Shown piece after piece: positions 1-40,737 of a DNA stretch of 40,737 bases. The position numbers were made by a program, and so were the translations under genes. This DNA is from a virus, in IMG/VR virus record IMGVR_UViG_3300032331_003152, positions 1-40,737 of that record. One strand, written 5' to 3'. Below the pieces are notes generated by a model. It saw only the letters and a program-made list of their open reading frames with translations, was not told where the DNA came from and did not search any database. Position 1 is the first letter of the stretch, and each line of letters begins with the position of its first letter.

Positions 1-2
1 CA

Positions 3-80
3 GACGCAGAAAAAACTATGGCTTATTGTGCCAGAGTGTCCAACCCAAACAATCAAGGTTTAGATAATTATGCTAAATAA
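3..80 (+). pseudogene. Vestigial ThyX N-terminus (3' end of an upstream ORF)
   Basis: The frame entering at base 3 reads DAEKTMAYCARVSNPNNQ, then seven more residues, and stops at TAA 78-80. The segment YCARVSNPNNQ resembles the N-terminal strand and helix of flavin-dependent thymidylate synthases. In intact enzymes it would continue into the helix and the H-S-P-F-E block, but here it stops. The intact thyX begins at 70 inside this tail and carries its own, different N-terminus. I infer a truncated second thyX copy or a recombination scar. The start lies outside the window, so a longer upstream gene that merely ends this way is possible. Confidence 0.5.
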
Positions 81-696
81 AGTTGAACTACTAGGATATC
101 ATGGAAATGATAAAATTCATGCTTGTTCTGCATGGACTAGTACATCTAGAGACTTATCGGAAGATAAGATTGATCGAATACCTAAACTATTAAAAATGTT
201 AGCGGATGAAGGTCATCATACTCCTTTTGAAAAAAGTTATTTACATTTTTTAGTAACAACAGATATAGCATCGCACATTCATATAATTAAACACAGAATA
301 GGAGTAAGTGTTAATGGTGAATCTGCAAGATATAAAGAGATTAAGGAAGATCAATATTTAATTCCTGAAGATTGGCCTTTAATTTGGCAAGAACAACTTA
401 AATCTTATACCCAACTAGGTTTGGATAAATACCATAATTGTATAGAAAGTTTAGTTAATGATTATGGTTTCGATAGAAAAAGAGCCAAAGAAAGTGCTAG
501 ATTTTTTAGACCATACAATACCCAGATTACTTCTGATGTAAGTTTTAATTGGAGAAGTTTTTATCATTTTCAATCATTACGCAATAAACCTAATGCTCAG
601 TTAGAAATTAGAGAAATTGCACAAACTATGTTAGATTTAGTAAAAAATATTGATAATAATCCATTTAAATATACAATAGAGGCATTTGGATTATAA
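70..696 (+). CDS. thyX: Flavin-dependent thymidylate synthase ThyX
   Basis: Makes dTMP from dUMP using FAD, NADPH and methylene-tetrahydrofolate, in the cytoplasm. At 208 aa it is the usual length. The block GHHTPFEKS (residues 48-56) matches the family H-x-(T/S)-P-F-E segment. The signature is KHRIGVSVNGESARY (74-88), a variant of the RHR-x7-S motif with Lys for the first Arg and one extra residue before the Ser. The C-terminal helices include the expected N-A-Q-x-E-I-R stretch (about 177-183). It starts inside the tail of a truncated ThyX-like frame and ends convergently with an HNH gene, overlapping it by 6 nt. A deaminase that could supply dUMP lies at 3357. The identification is secure. 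Confidence 0.93.
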   Translation: MLNKVELLGYHGNDKIHACSAWTSTSRDLSEDKIDRIPKLLKMLADEGHHTPFEKSYLHFLVTTDIASHIHIIKHRIGVSVNGESARYKEIKEDQYLIPEDWPLIWQEQLKSYTQLGLDKYHNCIESLVNDYGFDRKRAKESARFFRPYNTQITSDVSFNWRSFYHFQSLRNKPNAQLEIREIAQTMLDLVKNIDNNPFKYTIEAFGL

Positions 697-1329
697 GATT
701 TTATCTGATTTACTAATATTATCTTTAGCCCATAATGGCTGTAAATTGGTATAGTGAAAACACTTTCTCTGTTGTTCAGGATCGCTCATGTTAAAACTGG
801 AACATGGAATTATATGGTCTATATGCCAACCATATTTTCCATAATTTTCCCAAGTCATGCCTTCTTGAAACTTATTTGCTAAATATATTTTTAAATATTC
901 AATATCACAGCCAATTAGTTCTTTAGTTTTTCCTTGTTTTATATTATTTTTAACTGCCAATCTTAATCTGCTTCTTAAACTACTTAATATTCTATATGAT
1001 AAATTATTTTGATATTTATTTCTTTCATATTCTCTCTGTAATTTTCTATATTCTAAACTGGCTTTATATCTAAGAATTTCTTTTTTATTTTTTTCATAGT
1101 AATTTCTATTATATTCTGAAGTATAGTTTTTATTATTTTTTCTATATTCATTCATATATTTTGATCTACTTTGTAAGATTGAGGTCTTGTTTTTTTGAAA
1201 ATGCTGTTTATGATAAAGAGAAACGCAAGACTTACATTTTGCATCCAATCCAAATTTTCCGCCCTTTTTCTTGTAAAAAGAAGTTAACTTTTTATTTTTG
1301 AGGCAAACGGTACATTTTTTAGTTTTCAT
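691..1329 (-). CDS. HNH homing endonuclease with N-terminal zinc finger
   Basis: A selfish DNA endonuclease of 212 aa from the chosen start. An N-terminal Cys4 finger (CTVCLKNK ... CKSC) is followed by a long Lys/Tyr/Asn-rich basic helix that probably contacts DNA. The C-terminal HNH core holds WHIDHIIPCSSF and NLQPLWAKDN. I chose ATG at 1329 because AAAGGAAAT precedes it on the minus strand; a start at 1377 would add 16 residues without a ribosome site. It lies tail-to-tail with thyX, overlapping its last codons. It is a close relative of the gene at 2498-3109 and of the scar at 4047-4118. Confidence 0.88.
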   Translation of the reverse strand: MKTKKCTVCLKNKKLTSFYKKKGGKFGLDAKCKSCVSLYHKQHFQKNKTSILQSRSKYMNEYRKNNKNYTSEYNRNYYEKNKKEILRYKASLEYRKLQREYERNKYQNNLSYRILSSLRSRLRLAVKNNIKQGKTKELIGCDIEYLKIYLANKFQEGMTWENYGKYGWHIDHIIPCSSFNMSDPEQQRKCFHYTNLQPLWAKDNISKSDKIL

Positions 1330-1378
1330 ATATTTCCTTTTAATATCAAATACACCAAAATTCAAGAATTTACTCAAA

Positions 1379-1561
1379 ATGAAAACATTTAATATTACAG
1401 CACAGGTTTACAAGAATAATGATCTGTCAAAACAGAATCTATTAATTTGTGAATTTCATACTGGTTCATCATCTGATGAAGCATTATCTAATTTTAAACT
1501 ACATTTTCCTGTTATAGAATATTCTCTTGTAAAAGTTCTCTCAGTTGAAGAAATTGTTTAA
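1379..1561 (+). CDS. Small hypothetical protein, 60 aa
   Basis: Unrecognised. The product starts MKTFNITAQVYKNN and ends in VIEYSLVKVLSVEEIV. It is a short alpha/beta-looking soluble protein without cysteines forming a site and without membrane segments. I chose ATG 1379; an upstream start at 1298 would run antisense through the HNH 5' end. No good ribosome site precedes it, which could mean that HNH insertion separated the gene from its original leader. It is followed closely by the promoter of the UV endonuclease gene. Confidence 0.55.
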   Translation: MKTFNITAQVYKNNDLSKQNLLICEFHTGSSSDEALSNFKLHFPVIEYSLVKVLSVEEIV

Positions 1562-1569
1562 GAACACGC

Positions 1570-1597
1570 TTGACTCTGGCCGATAATCTGTTATACT
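1570..1597 (+). promoter_or_regulatory. Sigma70-type promoter for uvsE
   Basis: TTGACT, 16 nt, TATACT, with the spacer containing GGCCGATAA. An AAGGAG ribosome site and ATG 1615 follow within 20 nt. Confidence 0.8.
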
Positions 1598-1614
1598 GCG
1601 AATAAGGAGATTTT

Positions 1615-2568
1615 ATGAATAGATTCGGCCTCTGTTGTATTTCGCTCAAACTCAAAGAGCAAGGTATTGGTCATCAGACCATGACTTTTAAGCGTTTTAA
1701 TAGTTTGCCAAGAGAAGAAGCACTAACTATTCTTGGAGAACGAATTCTTAATAATCTACAAACAACCAATGAAACAATCAAATTTTGTTGTGATCATAAC
1801 TATACTTACAGAGTTAGTAGTGATATTTTTCCTCTTATTACTTATGATGAGGCTAATGTCTCACTAGAAGATTTACCTAATCATGATGATATTCAAGACG
1901 AGTTTGATAATATCGCACAGACAATTAAAACATACGATGTAAGTGTTTCCGCACATCCGTCTGAATTTAATAGTTTGGCTAGTCTTTCTGATAAAGTTAT
2001 AGAAAAAACGATTATAGAACTAAATTTTTATAGTAGTTTTTTTGATAGAATTGGACTTCCAGCAGATCATAGAAGTCCTATGAATTTCCATATCCACAAT
2101 AATAATGGTACTAGAGAAGAAATTGCTCATCGGTTCTATAGAAATTTTCAACGCCTTGACGAAAATTGTCAAAAGCGTATTTGCATAGAAAATGACGATA
2201 AGTTAAATTGTTGGAGTGTTCGTGAACTAACGGATATTTTTTTTCCAATAACAAACATACCGATCACGTTTGACTATCTGCATCACAAATGTCATCCAGA
2301 TAATCTAAGTGAAGAATTTGCTATTCATCGTTGTTATGAAACATGGTTGACTGCTGGTAATAATTGTCCATTGTTTCATTATAGCGAATCTGCACCCGGA
2401 AATAATCCACGCAAACACGCTGATTATGCTACTCAGCCTATTAATACTTACGGATTAGATTTTAATTTAGATTTTGAAATTAAACAAAAAGATTTGGCTA
2501 TTGCTCATTATCAAGAACTTTATCCGACTTTCGGATATTATCAGCAGCCCACAACGGTTGTAAATTAG
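1615..2568 (+). CDS. uvsE: UV damage endonuclease UvsE/UvdE
   Basis: TIM-barrel endonuclease that nicks 5' of UV photoproducts, starting repair without photolyase. It is 317 aa, about the family size. It opens with GLCCISLKLK as family members do. It carries YRVSSDIFPL, the S-x-H-P segment (SAHPSEF), NFHIHNN, ICIENDD and a late TFDYLHHKCH, which supply the metal-binding His/Glu/Asp set. It has its own promoter and an AAGGAG site. Its last ~24 codons and its stop lie antisense inside the convergent HNH gene, so the tail after KDLAIAHYQEL probably comes from that insertion rather than from the ancestral protein. Family identification is secure. Confidence 0.92.
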   Translation: MNRFGLCCISLKLKEQGIGHQTMTFKRFNSLPREEALTILGERILNNLQTTNETIKFCCDHNYTYRVSSDIFPLITYDEANVSLEDLPNHDDIQDEFDNIAQTIKTYDVSVSAHPSEFNSLASLSDKVIEKTIIELNFYSSFFDRIGLPADHRSPMNFHIHNNNGTREEIAHRFYRNFQRLDENCQKRICIENDDKLNCWSVRELTDIFFPITNIPITFDYLHHKCHPDNLSEEFAIHRCYETWLTAGNNCPLFHYSESAPGNNPRKHADYATQPINTYGLDFNLDFEIKQKDLAIAHYQELYPTFGYYQQPTTVVN

Positions 2569-3109
2569 AGTAATGAAAACATTTCTTTTGTTCTTCTGGA
2601 TTAGTTAAATCAAAACTAGCACAAGGTTTAATATGATCTATATGCCATTTTCCATAGTTATCCCAACTCATACCATCTGTAAATTGGTTTTCCAGATGTT
2701 GTAATAATTCATAAATCGAACACCCAATCAAATTCATTGTTGTATTACTTTTATCGTTTCTAGTAATTACTTGGTTTACTCTTCTTCTTAGATTCTTTTT
2801 AATTTTATATGCCGGATTAATTTTTCTTTTATTTCTTTCTTTCTCATTAATTAATGTTCTATTTTTGTTTAACCAATCTCGTTTTTGTTGTTGAACTTTT
2901 TGTTTATTATCCTGTCTCCATTTTTTCATATATTCTGGATTTTGGTTTCTAAATTGTTGTGTTCTTTCTTTTAGTTTAGATTGATTTTTTTGATAATATT
3001 TTTTATTATAGTCTGATGTGCATAGTTTACATCTGTGTGATAATTGATTCTTTTGTTTACTAAAATCTTTAATATCTTTTTCTATACCACATACGCCACA
3101 TTTTTTCAT
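2498..3109 (-). CDS. HNH homing endonuclease, zinc-finger type
   Basis: 203 aa. An N-terminal Cys4 finger (CGVCGIEK ... CKLC) leads into a long basic, Gln/Lys/Asn-rich coiled region, then the HNH core WHIDHIKPCASF and YSNLQPLWAADN. The start ATG has GGAG upstream on the minus strand. It overlaps the 3' end of uvsE by 71 nt in tail-to-tail orientation, so uvsE terminates inside it. It is paralogous to 691-1329 over the full length, with the same finger, basic spacer and core order. Confidence 0.88.
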   Translation of the reverse strand: MKKCGVCGIEKDIKDFSKQKNQLSHRCKLCTSDYNKKYYQKNQSKLKERTQQFRNQNPEYMKKWRQDNKQKVQQQKRDWLNKNRTLINEKERNKRKINPAYKIKKNLRRRVNQVITRNDKSNTTMNLIGCSIYELLQHLENQFTDGMSWDNYGKWHIDHIKPCASFDLTNPEEQKKCFHYSNLQPLWAADNIRKSDKVLDNEQ

Positions 3110-3152
3110 ATTGAATTCTCCAGTAACAATATTGAATTACACCAAAAAACAT

Positions 3153-3181
3153 TTGACTTATATATTTTTGAAACTTATAAT
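3153..3181 (+). promoter_or_regulatory. Sigma70-type promoter
   Basis: TTGACT, 17 nt, TATAAT. It lies between the start of the minus-strand HNH gene and the small ORF at 3214 and points at the deaminase operon. Confidence 0.8.
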
Positions 3182-3213
3182 AAACAGGAAACTACTGATA
3201 AAAGGAATATAAT

Positions 3214-3360
3214 ATGAGTGGATGGTTAATAGCATTTACTGGTTGTGTATACGCATACGTTAGTTTTGAACAGTTTGTAAAAGGCAATATCGGATTAGGC
3301 ATAGCGTATGCTGGTTATAGTTTTGCTAATGTTGGTTTGTATATGTTGGCTAATAAATGA
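3214..3360 (+). CDS. Small hydrophobic protein, 48 aa
   Basis: Begins MSGWLIAFTGCVYAYVSFEQ and ends YMLANK. Two hydrophobic stretches (about residues 3-17 and 28-45) flanking FEQFVKGN suggest a helical-hairpin membrane protein. AAAAGGA lies upstream of ATG, and a strong promoter lies about 33 nt before the start. Its TGA overlaps the ATG of the deaminase gene, so the two are translationally coupled. No function recognised. Confidence 0.7.
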   Translation: MSGWLIAFTGCVYAYVSFEQFVKGNIGLGIAYAGYSFANVGLYMLANK

Positions 3361-3815
3361 AGATTATTCAGAAAACAATTCGCAAAGCATATCAGAATTG
3401 GAGTCCTTGTAAAGAGATTCGTTGTTGGCATTATGCGGGGTGTTTTGATGGAACAAAAATGATTTGTTTCACCCAAAACAATCCTATTAAAACTCATGCT
3501 GGTGCTTACCGTATAGGAGAAGATTTTAATCTACCCAAATATAAGGAACATCCATTTTATCATGCTGAAAGTCATCTTATTTCTAAACTACTTGATCGCT
3601 ATAATACCATTGATCCTAATTGGACAGTATGTGTGCTTAGAATTAATCGAAAAGGATTGATTCTTGGTAGTAAGCCTTGTGAAAATTGCAGTAAACTATT
3701 GAGTGCTGTTGGATTAAAAGATATTTATTATAGCACTGATACTGGAAATTTTATCGACGGTTTGGGAAATTTAACTACAGTGAGCGACTTGACAATGCCG
3801 ACACTTATGGTATAA
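3357..3815 (+). CDS. Cytidine/deoxycytidylate deaminase-fold protein
   Basis: A 152-aa zinc-dependent deaminase. The zinc and proton-shuttle motif is HAE (residues 69-71), and the paired cysteines are in PCENC (107-111), with LKDIYYST following as in dCMP deaminases. The likely reaction is dCMP or a related cytosine substrate to the uracil form, which would feed dUMP to ThyX. The short N-terminus and lack of an obvious allosteric zinc finger leave the substrate open; nucleic-acid deamination cannot be excluded. Its stop codon lies inside the -10 element of the next promoter. Confidence 0.8.
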   Translation: MKIIQKTIRKAYQNWSPCKEIRCWHYAGCFDGTKMICFTQNNPIKTHAGAYRIGEDFNLPKYKEHPFYHAESHLISKLLDRYNTIDPNWTVCVLRINRKGLILGSKPCENCSKLLSAVGLKDIYYSTDTGNFIDGLGNLTTVSDLTMPTLMV

Positions 3816-3816
3816 T
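3789..3816 (+). promoter_or_regulatory. Sigma70-type promoter
   Basis: TTGACA, 16 nt with ATGCCGA at the start of the spacer, TATAAT. It overlaps the deaminase 3' end and drives the zinc-finger gene at 3836. It is nearly identical to the promoter at 4778-4805. Confidence 0.85.
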
Positions 3817-3835
3817 CCGCTCTACGGAGGCAACC

Positions 3836-4054
3836 ATGAACTGTATTTACTGCAAAAACTGTGTTGGAGTTGATCGGTACGAGTTTCTTGTTGAAACTGG
3901 TCGCAAAATTATCTGTAAAGATTGTAGCGTAGAAAATCGTGCTGTAGGGTTTATGAATTATTCTCATAAAACAGCACCGGATTTAGTGGTTTGTCCAGCA
4001 AATGCAAAAGAAAAACTAAGGATTCTTGATCGGGCTAATCGTCGTGCTAGATAA
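3836..4054 (+). CDS. Small Cys-rich phage protein, 72 aa
   Basis: An N-terminal half with CIYCKNC and CKDC forms a probable Cys4 zinc site. The C-terminal half (NYSHKTAPDLVVCPANAKEKLRILDRANRRAR, cited as a region) resembles a conserved phage segment of the pattern Y-x-H-K-T-A-x-x-L-V. A GGAGG site precedes ATG. The function is unknown; nucleic-acid binding is a guess from the finger and basic tail. Its 3' end abuts an HNH scar. Confidence 0.75.
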   Translation: MNCIYCKNCVGVDRYEFLVETGRKIICKDCSVENRAVGFMNYSHKTAPDLVVCPANAKEKLRILDRANRRAR

Positions 4055-4118
4055 TTTTATCTGATTTTCTTATGTTGTCTTTAGCCCATAGTGGTTGTAG
4101 ATTTGTAAAGTGAAAACA
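4047..4118 (-). pseudogene. Scar of an HNH homing endonuclease (C-terminus only)
   Basis: Read on the minus strand this stretch encodes CFHFTNLQPLWAKDNIRKSD then KII and a stop. That is the same C-terminus as the HNH genes at 691 (CFHYTNLQPLWAKDN) and 2498 (CFHYSNLQPLWAADN). Upstream of Cys the similarity ends and no HNH core remains. It overlaps the 3' end of the gene at 3836 tail-to-tail, like the two intact copies. It is a decayed or incompletely excised third insertion. Confidence 0.85.
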
Positions 4119-4137
4119 AATATTTTAGGACGCAAAT

Positions 4138-4341
4138 ATGATTAAAACCAAACTATTCGATATTGGTCGCAAAAACTCCGATCAGATTAATGAATGGTTA
4201 GAACAAAATCCAGATATAGCAATACTGTCAACTAATTCGTTTTCTAATAATACTGGTTGGGGCTATATCGTTCTCTATGACGATATGAAACCTCAAGATA
4301 CAATATTTCCTCTTAAAGAAGGTGAAGTTAGATATGAATAA
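4138..4341 (+). CDS. Hypothetical protein, 67 aa
   Basis: Starts MIKTKLFDIGRKNSDQINEW and contains a Gly/Trp turn (NNTGWGYIVLYDD). It looks like a small alpha/beta protein with no recognised motif. AGGAC precedes ATG at a normal distance. It sits just after the HNH scar and overlaps the next gene by 8 nt. Confidence 0.65.
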   Translation: MIKTKLFDIGRKNSDQINEWLEQNPDIAILSTNSFSNNTGWGYIVLYDDMKPQDTIFPLKEGEVRYE

Positions 4342-4546
4342 AATGACTTGGCTTGATCTTTATAATTTTCTGTATGAGAGAGCAAATGATGTTAAAAACC
4401 CAGGATCTTTTCCTTGGCAGGAAGAAGTGGCAGTATTTGATTTTGAAACACTAGAATATTATCCTATAGATTTTATAGAAATGCCAGATGGAAAAATTGG
4501 ATTTGAAATAGACACATATCAATCGGAGACTGCTAATGGATCTTGA
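4334..4546 (+). CDS. Hypothetical protein, 70 aa
   Basis: Acidic small protein starting MNKMTWLDLYNFLYERAND. It contains an amphipathic N-terminal helix and a beta-rich acidic remainder (VAVFDFETLEYYPIDF). I chose ATG 4334 over the upstream GTG at 4322 because AAGGTGA sits 8 nt before it. It overlaps both neighbours, typical of a coupled early operon. No function recognised. Confidence 0.65.
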   Translation: MNKMTWLDLYNFLYERANDVKNPGSFPWQEEVAVFDFETLEYYPIDFIEMPDGKIGFEIDTYQSETANGS

Positions 4547-4781
4547 AATTGAAAGTTTGCTTTTTAAGCAAGTTGAAAAACCTAAGCATTATCTTATGAC
4601 TCGTATTATTAATGTATGGGAGAATAGGTATCGTATTAATGTATATATTGAAATTGAAGAAGATAATCTGACTAAGAAACGTATTCATAGCAGTTATTTT
4701 TGTCATTATCATACTGGCAAACTCACTATTTTTCCAGACAAAGATAAAAAAATCGAAGAACCACTAAAGAAACGCTCTTGA
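4536..4781 (+). CDS. Hypothetical protein, 81 aa
   Basis: Starts MDLEIESLLFKQVEKPKHYL. The middle is beta-rich (IINVWENRYRINVYIEIEED) and the tail is basic. GGAG lies upstream inside the previous gene. The stop codon overlaps the -35 box of the following promoter. No recognised family. Confidence 0.65.
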   Translation: MDLEIESLLFKQVEKPKHYLMTRIINVWENRYRINVYIEIEEDNLTKKRIHSSYFCHYHTGKLTIFPDKDKKIEEPLKKRS

Positions 4782-4805
4782 CAATGCCGATTGCTATGGT
4801 ATGCT
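4778..4805 (+). promoter_or_regulatory. Sigma70-type promoter
   Basis: TTGACA, 16 nt, TATGCT. The spacer starts ATGCCGA and ends CTATGG, nearly a copy of the 3789 promoter. AGGAG and ATG 4836 follow. Confidence 0.8.
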
Positions 4806-4835
4806 TAGAGCATCACTTTAACAGGAGAACAGAAC

Positions 4836-5243
4836 ATGGCTAAGGGTCAGAAAACTTGTGACAACTGTGGATCGTCTACTGGGCCGCGAGCATATATTTG
4901 TAAGAAATGCAATACACCTTTTGTGTTTAAGGTTAAGAGCAAAGAGAAGCGAAATACTAAAATTATTCGTGATTTTAACTGGAGAGAATTGGTTAAAGGT
5001 GACAGAATCAAGGTTAATGGCGGCCCATATTTTGTGAGTAAGGGTGAATTTATTCCTATGGGTTATCGTGGACGTTTTGTGGTTGATTCTATTGACGCTA
5101 ATGGTATTCTTGCATGGGGATTGGATAAGCACCAGGGATTTTGTCATATTTATATGTCTGGAGATATTCAAAATAAAGAGACTGGCGTTTGGAAAACTGC
5201 CCATAAACTTCTTAAACTTAAACCAAAGGAAGTTCAGGTATGA
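4836..5243 (+). CDS. Zinc-ribbon phage protein, 135 aa
   Basis: The N-terminal zinc ribbon is CDNCGSSTGPRAYICKKC (residues 8-25). It is followed by a beta-rich domain with WRELVKGDRIKV and GYRGRFVVDS, resembling a small SH3-like or KOW-like barrel, and a Gly/His segment (LDKHQGFCHIYM). Fingers plus a barrel suggest nucleic-acid or RNA-polymerase contact, but this is inference. It has its own promoter and an AGGAG site. Codons are richer in CGT and CTT than in flanking TTA/AGA-rich genes. Confidence 0.75.
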   Translation: MAKGQKTCDNCGSSTGPRAYICKKCNTPFVFKVKSKEKRNTKIIRDFNWRELVKGDRIKVNGGPYFVSKGEFIPMGYRGRFVVDSIDANGILAWGLDKHQGFCHIYMSGDIQNKETGVWKTAHKLLKLKPKEVQV

Positions 5244-5512
5244 TGTTGAATAACGAACAGAAACATCAGTTTGCTAAATTTATTGACTACCGAAATGAAA
5301 TTAGTAATAGTTTATTTCATATGGAGCGTATTCTAAAGGAGTATTTTCCCAATGAATATAATTTGGCCTATCAACACTGGATTCCTCAAATATTGACAGC
5401 ACTACATGACGATGATAGATGGTTGTCTAGGGGCCAGTATTGTGTACAAGATACGATTGATCATATTAATGATATTGATTCTGGTTCTGGTGTAAATAAG
5501 TATATCAAATAA
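5240..5512 (+). CDS. Hypothetical helical protein, 90 aa
   Basis: All-helical prediction by eye: MMLNNEQKHQFAKFIDYRNE then HMERILKEYFP, LAYQHWIPQILTAL and a C-terminal HINDIDSGSGV turn. The start overlaps the previous TGA; ATG at 5243 is an equal alternative. AAAGGAAG lies upstream. Function unknown. Confidence 0.7.
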   Translation: MMLNNEQKHQFAKFIDYRNEISNSLFHMERILKEYFPNEYNLAYQHWIPQILTALHDDDRWLSRGQYCVQDTIDHINDIDSGSGVNKYIK

Positions 5513-5528
5513 AATATTGGAGATCATT

Positions 5529-5933
5529 ATGTCTGAAGTTTATGCAATTGTTGATGTTGATGGATATGCTATTCAAATGCGTGATGCTGCGGCACAAAGT
5601 ATTTCTTCAGATACTAATGAAAATCTAGACGAATATATTTCATTGAAACAAATGACCAATTTGGTAGAAGAATTTTGTCTTGGTCACGATGATGAAGATA
5701 GACCTTTGCTTGATGAAGATACTAATGAAAAGATTTTTGAAGAAGCGGCATTGTGGATTCACGATGTTGGATTGGCTAAACTTGCAGCAAAAGATTTGGT
5801 TGAATGTGCTTGGGATGACAAAATGAATGAGATGGTATTTTGGAGTAAACCCGAAAAGCAGGAGACTAAAAATGCACGAACTAACTCCAGAGGAAAAAAT
5901 AAGAAAACTAAAGGATCAGATAGCGGAATGTAG
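5529..5933 (+). CDS. Winged-helix-like hypothetical protein, 134 aa
   Basis: I chose ATG 5529, preceded by TTGGAG; the in-frame TTG at 5517 lacks a site. The C-terminal part (LAKLAAKDLVECAWDDKMNE then MVFWSK) matches the C-terminus of the protein at 18137 (LVKKGIIESGFDNKSNDFVF then WIKK). In both, a helix is followed by a two-strand wing that ends in a V/F-W pair. These two are paralogues and probably DNA-binding. The N-terminal half is acidic. Confidence 0.7.
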   Translation: MSEVYAIVDVDGYAIQMRDAAAQSISSDTNENLDEYISLKQMTNLVEEFCLGHDDEDRPLLDEDTNEKIFEEAALWIHDVGLAKLAAKDLVECAWDDKMNEMVFWSKPEKQETKNARTNSRGKNKKTKGSDSGM

Positions 5934-6036
5934 AGATTATATATCTTCTGATTTTTGTAAAAGTTGTATGGATATGTATGATAAAATTGCAAAATATGAA
6001 GAAGAATTATACAGACTACAAAAACAAATGAATTGA
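5872..6036 (+). CDS. Small coiled-coil protein with Cys pair, 54 aa
   Basis: ATG 5872 follows AGGAG. It starts MHELTPEEKIRKLKDQIAEC, contains a CKSC pair (about 24-27) and ends in a heptad-like EEELYRLQKQMN. It lies within the last 62 nt of the preceding gene and continues beyond it. A dimeric or metal-binding small protein is plausible; function unknown. Confidence 0.6.
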   Translation: MHELTPEEKIRKLKDQIAECRDYISSDFCKSCMDMYDKIAKYEEELYRLQKQMN

Positions 6037-6061
6037 CAGAGACTTGTCGATAGTGTAGAAT
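6033..6061 (+). promoter_or_regulatory. Sigma70-type promoter upstream of tRNA and tmRNA
   Basis: TTGACA, 17 nt, TAGAAT. It overlaps the stop region of the gene ending at 6036 and lies 10 nt before the tRNA, so it probably transcribes tRNA, the membrane protein and tmRNA together. Confidence 0.75.
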
Positions 6062-6071
6062 AAAACAACAC

Positions 6072-6145
6072 GGGGCGTTGCAGCCGGTAGTTGCACATAC
6101 TCTTATAAGGTATTCAAAAGGTAGGTTCGACTCCTACACGCCCTA
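6072..6145 (+). tRNA. tRNA-Ile(UAU), probable
   Basis: Folds as a 74-nt cloverleaf. The acceptor GGGGCGT pairs with ACGCCCT, with a G-U first pair. The D arm has a short GCA/TGC stem with GG in the loop. The anticodon stem ATACT/GGTAT carries the loop CTTATAA, with anticodon TAT. The variable loop has 7 nt. The T stem GTAGG/CCTAC carries TTCGACT. The discriminator is A and CCA is not encoded. The anticodon reads AUA, a codon this AT-rich genome uses heavily. The short D stem lowers certainty. Confidence 0.75.
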
Positions 6146-6173
6146 TTAGTTTAGTTTCTTAACAAGAGGATTT

Positions 6174-6398
6174 ATGACTAATCGTTCAAATCATTTAACA
6201 GTTTATTCTTTTTTATTTGGTCTATTGTTTGTATCTGTATTATTTAATATTCATTTCTATAATAGGTTGTCTAATTTAGAATCTGATTCTGTATTATGGC
6301 GTTGTGGAACTAGTCAATTAGAATTTCAACAAATTCAAAACGAAATTAAGAGACTAGAAAATGATCCATTTTTTAATGCTTGTGATCCACCAAAATAG
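6174..6398 (+). CDS. Single-pass membrane protein, 74 aa
   Basis: One N-terminal transmembrane helix (VYSFLFGLLFVSVLFNIHFY, about residues 10-29), then a coiled segment (LEFQQIQNEIKRLEND) and a Cys near the C-terminus. AGAGGA precedes ATG. It lies between tRNA and tmRNA in one transcript. Size and topology are compatible with a spanin- or anchor-like role, but nothing specific is recognised. Confidence 0.7.
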   Translation: MTNRSNHLTVYSFLFGLLFVSVLFNIHFYNRLSNLESDSVLWRCGTSQLEFQQIQNEIKRLENDPFFNACDPPK

Positions 6399-6413
6399 TG
6401 TAACTTAATATAA

Positions 6414-6767
6414 GGGGGCGTAATGGTATCGACTGGATATGGAAGATTGTATTAGCAAGTAGTGGTTAATCGACCGGCCACTTTAAAAGTCGATTAAATG
6501 CTTTAACTGGCACAAATCAGTTAGCCCTTGCTGCTTAATTAAATAGCAGCAACAATCTTAGAAAGCGATGAAGGTAGCGTTCAAAAGATTGTCGTAAAAT
6601 CCTTCGGCTGCTAGAATAGCCAACGGGTTCTAGCCTGAGATTAGTTGGTACGGAAAGATGAATGTTGTTTGTTCTTTAATCTTTCTTAAAACTTATGAAT
6701 GAAATAAACTTGTAGAAAATGTAATTAGAAATATCGCAGGACGGGGATTCGACTTCCCCCGCCTCCA
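6414..6767 (+). ncRNA. ssrA: Transfer-messenger RNA (tmRNA)
   Basis: About 354 nt. The acceptor GGGGGCG pairs with CGCCTCC (6760-6766), and the T arm GGGGA-TTCGACT-TCCCC is intact. Near the 5' end TATCGACTGG resembles the tmRNA D-loop region. An H-type pseudoknot (PK1) forms from AGTGG 6461-6465 with CCACT 6478-6482, and TTAATCGAC 6466-6474 with GTCGATTAA 6489-6497. Eleven nt later GGC (6509) is the likely resume codon, giving tag GTNQLALAA and TAA 6536. The stop sits in a hairpin TTGCTGCT/AGCAGCAA, as in bacterial tmRNA. An in-frame earlier GCT would give ALTGTNQLALAA. The tag would send stalled products to ClpXP-type proteases. No SmpB gene lies in the window. Confidence 0.95.
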
Positions 6768-6772
6768 CTTTT

Positions 6773-7159
6773 ATGCCTAAAACAAATAAACAAATACAAA
6801 ATTTTAGACACGCCGCTGTTGATATTTACAAAATATCAGTCGGTTGTTGTATTTGTGGCTATAATAAACATCCATCAGCACTTTGTTTTGATCACTTACC
6901 AGATACAAATAAGTCTGATTTGATAAAAAATGGATATGCTAAAAATAAAGTTGGAGTTGGTGGTGGTATGTATAATATGTATTATAAATCAACAAAGGTT
7001 GAGGATTTGATCAAAGAAATTAAAAAATGCAGAGTTGTCTGTGCTAACTGCCATATGGAATTAACGCATCAAAATAATACCAGAACTAAAAATAATATTG
7101 ATTTCAGTATCAATATTCAGCAACTAGAAGAATCTCTAGTTACATTTGAAAATGAGTAA
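6773..7159 (+). CDS. Small HNH endonuclease adjoining the tmRNA
   Basis: 128 aa. The pattern is CCICGYNKHPSALCFDHLP (about 23-41), then CRVVCANCHMELTH: two zinc Cys pairs and the H-N-H type active site. The start lies only 5 nt after the tmRNA 3' end. No Shine-Dalgarno site precedes it, since the upstream bases are the tmRNA acceptor. It is the compact, freestanding HNH type, unlike the finger-spacer copies at 691 and 2498. The position suggests mobility linked to the ssrA 3' end. Confidence 0.82.
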   Translation: MPKTNKQIQNFRHAAVDIYKISVGCCICGYNKHPSALCFDHLPDTNKSDLIKNGYAKNKVGVGGGMYNMYYKSTKVEDLIKEIKKCRVVCANCHMELTHQNNTRTKNNIDFSINIQQLEESLVTFENE

Positions 7160-7197
7160 CTATCTAAATATAGATATTCCAGTTTTTATAGCATAAC

Positions 7198-7226
7198 TTG
7201 ACAACAGGAATAGCGTATGATATACT
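7198..7226 (+). promoter_or_regulatory. Sigma70-type promoter for DNA ligase
   Basis: TTGACA, 17 nt, TATACT, followed by CAGGAGA and ATG 7252. Confidence 0.82.
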
Positions 7227-7251
7227 ACGCTCAACACAGGAGACTATTTAG

Positions 7252-8565
7252 ATGATTCACGATTTTAATTATGTTATGGGAATGGTTCGTGATCTTCGTG
7301 CCACTAGCAGCACTAAAGATAAAGAAGGAATTATTCTGGATTATTGTGGACACAATAGTGCCGCAGCATCTTTCACCAAGAATATTTTGCTTTATACCTA
7401 TCATCCGTTGTGGCAATACAATGTCACTAGTGATAATCTCAAGAAGAAGAATCATCTTGTAGCCAGAAAAAATGAATACAAAAATTTCTTTGATCTACTA
7501 GATGCTCTAAAGAGTCGAAAGATTACTGGACATGATGCTATTGCTGCTGTGAATAGTTTTATTGAGCATTATTCTGAATACGAGGAACTTATCCATTGCG
7601 TTATTGATAAAGACTTGAAAACCCGTGCTGGTGACAAGATTATTAATAAGGCTATTCCTGACCATATTCCAGAATTTAGTGTTGCTCTGGCAGATAAATA
7701 CGAACCTAAACTTGTTGACTGGAAGGATGGTTGGTATGTTAGCAGAAAAATTGACGGTGCTAGATGTATTGGGATTGTTGATAGTGATGGTAATACTACC
7801 TTCTATTCCCGCACGGGAAAGGAGTTTGATACTCTTGGCATCGTCAGGGATGGTATTAAGGCTCTTGGCGTTACTGATGTAGTATTCGATGGTGAACTTT
7901 GTCTTGTGGATGATGATGGTAATGAGGACTTTCAAGGAGTGATGAAACAACTCAAGAAGAAAGATCATACTATTCCTAATCCTTCCTATAAGATTTTTGA
8001 TATGATTAGTCATGATGAATTTTATAGCAAACAAGGACAAAAGAATAAGCCATATTCTATTCGCTATAATAATCTAGAGACAGTTATGAGAAATAATACT
8101 TGTACTTGTCTTAGTTTGCTTGGTCAAGAACTTATTAAAGACGATGACCATTTTGCCGAATGGACTAAACGAGGTAATGATTATGGCTGGGAAGGTGTAA
8201 TGCTACGAGCAGACGAACCATATAAAGGTAAGCGTAGTAAAGATCTTCTGAAAGTTAAGAAGTTTTTTGATGATGAGTATGAAGTAATTGATACTGAAAT
8301 GGGTGATTTCAGATACGTTAAGGATGGTGCTGAATGTGAGGAAACCATGCTATCTTGTGTGATGATTAATCATAAAGGATATACTGTACGAGTAGGTAGT
8401 GGTTTTGCTATTGACCAAAGACAAGAATTTTATAAGAACCCTAAAAAGATTCTTGGGCAAATCATTACTGTTCAATATTTTGAGGAAACCCAAAACCAAG
8501 ATGGTGGAATTAGTCTAAGATTTCCAACATTTAAAATTTTACATGGTTCTACTAGGTCTATTTAA
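7252..8565 (+). CDS. ATP-dependent DNA ligase
   Basis: Seals nicks through an enzyme-AMP intermediate. Motif I is KIDGAR with the adenylated Lys at residue 166. YSRTGKEF is motif Ia/III-like, FDGELCLVDDDG is motif III, WEGVMLRAD is motif IV, and LLKVKKF is motif V. The C-terminal OB domain starts at about 340. The N-terminal ~150 residues form a helical domain as in T4-type ligases. At 437 aa it is near the T4 ligase length. It has its own promoter and a good AGGAG site. It would work in replication and with the UvsE and glycosylase repair set. Confidence 0.93.
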   Translation: MIHDFNYVMGMVRDLRATSSTKDKEGIILDYCGHNSAAASFTKNILLYTYHPLWQYNVTSDNLKKKNHLVARKNEYKNFFDLLDALKSRKITGHDAIAAVNSFIEHYSEYEELIHCVIDKDLKTRAGDKIINKAIPDHIPEFSVALADKYEPKLVDWKDGWYVSRKIDGARCIGIVDSDGNTTFYSRTGKEFDTLGIVRDGIKALGVTDVVFDGELCLVDDDGNEDFQGVMKQLKKKDHTIPNPSYKIFDMISHDEFYSKQGQKNKPYSIRYNNLETVMRNNTCTCLSLLGQELIKDDDHFAEWTKRGNDYGWEGVMLRADEPYKGKRSKDLLKVKKFFDDEYEVIDTEMGDFRYVKDGAECEETMLSCVMINHKGYTVRVGSGFAIDQRQEFYKNPKKILGQIITVQYFEETQNQDGGISLRFPTFKILHGSTRSI

Positions 8566-8567
8566 AG

Positions 8568-9227
8568 ATGTTACAGATTTGTAATATTGGTAGTGTTTAT
8601 ATAGATAAATTTGCTCTTTATGGTGAAAGACATTCTGGTACAAACTTTTTAGAAAAATGCTTAGTACACAAGTTTGGAATATCCAAAACAGAATACTATG
8701 GAAATAAACATTTTTTTGGTTGGACAAAACCAGAAACAATATCCTATAAAGATAAACATGTGCTATTTATTGGTATAGTTCGTAATCCTTATGATTGGAT
8801 TATGGCTATGATAAACCAACCACATCATATAGAACCACATAGATTACAACATATTAACTCATTCTTATTGAATGAATGGTTTTCTACAGATTACCATCAT
8901 CAAGAAATATTACAAGATAGAAATTTTATAACTAAAATAAGATATCAAAATATATTTCATATGAGAAGTACGAAATACAGATTTTTATCAGAAATTATGC
9001 CAGTAATTGCCCCTAATTATGTCTTATTATCATACGATACATTTCTGAAAAATTATGATAATTATTTAAATATTATATCCAATAGATTTTATTTAAAAAA
9101 GATTGGTTCAGCACCAGAACCTGTCAATAAAATACCCTATCTCGTACCATCATATATCAAAGAAATTATAGACAATAATATTGATTGGGCAGCAGAGGAA
9201 AGTTTGGGATTCTCTAAAAGAATCTAA
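8568..9227 (+). CDS. Sulfotransferase-like P-loop protein
   Basis: 219 aa. The N-terminal GERHSGTNFLEK (19-30) resembles the 5'-phosphosulfate loop of PAPS sulfotransferases. FIGIVRNPYDWIMAM (67-81) resembles the 3'-phosphate motif with its R-x-P. A beta strand ending in LLSYDTFL fits the later core. It would transfer sulfate from PAPS to an acceptor, perhaps a surface sugar. It starts 2 nt after ligase with no clear ribosome site and uses AGA/TTA codons, unlike the ligase. The acceptor is unknown, and a plain nucleotide kinase is the main alternative. Confidence 0.72.
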   Translation: MLQICNIGSVYIDKFALYGERHSGTNFLEKCLVHKFGISKTEYYGNKHFFGWTKPETISYKDKHVLFIGIVRNPYDWIMAMINQPHHIEPHRLQHINSFLLNEWFSTDYHHQEILQDRNFITKIRYQNIFHMRSTKYRFLSEIMPVIAPNYVLLSYDTFLKNYDNYLNIISNRFYLKKIGSAPEPVNKIPYLVPSYIKEIIDNNIDWAAEESLGFSKRI

Positions 9228-9237
9228 AGAACGGGGC

Positions 9238-9266
9238 TTGACAAGACGATACTGGTAGTGTAGAAT
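9238..9266 (+). promoter_or_regulatory. Sigma70-type promoter
   Basis: TTGACA, 17 nt, TAGAAT, followed by TTGGAG and ATG 9297. Confidence 0.8.
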
Positions 9267-9296
9267 CGTAGTGTTGTCTCTAACATTGGAGTGTTT

Positions 9297-10001
9297 ATGA
9301 TTGTCGAGAATACGGTTATTCCTGTTCAGAATACTACGCTTGATAAGACTAAGGCTGATACTTTTTTTGCTACTTTTCCGCGAGATAAAGTAGTAGCATA
9401 CAAAGAATATTGGGAAAGTGTGCGTCCTCAGAATGTTGAGGATATTTTTCGTCGCTATCTTTTTGCATATTGCAGCGTACATACTACATGGAAAGGTAAT
9501 TGTGCAGGGTATAACGCTATTAAGAATTTTGATGAGTGGGTTGACGATGAAAATACTCTGAGAGATAAACTACATAAGAGTGGCGTTGGTCTACACAATA
9601 ATAGAACCAAGTATATTTGGGATTTTGCTACTAAGTTTTGGGCTAATCCTAAAGACTTTTATTTTACAACAAAAAAGGGTCATGTTAAGAAGCGTGATGC
9701 TATCGTAAATAAGATTAGTGGAATTGGTCTGGCTAAAGTTAGTTTTGCCCTAGAAATGATCCATCCTAATGAAGCCAGAGTATTGTGTGGTGATGTTCAC
9801 CAACTTCGTCTTTACGATATGGAACATCTGAAATATAATAAAAGCAAGAGTGGCACAGACTCTTACAAGAAAATGGAGAGACACTGGGTAGTAAATTGTG
9901 GCAAGTATAAGGTTCCATCCTATATCGCCCGATCAATCTACTGGGATGCTCTGCAAAAGAAAGAAGATAGTCGGTATTGGAGTTTTGTTCTGGAGGATTA
10001 A
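9297..10001 (+). CDS. HhH-GPD-type DNA glycosylase-like protein
   Basis: 234 aa from ATG 9297, chosen because TTGGAG lies just before it; GTG 9291 is unlikely. The helix-hairpin-helix is ISGIGLAKVSFALEM, followed by RVLCGDVHQLRLY, where the Asp matches the catalytic Asp of the HhH-GPD family. The lysine used by bifunctional members (as in G-V-G-R-K) is not at its usual place, so a monofunctional glycosylase is more likely. It would remove a damaged base during repair. The base specificity cannot be told. Confidence 0.72.
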   Translation: MIVENTVIPVQNTTLDKTKADTFFATFPRDKVVAYKEYWESVRPQNVEDIFRRYLFAYCSVHTTWKGNCAGYNAIKNFDEWVDDENTLRDKLHKSGVGLHNNRTKYIWDFATKFWANPKDFYFTTKKGHVKKRDAIVNKISGIGLAKVSFALEMIHPNEARVLCGDVHQLRLYDMEHLKYNKSKSGTDSYKKMERHWVVNCGKYKVPSYIARSIYWDALQKKEDSRYWSFVLED

Positions 10002-10003
10002 TG

Positions 10004-10114
10004 ATGAGTCAAAACGGTAAAGGTTCAAAAACAAGACCCAAAAGTGTAGACCAAAAAACCTGGGAAAAAAATTATGACCGAATCTTTGGTAAAAAAAGAC
10101 CAAAAAATAAATAA
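10004..10114 (+). CDS. Small conserved phage protein, 36 aa
   Basis: Sequence begins MSQNGKGSKTRPKSVDQKTW and ends FGKKRPKNK. It matches the pattern M-S-Q-x-G-K-G-S-x-x-R-P-x-S-V seen in a very short basic protein of many phages. ATG 10004 is 7 nt after TGGAGG; ATG 10001 is in frame and overlaps the previous stop. Very basic, probably nucleic-acid associated. Function unknown. Confidence 0.75.
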   Translation: MSQNGKGSKTRPKSVDQKTWEKNYDRIFGKKRPKNK

Positions 10115-10355
10115 CTATCGCACACTATTTATTCGTTGTGATTGCCATAGTGAAGTTTTAGTTCTTGATTATGATGGATCATTTAAAATGATCGAATTAT
10201 CTATTTTTAGTTCTTTAGTGTCATCTCAAATGTCGCTTTGGCAAAAAATACGATATATTTATCAAATAATTAAATATGGAAAACCGTATACTGATCAAAT
10301 TATTTTGCATCAAAAACAAATAGATGAACTGAAAGCATTTCTAAATAGTTTATAG
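10074..10355 (+). CDS. Hypothetical phage protein, 93 aa
   Basis: Starts MTESLVKKDQKINNYRTLFI. It contains CDCHSEVLVLDYD, then WQKIRYIYQIIKYGKPYTDQ, a pattern (C-x-C-H, W-x-x-x-I-R, G-x-P-Y-x-D) I associate with a small conserved phage family of unknown role. It overlaps the preceding small gene by 41 nt. Single domain, beta strands then helices, soluble. Confidence 0.7.
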   Translation: MTESLVKKDQKINNYRTLFIRCDCHSEVLVLDYDGSFKMIELSIFSSLVSSQMSLWQKIRYIYQIIKYGKPYTDQIILHQKQIDELKAFLNSL

Positions 10356-10398
10356 TGTATTATATACTGGAAATAATACTCTTAAAAAGGAGATAGAT

Positions 10399-10569
10399 AT
10401 GATAATGAAAAATTATGTTGCTGATGAACTAAGCAATAAAGTCTATCATCTTCACAAAGCACTAGAAAAGGCTCAAGAGATTATTTCTATTCTAGAAACT
10501 GAAAATACCCATCTCAAAAAATTAATTGAGAATATTGATCAACATAAAATGGAACCAGTGGCCGCTTAA
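10399..10569 (+). CDS. Small coiled-coil protein, 56 aa
   Basis: Starts MIMKNYVADELSNKVYHLHK. The middle (LEKAQEIISILETENTHLKK) has a clear heptad pattern, so it probably forms a dimer. AAAAAGGAG precedes ATG. No function recognised. Confidence 0.65.
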   Translation: MIMKNYVADELSNKVYHLHKALEKAQEIISILETENTHLKKLIENIDQHKMEPVAA

Positions 10570-10587
10570 AAATTCAAGTTGAGAGTG

Positions 10588-10615
10588 TTGACAAGCCGAT
10601 AACAGATGATACAAT
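10588..10615 (+). promoter_or_regulatory. Sigma70-type promoter
   Basis: TTGACA, 16 nt starting AGCCGATAA, TACAAT. A leader of about 70 nt leads to ATG 10693. Confidence 0.82.
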
Positions 10616-10692
10616 GAGGATACAAAGCAGGATTGAACTGATCGCGTGATTGGTACTGTTTTGTGGATTTTGGATTGAATTGGAGGTTGATT

Positions 10693-10974
10693 ATGGCTGA
10701 AGTTAATGTGGTTGAGAAGCAGAAGCGTGTTCGTTGCTCTGATGAGCAGTTTCTTGAGGCTGTTTTTTCGTCTAAGACTTATGCTGAGATTGCCCATAAG
10801 ACGGGTCAAAAGGTTGCCACTACAATGGCTCGTTTTGCTCGCACAAAGGCAGTCTTGGCTAAGAAGGGTATGGAACTTCCCGTTATGGAACGTGCGAAGC
10901 CAGCCAAGACTGTTGATAATGTTGAGGCTATGGCAGAGGTTGTTCGTCGCCTAAAGGCTCACGCGAACGGCTGA
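10693..10974 (+). CDS. Small helix-turn-helix-like protein, 93 aa
   Basis: ATG 10693 follows TGGAGG; the frame upstream (from 10663) is leader. The core FLEAVFSSKTYAEIAHKTGQ, then KVATTMARFARTK, fits a helix-turn-helix with the recognition helix beginning at KVATT. The tail is Ala/Lys-rich. It is a likely DNA-binding regulator. It has its own promoter and uses GC-richer codons (GTT, GCC, CGT) than flanking genes, suggesting high expression or different origin. Confidence 0.72.
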   Translation: MAEVNVVEKQKRVRCSDEQFLEAVFSSKTYAEIAHKTGQKVATTMARFARTKAVLAKKGMELPVMERAKPAKTVDNVEAMAEVVRRLKAHANG

Positions 10975-11065
10975 GAGGTTGTTTAAAAACCAATAGAAAC
11001 TGGCTACAAGAATCTAAATGGCAGAGGCACAACAAGACGTAATCAACCTCAAGTCAGTGGTTTTT
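10975..11065. other. Possible structured RNA (pseudoknot topology)
   Basis: Non-coding stretch before tRNA-Leu. GAGGTTG 10975-10981 complements CAACCTC 11044-11050, and AAAAACCA 10985-10992 complements TGGTTTTT 11058-11065. The order of the arms is that of a pseudoknot. Chance in AT-rich DNA is possible. Confidence 0.3.
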
Positions 11066-11082
11066 GTAGTCGGTTGTTTTAT

Positions 11083-11167
11083 GCCGGGGTGGTGAAATTG
11101 GCGAGACACAGGGGACTTAAAATCCCCCACATTAGAAACGTTGCAGGTTCGAATCCTGTCCCCGGCA
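11083..11167 (+). tRNA. tRNA-Leu(UAA)
   Basis: 85 nt, a class II tRNA. The acceptor GCCGGGG pairs with CCCCGGC. The D arm has GG in its loop. The anticodon stem GGGGA/TCCCC carries the loop CTTAAAA, with anticodon TAA. A long variable arm follows. The T arm GCAGG-TTCGAAT-CCTGT is standard. The discriminator is A, as expected for Leu. CCA is not encoded. It reads UUA, the dominant Leu codon in most genes here. Confidence 0.95.
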
Positions 11168-11243
11168 TTAATTTTGGCATACAGTAAAAATTTTTCTTTA
11201 GCGTATACCAACTTGGTGTATATTACCTTTGAGGATGTATTAT

Positions 11244-11726
11244 ATGTCAAGAAAAAGTAAATATACTAAAGAATTATTACAACCAATCGTTGCAAATTGT
11301 AGATCAATAGGTCAAGTTATTGAAAAACTAGGATTAACTAGAACTGGTGGTACATATAAATATATTAAATATCATATCAAAAGACATAAAATATCAACAA
11401 AACATTTCTTAGGTCAAGGTTGGAATAAATTAGGGCAACCAGATTTTAATAATGGCAAAGAGGATATTAAAGATTATTTTAACGCTGAAGTTGAAAGAAA
11501 ACCAAATAATGTTAAATCTAGACTTTTGACTTATGGGCTTAAAAAAAATATATGTGAGAAATGTGGCATAAATGGCGATAAAGGATGGTTAAATCAAGAT
11601 ATTACTATTGAATTACATCATATTGATGGATGCAGATCAAATAATCAATTATCTAATCTAAAAATGCTTTGTCCAAACTGTCATTCTCAAACTGATAATT
11701 ATAGAAACAAAAAAAAGGAAAAATAA
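11244..11726 (+). CDS. HNH endonuclease downstream of tRNA-Leu
   Basis: 160 aa from ATG 11244, preceded by GAGG; 11229 is a weaker alternative. The N-terminal part (ELLQPIVANCRSIGQVIEKL) looks like a helix-turn-helix. The C-terminal HNH zinc core holds CEKCG, then IELHHIDGCRSNNQLSNLKM (two adjacent His, the usual active site) and LCPNCHSQTDNY. It ends in TAATG with the next gene. It differs in architecture from the 691/2498 and 6773 types. HNH genes adjoining both the tmRNA and a tRNA are notable. Confidence 0.85.
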   Translation: MSRKSKYTKELLQPIVANCRSIGQVIEKLGLTRTGGTYKYIKYHIKRHKISTKHFLGQGWNKLGQPDFNNGKEDIKDYFNAEVERKPNNVKSRLLTYGLKKNICEKCGINGDKGWLNQDITIELHHIDGCRSNNQLSNLKMLCPNCHSQTDNYRNKKKEK

Positions 11727-11944
11727 TGAGCAAAAATTCTCTGGAACTCTATAAAATAGGTAGCAAAGTTAAGTTAACAGACGATGTTTATGGAACTATA
11801 GTTAGTGCTACTATTAGTGCTGACAATCATATCTCGTATAAGTGTGGCTGGTGGAATGGTCGTAGTTATTCTACGGAATATTTTGCACCAAACGAACTAG
11901 AAGTAACCGTAGTTGAGAAAACCAGAATTGGGTTTGCTTCATGA
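11726..11944 (+). CDS. Conserved small phage protein, SH3/KOW-like, 72 aa
   Basis: YKIGSKVKLTDDVYGTIVSA, then YKCGWWNGRSYSTEYFAPNELE. The pattern resembles a small beta-barrel protein shared by many phages (G-x-x-V-x-L, G-x-I, C-x-W-W-x-G-R-x-Y-x-T-E-x-F). Its ribosome site (AAAGGAAAA) is provided by the last codons of the HNH gene. Function unknown. Confidence 0.72.
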   Translation: MSKNSLELYKIGSKVKLTDDVYGTIVSATISADNHISYKCGWWNGRSYSTEYFAPNELEVTVVEKTRIGFAS

Positions 11945-12237
11945 ATGAATATTCTGATCCATTGGACTATATTTTGAACTGTGCAGAACAAGGTATTGTT
12001 CCTAAATTATTTACAATTCAAAATGCCAAAGATGAACTTAAAAAACTTCGACAAAAATTGGAGTCTTTTAAAGTAGTTGCTTATGGTAGAATTAATACCA
12101 GGAATGATTTGTATGGACTTAGCATTAATCATAATCCATACTTAGATCAAGATACTGTTGTTCCCCTCTATTCTAATAGAGAAGAATTCTTGAAAGAGGA
12201 TTGGAGAGGATACCAATATGGTCGCTCTACCAAATAG
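11941..12237 (+). CDS. Conserved hypothetical phage protein, 98 aa
   Basis: ATGA-coupled to the previous gene. An N-terminal helical half (YILNCAEQGIVPKLF, KDELKKLRQKLESF) is followed by VAYGRINTRNDLYGLSINHN and TVVPLYSNREEF. The second half resembles a repeated phage pattern A-x-x-x-I-N-x-R-x-D-L-Y-x-L-x-x-x-x-N-P-Y. No function known. Confidence 0.7.
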   Translation: MNEYSDPLDYILNCAEQGIVPKLFTIQNAKDELKKLRQKLESFKVVAYGRINTRNDLYGLSINHNPYLDQDTVVPLYSNREEFLKEDWRGYQYGRSTK

Positions 12238-12544
12238 ATTTTATCGTGGAGTCGTTCATAGTCCACAAAATCCAAAGCATCCTAATTTTAAATTCTTAAT
12301 TGTTGATACGGTTTATGAGAAGCAGGATGAAAATGGAGAATACTATACGGACTCATTCAATACTTACGAAGATTTTCTATTCCACAATCCAGACCAAGGA
12401 GATTCTTTTTATGGAGTCTACGGTTCATATTGGATTGATATACCCAAAAACTGTATAAAAATTACTGAAACCAATAATTTAAATGAAGCAATTCTTATTG
12501 CAGAATCAATTATGGGAAACAGTATAGTTGAAACCACATTCTAA
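12218..12544 (+). CDS. Hypothetical protein, 108 aa
   Basis: Starts MVALPNRFYRGVVHSPQNPK. Aromatic- and Asp-rich beta-type sequence with YGVYGSYWIDIPKN. GAGAGGA lies upstream, inside the preceding gene's end (20-nt overlap). No family recognised. Confidence 0.62.
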   Translation: MVALPNRFYRGVVHSPQNPKHPNFKFLIVDTVYEKQDENGEYYTDSFNTYEDFLFHNPDQGDSFYGVYGSYWIDIPKNCIKITETNNLNEAILIAESIMGNSIVETTF

Positions 12545-13074
12545 TGATTAATAAATGTTACGAAATTGATTATAGTGATTGGTTTGATGAAGGTGGGTGC
12601 TGTCAAGTATATCCTATAAAGAATAATAAAGATCTTGTATTTAAAGAATTTAGAAGCAAAAAGAAAGCACAAGAAGCATATTCTATTCAGAAAAAATTAG
12701 CCAAGTTTGATTTTGCCCCAAGGGTTTTGGATAAAGTCTGCAAACTTAATTTTGCAAAAGAAGATGGTGTTGTATTTTATGATAGTAGCGATTGGGGATA
12801 TATTACAGAGTATGCAAAAACCTGTCAAGCCAATACTATAATTAGTATGCAAGATATTCAAGATTTAGTAGAGAATATCGCAGCAAAAACAGGGTTAAAG
12901 TTTTGGGATTGTCATTGGTATAATGTGGGCATCATAAATAGGAATGGATCAAAAAAATTAGTCTGTATAGATACTGGAAAAGAAAGTTTTAATGGAGATG
13001 CTAATGCTTGGGGGAATATTGATCCTGGGCCAAAATGTTCGTATTGCTTAAAATATAACTGTAAATGTGAGTAA
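12544..13074 (+). CDS. Minimal protein-kinase-like phage protein, 176 aa
   Basis: Short kinase-fold candidate. VFKEF places a Lys (K34) where kinases bind ATP phosphates. ITEY (about 87-90) resembles a hinge. FWDCHWYNVG (120-129) contains D-x-H-x-x-N, like a catalytic loop, and LVCIDTG (139-145) resembles the D-F-G metal motif. The C-terminus adds four Cys (CSYCLKYNCKC), a possible zinc knuckle. At 176 aa it is well below a standard kinase. It could phosphorylate host proteins or a small molecule, or be inactive. It is TAATG-coupled to its neighbour. Kinase-fold assignment is inference from these motifs. Confidence 0.55.
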   Translation: MINKCYEIDYSDWFDEGGCCQVYPIKNNKDLVFKEFRSKKKAQEAYSIQKKLAKFDFAPRVLDKVCKLNFAKEDGVVFYDSSDWGYITEYAKTCQANTIISMQDIQDLVENIAAKTGLKFWDCHWYNVGIINRNGSKKLVCIDTGKESFNGDANAWGNIDPGPKCSYCLKYNCKCE

Positions 13075-13079
13075 ATATT

Positions 13080-13391
13080 ATGCCTTATATCAAAGAAGAT
13101 GATAGAGAAGAATTAGATGTTTGTGTTGACCAATTAATCAACTGTATTCGTGATATTAAACATTCATTAAATAATCCCCATGATTTTAGTATATATTTAG
13201 GTAGGATTAATTATTGTTTTTCTAGAATTGTTAGCGGACTTATGGGAAACCCATCTTATAATAAGATAGCAATGATTACTGGTGTATTAGAAAATATTAA
13301 ACAAGAATTTTATCGCCGTGTTGCTGAACCATATGAAGATAATAAAATATTGGAAAATGGCGATATAAAAGAATATAAAAGACTAAAGTAG
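13080..13391 (+). CDS. Conserved phage protein, 103 aa (DUF6899-like)
   Basis: Starts MPYIKEDDREELDVCVDQLI and contains LGRINYCFSRIV and ENIKQEFYRRVAEPYEDNKI, then ENGDI. The pattern M-P-Y-I, G-x-x-N-Y, and E-F-Y-R-R-V-x-x-P-Y-E-D matches a widespread helical phage/bacterial family I recall as DUF6899 (name not verified). Function unknown. Soluble, helical. Confidence 0.75.
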   Translation: MPYIKEDDREELDVCVDQLINCIRDIKHSLNNPHDFSIYLGRINYCFSRIVSGLMGNPSYNKIAMITGVLENIKQEFYRRVAEPYEDNKILENGDIKEYKRLK

Positions 13392-13399
13392 GAGGTTTT

Positions 13400-13738
13400 A
13401 TGTCAAAAGATATTGATCATATTATGAGAGAAGTTATGAAGAATAATCAAGAAATACATAATATGGATAAAGATTTATCTAAAGACATAGCAAGTCTACA
13501 AAAAAGCGTTAAAAATATAGAGAATAAACTCAAGAGCATGGACGAAACTCTGGAGAAATTACTAGATATTTTAAATACTATCACTGTTTTTATAGAAGAA
13601 GCAGACGAGGGTGAATTAGATTTAAATGATGGTGATGAGACTGAAGATTGGACTCCTTATGATGAACGAGGATTTTCCTATGAAGATGATGAGTATGAAG
13701 AAGAAGATGAATGGAATAATCATGAGGATGAAAGTTAA
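13400..13738 (+). CDS. Coiled-coil protein with acidic tail, 112 aa
   Basis: The strongest ribosome site of the area (AGGAGG) precedes ATG. Residues 1-70 form a long coiled coil (DLSKDIASLQKSVKNIENKL and onward). Residues 71-112 are almost all Asp/Glu/Tyr. The acidic tail suggests a DNA mimic or protein-binding role. TAATG-coupled to the membrane protein that follows. Confidence 0.68.
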   Translation: MSKDIDHIMREVMKNNQEIHNMDKDLSKDIASLQKSVKNIENKLKSMDETLEKLLDILNTITVFIEEADEGELDLNDGDETEDWTPYDERGFSYEDDEYEEEDEWNNHEDES

Positions 13739-13983
13739 TGGCTAGTTTAGCATTATTAGTAAGCATAATAGTGTTATTCACAATATTAATTGGGCCAATC
13801 TCATATTTTTTAGCAAAACTTAAATTCCCTAAATTTTTCATCTATCTATTAAGTATTATTAGTATACTGTGTGGAATAAGTTTTTGCTGTATACCAATTC
13901 CAGTATGGTATATTGGACTGATACCAGTTTATTTTGGCTATATTAGTATCCAGATTGCCAATAAAAAAGATAGTGGAGGTTGA
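13738..13983 (+). CDS. Small integral membrane protein, 81 aa
   Basis: Three hydrophobic segments: about 3-25 (ALLVSIIVLFTILIGPISYF), 33-50 (FFIYLLSIISILCGISFCC) and 54-74 (VWYIGLIPVYFGYISIQI). The C-terminus is short and charged. It is translationally coupled to the coiled-coil gene, so the two may form a complex at the membrane. A holin role cannot be excluded. The stop region runs into the rIIA promoter. Confidence 0.7.
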   Translation: MASLALLVSIIVLFTILIGPISYFLAKLKFPKFFIYLLSIISILCGISFCCIPIPVWYIGLIPVYFGYISIQIANKKDSGG

Positions 13984-14008
13984 CAAGCCATCTTGCCGAT
14001 GGTATACT
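13980..14008 (+). promoter_or_regulatory. Sigma70-type promoter for rIIA-rIIB
   Basis: TTGACA, 17 nt with TTGCCGATGG, TATACT. GGAG and ATG 14053 follow. Confidence 0.83.
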
Positions 14009-14052
14009 TGGGCTATCACAGGAACGATTCACAGGAACTTGGAGACTAGAAA

Positions 14053-16731
14053 ATGAAGTTGGCAGATCGTGTTATTGATACTCATAGTGCTGGCGTTGCT
14101 AGTAGCAATCAGTTTAATATTGCTCAAACCAGTAAAATGTTTAAGATCCTTTCGGACTCTCTTTATTCCGACAAGGTTATGGCGGTTATTCGTGAACTGT
14201 CTACAAACGCTTATGACTCTCATATTTCAGCAGGCAATAAGAATCCTTTTAAGGTAACTTTGCCAACCGCTGCTAATCCTAATTTTGTGGTGCGTGATTA
14301 TGGCACTGGTCTTAGTCAGGCAGATATGGAGAACCTGTATACTACATACGGGGCCAGCAATAAAAACGATAGTAATGATTTTGTTGGTTGTCTTGGTCTA
14401 GGGTCTAAGAGTCCGTTTGCTTATACCAAGAGTTTTACTACAACTTCTTATTTTAACGGTAAGAAATATACTTATATCGCCGCTATTGATGATAGTGGTG
14501 TTCCCACCCTTAATCTTTTTAATTCGTGCGACACAGACGAGCCTAACGGTCTTGAAATTGGTTTTGCTGTTAAGCAGCATGATTTTCAAGAGTTCTCCAG
14601 TAAGGCCAAGCGTATTTATCACTATTTTAGAATGAAGCCCATTATTGAGGGTGGAATTGGTGGTAATCTACAAGACCATAAGTATAGCAATACTAATATT
14701 GTTATTAGTGGCGACGGTTGGAGAGTTTGCCGTCTGAACAATGACAATAATTACTTTCCTAGTAGTTATCATCGTATTGATAGTGGCGTTATTGCTATTA
14801 TGGGCAATATCGCATACCCTGTAGAAACCGCCCAAATTATTGGCGAAGAAAAGCAGGAAAGTCCCGATCATATTCAACGATGGAATCGTGCTTTCCAAAA
14901 GGCAGACATTGATAGTTGGAAGAATTTTGTTCATGAGATTATCAATTCTGGTCTTTATCTTGAGTTGGATTTTGGTATTGGCGAACTTGAAATGGATGTT
15001 TCAAGAGAAGGTTTGCAGTATACCAAGCAAGTCAAGAAAAGTCTGAGAGAAAAGACTCAGGAGATTTTTACTGAACTCAAGAGTATGTTTAGCCAAAAGA
15101 TTGCTGATGCTAAAACTAAGATCGAAGCAATTACCACATATTATACCCTGAATGAACTTGCTGGTGGATGGGGAGTTGGTGCTTCGTGGACAGACAGCAA
15201 GGGTAAGAGTCATTCTATTAATTCTGGTAATGATCTAGAATATAAGATTCCTGCTGGAAAGAATCTGTATGTCTTTAACTATAAGAGTTCTGGCTATAGG
15301 TCACGCAGACTAGTTGCTCTTACGGATAAAATCCATAATGAAACACTAACTGGTAAGGGCTATGGCTACTACTATAGTGCTAAGAAAAATGGTAAGATCG
15401 CTTTCTTTGTGTGTGATGTTAAGAGCGAAGAAACAGCAAAGAAGATTGTTACAAAGTATTGTAATCAAAACGACTGTTTCGGTTATATGATTCTTGATAC
15501 CAAGGATCATACCAAGAGTAATGAGGGTTTTGATAAGTTGATTGAGGATGTTGGTCAGGATAATCTACTAAAGGTTTCTGATTACAAGCATCTTAGTCAA
15601 AGCAATACTCCAAGAAAGAAAAGCACAAGAAGTAGTCAGGGTAGTGTTAGTGATCAAGATGTATTCTTTATTTATGGAGCATCTAAGGATAGCGGAGATA
15701 TTACTAATCAGTATAACGATGCTAAGTTTCTAAAGACACTGACACAGACTGAACTTGATGATTTTAGTGATAGTGAAGATATTGTATATATTCCTATTAC
15801 TCGTTACAAGAGTAATGACAATGAAAATCTGCCTATGATTTCTGACTTGAATTATATGATGACTGATGTTTCAACGAAGAATCTAATAAAGGATATGTTT
15901 GGAAATACTAAGATTTATGCTATCAAGAGCAGTCTCGTAAAGAAAATGTCTGACGATGGATATAATATGATTCCATTTAATGGCTTTTTTATGGATAGCC
16001 TAAAGAAAATCAAGAGCCGTTTTGATAGTGTCATATCCTATAATGATCTTGTGGAATATTGTCGCAAGCAATATCAAGATAGTGATACAACTACAAACAC
16101 TTATAGATCTTATAATAATGGCACAGTCCTACATCAATTCGCATATCATATGTTGAATATTTTTGGTCTAAACTATGCTAAGTTTATCAAAAATCAAGAT
16201 ATGGTTGATGCTGTCAATTATTATTTGATTACAGAATTTTTTGCCGATACTATTCATAGATTTAAGTACGACATTACAAAGTTTACTAAGGAAGCATATT
16301 TTGATCATATGAATACTATTCTACAAACGATTGGTATTGGTATTGATAAGATTGATAGTGAAAATATTCGTACTACTAATGTAGAGTACCATAGTCTGCT
16401 TAATATGATTAATGATCGTGTCTATAGACTTGATAGTGATAAATATGTTAATATTATCAAGTCACAGACTAAGACTAAGTATCAATTGCCAAAAGCGTCT
16501 GAAATCAGAAAAACGATTAAAGAGGCTATTGACAAGAACCCGATGGTCAAGTATATTATGGGGACGAACCAAGTAACTGGTATGATTAGAGAATTGACCG
16601 ATAAAAATCCTATCTCTAGTCTTAATAATCGTTCTAGTTATTATGCTAATAATGGTAAGGATTGGTTTGCTCAAATGGATAGTGATAGCGTTGATCTGTT
16701 CAAGATTCAGTTGAGTAGTTTGATTAAGTAA
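14053..16731 (+). CDS. rIIA: rIIA-like protein (GHKL ATPase)
   Basis: 892 aa, larger than T4 rIIA (about 725). The N-terminal GHKL ATPase fold has all boxes: N-box ELSTNAYDSH (N52), G1 VVRDYGTGLS (D82, G84, G86) and G2 GCLGLGSKSPFAY (112-124). A transducer-like domain follows with LELDFGIGELEMDVSREGLQ (cited region about 298-317). The C-terminal half is family-specific. In T4, rIIA acts with rIIB at the membrane and protects against RexAB exclusion and controls lysis timing; a similar role is inferred. It has its own promoter and GGAG site, and rIIB follows after 32 nt. Codons (CGT, CTT, GTT) are GC-richer than in the late genes. Confidence 0.9.
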   Translation: MKLADRVIDTHSAGVASSNQFNIAQTSKMFKILSDSLYSDKVMAVIRELSTNAYDSHISAGNKNPFKVTLPTAANPNFVVRDYGTGLSQADMENLYTTYGASNKNDSNDFVGCLGLGSKSPFAYTKSFTTTSYFNGKKYTYIAAIDDSGVPTLNLFNSCDTDEPNGLEIGFAVKQHDFQEFSSKAKRIYHYFRMKPIIEGGIGGNLQDHKYSNTNIVISGDGWRVCRLNNDNNYFPSSYHRIDSGVIAIMGNIAYPVETAQIIGEEKQESPDHIQRWNRAFQKADIDSWKNFVHEIINSGLYLELDFGIGELEMDVSREGLQYTKQVKKSLREKTQEIFTELKSMFSQKIADAKTKIEAITTYYTLNELAGGWGVGASWTDSKGKSHSINSGNDLEYKIPAGKNLYVFNYKSSGYRSRRLVALTDKIHNETLTGKGYGYYYSAKKNGKIAFFVCDVKSEETAKKIVTKYCNQNDCFGYMILDTKDHTKSNEGFDKLIEDVGQDNLLKVSDYKHLSQSNTPRKKSTRSSQGSVSDQDVFFIYGASKDSGDITNQYNDAKFLKTLTQTELDDFSDSEDIVYIPITRYKSNDNENLPMISDLNYMMTDVSTKNLIKDMFGNTKIYAIKSSLVKKMSDDGYNMIPFNGFFMDSLKKIKSRFDSVISYNDLVEYCRKQYQDSDTTTNTYRSYNNGTVLHQFAYHMLNIFGLNYAKFIKNQDMVDAVNYYLITEFFADTIHRFKYDITKFTKEAYFDHMNTILQTIGIGIDKIDSENIRTTNVEYHSLLNMINDRVYRLDSDKYVNIIKSQTKTKYQLPKASEIRKTIKEAIDKNPMVKYIMGTNQVTGMIRELTDKNPISSLNNRSSYYANNGKDWFAQMDSDSVDLFKIQLSSLIK

Positions 16732-16763
16732 TTCACAGGTAAGTAACACTAAGGAGTTTAATC

Positions 16764-17627
16764 ATGTCTGTTCCGTTTATGTTTGTTGATGGTAATTTGA
16801 CGCTTGTTCTTAATAACAAGAGTTATCAGGTTTTGCCGGATCATATTAATTACAAGATGATTCTGGAGAGTTTGCCAACTGCAACTGTTGATGAGTTGCT
16901 GGAGATTGTTGATGTAGAAAAGGCTGTTGCTGCATTTAGTGATGGTCTTGTTGAAATTAAGAATGGTCAGGTCACTTATGAGGATGAAGTTGTTCATGGT
17001 AGTATTAGTAAGCGTATTCTGGAGTTTATGAGCAAGGGTCTGCCTTTCCAGCCTCTTGTTAATTTCCTGAATAATCTTATGGAAAATCCTAGTATGCAGA
17101 GTCAGAAGGAACTTTACGATTTCCTTGAGCATGAGCATCTGCCTATTACTGAAGATGGTCATTTTCTCGCCTATAAGGCAGTAAGGGGAGATTTTAAGGA
17201 TAAGTATCGTGGAGTATTTGACAATAGTGTTGGTAAGGTTTGTCATATGCAGAGAGCCAAAGTTGACGATGATCGTGCAAGAGGATGCTCTGATGGGCTT
17301 CATGCTGGTGCATTGAATTATGTGGCCGGTTATGGGTCGGTGGAATCTGGCGACCGTATTGTGATCGTCAAGATTAATCCGCGTGATGTTGTTAGTGTTC
17401 CAAGTGATTGTAACTGTGAGAAACTTCGCACTTGCCGATATGAAGTTGTCGGAGAGTATCAAGGCGAACTTCTGAAGCCTCTTTATTCGTCTGATTTTAG
17501 TTATGACGAGGATGAAGATTATAATGAAGATAATTATGATCTTGATGAATCATACTGGGATCAGTTTGATGACGAGGATGAAGATGTAAATTATGATGAC
17601 GAGGACGATTACGACGATCAGTATTGA
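16764..17627 (+). CDS. rIIB: rIIB-like protein
   Basis: 287 aa, close to T4 rIIB (312). LYDFLEHEHLPITEDGHFLA, then YKAVRGDFKDKY, and DDRARGCSDGLHAGALNYVA are the characteristic rIIB core (about 115-190). CDCNCEKLRTCRYEVVGEY-type residues close the domain. Residues about 240-287 form a tail of almost only Asp, Glu, Tyr and Asn that T4 rIIB lacks. AAGGAG precedes ATG. Its position directly after rIIA supports the call. The acidic tail has a near copy at the start of the gene at 17709. Confidence 0.9.
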   Translation: MSVPFMFVDGNLTLVLNNKSYQVLPDHINYKMILESLPTATVDELLEIVDVEKAVAAFSDGLVEIKNGQVTYEDEVVHGSISKRILEFMSKGLPFQPLVNFLNNLMENPSMQSQKELYDFLEHEHLPITEDGHFLAYKAVRGDFKDKYRGVFDNSVGKVCHMQRAKVDDDRARGCSDGLHAGALNYVAGYGSVESGDRIVIVKINPRDVVSVPSDCNCEKLRTCRYEVVGEYQGELLKPLYSSDFSYDEDEDYNEDNYDLDESYWDQFDDEDEDVNYDDEDDYDDQY

Positions 17628-17638
17628 TCGTTGGACGA

Positions 17639-17693
17639 AAGTGGGCCGCTGGGCGGATACTAGTTAAAGGATGGTTCGATTCCATCACCACTT
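17639..17693 (+). tRNA. tRNA-like 55-mer (possible degenerate tRNA)
   Basis: AAGTGG pairs with CCACTT as an acceptor-like stem. GATGG-TTCGATT-CCATC is a perfect T arm with the canonical TTCGA loop. In place of D and anticodon arms there is one short hairpin (CCGC-TGG-GCGG) and about 13 nt, too little for a normal tRNA. A decayed tRNA or a small tRNA mimic fits. No anticodon can be assigned. Confidence 0.4.
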
Positions 17694-17708
17694 TTTAAAG
17701 GATATAAA

Positions 17709-18128
17709 ATGCACGAAGATTACGACGATAATGAATATGACGATGATCAGTATGATTATGACCATCCATCATTGAATCCATATAACTATTTTTTTAAGTT
17801 TGATGTGTCTACTGATAGTCCATTATCAAAGTGGCTTAGTGATATGTTTACTAATATAGACTGGAATCAAATACCATCTATACCATTAAATAATATTCCT
17901 GGTTTTCCTGTGTTTAGTGTTCCTGTGAATAGTTGGAATCCCAATGCTGGCAAGGATAATTCCTTCCAGTATTTGGGATCCAATTATGCTGGCAATCCAA
18001 TATGGAAAAAGAAATATTTTATATCAGATCCAATTAATCAAGAATATAAACTTCATATTCAAGCACATGCTAAACATTTTGTTTTACAACCGGATTATTA
18101 TAATGGATTATTTGAAATTCTTAATTAG
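17709..18128 (+). CDS. Hypothetical protein with acidic N-terminus, 139 aa
   Basis: The first 18 residues are Asp/Tyr/Glu-rich (HEDYDDNEYDDDQYDYD) and repeat the end of rIIB at both protein and DNA level. The rest (SKWLSDMFTNIDWNQIPSIP, FQYLGSNYAGNPIWKKKYFI) is Pro/Asn/aromatic-rich and unrecognised. AAAGGA precedes ATG. It may have arisen by duplication of the rIIB 3' end. Confidence 0.65.
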   Translation: MHEDYDDNEYDDDQYDYDHPSLNPYNYFFKFDVSTDSPLSKWLSDMFTNIDWNQIPSIPLNNIPGFPVFSVPVNSWNPNAGKDNSFQYLGSNYAGNPIWKKKYFISDPINQEYKLHIQAHAKHFVLQPDYYNGLFEILN

Positions 18129-18136
18129 GAGTTATT

Positions 18137-18550
18137 ATGAATGAATGGTTTGTTATCAATGATCTAAATGAGTTTACTGATAAAACAAGGATTATAGTTT
18201 ATAATAATTTTGGTAAATGGGAGAGTAATAATCCAATCAATGAGACTATGGATCTAATTGAAGAATCTGATACAAATGATATGAATAAAGTATTGTCTCA
18301 TGAAGAATCACTAACAATAGTTAAACAAGTAGTCAAGAAACAGAAACATAAAAAGTCTGATAGAGTTAGATATATTTTAAACGAGACATTATTCGCTAAA
18401 ATTGTACAAGACTTAAATGCTAGAATGGTTAGTAATGTTCTTAATGAATTGGTAAAAAAAGGCATCATAGAGTCAGGATTTGATAATAAGTCTAATGACT
18501 TTGTGTTTTGGATAAAAAAAGACAACAATGAAACACCAGAAGCCGATTGA
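18137..18550 (+). CDS. Winged-helix-like hypothetical protein, 137 aa
   Basis: The N-terminal region is acidic. The second half (SDRVRYILNETLFAKIVQDL, then VSNVLNELVKKGIIESGFDN and NDFVFWIKKD) has the helix, helix, helix, two-strand wing layout of winged-helix DNA binders. It is paralogous to the protein at 5529. AGGAG precedes ATG. It overlaps the zinc-ribbon/RuvA-III gene by 23 nt and heads the ruvB cluster, where it might act as its regulator or DNA adaptor. Confidence 0.68.
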   Translation: MNEWFVINDLNEFTDKTRIIVYNNFGKWESNNPINETMDLIEESDTNDMNKVLSHEESLTIVKQVVKKQKHKKSDRVRYILNETLFAKIVQDLNARMVSNVLNELVKKGIIESGFDNKSNDFVFWIKKDNNETPEAD

Positions 18551-18938
18551 TCACGATGTTCATCTAAAATATTTGTGTAATAAATGTGGATCAATCCATT
18601 GGCTTTCTTTTAAGGAAGCATCAACAGATCAATTTAAAGTTGTTTGTGATTGTGATAATATCTTTACAGTTAGGCGTGTGTCTGGTTTTAAAATCAAGTA
18701 TTTTGATCAAGAAAATAAACCAAAAATACAGAAAGAAAAACTAGAATCATCACCAAAGACTAGTAAACAAATACCAGAATTTTTATTAGCACAAACTATA
18801 AAAGCACTAATACCATATGGATTTACTAGTGCTGAGGCTAGAGAAATTATAGTTAAAAGTTATAATGAACAGCCTAATGATAATCCATTACTTTTGGTTA
18901 AACAAACTTTGGCATCTTTAAGGAGTACAAATGTCTAA
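18528..18938 (+). CDS. Zinc-ribbon protein with RuvA domain III-like C-terminus
   Basis: 136 aa. Residues 15-50 form a zinc ribbon (CNKC at 17-20, CDC at 40-42). A Lys-rich linker (55-80) joins it to residues 82-133: PEFLLAQTIKALIPYGFTSA, then EAREIIVKS and LLLVKQTLASLRS. That matches the small three-helix domain III of RuvA (A-L-x-x-L-G-Y-x-x-x-E-A), the part that docks on RuvB. RuvA domains I and II, which hold the Holliday junction, are absent. The next gene is a full RuvB, overlapping by 8 nt. I infer a phage adaptor that recruits or regulates RuvB, with the zinc ribbon replacing the junction-binding core. Confidence 0.68.
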   Translation: MKHQKPIDHDVHLKYLCNKCGSIHWLSFKEASTDQFKVVCDCDNIFTVRRVSGFKIKYFDQENKPKIQKEKLESSPKTSKQIPEFLLAQTIKALIPYGFTSAEAREIIVKSYNEQPNDNPLLLVKQTLASLRSTNV

Positions 18939-19827
18939 TAATATTATGAGGCCCACTAAGTTCAGTGACATCATTGGTCAGCAAGAGGTTATAGACCGTC
19001 TGCAAATCATGGTGAAGGGCTGTTTAAGTTCTGGTGGTACGATGCCTCATGTTTTAATTGACGGGCCTCCTGGCCTTGGTAAAACGACAATAGCGAGTGC
19101 TATAGCCAGCGAACTACAGACCAATCTATATACGATCAATGCGGCCAATGTTCGTAGTGTTAAAAATTTACTACCATACCTCATGGGTATTGCACCACAG
19201 TCCGTACTTTTTATTGATGAAATACATAGACTTCCTAAACTAGTAGAAGAATTCCTTTATCCTGTAATGGAAGATTTTGTATTAAATATAACTCTAGAGT
19301 CTAAACCAGAGACTATTGATCTTCCAGTATTTACTCTTGTTGGGGCTACTACTAGTGGTGGCAGTTTAAGTCAGCCATTCTATGATCGTTTTGCAATTAA
19401 AGAGCATTTGTCTTTTTATACACCAGATGAGTTAGCCAAACTAGCAGGATTGAACGCACAAAAGCTCGGACTAATGATCTCTGATTCTAATCTATTAGAA
19501 ATTGGCAAAAGAAGTAAAGGAACACCAAGAATTCTAAATGCTAGACTACAATGGTACAAGAACTATATTGCTTATCATCAAAATAAAAATATAGATATTG
19601 ATGTTGTATTTAGTAGTCAGGGAATTGATAGTATGGGTTTAGATGTGTATGATAGAATGTATCTTGATATACTTCGTAAGAATAAGGGCAATCCTTTAGG
19701 ACTAAAAAGTATTTCATCATTAACTGGAATTGCTATAGAAACTATTGAAAACAGCATAGAGCCATATTTGATTAGACAAGGTTATGCTGTTAGAACACAA
19801 AAGGGAAGAATCATAGGTAATGTATGA
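18931..19827 (+). CDS. ruvB: RuvB-like Holliday junction branch-migration ATPase
   Basis: 298 aa, a little shorter than bacterial RuvB (about 335). RPTKFSDIIGQ opens as in RuvB. Walker A is GPPGLGKT (45-52) and Walker B is LFIDEIHRL (D96, E97). Sensor 1 is LVGATT, and the RuvB-type PFYDRF follows with R153. Sensor 2 is GTPRI. The C-terminal winged helix GLDVYDRMYL and EPYLIRQGYAVRTQKGRI is unmistakably RuvB. The bacterial TTRAG is TTSGG here. An AAGGAG site precedes ATG. No RuvA or RuvC gene is in the window. It would act as a hexameric DNA pump in recombination or fork processing. The N-terminal ~200 nt are GC-richer than the remainder. Confidence 0.93.
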   Translation: MSNNIMRPTKFSDIIGQQEVIDRLQIMVKGCLSSGGTMPHVLIDGPPGLGKTTIASAIASELQTNLYTINAANVRSVKNLLPYLMGIAPQSVLFIDEIHRLPKLVEEFLYPVMEDFVLNITLESKPETIDLPVFTLVGATTSGGSLSQPFYDRFAIKEHLSFYTPDELAKLAGLNAQKLGLMISDSNLLEIGKRSKGTPRILNARLQWYKNYIAYHQNKNIDIDVVFSSQGIDSMGLDVYDRMYLDILRKNKGNPLGLKSISSLTGIAIETIENSIEPYLIRQGYAVRTQKGRIIGNV

Positions 19828-20123
19828 ATAATATATATACTATTATTGTTATTATATTAGTAATATTAAATATTTTATCTTTTATTTTAGGATTCTTGCT
19901 AGGAAAAATATTATCAATATCCGGTGTATCTATACTTAATAAGCCAAAATCTTTTATGCAATCTCAACCATCAAATAATACTATTAATATTGATGAGAAG
20001 ATTCATATTACAGATATTAAAACTGATGGTATGATTAAGAAGTATGAAAATCTTGGCGAAATTAAAAATTCTAATGAAAATATTACTAATTCAATAGATA
20101 AACTAAAGAGAATGAAAGGATAA
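19824..20123 (+). CDS. Membrane-anchored protein, 99 aa
   Basis: One long N-terminal transmembrane helix (YTIIVIILVILNILSFILGF, about 5-30), then a polar tail with a coil-forming end (NENITNSIDKLKRMKG). ATGA-coupled to ruvB and 4 nt before the actin-like gene. Its placement between two motor ATPases suggests a membrane tether for one of them; this is inference only. Confidence 0.7.
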   Translation: MNNIYTIIVIILVILNILSFILGFLLGKILSISGVSILNKPKSFMQSQPSNNTINIDEKIHITDIKTDGMIKKYENLGEIKNSNENITNSIDKLKRMKG

Positions 20124-20127
20124 TTTT

Positions 20128-21129
20128 ATGGCAGTCGGCTTAGACGTAGGAACAAGTTTTATTGTTTTATCCAAACAAACGCAAGAAGGAATAGAATATA
20201 AAGATTTCAGAGATGCGTTTTATATTATAAAGCCAACAACACCAGTAGCCACAAAGATGATTGAAAAAGGATTAGCAGGAAAAGTCTTTATTAAAGATAC
20301 TGATGGTTCTTTTATTCTATTAGGTAAAGACGCTATTGAAAAAGCAATAGAAAGAAATGATACTGCAAAAAGACCAATGTATAAAGGAGTAGTATCTTCT
20401 AAAGAAAAAGATGCAAAAAGAGTTTTAGCTTTTATTCTAAAAGAAGTAGTCGGAACAGCCTCAGAGTCCAGCGAAAAATTAGTATTCTGCATCCCTGCTC
20501 AACCAGTAGATCAAGAAGATGAAGATTTTGATGTAGGATATCATGAAGATGTTGTTAAAACAGTATTAGGTGAATGTGGTTATGATGCTCGTGCAATCAA
20601 TGAAGCAGAGGCTTTATGCTATGCTGAATTAGATACTGAAGAATATACTGGTATTGCAATTAGTTGTGGTGCTGGTATGACAAATGTTTGTGTCATGTTA
20701 AATGGTGAACCTACAGTAGTCTTTAGTACCACCAAGTCAGGCGACTGGGTTGATCGTATGAGCGCTGTGGCGACCGGAGAGCCGGATAGTGTTGTTCAGG
20801 CAGAGAAGGAGGCGGGTGGTTTTAAAATTGGCGAACCCAATGAAAATCCTATTCTTGGTGCAGTATCTGCATATTATGAAAGACTGATTGATTATACTAC
20901 TAAACAATTAAGTATGGCCTTAAATGGTCATAAATCTTTACCAAAATTTAAAAATCCTCTTACTATAGTTATTGCTGGTGGAACATCTCAGGCTAATGGT
21001 TATGTAGAAAAATTTATAGAAAAATTATCTGGTAACAACTTTCCATTAGCAATTAAAGAAGTGAGACACGCTAAAGATCCATTACATGCGGTATCTAAAG
21101 GTTGCTTAATTGCTTCTCAAATTTTATGA
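20128..21129 (+). CDS. Actin-fold ATPase (ParM/MreB-like)
   Basis: 333 aa, the normal size for an actin-like filament protein. Phosphate 1 is GLDVGTSFIVL (4-14). The connect-1 region reads INEAEALCYAEL. Phosphate 2 is AISCGAGMTNVCVM. The adenosine motif is VIAGGTSQANGY. This motif order defines the actin/Hsp70 superfamily, and the length without a substrate-binding domain favours an actin-like polymer over Hsp70. Possible roles are positioning phage DNA or virions, or plasmid-like partition. AAAGGA precedes ATG. A stretch at about 20736-20830 is strikingly GC-rich compared with the rest of the gene. Confidence 0.83.
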   Translation: MAVGLDVGTSFIVLSKQTQEGIEYKDFRDAFYIIKPTTPVATKMIEKGLAGKVFIKDTDGSFILLGKDAIEKAIERNDTAKRPMYKGVVSSKEKDAKRVLAFILKEVVGTASESSEKLVFCIPAQPVDQEDEDFDVGYHEDVVKTVLGECGYDARAINEAEALCYAELDTEEYTGIAISCGAGMTNVCVMLNGEPTVVFSTTKSGDWVDRMSAVATGEPDSVVQAEKEAGGFKIGEPNENPILGAVSAYYERLIDYTTKQLSMALNGHKSLPKFKNPLTIVIAGGTSQANGYVEKFIEKLSGNNFPLAIKEVRHAKDPLHAVSKGCLIASQIL

Positions 21130-21635
21130 CAGATCTACATAGTCTAGGATTAATTTTAATTCCAGATTTTTTAACGGAATCTGAGGAACAAGATATAGTC
21201 TCTAGAATACCAGAATCTAAAGGTAAAAAAAGATCTTCTGAAAGAAATAGTGTAAGACGTTTTGGATCTAATACTCCTTATAAAAATCAGATAGAGTCTA
21301 GTATTATACCAGACTATTTAGATAGGATTGGACAAAAATTAGTTGAAAGTCAATTATTATTAGTCAAACCAAATTCTATATCCATTAATGAATATTTACC
21401 TGGTAATGCTATTGCCCCACATATAGACAGTATTGAAAGTGGTCCAATTATTACTATCCTTAGTTTATTATCAGATGCAACTATGGTTTTAAATCATCCA
21501 AGACAACAAGAACAACAGATTTTAGTGCCTAAATTAAGCATATTACAACTTAAAGACGAAATAAGATACTCTTGGACTCATGCTATATTACCAGTTCAAC
21601 ATAAAAGATATTCTATAGTATTCAGAAATGGATAA
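21126..21635 (+). CDS. AlkB-like 2-oxoglutarate/Fe(II) dioxygenase
   Basis: 169 aa from ATG 21126, which overlaps the previous stop. The iron ligands are H99 and D101 (in PHIDS) and H152 (in WTHAI). The 2-oxoglutarate-binding R161 and R167 lie in KRYSIVFR. INEYLPGNAIAPHID is typical of AlkB proteins. It would oxidatively remove alkyl groups from nucleic acid, or hydroxylate a base or protein. With UvsE and the glycosylase it completes a damage-reversal set. Protein demethylation cannot be excluded. Confidence 0.85.
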   Translation: MTDLHSLGLILIPDFLTESEEQDIVSRIPESKGKKRSSERNSVRRFGSNTPYKNQIESSIIPDYLDRIGQKLVESQLLLVKPNSISINEYLPGNAIAPHIDSIESGPIITILSLLSDATMVLNHPRQQEQQILVPKLSILQLKDEIRYSWTHAILPVQHKRYSIVFRNG

Positions 21636-21650
21636 TATTGGTGTATTTAA

Positions 21651-21679
21651 TTAGGTTAATTAAAACTCCTTGCTATAAT
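21651..21679 (+). promoter_or_regulatory. Probable promoter of the secreted protease gene
   Basis: TATAAT 21674-21679 with a weak -35 (TTAGGT) 17 nt upstream. AGGAG and ATG 21691 follow so closely that the leader would be only a few nt. Confidence 0.45.
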
Positions 21680-21690
21680 AGGAGATTATA

Positions 21691-22443
21691 ATGAAATCTA
21701 TTTTAACTTATCTAATATTATTTTTTTGTTTGATTTCATATAGTATTGCAGGAACTATAGATCCATCAGTACCAGATCATAAATATATAGAATATGGTTC
21801 GCATTTTAAATATATAGTTAAATTATGTGGAATGTATGAGGACAAAACTCCATTTTGTGCGTCTGCTGTAGTAATTACAGAAAATGTTATATTAACAGCA
21901 GCGCATGTTGTAAAGGGATATAAGACATCAGTAGTAAAATTAGATACTGATACCATAGAGGTAAATAATTTTATTTGGCCAAAAGATTATGATGCTGATA
22001 AATATGGTACTAATGATATTGCTATTGGATTTTTACAAAAACCACTCAAATTAGATTTTTATCCAGAATTGTATGATAAAGAAGATGAACTAGATAAACT
22101 ATGCTGTATATCAGGATATGGAGTCACCGGTAATTTTATTACTGGAGCTAAAATATTTGATGATAAAAAAAGAGCAGGATCTAATATTGTAGAAGCAATT
22201 GATAGACAATTATTGGTTTGTAGAGCATCAAAACACACAGATAAAAGAAGAACATCACTAGAATTTATAATAGCAAGTGGAGATAGTGGTGGTGGACTAT
22301 TTATAGATAATAAATTAGCAGGAATAAATTCTTGCGTCAGTGGTAATGGAAAAGAATCATTAAAGTCAACATATGTAACAGAATCGTGTCATACAAGGAT
22401 TAGCATACACAGAGAATGGATACTAAAACACACAAAGAAGTAA
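21691..22443 (+). CDS. Secreted trypsin-like serine protease (S1 fold)
   Basis: 250 aa. The N-terminal signal peptide is basic then hydrophobic (KSILTYLILFFCLISYSIAG), with cleavage probably near residue 20. The catalytic triad is in family context: TAAHVV (H72), GTNDIAI (D109) and SGDSGGGL (S199). Several Cys could form disulfides, consistent with export. It would be exported across the host inner membrane and cleave envelope or extracellular protein. Trypsin-type proteases are rare in phages. AGGAG precedes ATG. Confidence 0.87.
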   Translation: MKSILTYLILFFCLISYSIAGTIDPSVPDHKYIEYGSHFKYIVKLCGMYEDKTPFCASAVVITENVILTAAHVVKGYKTSVVKLDTDTIEVNNFIWPKDYDADKYGTNDIAIGFLQKPLKLDFYPELYDKEDELDKLCCISGYGVTGNFITGAKIFDDKKRAGSNIVEAIDRQLLVCRASKHTDKRRTSLEFIIASGDSGGGLFIDNKLAGINSCVSGNGKESLKSTYVTESCHTRISIHREWILKHTKK

Positions 22444-22462
22444 TATTACCCCACCTGCATAA

Positions 22463-22519
22463 TATATATATCGTATATGGCCTATTGTCAAGTAAAATAT
22501 TTCTTATATCGTACTTGAC
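22463..22519. promoter_or_regulatory. Inverted repeat with possible divergent promoter
   Basis: GTCAAGTA 22487-22494 and TACTTGAC 22512-22519 are a perfect 8-bp inverted repeat with 17 nt between. Each arm carries a -35 box. The right arm belongs to the plus promoter at 22515. The left arm gives, on the minus strand, TTGACA, 17 nt, TATATA, which would transcribe antisense into the protease gene. The symmetry also suits an operator. Confidence 0.45.
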
Positions 22520-22542
22520 TGTCTGATACGGGATGTTACAAT
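22515..22542 (+). promoter_or_regulatory. Sigma70-type promoter
   Basis: TTGACT, 16 nt, TACAAT. The leader is about 25-30 nt to ATG 22573. Confidence 0.78.
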
Positions 22543-22572
22543 AGAGCGAGTACACTTTTATAATCAAAAAAA

Positions 22573-22752
22573 ATGTCAGATCCAGATAAAAAAGATTTAA
22601 GAAGACAAAAATTCGTGGAAAAAACCTATCAGAAACCACGAGTCTCTGATGAACAAAGATTTGTTTCTAAGTCCAAAAAACAATTTAAAAAGAAGATAGA
22701 AGAAATTAGAGAAGAAGAACTTTGGGAAGATTGGGAAAATGAAGTATCTTGA
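22573..22752 (+). CDS. Small charged protein, 59 aa
   Basis: Starts MSDPDKKDLRRQKFVEKTYQ. Basic first half, then a charged helix (KKKIEEIREEELWEDWENE). No Shine-Dalgarno site, but it is the first ORF after a strong promoter and overlaps the next gene by 14 nt. Function unknown. Confidence 0.6.
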   Translation: MSDPDKKDLRRQKFVEKTYQKPRVSDEQRFVSKSKKQFKKKIEEIREEELWEDWENEVS

Positions 22753-22978
22753 AGAATTAAACCCAGGGGATTCTTTTTCATATCAAAATCAACTATTTTT
22801 ACTAACTAGTGATTTTAAGGCTAGTGGTAAAAAATTATGCTATTCATTAAACAATGGCTTTGCCAATTGGCTTAGTGACTCAACTATTGTAGAACATTGT
22901 CCATTATATATCTTAGATAAAGATAATAATACTATTGCAGTGAATACAACACCTAAACATGACACTTTTTCTAATTAG
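22739..22978 (+). CDS. Conserved small phage protein, 79 aa
   Basis: Starts MKYLEELNPGDSFSYQNQLF. Pattern L-x-P-G-D-x-F, then LLTSDFKASGKKLCYSLNNG, resembles a small beta protein repeated in many phages. Role unknown. Overlaps both neighbours. Confidence 0.68.
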   Translation: MKYLEELNPGDSFSYQNQLFLLTSDFKASGKKLCYSLNNGFANWLSDSTIVEHCPLYILDKDNNTIAVNTTPKHDTFSN

Positions 22979-23213
22979 ATTAAAAACTTTTATTAAATCC
23001 TTAATATGGCATATACATATGGGTTTACCTAAAAGTACACAAGAACAAATAGATCATAGATTCAATATTTGTTTAAGTTGCGATAGTTATGATAGTTATA
23101 ATAAAGAGTGTTTACAGTGTGGTTGTAGCATTAATCAGAAAAGAATTTTCCTAAATAAACTCGCTTGGGCCGATCAAAAATGTCCAATAGGAAAATGGAA
23201 TAATTTTATTTGA
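22959..23213 (+). CDS. Cys-rich zinc-binding phage protein, 84 aa
   Basis: An N-terminal hydrophobic/basic helix is followed by CLSCDSYDSYNKECLQCGCS and the end KLAWADQKCPIGKW. The spacing C-x2-C, C-x2-C-G-C and D-x-K-C-P-x-G-K-W is typical of a small phage zinc protein. Role unknown. Confidence 0.72.
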   Translation: MTLFLIRLKTFIKSLIWHIHMGLPKSTQEQIDHRFNICLSCDSYDSYNKECLQCGCSINQKRIFLNKLAWADQKCPIGKWNNFI

Positions 23214-23217
23214 AGTA

Positions 23218-23245
23218 TTGACTTTGACTGTTTTGATACTACAAT
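23218..23245 (+). promoter_or_regulatory. Sigma70-type promoter of the macro-domain gene
   Basis: TTGACT, 16 nt, TACAAT, followed by CAGGAG and ATG 23264. It overlaps the hexamer repeat TTGACTTTGACT. Confidence 0.8.
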
Positions 23246-23263
23246 AGATGGACAGGAGCCATT

Positions 23264-23791
23264 ATGAAAACACTATCTAAAAATCGTTTACCAATTTTGT
23301 ACGATAATTTATTTCCATCAGTAGATCAAATAGTGCGTGGAAAAAATGCTGGAACAAGCGTTATAGTACCGCATGTCTGTAATAATATCAATGTGTTTGG
23401 TGCAGGATTTACTGCTGGTATAGAAAAATACTATCCCATAGTCAAAGAAAATTTCCATCTTCTTGGTAATAAAGCTCGTATGGGATATGTTCAATACGTT
23501 GAAGTAATGAGAGATCCAACACATAATCATAAACTCATTTTTGCCAATATGATAGCACAAAATGGAGTTATATCTAAAAATAATCATAGACCATTGAACT
23601 ATGGATCATTAGTTATTTGCATGATGTCTGTAGCATCTTATATCAAAAATCATTTTGATAAAGAAAATAGTGTGCAAATTCATGCTCCTAAGTTTGGTAG
23701 TGGATTGGCTGGTGGCAACTGGTCTTTTATAGAGGAATTAATAAATGATACATGGAATAATATACCGGTATTCATTTATTCTCATAAATAA
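23264..23791 (+). CDS. Macro-domain protein (ADP-ribose-binding)
   Basis: 175 aa, one macro domain. SVIVPHVCNNINVFGAGFTA is the strand and loop that cradle ADP-ribose. IFANMIAQNGV is the next core strand. IHAPKFGSGLAGGNW is the phosphate-binding loop. It most resembles the class that acts on ADP-ribose 1''-phosphate or removes ADP-ribose from targets. In a phage it could reverse host ADP-ribosylation defences or recycle products of RNA repair. It has its own promoter and is TAATG-coupled to the glycan cassette. The exact substrate is not visible. Confidence 0.82.
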   Translation: MKTLSKNRLPILYDNLFPSVDQIVRGKNAGTSVIVPHVCNNINVFGAGFTAGIEKYYPIVKENFHLLGNKARMGYVQYVEVMRDPTHNHKLIFANMIAQNGVISKNNHRPLNYGSLVICMMSVASYIKNHFDKENSVQIHAPKFGSGLAGGNWSFIEELINDTWNNIPVFIYSHK

Positions 23792-24429
23792 TGTATAGTC
23801 AACTAGGACAAGATTTATGGATATTAGAGTCTACTAATTTTAAACATAATGGATATTTTATTGATATTGGTGCTTATGATGGAGTATATCATAGCAATAC
23901 ATATCTTTTAGAAAAAGACTATGGTTGGGATGGTGTCTGTGTTGAACCATCATCTAAATACAACGATCTTTGTCGTAATAGAAAATGCCATCTATCTAAT
24001 AGACTAGCATATTCTCAAGATAATTTAGATATGGATTTTTATGAAACACCAGACAATATGGAATTATCTGGTATTCCACAACATTTTAATAATGATGGAC
24101 ACGAAATAAATAGACTTAATCATATTATTAAACAAATTAATACCATATCACTGATAACATTATGTGAAACGTATAAAACTCCATCAATTATTGATTATCT
24201 AAGTATTGATACAGAAGGTTCTGAGCTATTGATTTTAGAATATCATGATTTCAATAAATATAATTTTCAATATATTTCTATAGAGCATAACAGATGTTCT
24301 GAATATAGAAAAAATATAGAGAATTTTCTTAATAGCAAAAACTATTATTTAGATACTAGTGACAGATTTACTATGATTAATAATAACCTAAATACTAATT
24401 TTGACGATTGGTATGTATATAGAGGCTAA
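23791..24429 (+). CDS. FkbM-family methyltransferase
   Basis: 212 aa. SAM-binding FIDIGAYDGVYHSNTYLLEK (23-42) holds the D-I-G-A-x-D-G motif. GVCVEPS is the next strand. DYLSIDTEGSE (D140, E142) is the FkbM hallmark. It probably O-methylates a sugar. It opens a run of sugar genes. No promoter of its own; it is coupled to the macro gene. Confidence 0.88.
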   Translation: MYSQLGQDLWILESTNFKHNGYFIDIGAYDGVYHSNTYLLEKDYGWDGVCVEPSSKYNDLCRNRKCHLSNRLAYSQDNLDMDFYETPDNMELSGIPQHFNNDGHEINRLNHIIKQINTISLITLCETYKTPSIIDYLSIDTEGSELLILEYHDFNKYNFQYISIEHNRCSEYRKNIENFLNSKNYYLDTSDRFTMINNNLNTNFDDWYVYRG

Positions 24430-24431
24430 AG

Positions 24432-25298
24432 ATGAATATATTAATTACTGGACACAGAGGATTCGTGGGAGGATACTGTTTAAGGAAGTATGCAAATCAT
24501 AATATAGTTGGTATAGATATTAAAGAAGGTAATGATGCTAGAGATTTTTTTAAGAAAGATAATTCTTCTTTTGATTTAGTTATACATTTAGCCGCTATTG
24601 TTGGTGGTCGCCAAACAATTGAAAATTCTCCCATATCTGTTGCTGTTGATTTATCAATAGACGCAGAATTTTTTGGGTGGTGTTTACGATCAAAACCAAA
24701 ACACATAATCTACTTCTCATCTTCTGCCGCATATCCTATAGAATATCAATATAGAGATTCAGGGATTTTATTAAAAGAAGATATGATAGATCTCGATGAT
24801 ATCAAGTCTCCAGATTTAACATATGGTTGGGCGAAATTGACAGGAGAATACCTTGCTAAATTTGTATCCAATGAAGGAATCAATACTACAATTTTTAGAC
24901 CATTTTCTGGCTATGGTACAGATCAGGATTTGTCTTATCCCTTTCCGTCATTTATACAAAGAGGATTATTAAAAAAAGATCCTTTTGAGATTTGGGGGGA
25001 TGGTTGTCAAGTAAGAGATTTTATTCATATGGAAGATGTGATGAATGCTGTAGACATATGTGTACAAAATAAAATATATGGTACTTATAATTTAGGTACT
25101 GGCCGACCGATATCTTTTAATCAGTTGTGTCGTATGGTGTGTGAACAGAGTGGATATAATCCTACTATCAACCATCTGCCAGCAGCACCAACTGGCGTAA
25201 TGTATAGAGTATGCGATCCATCTCTCATGTTAAAGTTTTATCAACCTAAAATTAGTTTAGAAGAAGGCATATATAGAGCATTAAAAGAGACTATTTAA
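24432..25298 (+). CDS. NAD-dependent sugar epimerase/dehydratase
   Basis: 288 aa, extended short-chain dehydrogenase. NAD loop GHRGFVG (7-13), LAAIVGG, Ser triad residues in YFSSSAAYP, and Y131-x-x-x-K135 (YGWAK). The GDP-fucose synthase/epimerase type is suggested by the VGG segment and by a fucosyltransferase-like domain in the next gene; this is not proven. The product would be an activated sugar for the transferases downstream. GAGG precedes ATG. Confidence 0.88.
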   Translation: MNILITGHRGFVGGYCLRKYANHNIVGIDIKEGNDARDFFKKDNSSFDLVIHLAAIVGGRQTIENSPISVAVDLSIDAEFFGWCLRSKPKHIIYFSSSAAYPIEYQYRDSGILLKEDMIDLDDIKSPDLTYGWAKLTGEYLAKFVSNEGINTTIFRPFSGYGTDQDLSYPFPSFIQRGLLKKDPFEIWGDGCQVRDFIHMEDVMNAVDICVQNKIYGTYNLGTGRPISFNQLCRMVCEQSGYNPTINHLPAAPTGVMYRVCDPSLMLKFYQPKISLEEGIYRALKETI

Positions 25299-27098
25299 AT
25301 GGCTATAGCCAAAGCTAAAAAAGAAAATATTCAAAAAACTAATACAATGTTAACAACACAGAAAAATATTATTATATATAATACTTCAGATATTGAGGTA
25401 AAATTTAATAATATAAATTTATTGACTACTAAAATCTTAATACTATCTTTAGTTAAAGACCCAATAGAGAGTGCCAAATATTTACATAATTTTATAAACA
25501 ATATTTCATCAAAAATTCCAAATACTAAATTTAGTTTTTTTACTAATAATAATAGTAATAATGGACAATTATTTTTAGACTTAATAATATCTAAACATAA
25601 AAATGTACAAATAATTAAATATAAAAATGAACATGTTGATCTAAATAATAGAATAAATAAATTTGCAGAATATCGTAATTTAAATTTTGAATATGCTATT
25701 AAGACATTGGGTACAGATTTTGATTATGTTATAATTTTTGATTCTGATCTATATAGTGATTTGCCTGTAGATAACATAATTCAAAGCTTATCTTTAGATG
25801 AAAAATGGTCTTGTATATCAGCCAACTGTACCTATGCTAACTCTAATTTTTATTATGATGAATTAGCTTTGAGGTTTAAAAATAACTCCAAAGACATTAC
25901 TCATCTACATCCACTATTTAAAGAATATTATGGTAGTAGTCAAAAATGGCTAGAGTCTCTTAGAATATTCAATGCTTGGACAGAGACTGATAGTGCTTTC
26001 GGATGTTTCAGTATATATAAAATGAGAGAACTATTGGATATTTACGACAAATATGGTAAATTATACGATCTGACGAACTACCCAGAATATACAGCAGAGC
26101 ATATATCTCTGCATGATAAATTGCCACACAAGAAACTAATTAGTCCAATAATTAATTATAGTAATAATATAAATATAGAGGATAATATGACGCACACAAC
26201 AGCTTTTGTTCCAAGAGATGCTGGTTTTTTTTCAGTCTTTAATTTTTATGTTGGTTGTTTGACACAAGGAGCTAGATCATATCCTCTATGGAATAAACAA
26301 GAATTACTTAATATGCATGGTACAAATGCTCATTTTGCATATTGGACAGAAAATTTTAATTGTTGGTTTGATTATTTTGAACCAGTACAATTTTTTGATA
26401 ATGACACAACGCACGTTACAGAGGAATATGTAAAATTACCACGATATTCTGGCGAACAAGGACCGGAAGAGTTTAGACGACCCAATAAAACTAAAGAACT
26501 CTTAAAAGGAGATAAAGTCAAATTTCAAGAATGGCGAAATAATGTTCATAAATTTTTCAAAACTTTTATTAAGTTCAAACCTGAAATTGTCGATACTGTA
26601 GATAAGATCTGGTATGATCATTTTCGTGATAGTCAGAATATTATTGGGATCCATTACAGACATCCAAGCCATTTTATAGAAAGTGGTAAAATATATTTAG
26701 AAAATTATTTTGATAAAATAGATAGTATTCTTAAAGAATATCCAAAATCAAAGATATTTTTAGCTTCTGATAGCCAATTTGGTATTTATTCTTTTATAGA
26801 GCATTATGAAGATAGAGTTTTTTATATTAAAGATATTGACAGATTAAGTATGGCTGAATTTTTACAGTGGGCTTTTGGATTGGCAGATGGTCAGACTGAC
26901 CATGTGGGATTTATTAATGGTAAAGGCTATGAATTACATCATAAAAGAGTAGGAAAAACAGATAATAAAAAAATGACCTTAGATCTTTTAACAGAAATAC
27001 TGTGCTTATCTAGATGTAATCAAATTATCAATAATATTTCTAATATCCCACTAGCTATTAGTTATATCAATCCAGAAATTGAGATTATTACATTATGA
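25299..27098 (+). CDS. Two-domain glycosyltransferase (GT69-like plus fucosyltransferase-like)
   Basis: 599 aa. Residues about 40-330 form a GT-A transferase with FAEYRNLNFEYAIKTLG and DYVIIFDSDL (a D-x-D metal site); they are paralogous to the next gene. Residues about 400-599 contain IIGIHYRHPSHF, SKIFLASDSQ and RVFYIKDIDR, then LSRCNQIINNISNIPLA. This is the layout of GDP-fucose-using transferases of the NodZ/FUT8 type (GT23). A single chain joining both would add two sugars in turn. ATG follows the epimerase stop directly without a clear ribosome site. Confidence 0.78.
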   Translation: MAIAKAKKENIQKTNTMLTTQKNIIIYNTSDIEVKFNNINLLTTKILILSLVKDPIESAKYLHNFINNISSKIPNTKFSFFTNNNSNNGQLFLDLIISKHKNVQIIKYKNEHVDLNNRINKFAEYRNLNFEYAIKTLGTDFDYVIIFDSDLYSDLPVDNIIQSLSLDEKWSCISANCTYANSNFYYDELALRFKNNSKDITHLHPLFKEYYGSSQKWLESLRIFNAWTETDSAFGCFSIYKMRELLDIYDKYGKLYDLTNYPEYTAEHISLHDKLPHKKLISPIINYSNNINIEDNMTHTTAFVPRDAGFFSVFNFYVGCLTQGARSYPLWNKQELLNMHGTNAHFAYWTENFNCWFDYFEPVQFFDNDTTHVTEEYVKLPRYSGEQGPEEFRRPNKTKELLKGDKVKFQEWRNNVHKFFKTFIKFKPEIVDTVDKIWYDHFRDSQNIIGIHYRHPSHFIESGKIYLENYFDKIDSILKEYPKSKIFLASDSQFGIYSFIEHYEDRVFYIKDIDRLSMAEFLQWAFGLADGQTDHVGFINGKGYELHHKRVGKTDNKKMTLDLLTEILCLSRCNQIINNISNIPLAISYINPEIEIITL

Positions 27099-27946
27099 AT
27101 ATACAAGAACTGTTACCTCCATCAAAAGAATTTATAAATAAATATAATCAATATATTAATATTGGCAAAAACTTTCTATCAACTAAAAAAATAGTAATAC
27201 TTGGTTTAGCTAGAAATATAGATTCTTCTATAGAACACTCTATAACTAAGTTAGTTGATTTTGCTAAAAATTCCAAAGAATATAAAATCATTATTTTTGA
27301 AAATGATTCTCAAGATAATACTAGAGAAATATTAGATAACTTAAAAAAAGACAACTCCAATATTATAACTATTTATGAGACTCATAACAGACCACAATTC
27401 GGCCCAGTACAAGATGCTGAACGAACAATGGCTTTGGCGGAATATAGAAATACTCTGAAGGAGTATGTTAAAACACACCTGTCTGATTATGATTTTATAG
27501 TGGTTTCTGATATGGATTTTATTGACTTTAGCGATCTAGGATGCTATAATTCATTTGGATGGTTTTCTACACACAATAATACCATTGATGCTATAGCAGG
27601 AAATGCTTTTGAATATAAAAATGTAACACTACCAGACCAAAAAAGCTTGTGGAACTATGATAGTTGGGCATTTAGATATACTTGGTGGAACCAATTGCCA
27701 ACTTTAGATTCTATGACCTATAGTGGAATGTTATGGTTTGGATTTTTTATTATGCCAGTTGGGTCTCCTATTATTCCTGTTAATAGTGCTTTTGGTGGTA
27801 TGACGATTTATAAAATAAACTCATTTATTCAGGGAACATATGATGGTTTTGATTGTGAACATGTGTGTTTTCATTATGATCTTAAGCGAAAAATTCCAAC
27901 ATTTCAATTAGTAGTAAATCCTTCACAAATAATGTTAGTTATATGA
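27095..27946 (+). CDS. GT69/CAP59-like glycosyltransferase
   Basis: 283 aa. KIVILGLARNIDSSIEHSIT, then IIFENDSQDNTREIL, AEYRNTLKEYV and DFIVVSDMDFIDF (D-x-D site) match the CAP59-like family. It shares the whole layout with residues 40-330 of the preceding protein, so the pair arose by duplication. It probably adds mannose or a related sugar. ATG overlaps the previous TGA. Confidence 0.82.
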   Translation: MNIQELLPPSKEFINKYNQYINIGKNFLSTKKIVILGLARNIDSSIEHSITKLVDFAKNSKEYKIIIFENDSQDNTREILDNLKKDNSNIITIYETHNRPQFGPVQDAERTMALAEYRNTLKEYVKTHLSDYDFIVVSDMDFIDFSDLGCYNSFGWFSTHNNTIDAIAGNAFEYKNVTLPDQKSLWNYDSWAFRYTWWNQLPTLDSMTYSGMLWFGFFIMPVGSPIIPVNSAFGGMTIYKINSFIQGTYDGFDCEHVCFHYDLKRKIPTFQLVVNPSQIMLVI

Positions 27947-28080
27947 TATTTTTATTAATTCTTGCAATTATTATTGGCTTAATGCAATCTCAACAAGCAA
28001 TTTATAATGTTAGAAATGGCTTAGAGATTGGTGTCCCAGAATCAAATAGTTTAATAGACTTTACATTTTTAAACAGATGA
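27943..28080 (+). CDS. Tiny membrane protein, 45 aa
   Basis: Starts MIFLLILAIIIGLMQSQQAI: one hydrophobic helix, then a short polar tail ending in TFLNR. ATGA overlaps on both sides tie it into the operon. Unrecognised. Confidence 0.6.
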   Translation: MIFLLILAIIIGLMQSQQAIYNVRNGLEIGVPESNSLIDFTFLNR

Positions 28081-28619
28081 ATAATAGACTAAATAATCAA
28101 AGAGTATATTTAGCGGGTGCAATGGATAGGGTTGCAGACCGTGGAATTGGCTGGAGAGATAGTATAACTCCATTCTTACAAAGTTTAGGAATAGTTGTAT
28201 TTAATCCAATAAGTAAGCCTACAGATATTGGATTAGAAGATCATGATACTCATCAAATAAAAACAAAACTCAAACAAATGAGTAGATATGATGAGTTATC
28301 AACTATGATGAAAACTATTCGTGCTGTAGATTTACGATTGGTAGATATAAGTGATTTTTTAGTAGTCAATCTAGATTTAGATACCCATCCATGTGGAACA
28401 TATGAAGAAATTTTTTGGGCTAACCGTCAGAAAAAACCTATAATAGTTCATATGGTACAAGGTAAAAACAAAACACCAGACTGGCTATTTGGTACAATAC
28501 CACATCAAATGATTTTTTCTAGTTGGGAAGAAATCCAAAACTATCTAGAACATATTCATACTTCAGAAAATATAGACACTCATAAACGATGGTACTTTTT
28601 CAATGCAAAAAATAATTAA
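28077..28619 (+). CDS. Nucleoside 2-deoxyribosyltransferase-like protein
   Basis: 180 aa. VYLAGAMDRV (10-19), IVVFNP, then IRAVDLRLVDISDFLVVNLD and CGTYEEIFWANRQKKPIIVH. These are the family's sugar-binding start, the Asp-rich middle and the catalytic Glu in G-T-x-E-E. It would swap or remove the base of a deoxynucleoside (or deoxynucleotide). It overlaps the GMP reductase gene by 17 nt, so the two likely work together on purines. Confidence 0.83.
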   Translation: MNNRLNNQRVYLAGAMDRVADRGIGWRDSITPFLQSLGIVVFNPISKPTDIGLEDHDTHQIKTKLKQMSRYDELSTMMKTIRAVDLRLVDISDFLVVNLDLDTHPCGTYEEIFWANRQKKPIIVHMVQGKNKTPDWLFGTIPHQMIFSSWEEIQNYLEHIHTSENIDTHKRWYFFNAKNN

Positions 28620-29730
28620 TGAAACTAAACTAGATTTTGATGATGTTTTAATTGCTCCTCAAAGATCTACCTTAACTAGTAGATCAGATATAGATATTAG
28701 TCGTACCTTTCATTTTTACCATTCTCCAAGAATTTGGAAGGGTGTACCTATTATATGTGCAAATATGAGCTTTTGCAGTTTTACTATGGCTACAGCATTA
28801 GCTAGTCATAAAATGATAGCGTGTTTACATAAATACCATACTGTAGACCAACTATTGCAGTATTTTAAAGACTATCCAGACAATATAGACTATACATTTA
28901 TATCTATTGGATATAAAAAAAGCGATCTAAATCATTTATTGGAACTGAAAAATAAACTTAATTTTCAACCTAATATTTGTATAGATGTTCCTAATGGCCA
29001 TATGGATGTTTTTGTGAAGTATTGTAAAAAGGTCAGGGATAATTTTCCGGAAAGCATTATCATTGCTGGAAACGTTACCAATACTTCATCAACTCAAGAA
29101 CTTATCATTTATGGGGGTGTGGATATTATAAAATGCGGAATAGGTGGAGGCTCCGCATGTACAACACGCTTTTTGACAGGCTGCGGTTTGCCTCAGTTGT
29201 CTTGTTGTTTAGAAAATGCTTATGTCGCCCACGGTCTTCAAAATGGAGATAAAAAACTAGGCTTAATTTGCTCAGACGGTGGACACAAGACTGTTGGAGA
29301 TGTATGTAAAGCAATATGCGGTGGTGCGGATTTTGTTATGTTGGGTGGGTATTTTTGCGGAGTAGATGAATGTGAAGGAGAATGGAAGCATGAGTATCTT
29401 ACTAGCTCTGGATTTTGGCAACCATTAAATCCCAAATATTATTTTGAGTGTAAAAAAAGAAAAATTGAGTTCACATATTACGGTATGAGCACCCATCATG
29501 CTCAAGAAATTTATGAAGATAATATTAAAAATTATAGAGCAAGCGAAGGAACAAAAATAACTGTACAATATAAAGGCAGTGTAGATACCGTAGTTCAAGA
29601 ATTATTGGGAGGTATCAGATCTTGTTGTTGCTATATAGGAGCAAACTCTATAAAAAATATGAGTAAATGCGGACAATTTTATAGGGTTAATCAAATTCAT
29701 TCCAACAAAAATCCAGTTTTTGGTGTATAA
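28603..29730 (+). CDS. guaC: GMP reductase
   Basis: 375 aa, IMPDH/GMPR barrel. LDFDDVLIAPQRSTLTSR (10-27) opens the family. IKCGIGGGSACTTR holds the catalytic Cys (C186) with the Thr typical of reductases. ICSDGGHK binds the phosphate. GMSTHHAQ closes the flap. It converts GMP to IMP plus ammonia with NADPH. Found in few phages; here it would raise the inosine pool or lower guanine. A patch at about 29110-29350 is GC-richer than the rest. Confidence 0.9.
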   Translation: MQKIINETKLDFDDVLIAPQRSTLTSRSDIDISRTFHFYHSPRIWKGVPIICANMSFCSFTMATALASHKMIACLHKYHTVDQLLQYFKDYPDNIDYTFISIGYKKSDLNHLLELKNKLNFQPNICIDVPNGHMDVFVKYCKKVRDNFPESIIIAGNVTNTSSTQELIIYGGVDIIKCGIGGGSACTTRFLTGCGLPQLSCCLENAYVAHGLQNGDKKLGLICSDGGHKTVGDVCKAICGGADFVMLGGYFCGVDECEGEWKHEYLTSSGFWQPLNPKYYFECKKRKIEFTYYGMSTHHAQEIYEDNIKNYRASEGTKITVQYKGSVDTVVQELLGGIRSCCCYIGANSIKNMSKCGQFYRVNQIHSNKNPVFGV

Positions 29731-29753
29731 ACTATATAAGGAGAAAAAGCCTT

Positions 29754-30461
29754 ATGAATCGCATAATACCAAAAATTGGCAATAAATATAAAAATTATAC
29801 AGTAATATCTGAATGTTATTTAGTTAATAAAATATGGTGTGTTGATGTTCAATGCAAGTGCGGTAAAATAAAAAAACAACCAACAGGTAGTTTAAAAAAA
29901 CTCAATCAATGCAAAAAATGCAATGCGATAGCAAAATATAGAAAATATAAAATTGGAGATAAAAAATATAGTTTGACGATTATAGACTATCTAGATAATT
30001 CTAATAATTCTCATACTCAGATTAAAGTACGCTGTGACTGTGGCAATACTAATAATATATCAACATATCATTTTGGAAAGATAAAAACTTGTAGAAAATG
30101 TTTTTTATCGAAACACGGATCAAATCACCCATCCTATAAAGGAACAAAACATATTACAAAAACATATTTTTCTCAAATAAAAATAAATGCACAATACAGA
30201 AACTTAAATTTTAATTTAAATATTAATGATCTAGATAAACTATTAGTCAAACAAAATTTTAAATGCTATCTTAGTGGACAAAGCATTAATGTTCATGATA
30301 AGACAGCTTCTTTAGATAGAATTGACTCTTCTAAAGGATATACAAAAAATAATATAGCTTGGATACATAAAGATATTCAGCGGATGAAAAGTGATTTTGA
30401 TATAATCTATTTTATAGATATATGTAATAAAATTAGTAAAAATAATATTTATACAAGTTAA
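29754..30461 (+). CDS. HNH endonuclease with two zinc ribbons
   Basis: 235 aa. Two N-terminal repeats, each with a C-x-C-G (CKCGKIKKQ, CDCGNTNN) and a later C-x2-C (CKKC, CRKC), are probable DNA-contacting ribbons. The C-terminal HNH reads KCYLSGQSI, then ASLDRIDSSKGYTKNNIAWI and HKDIQRMKSDFD, as in homing enzymes of large phages. AAGGAG precedes ATG. It separates guaC from the GT4 gene. Confidence 0.83.
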   Translation: MNRIIPKIGNKYKNYTVISECYLVNKIWCVDVQCKCGKIKKQPTGSLKKLNQCKKCNAIAKYRKYKIGDKKYSLTIIDYLDNSNNSHTQIKVRCDCGNTNNISTYHFGKIKTCRKCFLSKHGSNHPSYKGTKHITKTYFSQIKINAQYRNLNFNLNINDLDKLLVKQNFKCYLSGQSINVHDKTASLDRIDSSKGYTKNNIAWIHKDIQRMKSDFDIIYFIDICNKISKNNIYTS

Positions 30462-30481
30462 TAACACACACAATAAAATAT

Positions 30482-31597
30482 ATGAAAAACCTTAATTTAT
30501 TTTGTCCAATTAATAGTACTGGCTACGGTATTACCTCATTAAATATTACTAAAGCTTTATCTCAAGATTTAAATATATCTTTATTTCCTATTGGAAATAG
30601 TATAGAATGTAATACTGAAGATGATCATAAAACTATAAAGCAACTACTAGATCGTAGTTCATCCTTCGACTATTCTGCTCCATGTTTGAAAATATGGCAT
30701 CAGTATGATTTAGCGACTAGAATAGGAAATGGCCACTATTATACATTCCCATTTTTTGAAGTAGATAAACTAACTCCTAGAGAAATTCATCATTTAAATT
30801 ATTCTGATTTTATATTTGTTGCATCAGAATGGGGTAAAAAGATTTTACAACAAAATAACGTAAATAAACCGATATATGTAGCTCCATTGGGAGTGGACGC
30901 TAGCATCTTTCATATTCCAGAAAATAAAATATTAATAGAAAATGATAATTATCGTTTTTTTCACATAGGAAAATGGGAACATAGAAAATCACAAGATATT
31001 TTATTAAAGGCTTTTGATGCTGCTTTTGATATTAATGATAATGTAGAACTATATTTATTACCATTTAATCCATTTTTAACAGAACAAGAAAATAATTATT
31101 GGTTTAATTTAGTAGAAAATTGTAAATTAAAAGATAAGATAAAAATTTTTGGTAGACTAGATACACAATACCAAGTAGCAGAATTCATTAGTAGATGTGA
31201 CTGTGGCGTTTTTGTGTCTAGGGCTGAAGGATGGAATAATGAAATTATTGAAAGTATGGCAATGAATAAGCCAGTTATTGTTACTAATTATTCAGCTCAT
31301 ACTGAATATTGTAATAAAGATAATTCTTATTTAGTAGATATTGATGAAACAGAACCGGCTAACGATGGTAAATGGTTTAAGGGTTTTGGTAATTGGGCTA
31401 AAATTACGGATAAACAAATAGAACAAATTATTCATTATATGAAATATGTGTATCATAATGGTATATATTCTAATCCTAGTGGTGTAGCAACAGCTAATCA
31501 TTATAGTTGGAATCATACTGCTAATATTATTCAGTCTACTTTTATAAGAAATAATAGCTATTATGCCAATACCAAAGCCAAAACAAAACGAAGATAG
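30482..31597 (+). CDS. GT4-type glycosyltransferase
   Basis: 371 aa, GT-B fold. The N-terminal domain opens with STGYGITSLNITKAL (a G-x-G loop). YVAPLGVDASIFH is the inter-domain switch. FFHIGKWEHRKSQDILLKAF begins the donor domain. SRAEGWNNEIIESMAMNKPV carries the E-x7-E nucleotide-sugar site. It transfers a sugar from a nucleotide donor. The 3' end overlaps the first virion-region gene by 35 nt. Confidence 0.88.
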   Translation: MKNLNLFCPINSTGYGITSLNITKALSQDLNISLFPIGNSIECNTEDDHKTIKQLLDRSSSFDYSAPCLKIWHQYDLATRIGNGHYYTFPFFEVDKLTPREIHHLNYSDFIFVASEWGKKILQQNNVNKPIYVAPLGVDASIFHIPENKILIENDNYRFFHIGKWEHRKSQDILLKAFDAAFDINDNVELYLLPFNPFLTEQENNYWFNLVENCKLKDKIKIFGRLDTQYQVAEFISRCDCGVFVSRAEGWNNEIIESMAMNKPVIVTNYSAHTEYCNKDNSYLVDIDETEPANDGKWFKGFGNWAKITDKQIEQIIHYMKYVYHNGIYSNPSGVATANHYSWNHTANIIQSTFIRNNSYYANTKAKTKRR

Positions 31598-32231
31598 TAC
31601 AAAGTTTGTATCTCGTTGCATGGGTAACGAGACAATGAAAAAGGATTATCCTGATCAAAAACAAAGAGTAGCGATTTGTTTGGGTCAAACTCGTAAAAAG
31701 AGTAAAAGTGGGCTTTTTTCTAGTGTTTTAGAAATTTTAGGATTCTCATTATCATATAATGATTGTGAAGAATGCGGGGATGTTGAAGAAGTAAATGCTA
31801 GTAATATTATTATTCCTAATGATAACGACTATGTAGACTTTGGTGAAAATACTGAGGAATTTATTCTTTCGTCTCAGGCTAGTTACGAATACATGGATCC
31901 TGTTACATACGAAAAATATTATTTTGAACGCAGAGGAAATTATAAAAAAGATGGTAGATATCTTAGATATGAAGGAGAAGCTAAGGGCGCAGAATATCAA
32001 GGACGAAAAGTAACTCTTAATAAACCATTTAGAACATCTAATGGCCCTAAAAAATTTGCGGTATATACTAAAAACGAGAGTGGAAATATTGTTATTGTTA
32101 GATTTGGCGATCCCAATATGAAAATTAAGAAAAATATTCCTGAACGTCGTAAAAGTTTCAGAGCCAGACATAATTGTGATAATCCGGGTCCAAAGTGGAA
32201 AAGTCGATATTGGGCCTGTAAGAGTTGGTGA
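31563..32231 (+). CDS. Virion-region protein with conserved C-terminal domain, 222 aa
   Basis: N-terminal KFVSRCMGNETMKKDYPDQK, then QRVAICLGQ, is a short motif found near capsid or head genes of large phages. The C-terminal domain NGPKKFAVYTKNESGNIVIV, RFGDPNMKIK, RRKSFRARHNCDNPGPKWKS and RYWACKSW matches a conserved virus domain that I recall as DUF6321 (not verified). Probably a head or head-assembly protein. The start overlaps the GT4 gene end. Confidence 0.72.
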   Translation: MPIPKPKQNEDSTKFVSRCMGNETMKKDYPDQKQRVAICLGQTRKKSKSGLFSSVLEILGFSLSYNDCEECGDVEEVNASNIIIPNDNDYVDFGENTEEFILSSQASYEYMDPVTYEKYYFERRGNYKKDGRYLRYEGEAKGAEYQGRKVTLNKPFRTSNGPKKFAVYTKNESGNIVIVRFGDPNMKIKKNIPERRKSFRARHNCDNPGPKWKSRYWACKSW

Positions 32232-32261
32232 CAATCATGTACAAAAAATGGACTAATAACC

Positions 32262-32804
32262 ATGACTAAAAATATAGCAGAACTATTGACCGAACAAGAA
32301 GGTGAAAAAGTGGATACAAAAGCACAAGAAGTTCAAGGTTACTCTAGTAATATGGTTATTGATTCTTTAAAAAAATCATTAAATATCCATTGGCAACAAG
32401 CTACATCTTTGTCAGGACAAGCAGTACACTTGGAACGATGGGGATATAAAAAACTTGCAGATGTTATAAAGGCTGATGCCCAACAAGAACATCAACACGC
32501 TATGGAAAATCTAAAAAGATTAGAATTTTTTGATGTTGATTATCAACCACTTACAGTAGCTCCTCCATCATGGACAAGACATGATATGGTCGCTTTAATT
32601 CAATACAATCTTAATTCTGTTAGAGAAGCAGCAGCCGCAGAAAGAGAAACCATCACAGCGGCTAGAGCTGTCGGAGATGAAATGACCGCTAATATGATGA
32701 TACCATTACTTCAAGGTAGTGAAGATGGTATTGTTCTTTATGAAGGATATTTAAAACTTATTGAACAAATGGGTCTCGATAACTTCTTAAGTATTCAGGT
32801 TTAA
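32262..32804 (+). CDS. Ferritin-like four-helix protein, 180 aa
   Basis: Four long helices in bacterioferritin order. The second holds E76-x-x-H79 (QQEHQHAMENLKRL), a di-iron ligand pair. The third has E127 (AAAERET). The first-helix Glu seems replaced by H43, and the last-helix E-x-x-H reads SEDGIV, lacking the His. So iron binding may be partial. Possible roles are iron storage, oxidative protection or a virion-bound iron protein; it sits next to probable structural genes. Confidence 0.7.
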   Translation: MTKNIAELLTEQEGEKVDTKAQEVQGYSSNMVIDSLKKSLNIHWQQATSLSGQAVHLERWGYKKLADVIKADAQQEHQHAMENLKRLEFFDVDYQPLTVAPPSWTRHDMVALIQYNLNSVREAAAAERETITAARAVGDEMTANMMIPLLQGSEDGIVLYEGYLKLIEQMGLDNFLSIQV

Positions 32805-32806
32805 TA

Positions 32807-33229
32807 ATGTATAAATCACGAGCAGATGAATTATTAGAACAGGTACAGACTAATGTGGAATGTCCACCAGCGACACAGGATATTAGTCTAAATTTAGCTA
32901 ATCGTAAAATCTGTGTCGATAAAGCTAACTATGGTCCTGCAAATCCAGAATTAGATAATCCAGAATTTTGGCAAGCTAAAGCAGATTTATTTAAGACATC
33001 TGTAGAACAAGCACAAAGTATGAGATGCAAAAATTGTGCTGCTTTTATTATAAAAGATAAAATGATGAAATGTATAGAAAAGGGTATCTGTGAAGAAGAT
33101 ATGAATGAAGCAGTAAAAATTGCTAGTCTGGCTAATCTTGGTTATTGTGAACTGTTCGATTTCAAATGTGCTGGTGACAGAACTTGTGATGCGTGGATTA
33201 CTGGTGGCCCACTTACTGATGAGGTATAA
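32807..33229 (+). CDS. Cys-rich virion-region protein, 140 aa
   Basis: NYGPANPELDNPEFWQAKAD (46-65), then CKNCAAF and a late LGYCELFDFKCAGDRTCDAWITGGP-type stretch (about 112-135). The four Cys (C-x2-C, C-x6-C) could hold a metal or an iron-sulfur cluster like high-potential iron proteins. The pattern N-Y-G-P-x-N-P and W-x-x-G-G-P recurs in large phages near head genes. Role unknown. Confidence 0.68.
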   Translation: MYKSRADELLEQVQTNVECPPATQDISLNLANRKICVDKANYGPANPELDNPEFWQAKADLFKTSVEQAQSMRCKNCAAFIIKDKMMKCIEKGICEEDMNEAVKIASLANLGYCELFDFKCAGDRTCDAWITGGPLTDEV

Positions 33230-33231
33230 TT

Positions 33232-34044
33232 ATGGATCGTATACATGATATTTTAAATTCTGTTAATGAAACACTAGCTAATATCGCTAAATTAAAGTCT
33301 AAAGCAGAAGATGAAAATGAAACTCCAGAAATGGAAATGGAAGAATATAAACAAGATTTTTATGGAATGAGTGTTGCGTCTATTAGAGCTATTGCTACTC
33401 ATGCTATGGAAATTTTAAATAATCTAGAAAATCCCATGATCAAAGAAAATCTCACAGAGAGTTGGCTACAAGGACGAATTGCTATCACTGAAGATTATAT
33501 GAGAACAATTCATGACTATATCATGTATACCAAAGAAGAAGCAAGTAAAGCTGATAGTTATAATGATATTAATCAGTTTGAATTAGGTCCATCTACTATG
33601 AAGAATCTTGATGATCTTTATGGTGATGATGAAGCCAATGATCTATTAAATAATACCAATGCTGCAATTGGAGCTTTGAAACAAGCTCATACTTGTGCTG
33701 GAATGATGATAGATAAAGTTAGCGATCCTATGATAACACAGCGATTGACTTCTGCATGGAAGGATGGTAAAATCAATGCTGCATGTAAGAGTATGGGTCA
33801 GCTTCACGATTTTGTAATGAACGCGCCTCTGGCTGACGATGATAAAACTATGGTTGCCTCAGAAGAAATCAATGAAGATCAAGAACAATCAGACCTGCCT
33901 ATTGACACAAAATCTGGCAATAAGCCAGGACTTTGGGACAATATTAGAAAGAAAAAAGAACGAATGGGTAAAAATTATAAACCAGCAAAGCCTGGAGATA
34001 AAGATAGACCAGATTCAGATCAATGGAAAAAACTAACTAAATAG
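33232..34044 (+). CDS. Tandem-repeat helical protein, probable prohead/virion component, 270 aa
   Basis: Two copies of one helical unit, residues 46-98 (ITEDYMRTIHDYIM end) and 142-196 (INAACKSMGQLHDFVM end). Both share N/D-P-M-I-x-x-x-L-T-x-x-W-x-x-G-x-I. The C-terminus KPGLWDNIRKKKERMGKN, then KPAKPGDKDRP, matches a tail motif seen in phage head-core or scaffold proteins. GAGG precedes ATG. Scaffold or internal protein is the best guess. Confidence 0.68.
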   Translation: MDRIHDILNSVNETLANIAKLKSKAEDENETPEMEMEEYKQDFYGMSVASIRAIATHAMEILNNLENPMIKENLTESWLQGRIAITEDYMRTIHDYIMYTKEEASKADSYNDINQFELGPSTMKNLDDLYGDDEANDLLNNTNAAIGALKQAHTCAGMMIDKVSDPMITQRLTSAWKDGKINAACKSMGQLHDFVMNAPLADDDKTMVASEEINEDQEQSDLPIDTKSGNKPGLWDNIRKKKERMGKNYKPAKPGDKDRPDSDQWKKLTK

Positions 34045-34051
34045 TATATTT

Positions 34052-34390
34052 TTGGCGGGATTTGTGCATCAGGATAAAATTGAATTTATAGAGTGGCTTA
34101 TTAATAGAATGCAATTTAAATATAATTGCACTTCTAACGATATGATAATATCAAAATTATTAGATATTATTGAAACTTTAAAGCCACAAGCATTCAAAAT
34201 AGATCTTACCGATACAGATCTGGATAAGATATTAAGCAAATATTATGCAGATTTTATGTTAGATAAGTGCGATGATATGAATATAGGATTTTCTAATGAA
34301 GAAAGAACTATGTTCAGAAATAATATTAAAAATATTGTGATGGATATAATCAATAAAAATATTCCAAAGGACTTCTTAATAAAAGGATAA
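34052..34390 (+). CDS. Hypothetical helical protein, 112 aa
   Basis: No ATG at the 5' end. The frame can start at TTG 34052 or at GTG 34064, which has GGCGGGA just before it; GTG is about as likely. The sequence continues HQDKIEFIEWLINRMQFKYN and DLTDTDLDKILSKYYADFML, all helical. Lies directly before the sigma factor. Unknown role. Confidence 0.6.
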   Translation: MAGFVHQDKIEFIEWLINRMQFKYNCTSNDMIISKLLDIIETLKPQAFKIDLTDTDLDKILSKYYADFMLDKCDDMNIGFSNEERTMFRNNIKNIVMDIINKNIPKDFLIKG

Positions 34391-34393
34391 AAA

Positions 34394-35053
34394 ATGTTAC
34401 TACAACTAAATGGCATAGGCAATCAGAAAATTCAATATAAAGACCACTCAACACTAAGTTTTGATAGCTTAGATAATTATATGCTTTTGGCAAAAAAGTC
34501 CATATCAAAATTTTCTAACCAATTTTATAACGGCCTATCTGCAAAAATGCTCAAAGATGAAGATGCTATATCTTCTATTGCTAATGCTATTATGATGGCT
34601 GACTGGAGATGGGATGAAAATTATCAAAACACTAAAGGTACTAAAAAGACTAAGTATTCATATCGTAATCAATGTGCCTTATGGGCCATACAAACCTATG
34701 TTTCTAAGAACCACAAGAAAAATAAAAAATTCAAAAATAAAATCTATTCTTTAGATCATATTGTAGAAGACCATGATGATTCTACAGTACATAGTTTTAC
34801 ACAAGATACAAAAAGTTTATCTCCAGAAGAAATATTAAGCAACAAGGAGAATAAGGAGCAACTGTCTTCACTCATAGAATCGTTGCTCAGTTTAGAATGT
34901 TTAAGTCCTAGACAAAGAGACTATATTAGACTATATTATTTTGAATCCTATACATTTGAAAAAATTGGCCAAAAATATGGTATTACTAGAGAGGCAGTAA
35001 GACAAGGCTTAAATAAGGCTATTACCTTAATAAAGGAATCTATTAATGTTTAA
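34394..35053 (+). CDS. Sigma-70 family factor (phage late sigma candidate)
   Basis: 219 aa, smaller than primary sigma factors. Region 2 is about 28-105 (AISSIANAIMMADWRWDENY and YRNQCALWAIQTYVS), for core binding and -10 recognition. Region 4 is about 168-216, with LSPRQRDYIRLYYFESYTFE leading into a helix-turn-helix (KIGQKYGITREAVRQGLNKA) for the -35 element. Regions 1 and 3 are reduced. It would redirect host RNA polymerase to late genes, as T4 gp55 does. AAAGGA precedes ATG. Which promoter sequence it reads is unknown. Confidence 0.85.
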   Translation: MLLQLNGIGNQKIQYKDHSTLSFDSLDNYMLLAKKSISKFSNQFYNGLSAKMLKDEDAISSIANAIMMADWRWDENYQNTKGTKKTKYSYRNQCALWAIQTYVSKNHKKNKKFKNKIYSLDHIVEDHDDSTVHSFTQDTKSLSPEEILSNKENKEQLSSLIESLLSLECLSPRQRDYIRLYYFESYTFEKIGQKYGITREAVRQGLNKAITLIKESINV

Positions 35054-35429
35054 TGTCAATATTCACTGTGTGGTATTTGGGGTCAATGCGTCTTTGAACA
35101 AAAGATGTGTTTTATCTGTAGATAATGATAAATTAGTTTTACCAAAATTTATTTTAGAAAATGATCTATTAAAAAATCTTAATGAAAATATTATTAAATT
35201 TCTCAAACAATATGTTTTTGTTAATGATCTCGAATTATTGCCACAGCTTATTTCATTAAATCATGTTTCATTAAATCAAGAACAAGATACTCTTGATATT
35301 GTTTATGGTTTTATTATAGACTATAATAGTAGTATAGATAATACCAGGGTATATTGGATTGATTTTGATATTCTGAAAGAGCAGCAATTAAGTTTAGTAT
35401 TACTTGAAACTATTCAAAAGCTATCATAA
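35046..35429 (+). CDS. Hypothetical protein, possible divergent Nudix-like fold, 127 aa
   Basis: IHCVVFGVNASLNKRCVLSV and LVLPKFILENDLLKNLNEN, then VNDLELLPQLISL. Strand-helix layout and L-P-K-F recall Nudix proteins, but no G-x5-E-x7-R-E-x-x-E-E-x-G-U box is present, so enzyme activity is unlikely. AAAGGAA lies upstream within the sigma gene end. Unknown role. Confidence 0.6.
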   Translation: MFNVNIHCVVFGVNASLNKRCVLSVDNDKLVLPKFILENDLLKNLNENIIKFLKQYVFVNDLELLPQLISLNHVSLNQEQDTLDIVYGFIIDYNSSIDNTRVYWIDFDILKEQQLSLVLLETIQKLS

Positions 35430-35431
35430 TA

Positions 35432-35803
35432 ATGATTAATTATATATCAAAATTTTTCAATAAACAATCTAATAATATAACAGCAAAAGAAAATACCAAT
35501 AATAGTATTCTATTTGAAATAGACCAAAATGAAAAAACAGATGTTATTTTTCAAATTGGTAATATGGATGCTAATGCAGCATCACAATTTGGTTTTTTCC
35601 TATTTTTATTAAACGAAGGATATTATGTACAAACTATGACAGATATACTATTGGGAATGGCTAAAGAAGGTGGAGAAAAAGCGGCTTTTAGTCAAAATGC
35701 TATTTCTATGTGGTCTAAAAAAATATTAGAGAGCGAAAAATATAATGCAGAAAATAGTGATCCTATTATCAAGCCGACACAATTTCATGTGGCATATAAA
35801 TAA
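35432..35803 (+). CDS. Hypothetical protein, 123 aa
   Basis: Starts MINYISKFFNKQSNNITAKE. The core FEIDQNEKTDVIFQIGNMDA, then SQFGFFLFLLNEGYYVQTMT, shows a beta pair and a hydrophobic helix. Nothing recognised; it lies in the sigma/ClpP operon with no independent promoter. Confidence 0.6.
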   Translation: MINYISKFFNKQSNNITAKENTNNSILFEIDQNEKTDVIFQIGNMDANAASQFGFFLFLLNEGYYVQTMTDILLGMAKEGGEKAAFSQNAISMWSKKILESEKYNAENSDPIIKPTQFHVAYK

Positions 35804-35809
35804 AAAACT

Positions 35810-36271
35810 ATGACTGAAAATAAACCAATGGTTGTGTGGGAAAAATGGATAGATCCTTTTGGTAGAGATACTGATGAGGCTAAGTGGACTGACTATAATA
35901 ATAATATTGATGATCTTAATGAGATATTGCCAGAATCTAATGATCTAGATGAAGATAGTCATAAACACTTGGTAAATAATCCTATTAAAGTTATAGCTTC
36001 TCCACTAGGACTCATACCATACAATGAACACACAGCAAGTAGTAAAATTTTTAATTTTTGGCTTGGTCATACAAATTTCAATATAAGTAATGAAATTAAG
36101 GATTTAATTGAGCGGTCTCATGGTGTAGAAATTTTAGATATTTTTACAAGATATAGATTTAGAATTGCTATTGGTAAATGTTTTATTGATTCTGAGGTAA
36201 TGAATGAAATTAATCAAAAAATGTATGACTTTTTAGGCTATAAAAATGACACCAATCAATCAACTACATAA
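35810..36271 (+). CDS. Hypothetical protein, 153 aa
   Basis: Starts MTENKPMVVWEKWIDPFGRD. The second half (IFNFWLGHTNFNISNEIKDL, RSHGVEILDIFTRYRFRIAI) is a compact alpha/beta domain of a kind seen beside virion genes in large phages. Acidic linker at 40-60. Overlaps the ClpP-like gene by 26 nt. Function unknown. Confidence 0.62.
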   Translation: MTENKPMVVWEKWIDPFGRDTDEAKWTDYNNNIDDLNEILPESNDLDEDSHKHLVNNPIKVIASPLGLIPYNEHTASSKIFNFWLGHTNFNISNEIKDLIERSHGVEILDIFTRYRFRIAIGKCFIDSEVMNEINQKMYDFLGYKNDTNQSTT

Positions 36272-36914
36272 TATTCATGATTATAATATTGATATAGATA
36301 ATAGAGAAATTTATTTACATTCTTATTTTAGTGAAGGCTCAGATGAGTCTGGAGTTGATTATAGATCAGCGATAGTATTTGAAAAAAATTTAAGATATCT
36401 TAATTTACTATCATTAGATCCTATTCTTATACATATGCATTTACCTGGAGGGGATTGGCAAGATTGTCTAGGTATTTATGATGCTATCAAATCCAGTAAA
36501 AGTAAAACTATTATAGTAGCATCTGCTAAAGTAGAGTCCAGCAGTACTGTTTTGTTGCAGGCGGCGGATTTAAGAATCTTAACTCCTAATACAAATTTTT
36601 TGGTTCATTATGGGTCAATTAGCGTGGATAATGAACATAAAGCAGCTTTAAGCATGGTTCAATGGAGCGAAAAAGAGAGCGAAAAGATGATTGATATATT
36701 TACAGAAAAGTGTATAAATAGTATGATATCTAAAGAGAAAAATTGGAAAAAAATGATGGCCAGAAAACATATTGTGAGTCAATTAGCAACTAAAAGAGAT
36801 TGGATTTTAACAGCAGAAGAAGCGGTTAGATACGGTTTTGCTGATGGAATACTTGGCACTAAGAGATATCCTAATATCGATTATATCAAAAACTTAATGA
36901 AAAAATCAAAATAA
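36246..36914 (+). CDS. ClpP-like serine protease (prohead protease candidate)
   Basis: 222 aa, ClpP/crotonase fold. LIHMHLPGGDWQDCLGIYDA (61-80) is the oxyanion G-G region. AKVESSSTVLLQAADLRILT has the nucleophile (best aligned at S98). NFLVHYGS has H121. The Asp is D185 in TKRDWILTAEEAVRYGFADG. It would form a ring protease. In the virion block a role in prohead maturation is plausible, but a regulator of host proteolysis linked to the tmRNA tag cannot be excluded. Confidence 0.8.
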   Translation: MTPINQLHNIHDYNIDIDNREIYLHSYFSEGSDESGVDYRSAIVFEKNLRYLNLLSLDPILIHMHLPGGDWQDCLGIYDAIKSSKSKTIIVASAKVESSSTVLLQAADLRILTPNTNFLVHYGSISVDNEHKAALSMVQWSEKESEKMIDIFTEKCINSMISKEKNWKKMMARKHIVSQLATKRDWILTAEEAVRYGFADGILGTKRYPNIDYIKNLMKKSK

Positions 36915-36915
36915 T

Positions 36916-37587
36916 ATGTATATTGACTTTGCTATAACATCTACGGATATATCAGAATCAGACGCAAAACAAATTATACAAGAAATAATCAGTTATCCTA
37001 TAAATAGTATTACTGTACCATTTTATTTAATTAAAACAGCTAAAAATTTATTAGGCTCATCTTCCAACAAGATATTATCTTGCCTAATTGATTATCCATT
37101 AGGAATTTCAGATCTTAAAACACGAAAGTGTGCAATAGAACAAGCTTTTAAAATTGGTACAAATTGTATAGATATGGCTATGCCACAAAATTTAGCAGCC
37201 AATAGAAAATATGATAAAATTCGTGAAGATATAAAGTCTACTCAAGAATTTTGTATAGAACATAATTTAAGTGTTAAATATATCTTAGAATATAGAATGT
37301 TTGACCATCATTGTCTTAAAAAAATATGTGAAATTTTTGAGAATCATCAAATTACACACGTTTATCCATCTACTGGATTTTTCTTAGATAATTTAGCCGA
37401 TAATATCCTAGCATCCATTTTTTTGCACCAAAACTCTAAAGACTTAAATGTTATATCAACAGGAAATATCTGGACAGATAAGCATTTTGAAACGATTATA
37501 AAATCTGGCCTATTTGGTTTTAGAACAACCTCCATCCATAGCCTGAAAAATTTCATGCTTTTCAATTCTAGTCGTAAAGAGAAATAA
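36916..37587 (+). CDS. DeoC-like TIM-barrel protein lacking the Schiff-base lysine
   Basis: 223 aa. CLIDYPLGISDLKTRKCAIE, then AFKIGTNCIDMAMPQNLAAN and ITHVYPSTGFFLDN, follow deoxyribose-phosphate aldolase in order. The aldolase K-T-S-T-G-F reads Y-P-S-T-G-F (Y150 replaces the Schiff-base Lys). The later Lys before the phosphate loop is also absent (VISTGNIWTD). An Asp (D86) is kept. So normal aldolase chemistry is unlikely; it may bind a sugar phosphate or serve structurally. No good ribosome site; it follows the ClpP gene by 1 nt. Confidence 0.72.
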   Translation: MYIDFAITSTDISESDAKQIIQEIISYPINSITVPFYLIKTAKNLLGSSSNKILSCLIDYPLGISDLKTRKCAIEQAFKIGTNCIDMAMPQNLAANRKYDKIREDIKSTQEFCIEHNLSVKYILEYRMFDHHCLKKICEIFENHQITHVYPSTGFFLDNLADNILASIFLHQNSKDLNVISTGNIWTDKHFETIIKSGLFGFRTTSIHSLKNFMLFNSSRKEK

Positions 37588-37639
37588 TGGTGTATAAAAA
37601 GTCTAGTTAACAAACATCTTTTTATTATGGAGTATAATA

Positions 37640-38209
37640 ATGGCCACAGCACAAGTCAACGGTTCCGCTTTAACAAATAATGGCTATGGTTCTTTTTTAG
37701 AAGCCAATAATGCACACGGCACAATGAAGGCCAACGGAACAGCCACATCAAATATTGTAGAAAGTGTTACAACACCAAGTCCAGTAGTAGATGCTTTTGC
37801 ATCGAAGGTTGTTGAAGATACAGTAACAGTAAAAGATTATGCTGGTAAGGCTGTTTCTGGTGGTGTTTTTGCCCATAATCATGTCAAACCAATTTCAAGT
37901 TTAATTACTGATGAATTAGCTGGACTAAGTAATAATAGTATCAAAACACCAGGTAATGATCAGGATACTATTCGTAGTATAAATAAACTAGAAACACTTC
38001 GTACTCGCAAACTTACCACAGCCATTAGAGAGAACAAATACAATCGTTATACAAATGAGTTCGATGCTGGCTATCCACAAGTCTCAGTAGACACATTGGC
38101 AACAGACGAAGCAGCCGCTCCAACCTCCAGTGTTCCTGGCGAATTGACCTATATGAGTGGTGCTAAGACTCCTTACAATGATAACTACAAGGCTAAGACC
38201 AGTTATTGA
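37640..38209 (+). CDS. Ala/Thr/Ser-rich probable virion protein, 189 aa
   Basis: Starts MATAQVNGSALTNNGYGSFL. Low-complexity Ala/Thr/Ser/Val sequence without membrane or metal motifs; a later charged helix (SINKLETLRTRKLTTAIREN) and a Pro/Thr/Ser tail. TGGAG precedes ATG. Codons are GC-richer than in neighbours, as expected of an abundant late product. Head decoration, whisker or major structural protein is possible; not identified. Confidence 0.65.
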   Translation: MATAQVNGSALTNNGYGSFLEANNAHGTMKANGTATSNIVESVTTPSPVVDAFASKVVEDTVTVKDYAGKAVSGGVFAHNHVKPISSLITDELAGLSNNSIKTPGNDQDTIRSINKLETLRTRKLTTAIRENKYNRYTNEFDAGYPQVSVDTLATDEAAAPTSSVPGELTYMSGAKTPYNDNYKAKTSY

Positions 38210-38231
38210 TATAATTATATTTTTTAAATTA

Positions 38232-38259
38232 TTGACACAATATAAGCCAATGATACATT
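38232..38259 (+). promoter_or_regulatory. Sigma70-type promoter
   Basis: TTGACA, 16 nt, TACATT. It drives the gene at 38295. The -10 element lies inside the hairpin at 38242-38276. Confidence 0.65.
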
Positions 38260-38276
38260 TTGTGTCGTTGGCTTAT
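38242..38276. repeat. Perfectly nested 16-bp inverted repeat over the promoter
   Basis: ATAAGCCAATGATACA pairs with TGTGTCGTTGGCTTAT across a TTT loop, with two G-U pairs. No T-run follows on the plus strand, so it is not a classic terminator. It could be an operator or a processed RNA stem. Confidence 0.65.
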
Positions 38277-38294
38277 TCAATATAGGGGCTAAAT

Positions 38295-38615
38295 ATGTCA
38301 GACACAATCATTCATTTCTGGGAAAATATTGCTACGACTAGTATAGGAATTATTGTAACAATGATGGGTTTTTGGGTAGCAATAGGTAAAAAAATGGTCA
38401 CTAAAGCAGAAGTGGCTGAGTTGATAAAAAATGAAAGTCCTTATCTTCAAGATAGACAATTTATTATGGAAAGATTAGCTAGTAATAAAGAAACACAAGC
38501 CGCTTTTGCGTCTGCACTACAAAGAAACAGCGATGTAATGAATGAACTCAAAGTACAAATAGCTACTTTAGGTAAAACACTAGAAGCTTTAGAAGATAGA
38601 ATAGAAAGAGTTTAA
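38295..38615 (+). CDS. Membrane-anchored coiled-coil protein, 106 aa
   Basis: One transmembrane helix (SIGIIVTMMGFWVAIG, about 16-31), then SPYLQDRQFIMERLASNKET and a coiled coil (VQIATLGKTLEALEDRIERV). Such proteins recur before tail genes in large phages; a holin-, anchor- or tape-like role is possible. AGGGGC precedes ATG. Confidence 0.7.
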   Translation: MSDTIIHFWENIATTSIGIIVTMMGFWVAIGKKMVTKAEVAELIKNESPYLQDRQFIMERLASNKETQAAFASALQRNSDVMNELKVQIATLGKTLEALEDRIERV

Positions 38616-38616
38616 A

Positions 38617-39021
38617 ATGGCAGCTACTGAATATAATTTTTCTATAGAACAAGGATCATCTTTTAGATTATTATTAACATATAAAGATACTAATGGAGAT
38701 GTTATAGATCTAACTGGATATTGCGCTAGACTAACAATGAAAGTTGGAGGGCAAGAATTTAAAACTTTTAGTACTTTAAATAACGATTATACTGAATATA
38801 AATTTACTATTGATGGCCCACAAGGTAGTATTAATTTATTAATTCCTGCTAGTGCTACTAATAATTATAACTTTAATAGCGCTAAATATGATCTTGAATT
38901 ACAAAGTCCACAGGATTTATATGTTGGTGGGGGTAAATATACTATAAGAGTATTATATGGAACTATTTCTATTATTAAACGATTTAGTCAATCAACCACT
39001 CTGCTAGACTGCACAATATGA
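38617..39021 (+). CDS. Tail/baseplate-type beta-sandwich protein, 134 aa
   Basis: FSIEQGSSFRLLLTYKDTNG, then VIDLTGYCARLTMKVG, SINLLIPAS, AKYDLELQSP and RVLYGTISIIKRF. This is the pattern of small beta-sandwich modules found at the N-terminus of phage baseplate and receptor-binding proteins. Overlaps the fibre gene by ATGA. It likely assembles with that fibre. Confidence 0.75.
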   Translation: MAATEYNFSIEQGSSFRLLLTYKDTNGDVIDLTGYCARLTMKVGGQEFKTFSTLNNDYTEYKFTIDGPQGSINLLIPASATNNYNFNSAKYDLELQSPQDLYVGGGKYTIRVLYGTISIIKRFSQSTTLLDCTI

Positions 39022-40737
39022 GCTGTTTTGATGTTAAAATTATAGATCCAGATATAAACACCATAGAAATACAAACTTGTATTGGTGAACAGCCATCTTC
39101 TATAGATATAGTCACATACGACAATACTGCTTTATTAGAAGTTTCTCATTGTGTAGCATTATTACCATCAGAAATTAGTGATTTAATAAAAGTTCAAGAT
39201 ATATTGGCTGGTAGTGGTATTAGTGTGATTGATAGTAGCGGTATCTATACAATATCATTATCTAATCCTACCATCTATTCTAGTGGTATAGTTGACTTTT
39301 TAGAAGCTGTACAAGATGTGATTGGTAATAGTGGGTTAGTTGCTGGAAATTATATTAACGTAAACTATAATGATTCTACTGGATATACTACTGTTTCAGC
39401 CACAGGATTGCAACCTAGTGGAAACTATAGCATTGTGGGCCACTCCCATAATACAAGCGACATAACTAATTTTAACAGTAGTGTAAGCGGTTTGTTACCA
39501 AGTGTAACTGGCACTGGCTATGTCTCTTCGTCTTTTTCTAATAATCTTTATACTATTTCTGTAACAGGACTACAACCTAGTGGAAATTATAGCGTTGATG
39601 GTCATACTCATACAAGCTCTAATATTACAGATTTTAACTCTAGTGTTAGCGGACTTCTTCCTGTTAAGAATATTAGTGCTGGCAGCGGCATAGGAATATC
39701 TTCAGTTTCTGGTGATTTTACAGTTAGTGTTACTGGGACTTTTGGTCTTACTGACGAAGAAGTTGATGATAGAGTAAGTAATTTATTAGTGGGTGGTAAT
39801 TATGTAAATCTTAATTATAATGATTTAGGAAACAGTCTAATAATTTCTGTTACTGGCGTTCAGCCAAGTGGAAACTATAGTTTAATTGGACACTCTCACA
39901 ATACTAGTGATATAACAGACTTTAATAGCGAAGTAAGCGGTTTAATTCCAGTTAAAAATGTGCTAGGTAGCGGATATGTTAACGTCTCCTCATCTTCTGG
40001 TAACTATACTGTAAGCGTTAGCGGTTTACAACCAAGCGGTAATTATGCTAATGCTGTTCATACTCACACTAGTAACAATATAACAGATTTTAATAGTAGT
40101 GTTAGTGGATTATTACCAACCATAGCGAATAGTGGTAATAATCGATTACTTACTAGTACAGGATCATCCGTAGGAATAAATGCTGAAAGTGATTTAACTT
40201 TTGATAATGGGGTTTTATCGATTAGTGGTATATTCCCTAGTCTAAAAATTGTAGACCCTATAGGCATCCCTTCATTAGAACTCAATGGTCCTAATAGTGT
40301 AATTTTTCTTAACGCAAATCTATCGCACACTATAGACAGTACTGGGGGTGAAGTTGTAGTTACTGCTGATTCTGGTATTTATTTATCTGCAAATAATAGT
40401 AATACTTTATCTATCAGTAATAGTGGATTATATTATAATAATATATTAGTAAGTATTAGCGGCCATACCCATACAAGTTCTGATATAACAGATTTCAATA
40501 GTGCTGTTAGTGGATTGATTCCTCCGTCTAACTTTACTTCACTAACTGGATTAAGCGGAATAGTTGTCACTAATAGTGGCACAAATTATTTTGTAACATT
40601 AAGTGATCCTACTATTCAACTAGCTGATATTACAGATCTATCTTCTAATGCTAGAACTTTTTTATTAACACCGTCTAGTAGTAATCTTAATACTTTAATT
40701 AGTGATGAAACTGGATCTGGAAATTTAGTATTTAATA
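39018..40737 (+). CDS. Long tail-fibre-like repeat protein (3' end beyond window)
   Basis: Open from ATG 39018 to the window end, at least 573 aa with no stop. The first ~110 residues form a distinct attachment domain (SCFDVKIIDPDINTIEIQTC onward). From about residue 120 it is Ser/Asn/Gly/Thr-rich beta sequence with five 21-residue units of the pattern G-H-x-H-x-x-x-x-I-T-x-F-N-S-x-V-S-G-L-x-P, each introduced by Q-P-S-G-N-Y in most cases. The H-x-H pairs resemble metal-binding motifs of phage fibre trimers. It would extend from the baseplate and may carry the receptor tip beyond the window. Confidence 0.87.
   Translation, partial: MSCFDVKIIDPDINTIEIQTCIGEQPSSIDIVTYDNTALLEVSHCVALLPSEISDLIKVQDILAGSGISVIDSSGIYTISLSNPTIYSSGIVDFLEAVQDVIGNSGLVAGNYINVNYNDSTGYTTVSATGLQPSGNYSIVGHSHNTSDITNFNSSVSGLLPSVTGTGYVSSSFSNNLYTISVTGLQPSGNYSVDGHTHTSSNITDFNSSVSGLLPVKNISAGSGIGISSVSGDFTVSVTGTFGLTDEEVDDRVSNLLVGGNYVNLNYNDLGNSLIISVTGVQPSGNYSLIGHSHNTSDITDFNSEVSGLIPVKNVLGSGYVNVSSSSGNYTVSVSGLQPSGNYANAVHTHTSNNITDFNSSVSGLLPTIANSGNNRLLTSTGSSVGINAESDLTFDNGVLSISGIFPSLKIVDPIGIPSLELNGPNSVIFLNANLSHTIDSTGGEVVVTADSGIYLSANNSNTLSISNSGLYYNNILVSISGHTHTSSDITDFNSAVSGLIPPSNFTSLTGLSGIVVTNSGTNYFVTLSDPTIQLADITDLSSNARTFLLTPSSSNLNTLISDETGSGNLVFN
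39438..40523 (+). repeat. Five H-x-H fibre repeats of 63 bp
   Basis: Units at 39438-39500, 39600-39662, 39888-39950, 40056-40118 and 40461-40523, all in frame. Each encodes 21 residues ending V-S-G-L-[L/I]-P. Spacing between starts is 162, 288, 168 and 405 nt. The fourth has Val in place of the first Gly. Confidence 0.88.

Follow-up and report, generated by a model that had tools for sequence, protein, structure and literature searches.

Most known phage proteases act either within the virus particle or in the cytoplasm. Structurally, the closest described relatives of the phage protease reported here are the S1 endopeptidases (PF00089), for instance mast cell protease II, the chymases, the granzymes and fire ant chymotrypsin. 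It shares with them the fold, the catalytic triad, the GDSGG block and a full-length superposition, at a sequence identity of about 20% to the solved enzymes. In these enzymes, the residues at positions 189 and 216 shape the S1 pocket, and a bulky residue at 216 renders it shallow and elastase-like. Trypsin-like proteases encoded on plasmids, such as those of Pseudoalteromonas (WP_100916034.1) and Xanthomonas (WP_012438442.1), are homologous over the full length and also carry a leader, but they are bacterial genes, are even as the nearest plasmid relatives just 25–30% identical, and do not keep the GTIDP block of the phage protein in the Pseudoalteromonas alignment. A further protease, the subtilase that partners the phage enzyme in sister phages, does not belong to the S1 family; it is nearest to the intracellular subtilisins and at most 41% identical to the subtilases of the Bacillus phages SP-15, Goe3 and Goe8. 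The Mtz metzincin of Listeria resembles the phage protease in function only, being a metalloprotease of another fold that resides in a phage remnant; it is reported to be a phage-derived exported protease that increases phage-mediated lysis and acts via cleavage of a partner lipoprotein (PMC8235301). In the published literature, largely excluding subscription papers, we found no paper on a family of exported S1 proteases in phages, and the matched passages of a study on another aquatic jumbo lineage do not mention such an enzyme (PMC12619734).

The DNA analysed here, referred to as the window, spans the 40,737 bases of an IMG/VR virus record, and its features are collected in Table 1. Its protease gene starts with ATG behind an AGGAG, comprises 250 codons and ends with TAA, and its divergence from the counterpart in a closely related contig (L002), taken as a measure of selection, amounts to dN 0.028 and dS 0.252. 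The gene is real and intact, and no artefact. In one other contig (L006:495-1260), a frameshift splits the protease gene; other genes are broken in the same contig, and the frameshift is probably an assembly or sequencing error.

Table 1. Features of the protease locus and its surroundings, in positions of the window
Feature	Position	Strand	Basis
rIIA-like protein, phage hallmark	14053..16731	+	
rIIB-like protein, phage hallmark	16764..17627	+	
RuvB-like AAA ATPase, commonest neighbour	18931..19827	+	RuvB_N 155 bits; 36/50 loci
Volactin-type actin homologue	20128..21129	+	206 bits; 28/50 protease loci
AlkB-like 2OG-Fe(II) oxygenase, upstream neighbour	21102..21635	+	
GGTGTAT, candidate phage promoter element ahead of the protease gene	21640..21646	+	motif enrichment upstream
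Ribosome-binding site AGGAG	21680..21684	+	sequence
Exported serine protease of the S1 family (chymotrypsin fold), 250 aa	21691..22443	+	ORF, Pfam, profile alignment, model
Predicted Sec signal peptide (export leader), residues 1-20, with a predicted cut before Gly21	21691..21750	+	rule-based
GTIDP, predicted mature N-terminus	21751..21765	+	Gly-Thr kept in 50/50 relatives
Cys46, putative disulfide with Cys56	21826..21828	+	pairwise presence among relatives
Cys56, putative disulfide with Cys46	21856..21858	+	pairwise presence among relatives
Catalytic H72 (His57 equivalent)	21904..21906	+	alignment to solved structures, 50/50 relatives
Catalytic D109 (Asp102 equivalent)	22015..22017	+	alignment to solved structures, 50/50 relatives
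Catalytic S199 (Ser195 equivalent) in GDSGGG	22285..22287	+	alignment to solved structures, 50/50 relatives

The protein matches the Pfam family PF00089 (Trypsin) with 59.3 bits (E 6.5e-16), above the family cut-off of 20.6. With a profile of 17 relatives, 236 different PDB sequences are matched at E ≤0.001, the best being fire ant chymotrypsin (1.8e-10). The AlphaFold2 model (mean pLDDT 85.3, pTM 0.84) superposes on rat mast cell protease II (3rp2) over 198 residues with a Z-score of 24.0 and an rmsd of 2.1, and thus displays the predicted two-barrel chymotrypsin fold. In the profile alignment to solved structures, H72, D109 and S199 fall into the TAAH, DIA and GDSGG blocks. This triad is invariant in all 50 dereplicated relatives, as is D198, the equivalent of Asp194. 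The set of 50 was obtained from 88 protease loci by leaving out two proteins shorter than 225 residues and those at least 90% identical to one already kept; two bacterial-looking loci (L034 and L035, 28% identity) were excluded from it, and L034 served as the outgroup of the tree.

The residues lining the specificity pocket set the phage enzymes apart from trypsin. Numbered by alignment, the equivalent of position 189 is Leu, Ile, Phe, Met, Ser or Cys in all 50 relatives, never Asp, and the equivalent of position 216 is Val, Ile or Leu, not Gly. A trypsin in the narrow sense, cutting after Arg or Lys, is therefore rejected, so that the term 'trypsin-like' in the original prediction holds for the fold but not for the specificity. 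Since position 189 is never Asp and position 216 is always Val, Ile or Leu, the sequences suggest an elastase-like pocket instead.

At its N-terminus, the window protease has the makings of an export leader: a lysine in second position, a hydrophobic stretch, and a small residue at –1. Under a simple home-made rule, which asks for a basic residue and a hydrophobic core, 47 of the 50 proteases qualify, compared with 48 of 778 other genes in the same loci and none of 23 subtilases, and even the three proteases that fail it have hydrophobic leaders; by this rule, the clear signal peptide noted originally is supported. The leader runs directly into Gly-Thr in all 50 relatives. In the structural alignment, residue 21 or 22 of the model meets residue 16, the mature start of S1 enzymes (in the rows that use this numbering), which is why cleavage of the leader seems to expose the final N-terminus in one step, with no intervening propeptide. 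Unlike the S1 enzymes, the phage protease thus has no apparent propeptide, and in place of the IVGG-type start of chymotrypsin-type (S1A) zymogens its leader is followed by GTIDP. The Cys42–Cys58 bridge of those enzymes is likewise missing, with a valine after the catalytic histidine of the window protein where Cys58 is usual. Instead, Cys46 and Cys56 co-occur, 42 of the 50 relatives having both and eight having neither, and likely form a hairpin disulfide.

The gene neighbourhood is that of a phage. Besides the genes in Table 1, the window has genes for thymidylate synthase, DNA ligase and a head-maturation protease, and a rIIB-like gene is found in 25 of the 50 dereplicated protease loci, which extend no further than about 5 kb to either side. 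Near-identical proteases occur in L002 (95%), L003 (95%) and L005 (98% over the 132 residues present), all with the same order of a rIIB-like gene, three small genes, and the RuvB-like, a small, the Volactin, the oxygenase and the protease gene. In L004, which has neither the Volactin nor the oxygenase gene, the protease directly follows the RuvB-like gene. Together, Pfam, alignment, model, leader rule and synteny bear out what the original prediction had proposed from the window, an exported protease with a trypsin fold and an intact triad in a phage genome.

Several other elements of these records deserve mention. Among phage records, the Volactin-type homologue is matched by two uncultured ones only (485 and 595 kb). 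At 6414-6770 (+), the window carries a phage-borne tmRNA (Rfam, 134.6 bits) with the tag GTNQLALAA; in a search of 21 records, tmRNAs over the cut-off were also found in G002 and G027. The gene at 23264-23791 (+) has no Pfam match, although its product looks like a macro domain to the eye. An ORF at 39000-40737 (+), open at the record end, contains repeats such as GHTHTSSDITDFN and looks tail-fibre-like by eye. The T4-type capsid protein PF07068 was matched in none of 21 records, with the controls silent too.

As to its spread, a direct search with the protease yielded four loci, and profile searches yielded five and then 29, two of them bacterial-looking. A final profile scan of viral contigs confirmed 381 stretches from 424 candidates, on contigs of up to 458 kb. 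The protease thus represents a large family in uncultured phages, and the earlier assumption that such enzymes are rare does not stand. A tblastn search with the protease against 50,697 phage records returned nothing, even at E 10. From these scans, the best 80 of the 381 confirmed stretches and, for the subtilase, the best 80 of 167 entered the analysis, so that both sets favour closer relatives. The proposed phylogeny placed the 50 phage proteins together, apart from three bacterial-type sequences, but the latter sit on long branches. In a Proteus mirabilis record, a relative of the S1 proteases for which no gene is listed lies near dfrA1 (L037:3001-3720).

In sister phages, the protease adjoins a subtilase of about 300 residues (PF00082, 171–179 bits in the four tested). 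Seen from the subtilase side, the protease is adjacent in 39 of 54 dereplicated loci, drawn from the best 80 stretches mentioned above, lies elsewhere in the fetched stretch in five and is absent in ten. By hand count, it is upstream in 37 of the 39 adjacent pairs, the two genes lying no more than 7 nt apart; in 28 of these 37 they overlap. From the protease side, the subtilase is found in 14 of 50 loci and not in the remaining 36, and none was found in the window record. The subtilase has its best PDB matches in intracellular serine proteases (7y6m and 7xr8), lacks an export leader by the same rule, and starts with a conserved LLPY/LLPH segment, which resembles somewhat the inhibitory N-terminal extension of intracellular subtilisins. 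The arrangement of the two genes suggests translational coupling and a possible attack on host proteins from both sides of the membrane. L031 and L032 each contain a further S1 gene, divergent and leaderless (L031:7994-8662). L031 also encodes an exported-looking protein with an HExxH motif (HETVH; L031:4102-4959), and its cluster comprises up to four protease-like genes, including the subtilase.

The protease gene also appears to have its own promoter element. The motif [AG]GTGTA[TA] lies 20–75 nt upstream of the protease in 11 of 15 loci of the discovery set, compared with 12 of 272 other genes. In 37 loci outside the motif's discovery it precedes 23 proteases, compared with 17 of 512 other genes (in both counts, genes too near the locus start were skipped), a difference whose Fisher p of 1.4e-20 is not to be taken literally because the loci are related. 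In the window, a GGTGTAT-type motif is also found ahead of the gene at 37640, the second after the head-maturation protease, and in L052 the motif precedes a similarly placed gene; this placement is suggestive of a phage factor that drives transcription in the middle or late phase. A scan for consensus sigma-70 sites gave 113 sites, compared with 105.8 in shuffles. The window encodes a phage sigma-factor-like protein at 34394-35053 (+), a candidate reader of the GGTGTAT element.

Some observations bear on the hosts. The DUF1501 family is represented in 11 of 49 related records, and the six proteins inspected, from large phage contigs (L198-L203), have MNRRHFL-type, twin-arginine-like starts. 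The planctomycete Singulisphaera provides the best plasmid relative, with 34% identity and 223 bits, the four others reaching at most 125 bits. These two observations hint at planctomycete-type hosts for part of the related phage group, without tying the window itself to a host. Several of the IMG sample numbers presumably denote lakes. DUF1501 clusters have been tied to PVC bacteria (PMC4452313), and lake phages have been inferred to infect Planctomycetes in a study whose main text nowhere contains the word protease (PMC9040852). The planctomycete-linked domain PSD1 (PF07587) was matched in none of 43 records, with the controls silent too. Furthermore, a search for Amidase_2, Phage_lysozyme, SLT and M23 in 28 records of more than 100 kb, carriers of the protease or the subtilase picked by size, gave no match, whereas the controls matched. 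The gene content of the large carriers is a hint that these phages lyse their hosts by means other than these four wall-hydrolase families.

As the leading reading, which we put forward tentatively, the S1 protease is exported to cut envelope proteins; this would probably happen late in infection, and the subtilase would be its cytoplasmic partner. Besides the fold, the triad, the leader, the paired cysteines and the pocket residues, this reading draws on the upstream motif, the adjoining subtilase, the lack of matches to the four wall-hydrolase families and the precedent of Mtz. A phage promoter element of its own would drive the gene, probably during the middle or late phase, and the product would be exported via Sec. 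A signal-peptidase cut after residue 20 would directly create the mature N-terminus, with neither a propeptide nor an activation step, and the protease would hence be constitutively active. Outside the cytoplasm, the hairpin disulfide would stabilise the enzyme, which, judging from its pocket, would cleave periplasmic or cell-surface proteins behind small aliphatic residues. The protein part of the host envelope might thereby be weakened or cleared before release, and in many sister phages the coupled, leaderless subtilisin would meanwhile work in the cytoplasm. The ten subtilase loci without a protease within reach speak against this proposal, as do the window record and the 36 of 50 protease loci in which no subtilase is found.

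Less probable, and in our view unlikely, is a role in superinfection exclusion or receptor shaving, i.e. the removal of surface receptors used by the phage or its competitors. An exported, active-looking protease would suit this task, as would its place near the rII genes, whose namesakes in T4 act in exclusion, but a broad, elastase-like pocket and the coupling to a leaderless subtilase are not suggestive of a single surface target. The data weakly favour envelope proteolysis over receptor removal. Doubtful, too, is nutrient scavenging, in which the exported protease and the cytoplasmic subtilase would break down host proteins for amino acids: one transcription unit would indeed provide proteases for two compartments, yet the periplasmic product would need uptake and the window record has no subtilase. 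We are equally sceptical of counter-defence, the destruction of a periplasmic or surface defence protein or of an inhibitor of entry or lysis; it agrees with the strict conservation of a large family whose gene has a promoter-like element, but with such a target the family should be spread more patchily, whereas 36 of 50 loci share a conserved gene neighbourhood. Similarly improbable, if bolder, is the idea that an exported, zymogen-free, elastase-like S1 protease and a co-translated subtilisin of the intracellular type form a widespread two-compartment proteolytic lysis cassette, which would break down host proteins on either side of the membrane and assist or replace wall hydrolases in large phages whose hosts have protein-rich envelopes, e.g. 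planctomycetes. Finally, bacterial contamination, a caveat raised in the original prediction, or a chimeric contig is practically out of the question: S1 proteases are common in bacteria (family matches in 11 of 14 control genomes), but the order of the rIIB-like, RuvB-like and Volactin genes is the same across independent metagenomes, which excludes it, the plasmid relatives are distant, and 84,980 prokaryote genomes, scanned twice by sequence patterns, gave no relative, although distant cellular ones may remain since each scan used two short patterns.

That four common wall-hydrolase families had no match in 28 large carriers prompts one to ask how such phages lyse their hosts, and the coupling of the protease to a leaderless subtilase offers a testable system. 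The S1 family described here, large, strictly conserved and predicted to be exported, was not found in a collection of 50,697 phage records; if it acts as proposed, envelope proteolysis would be added to the routes by which phages exit or remodel their hosts.
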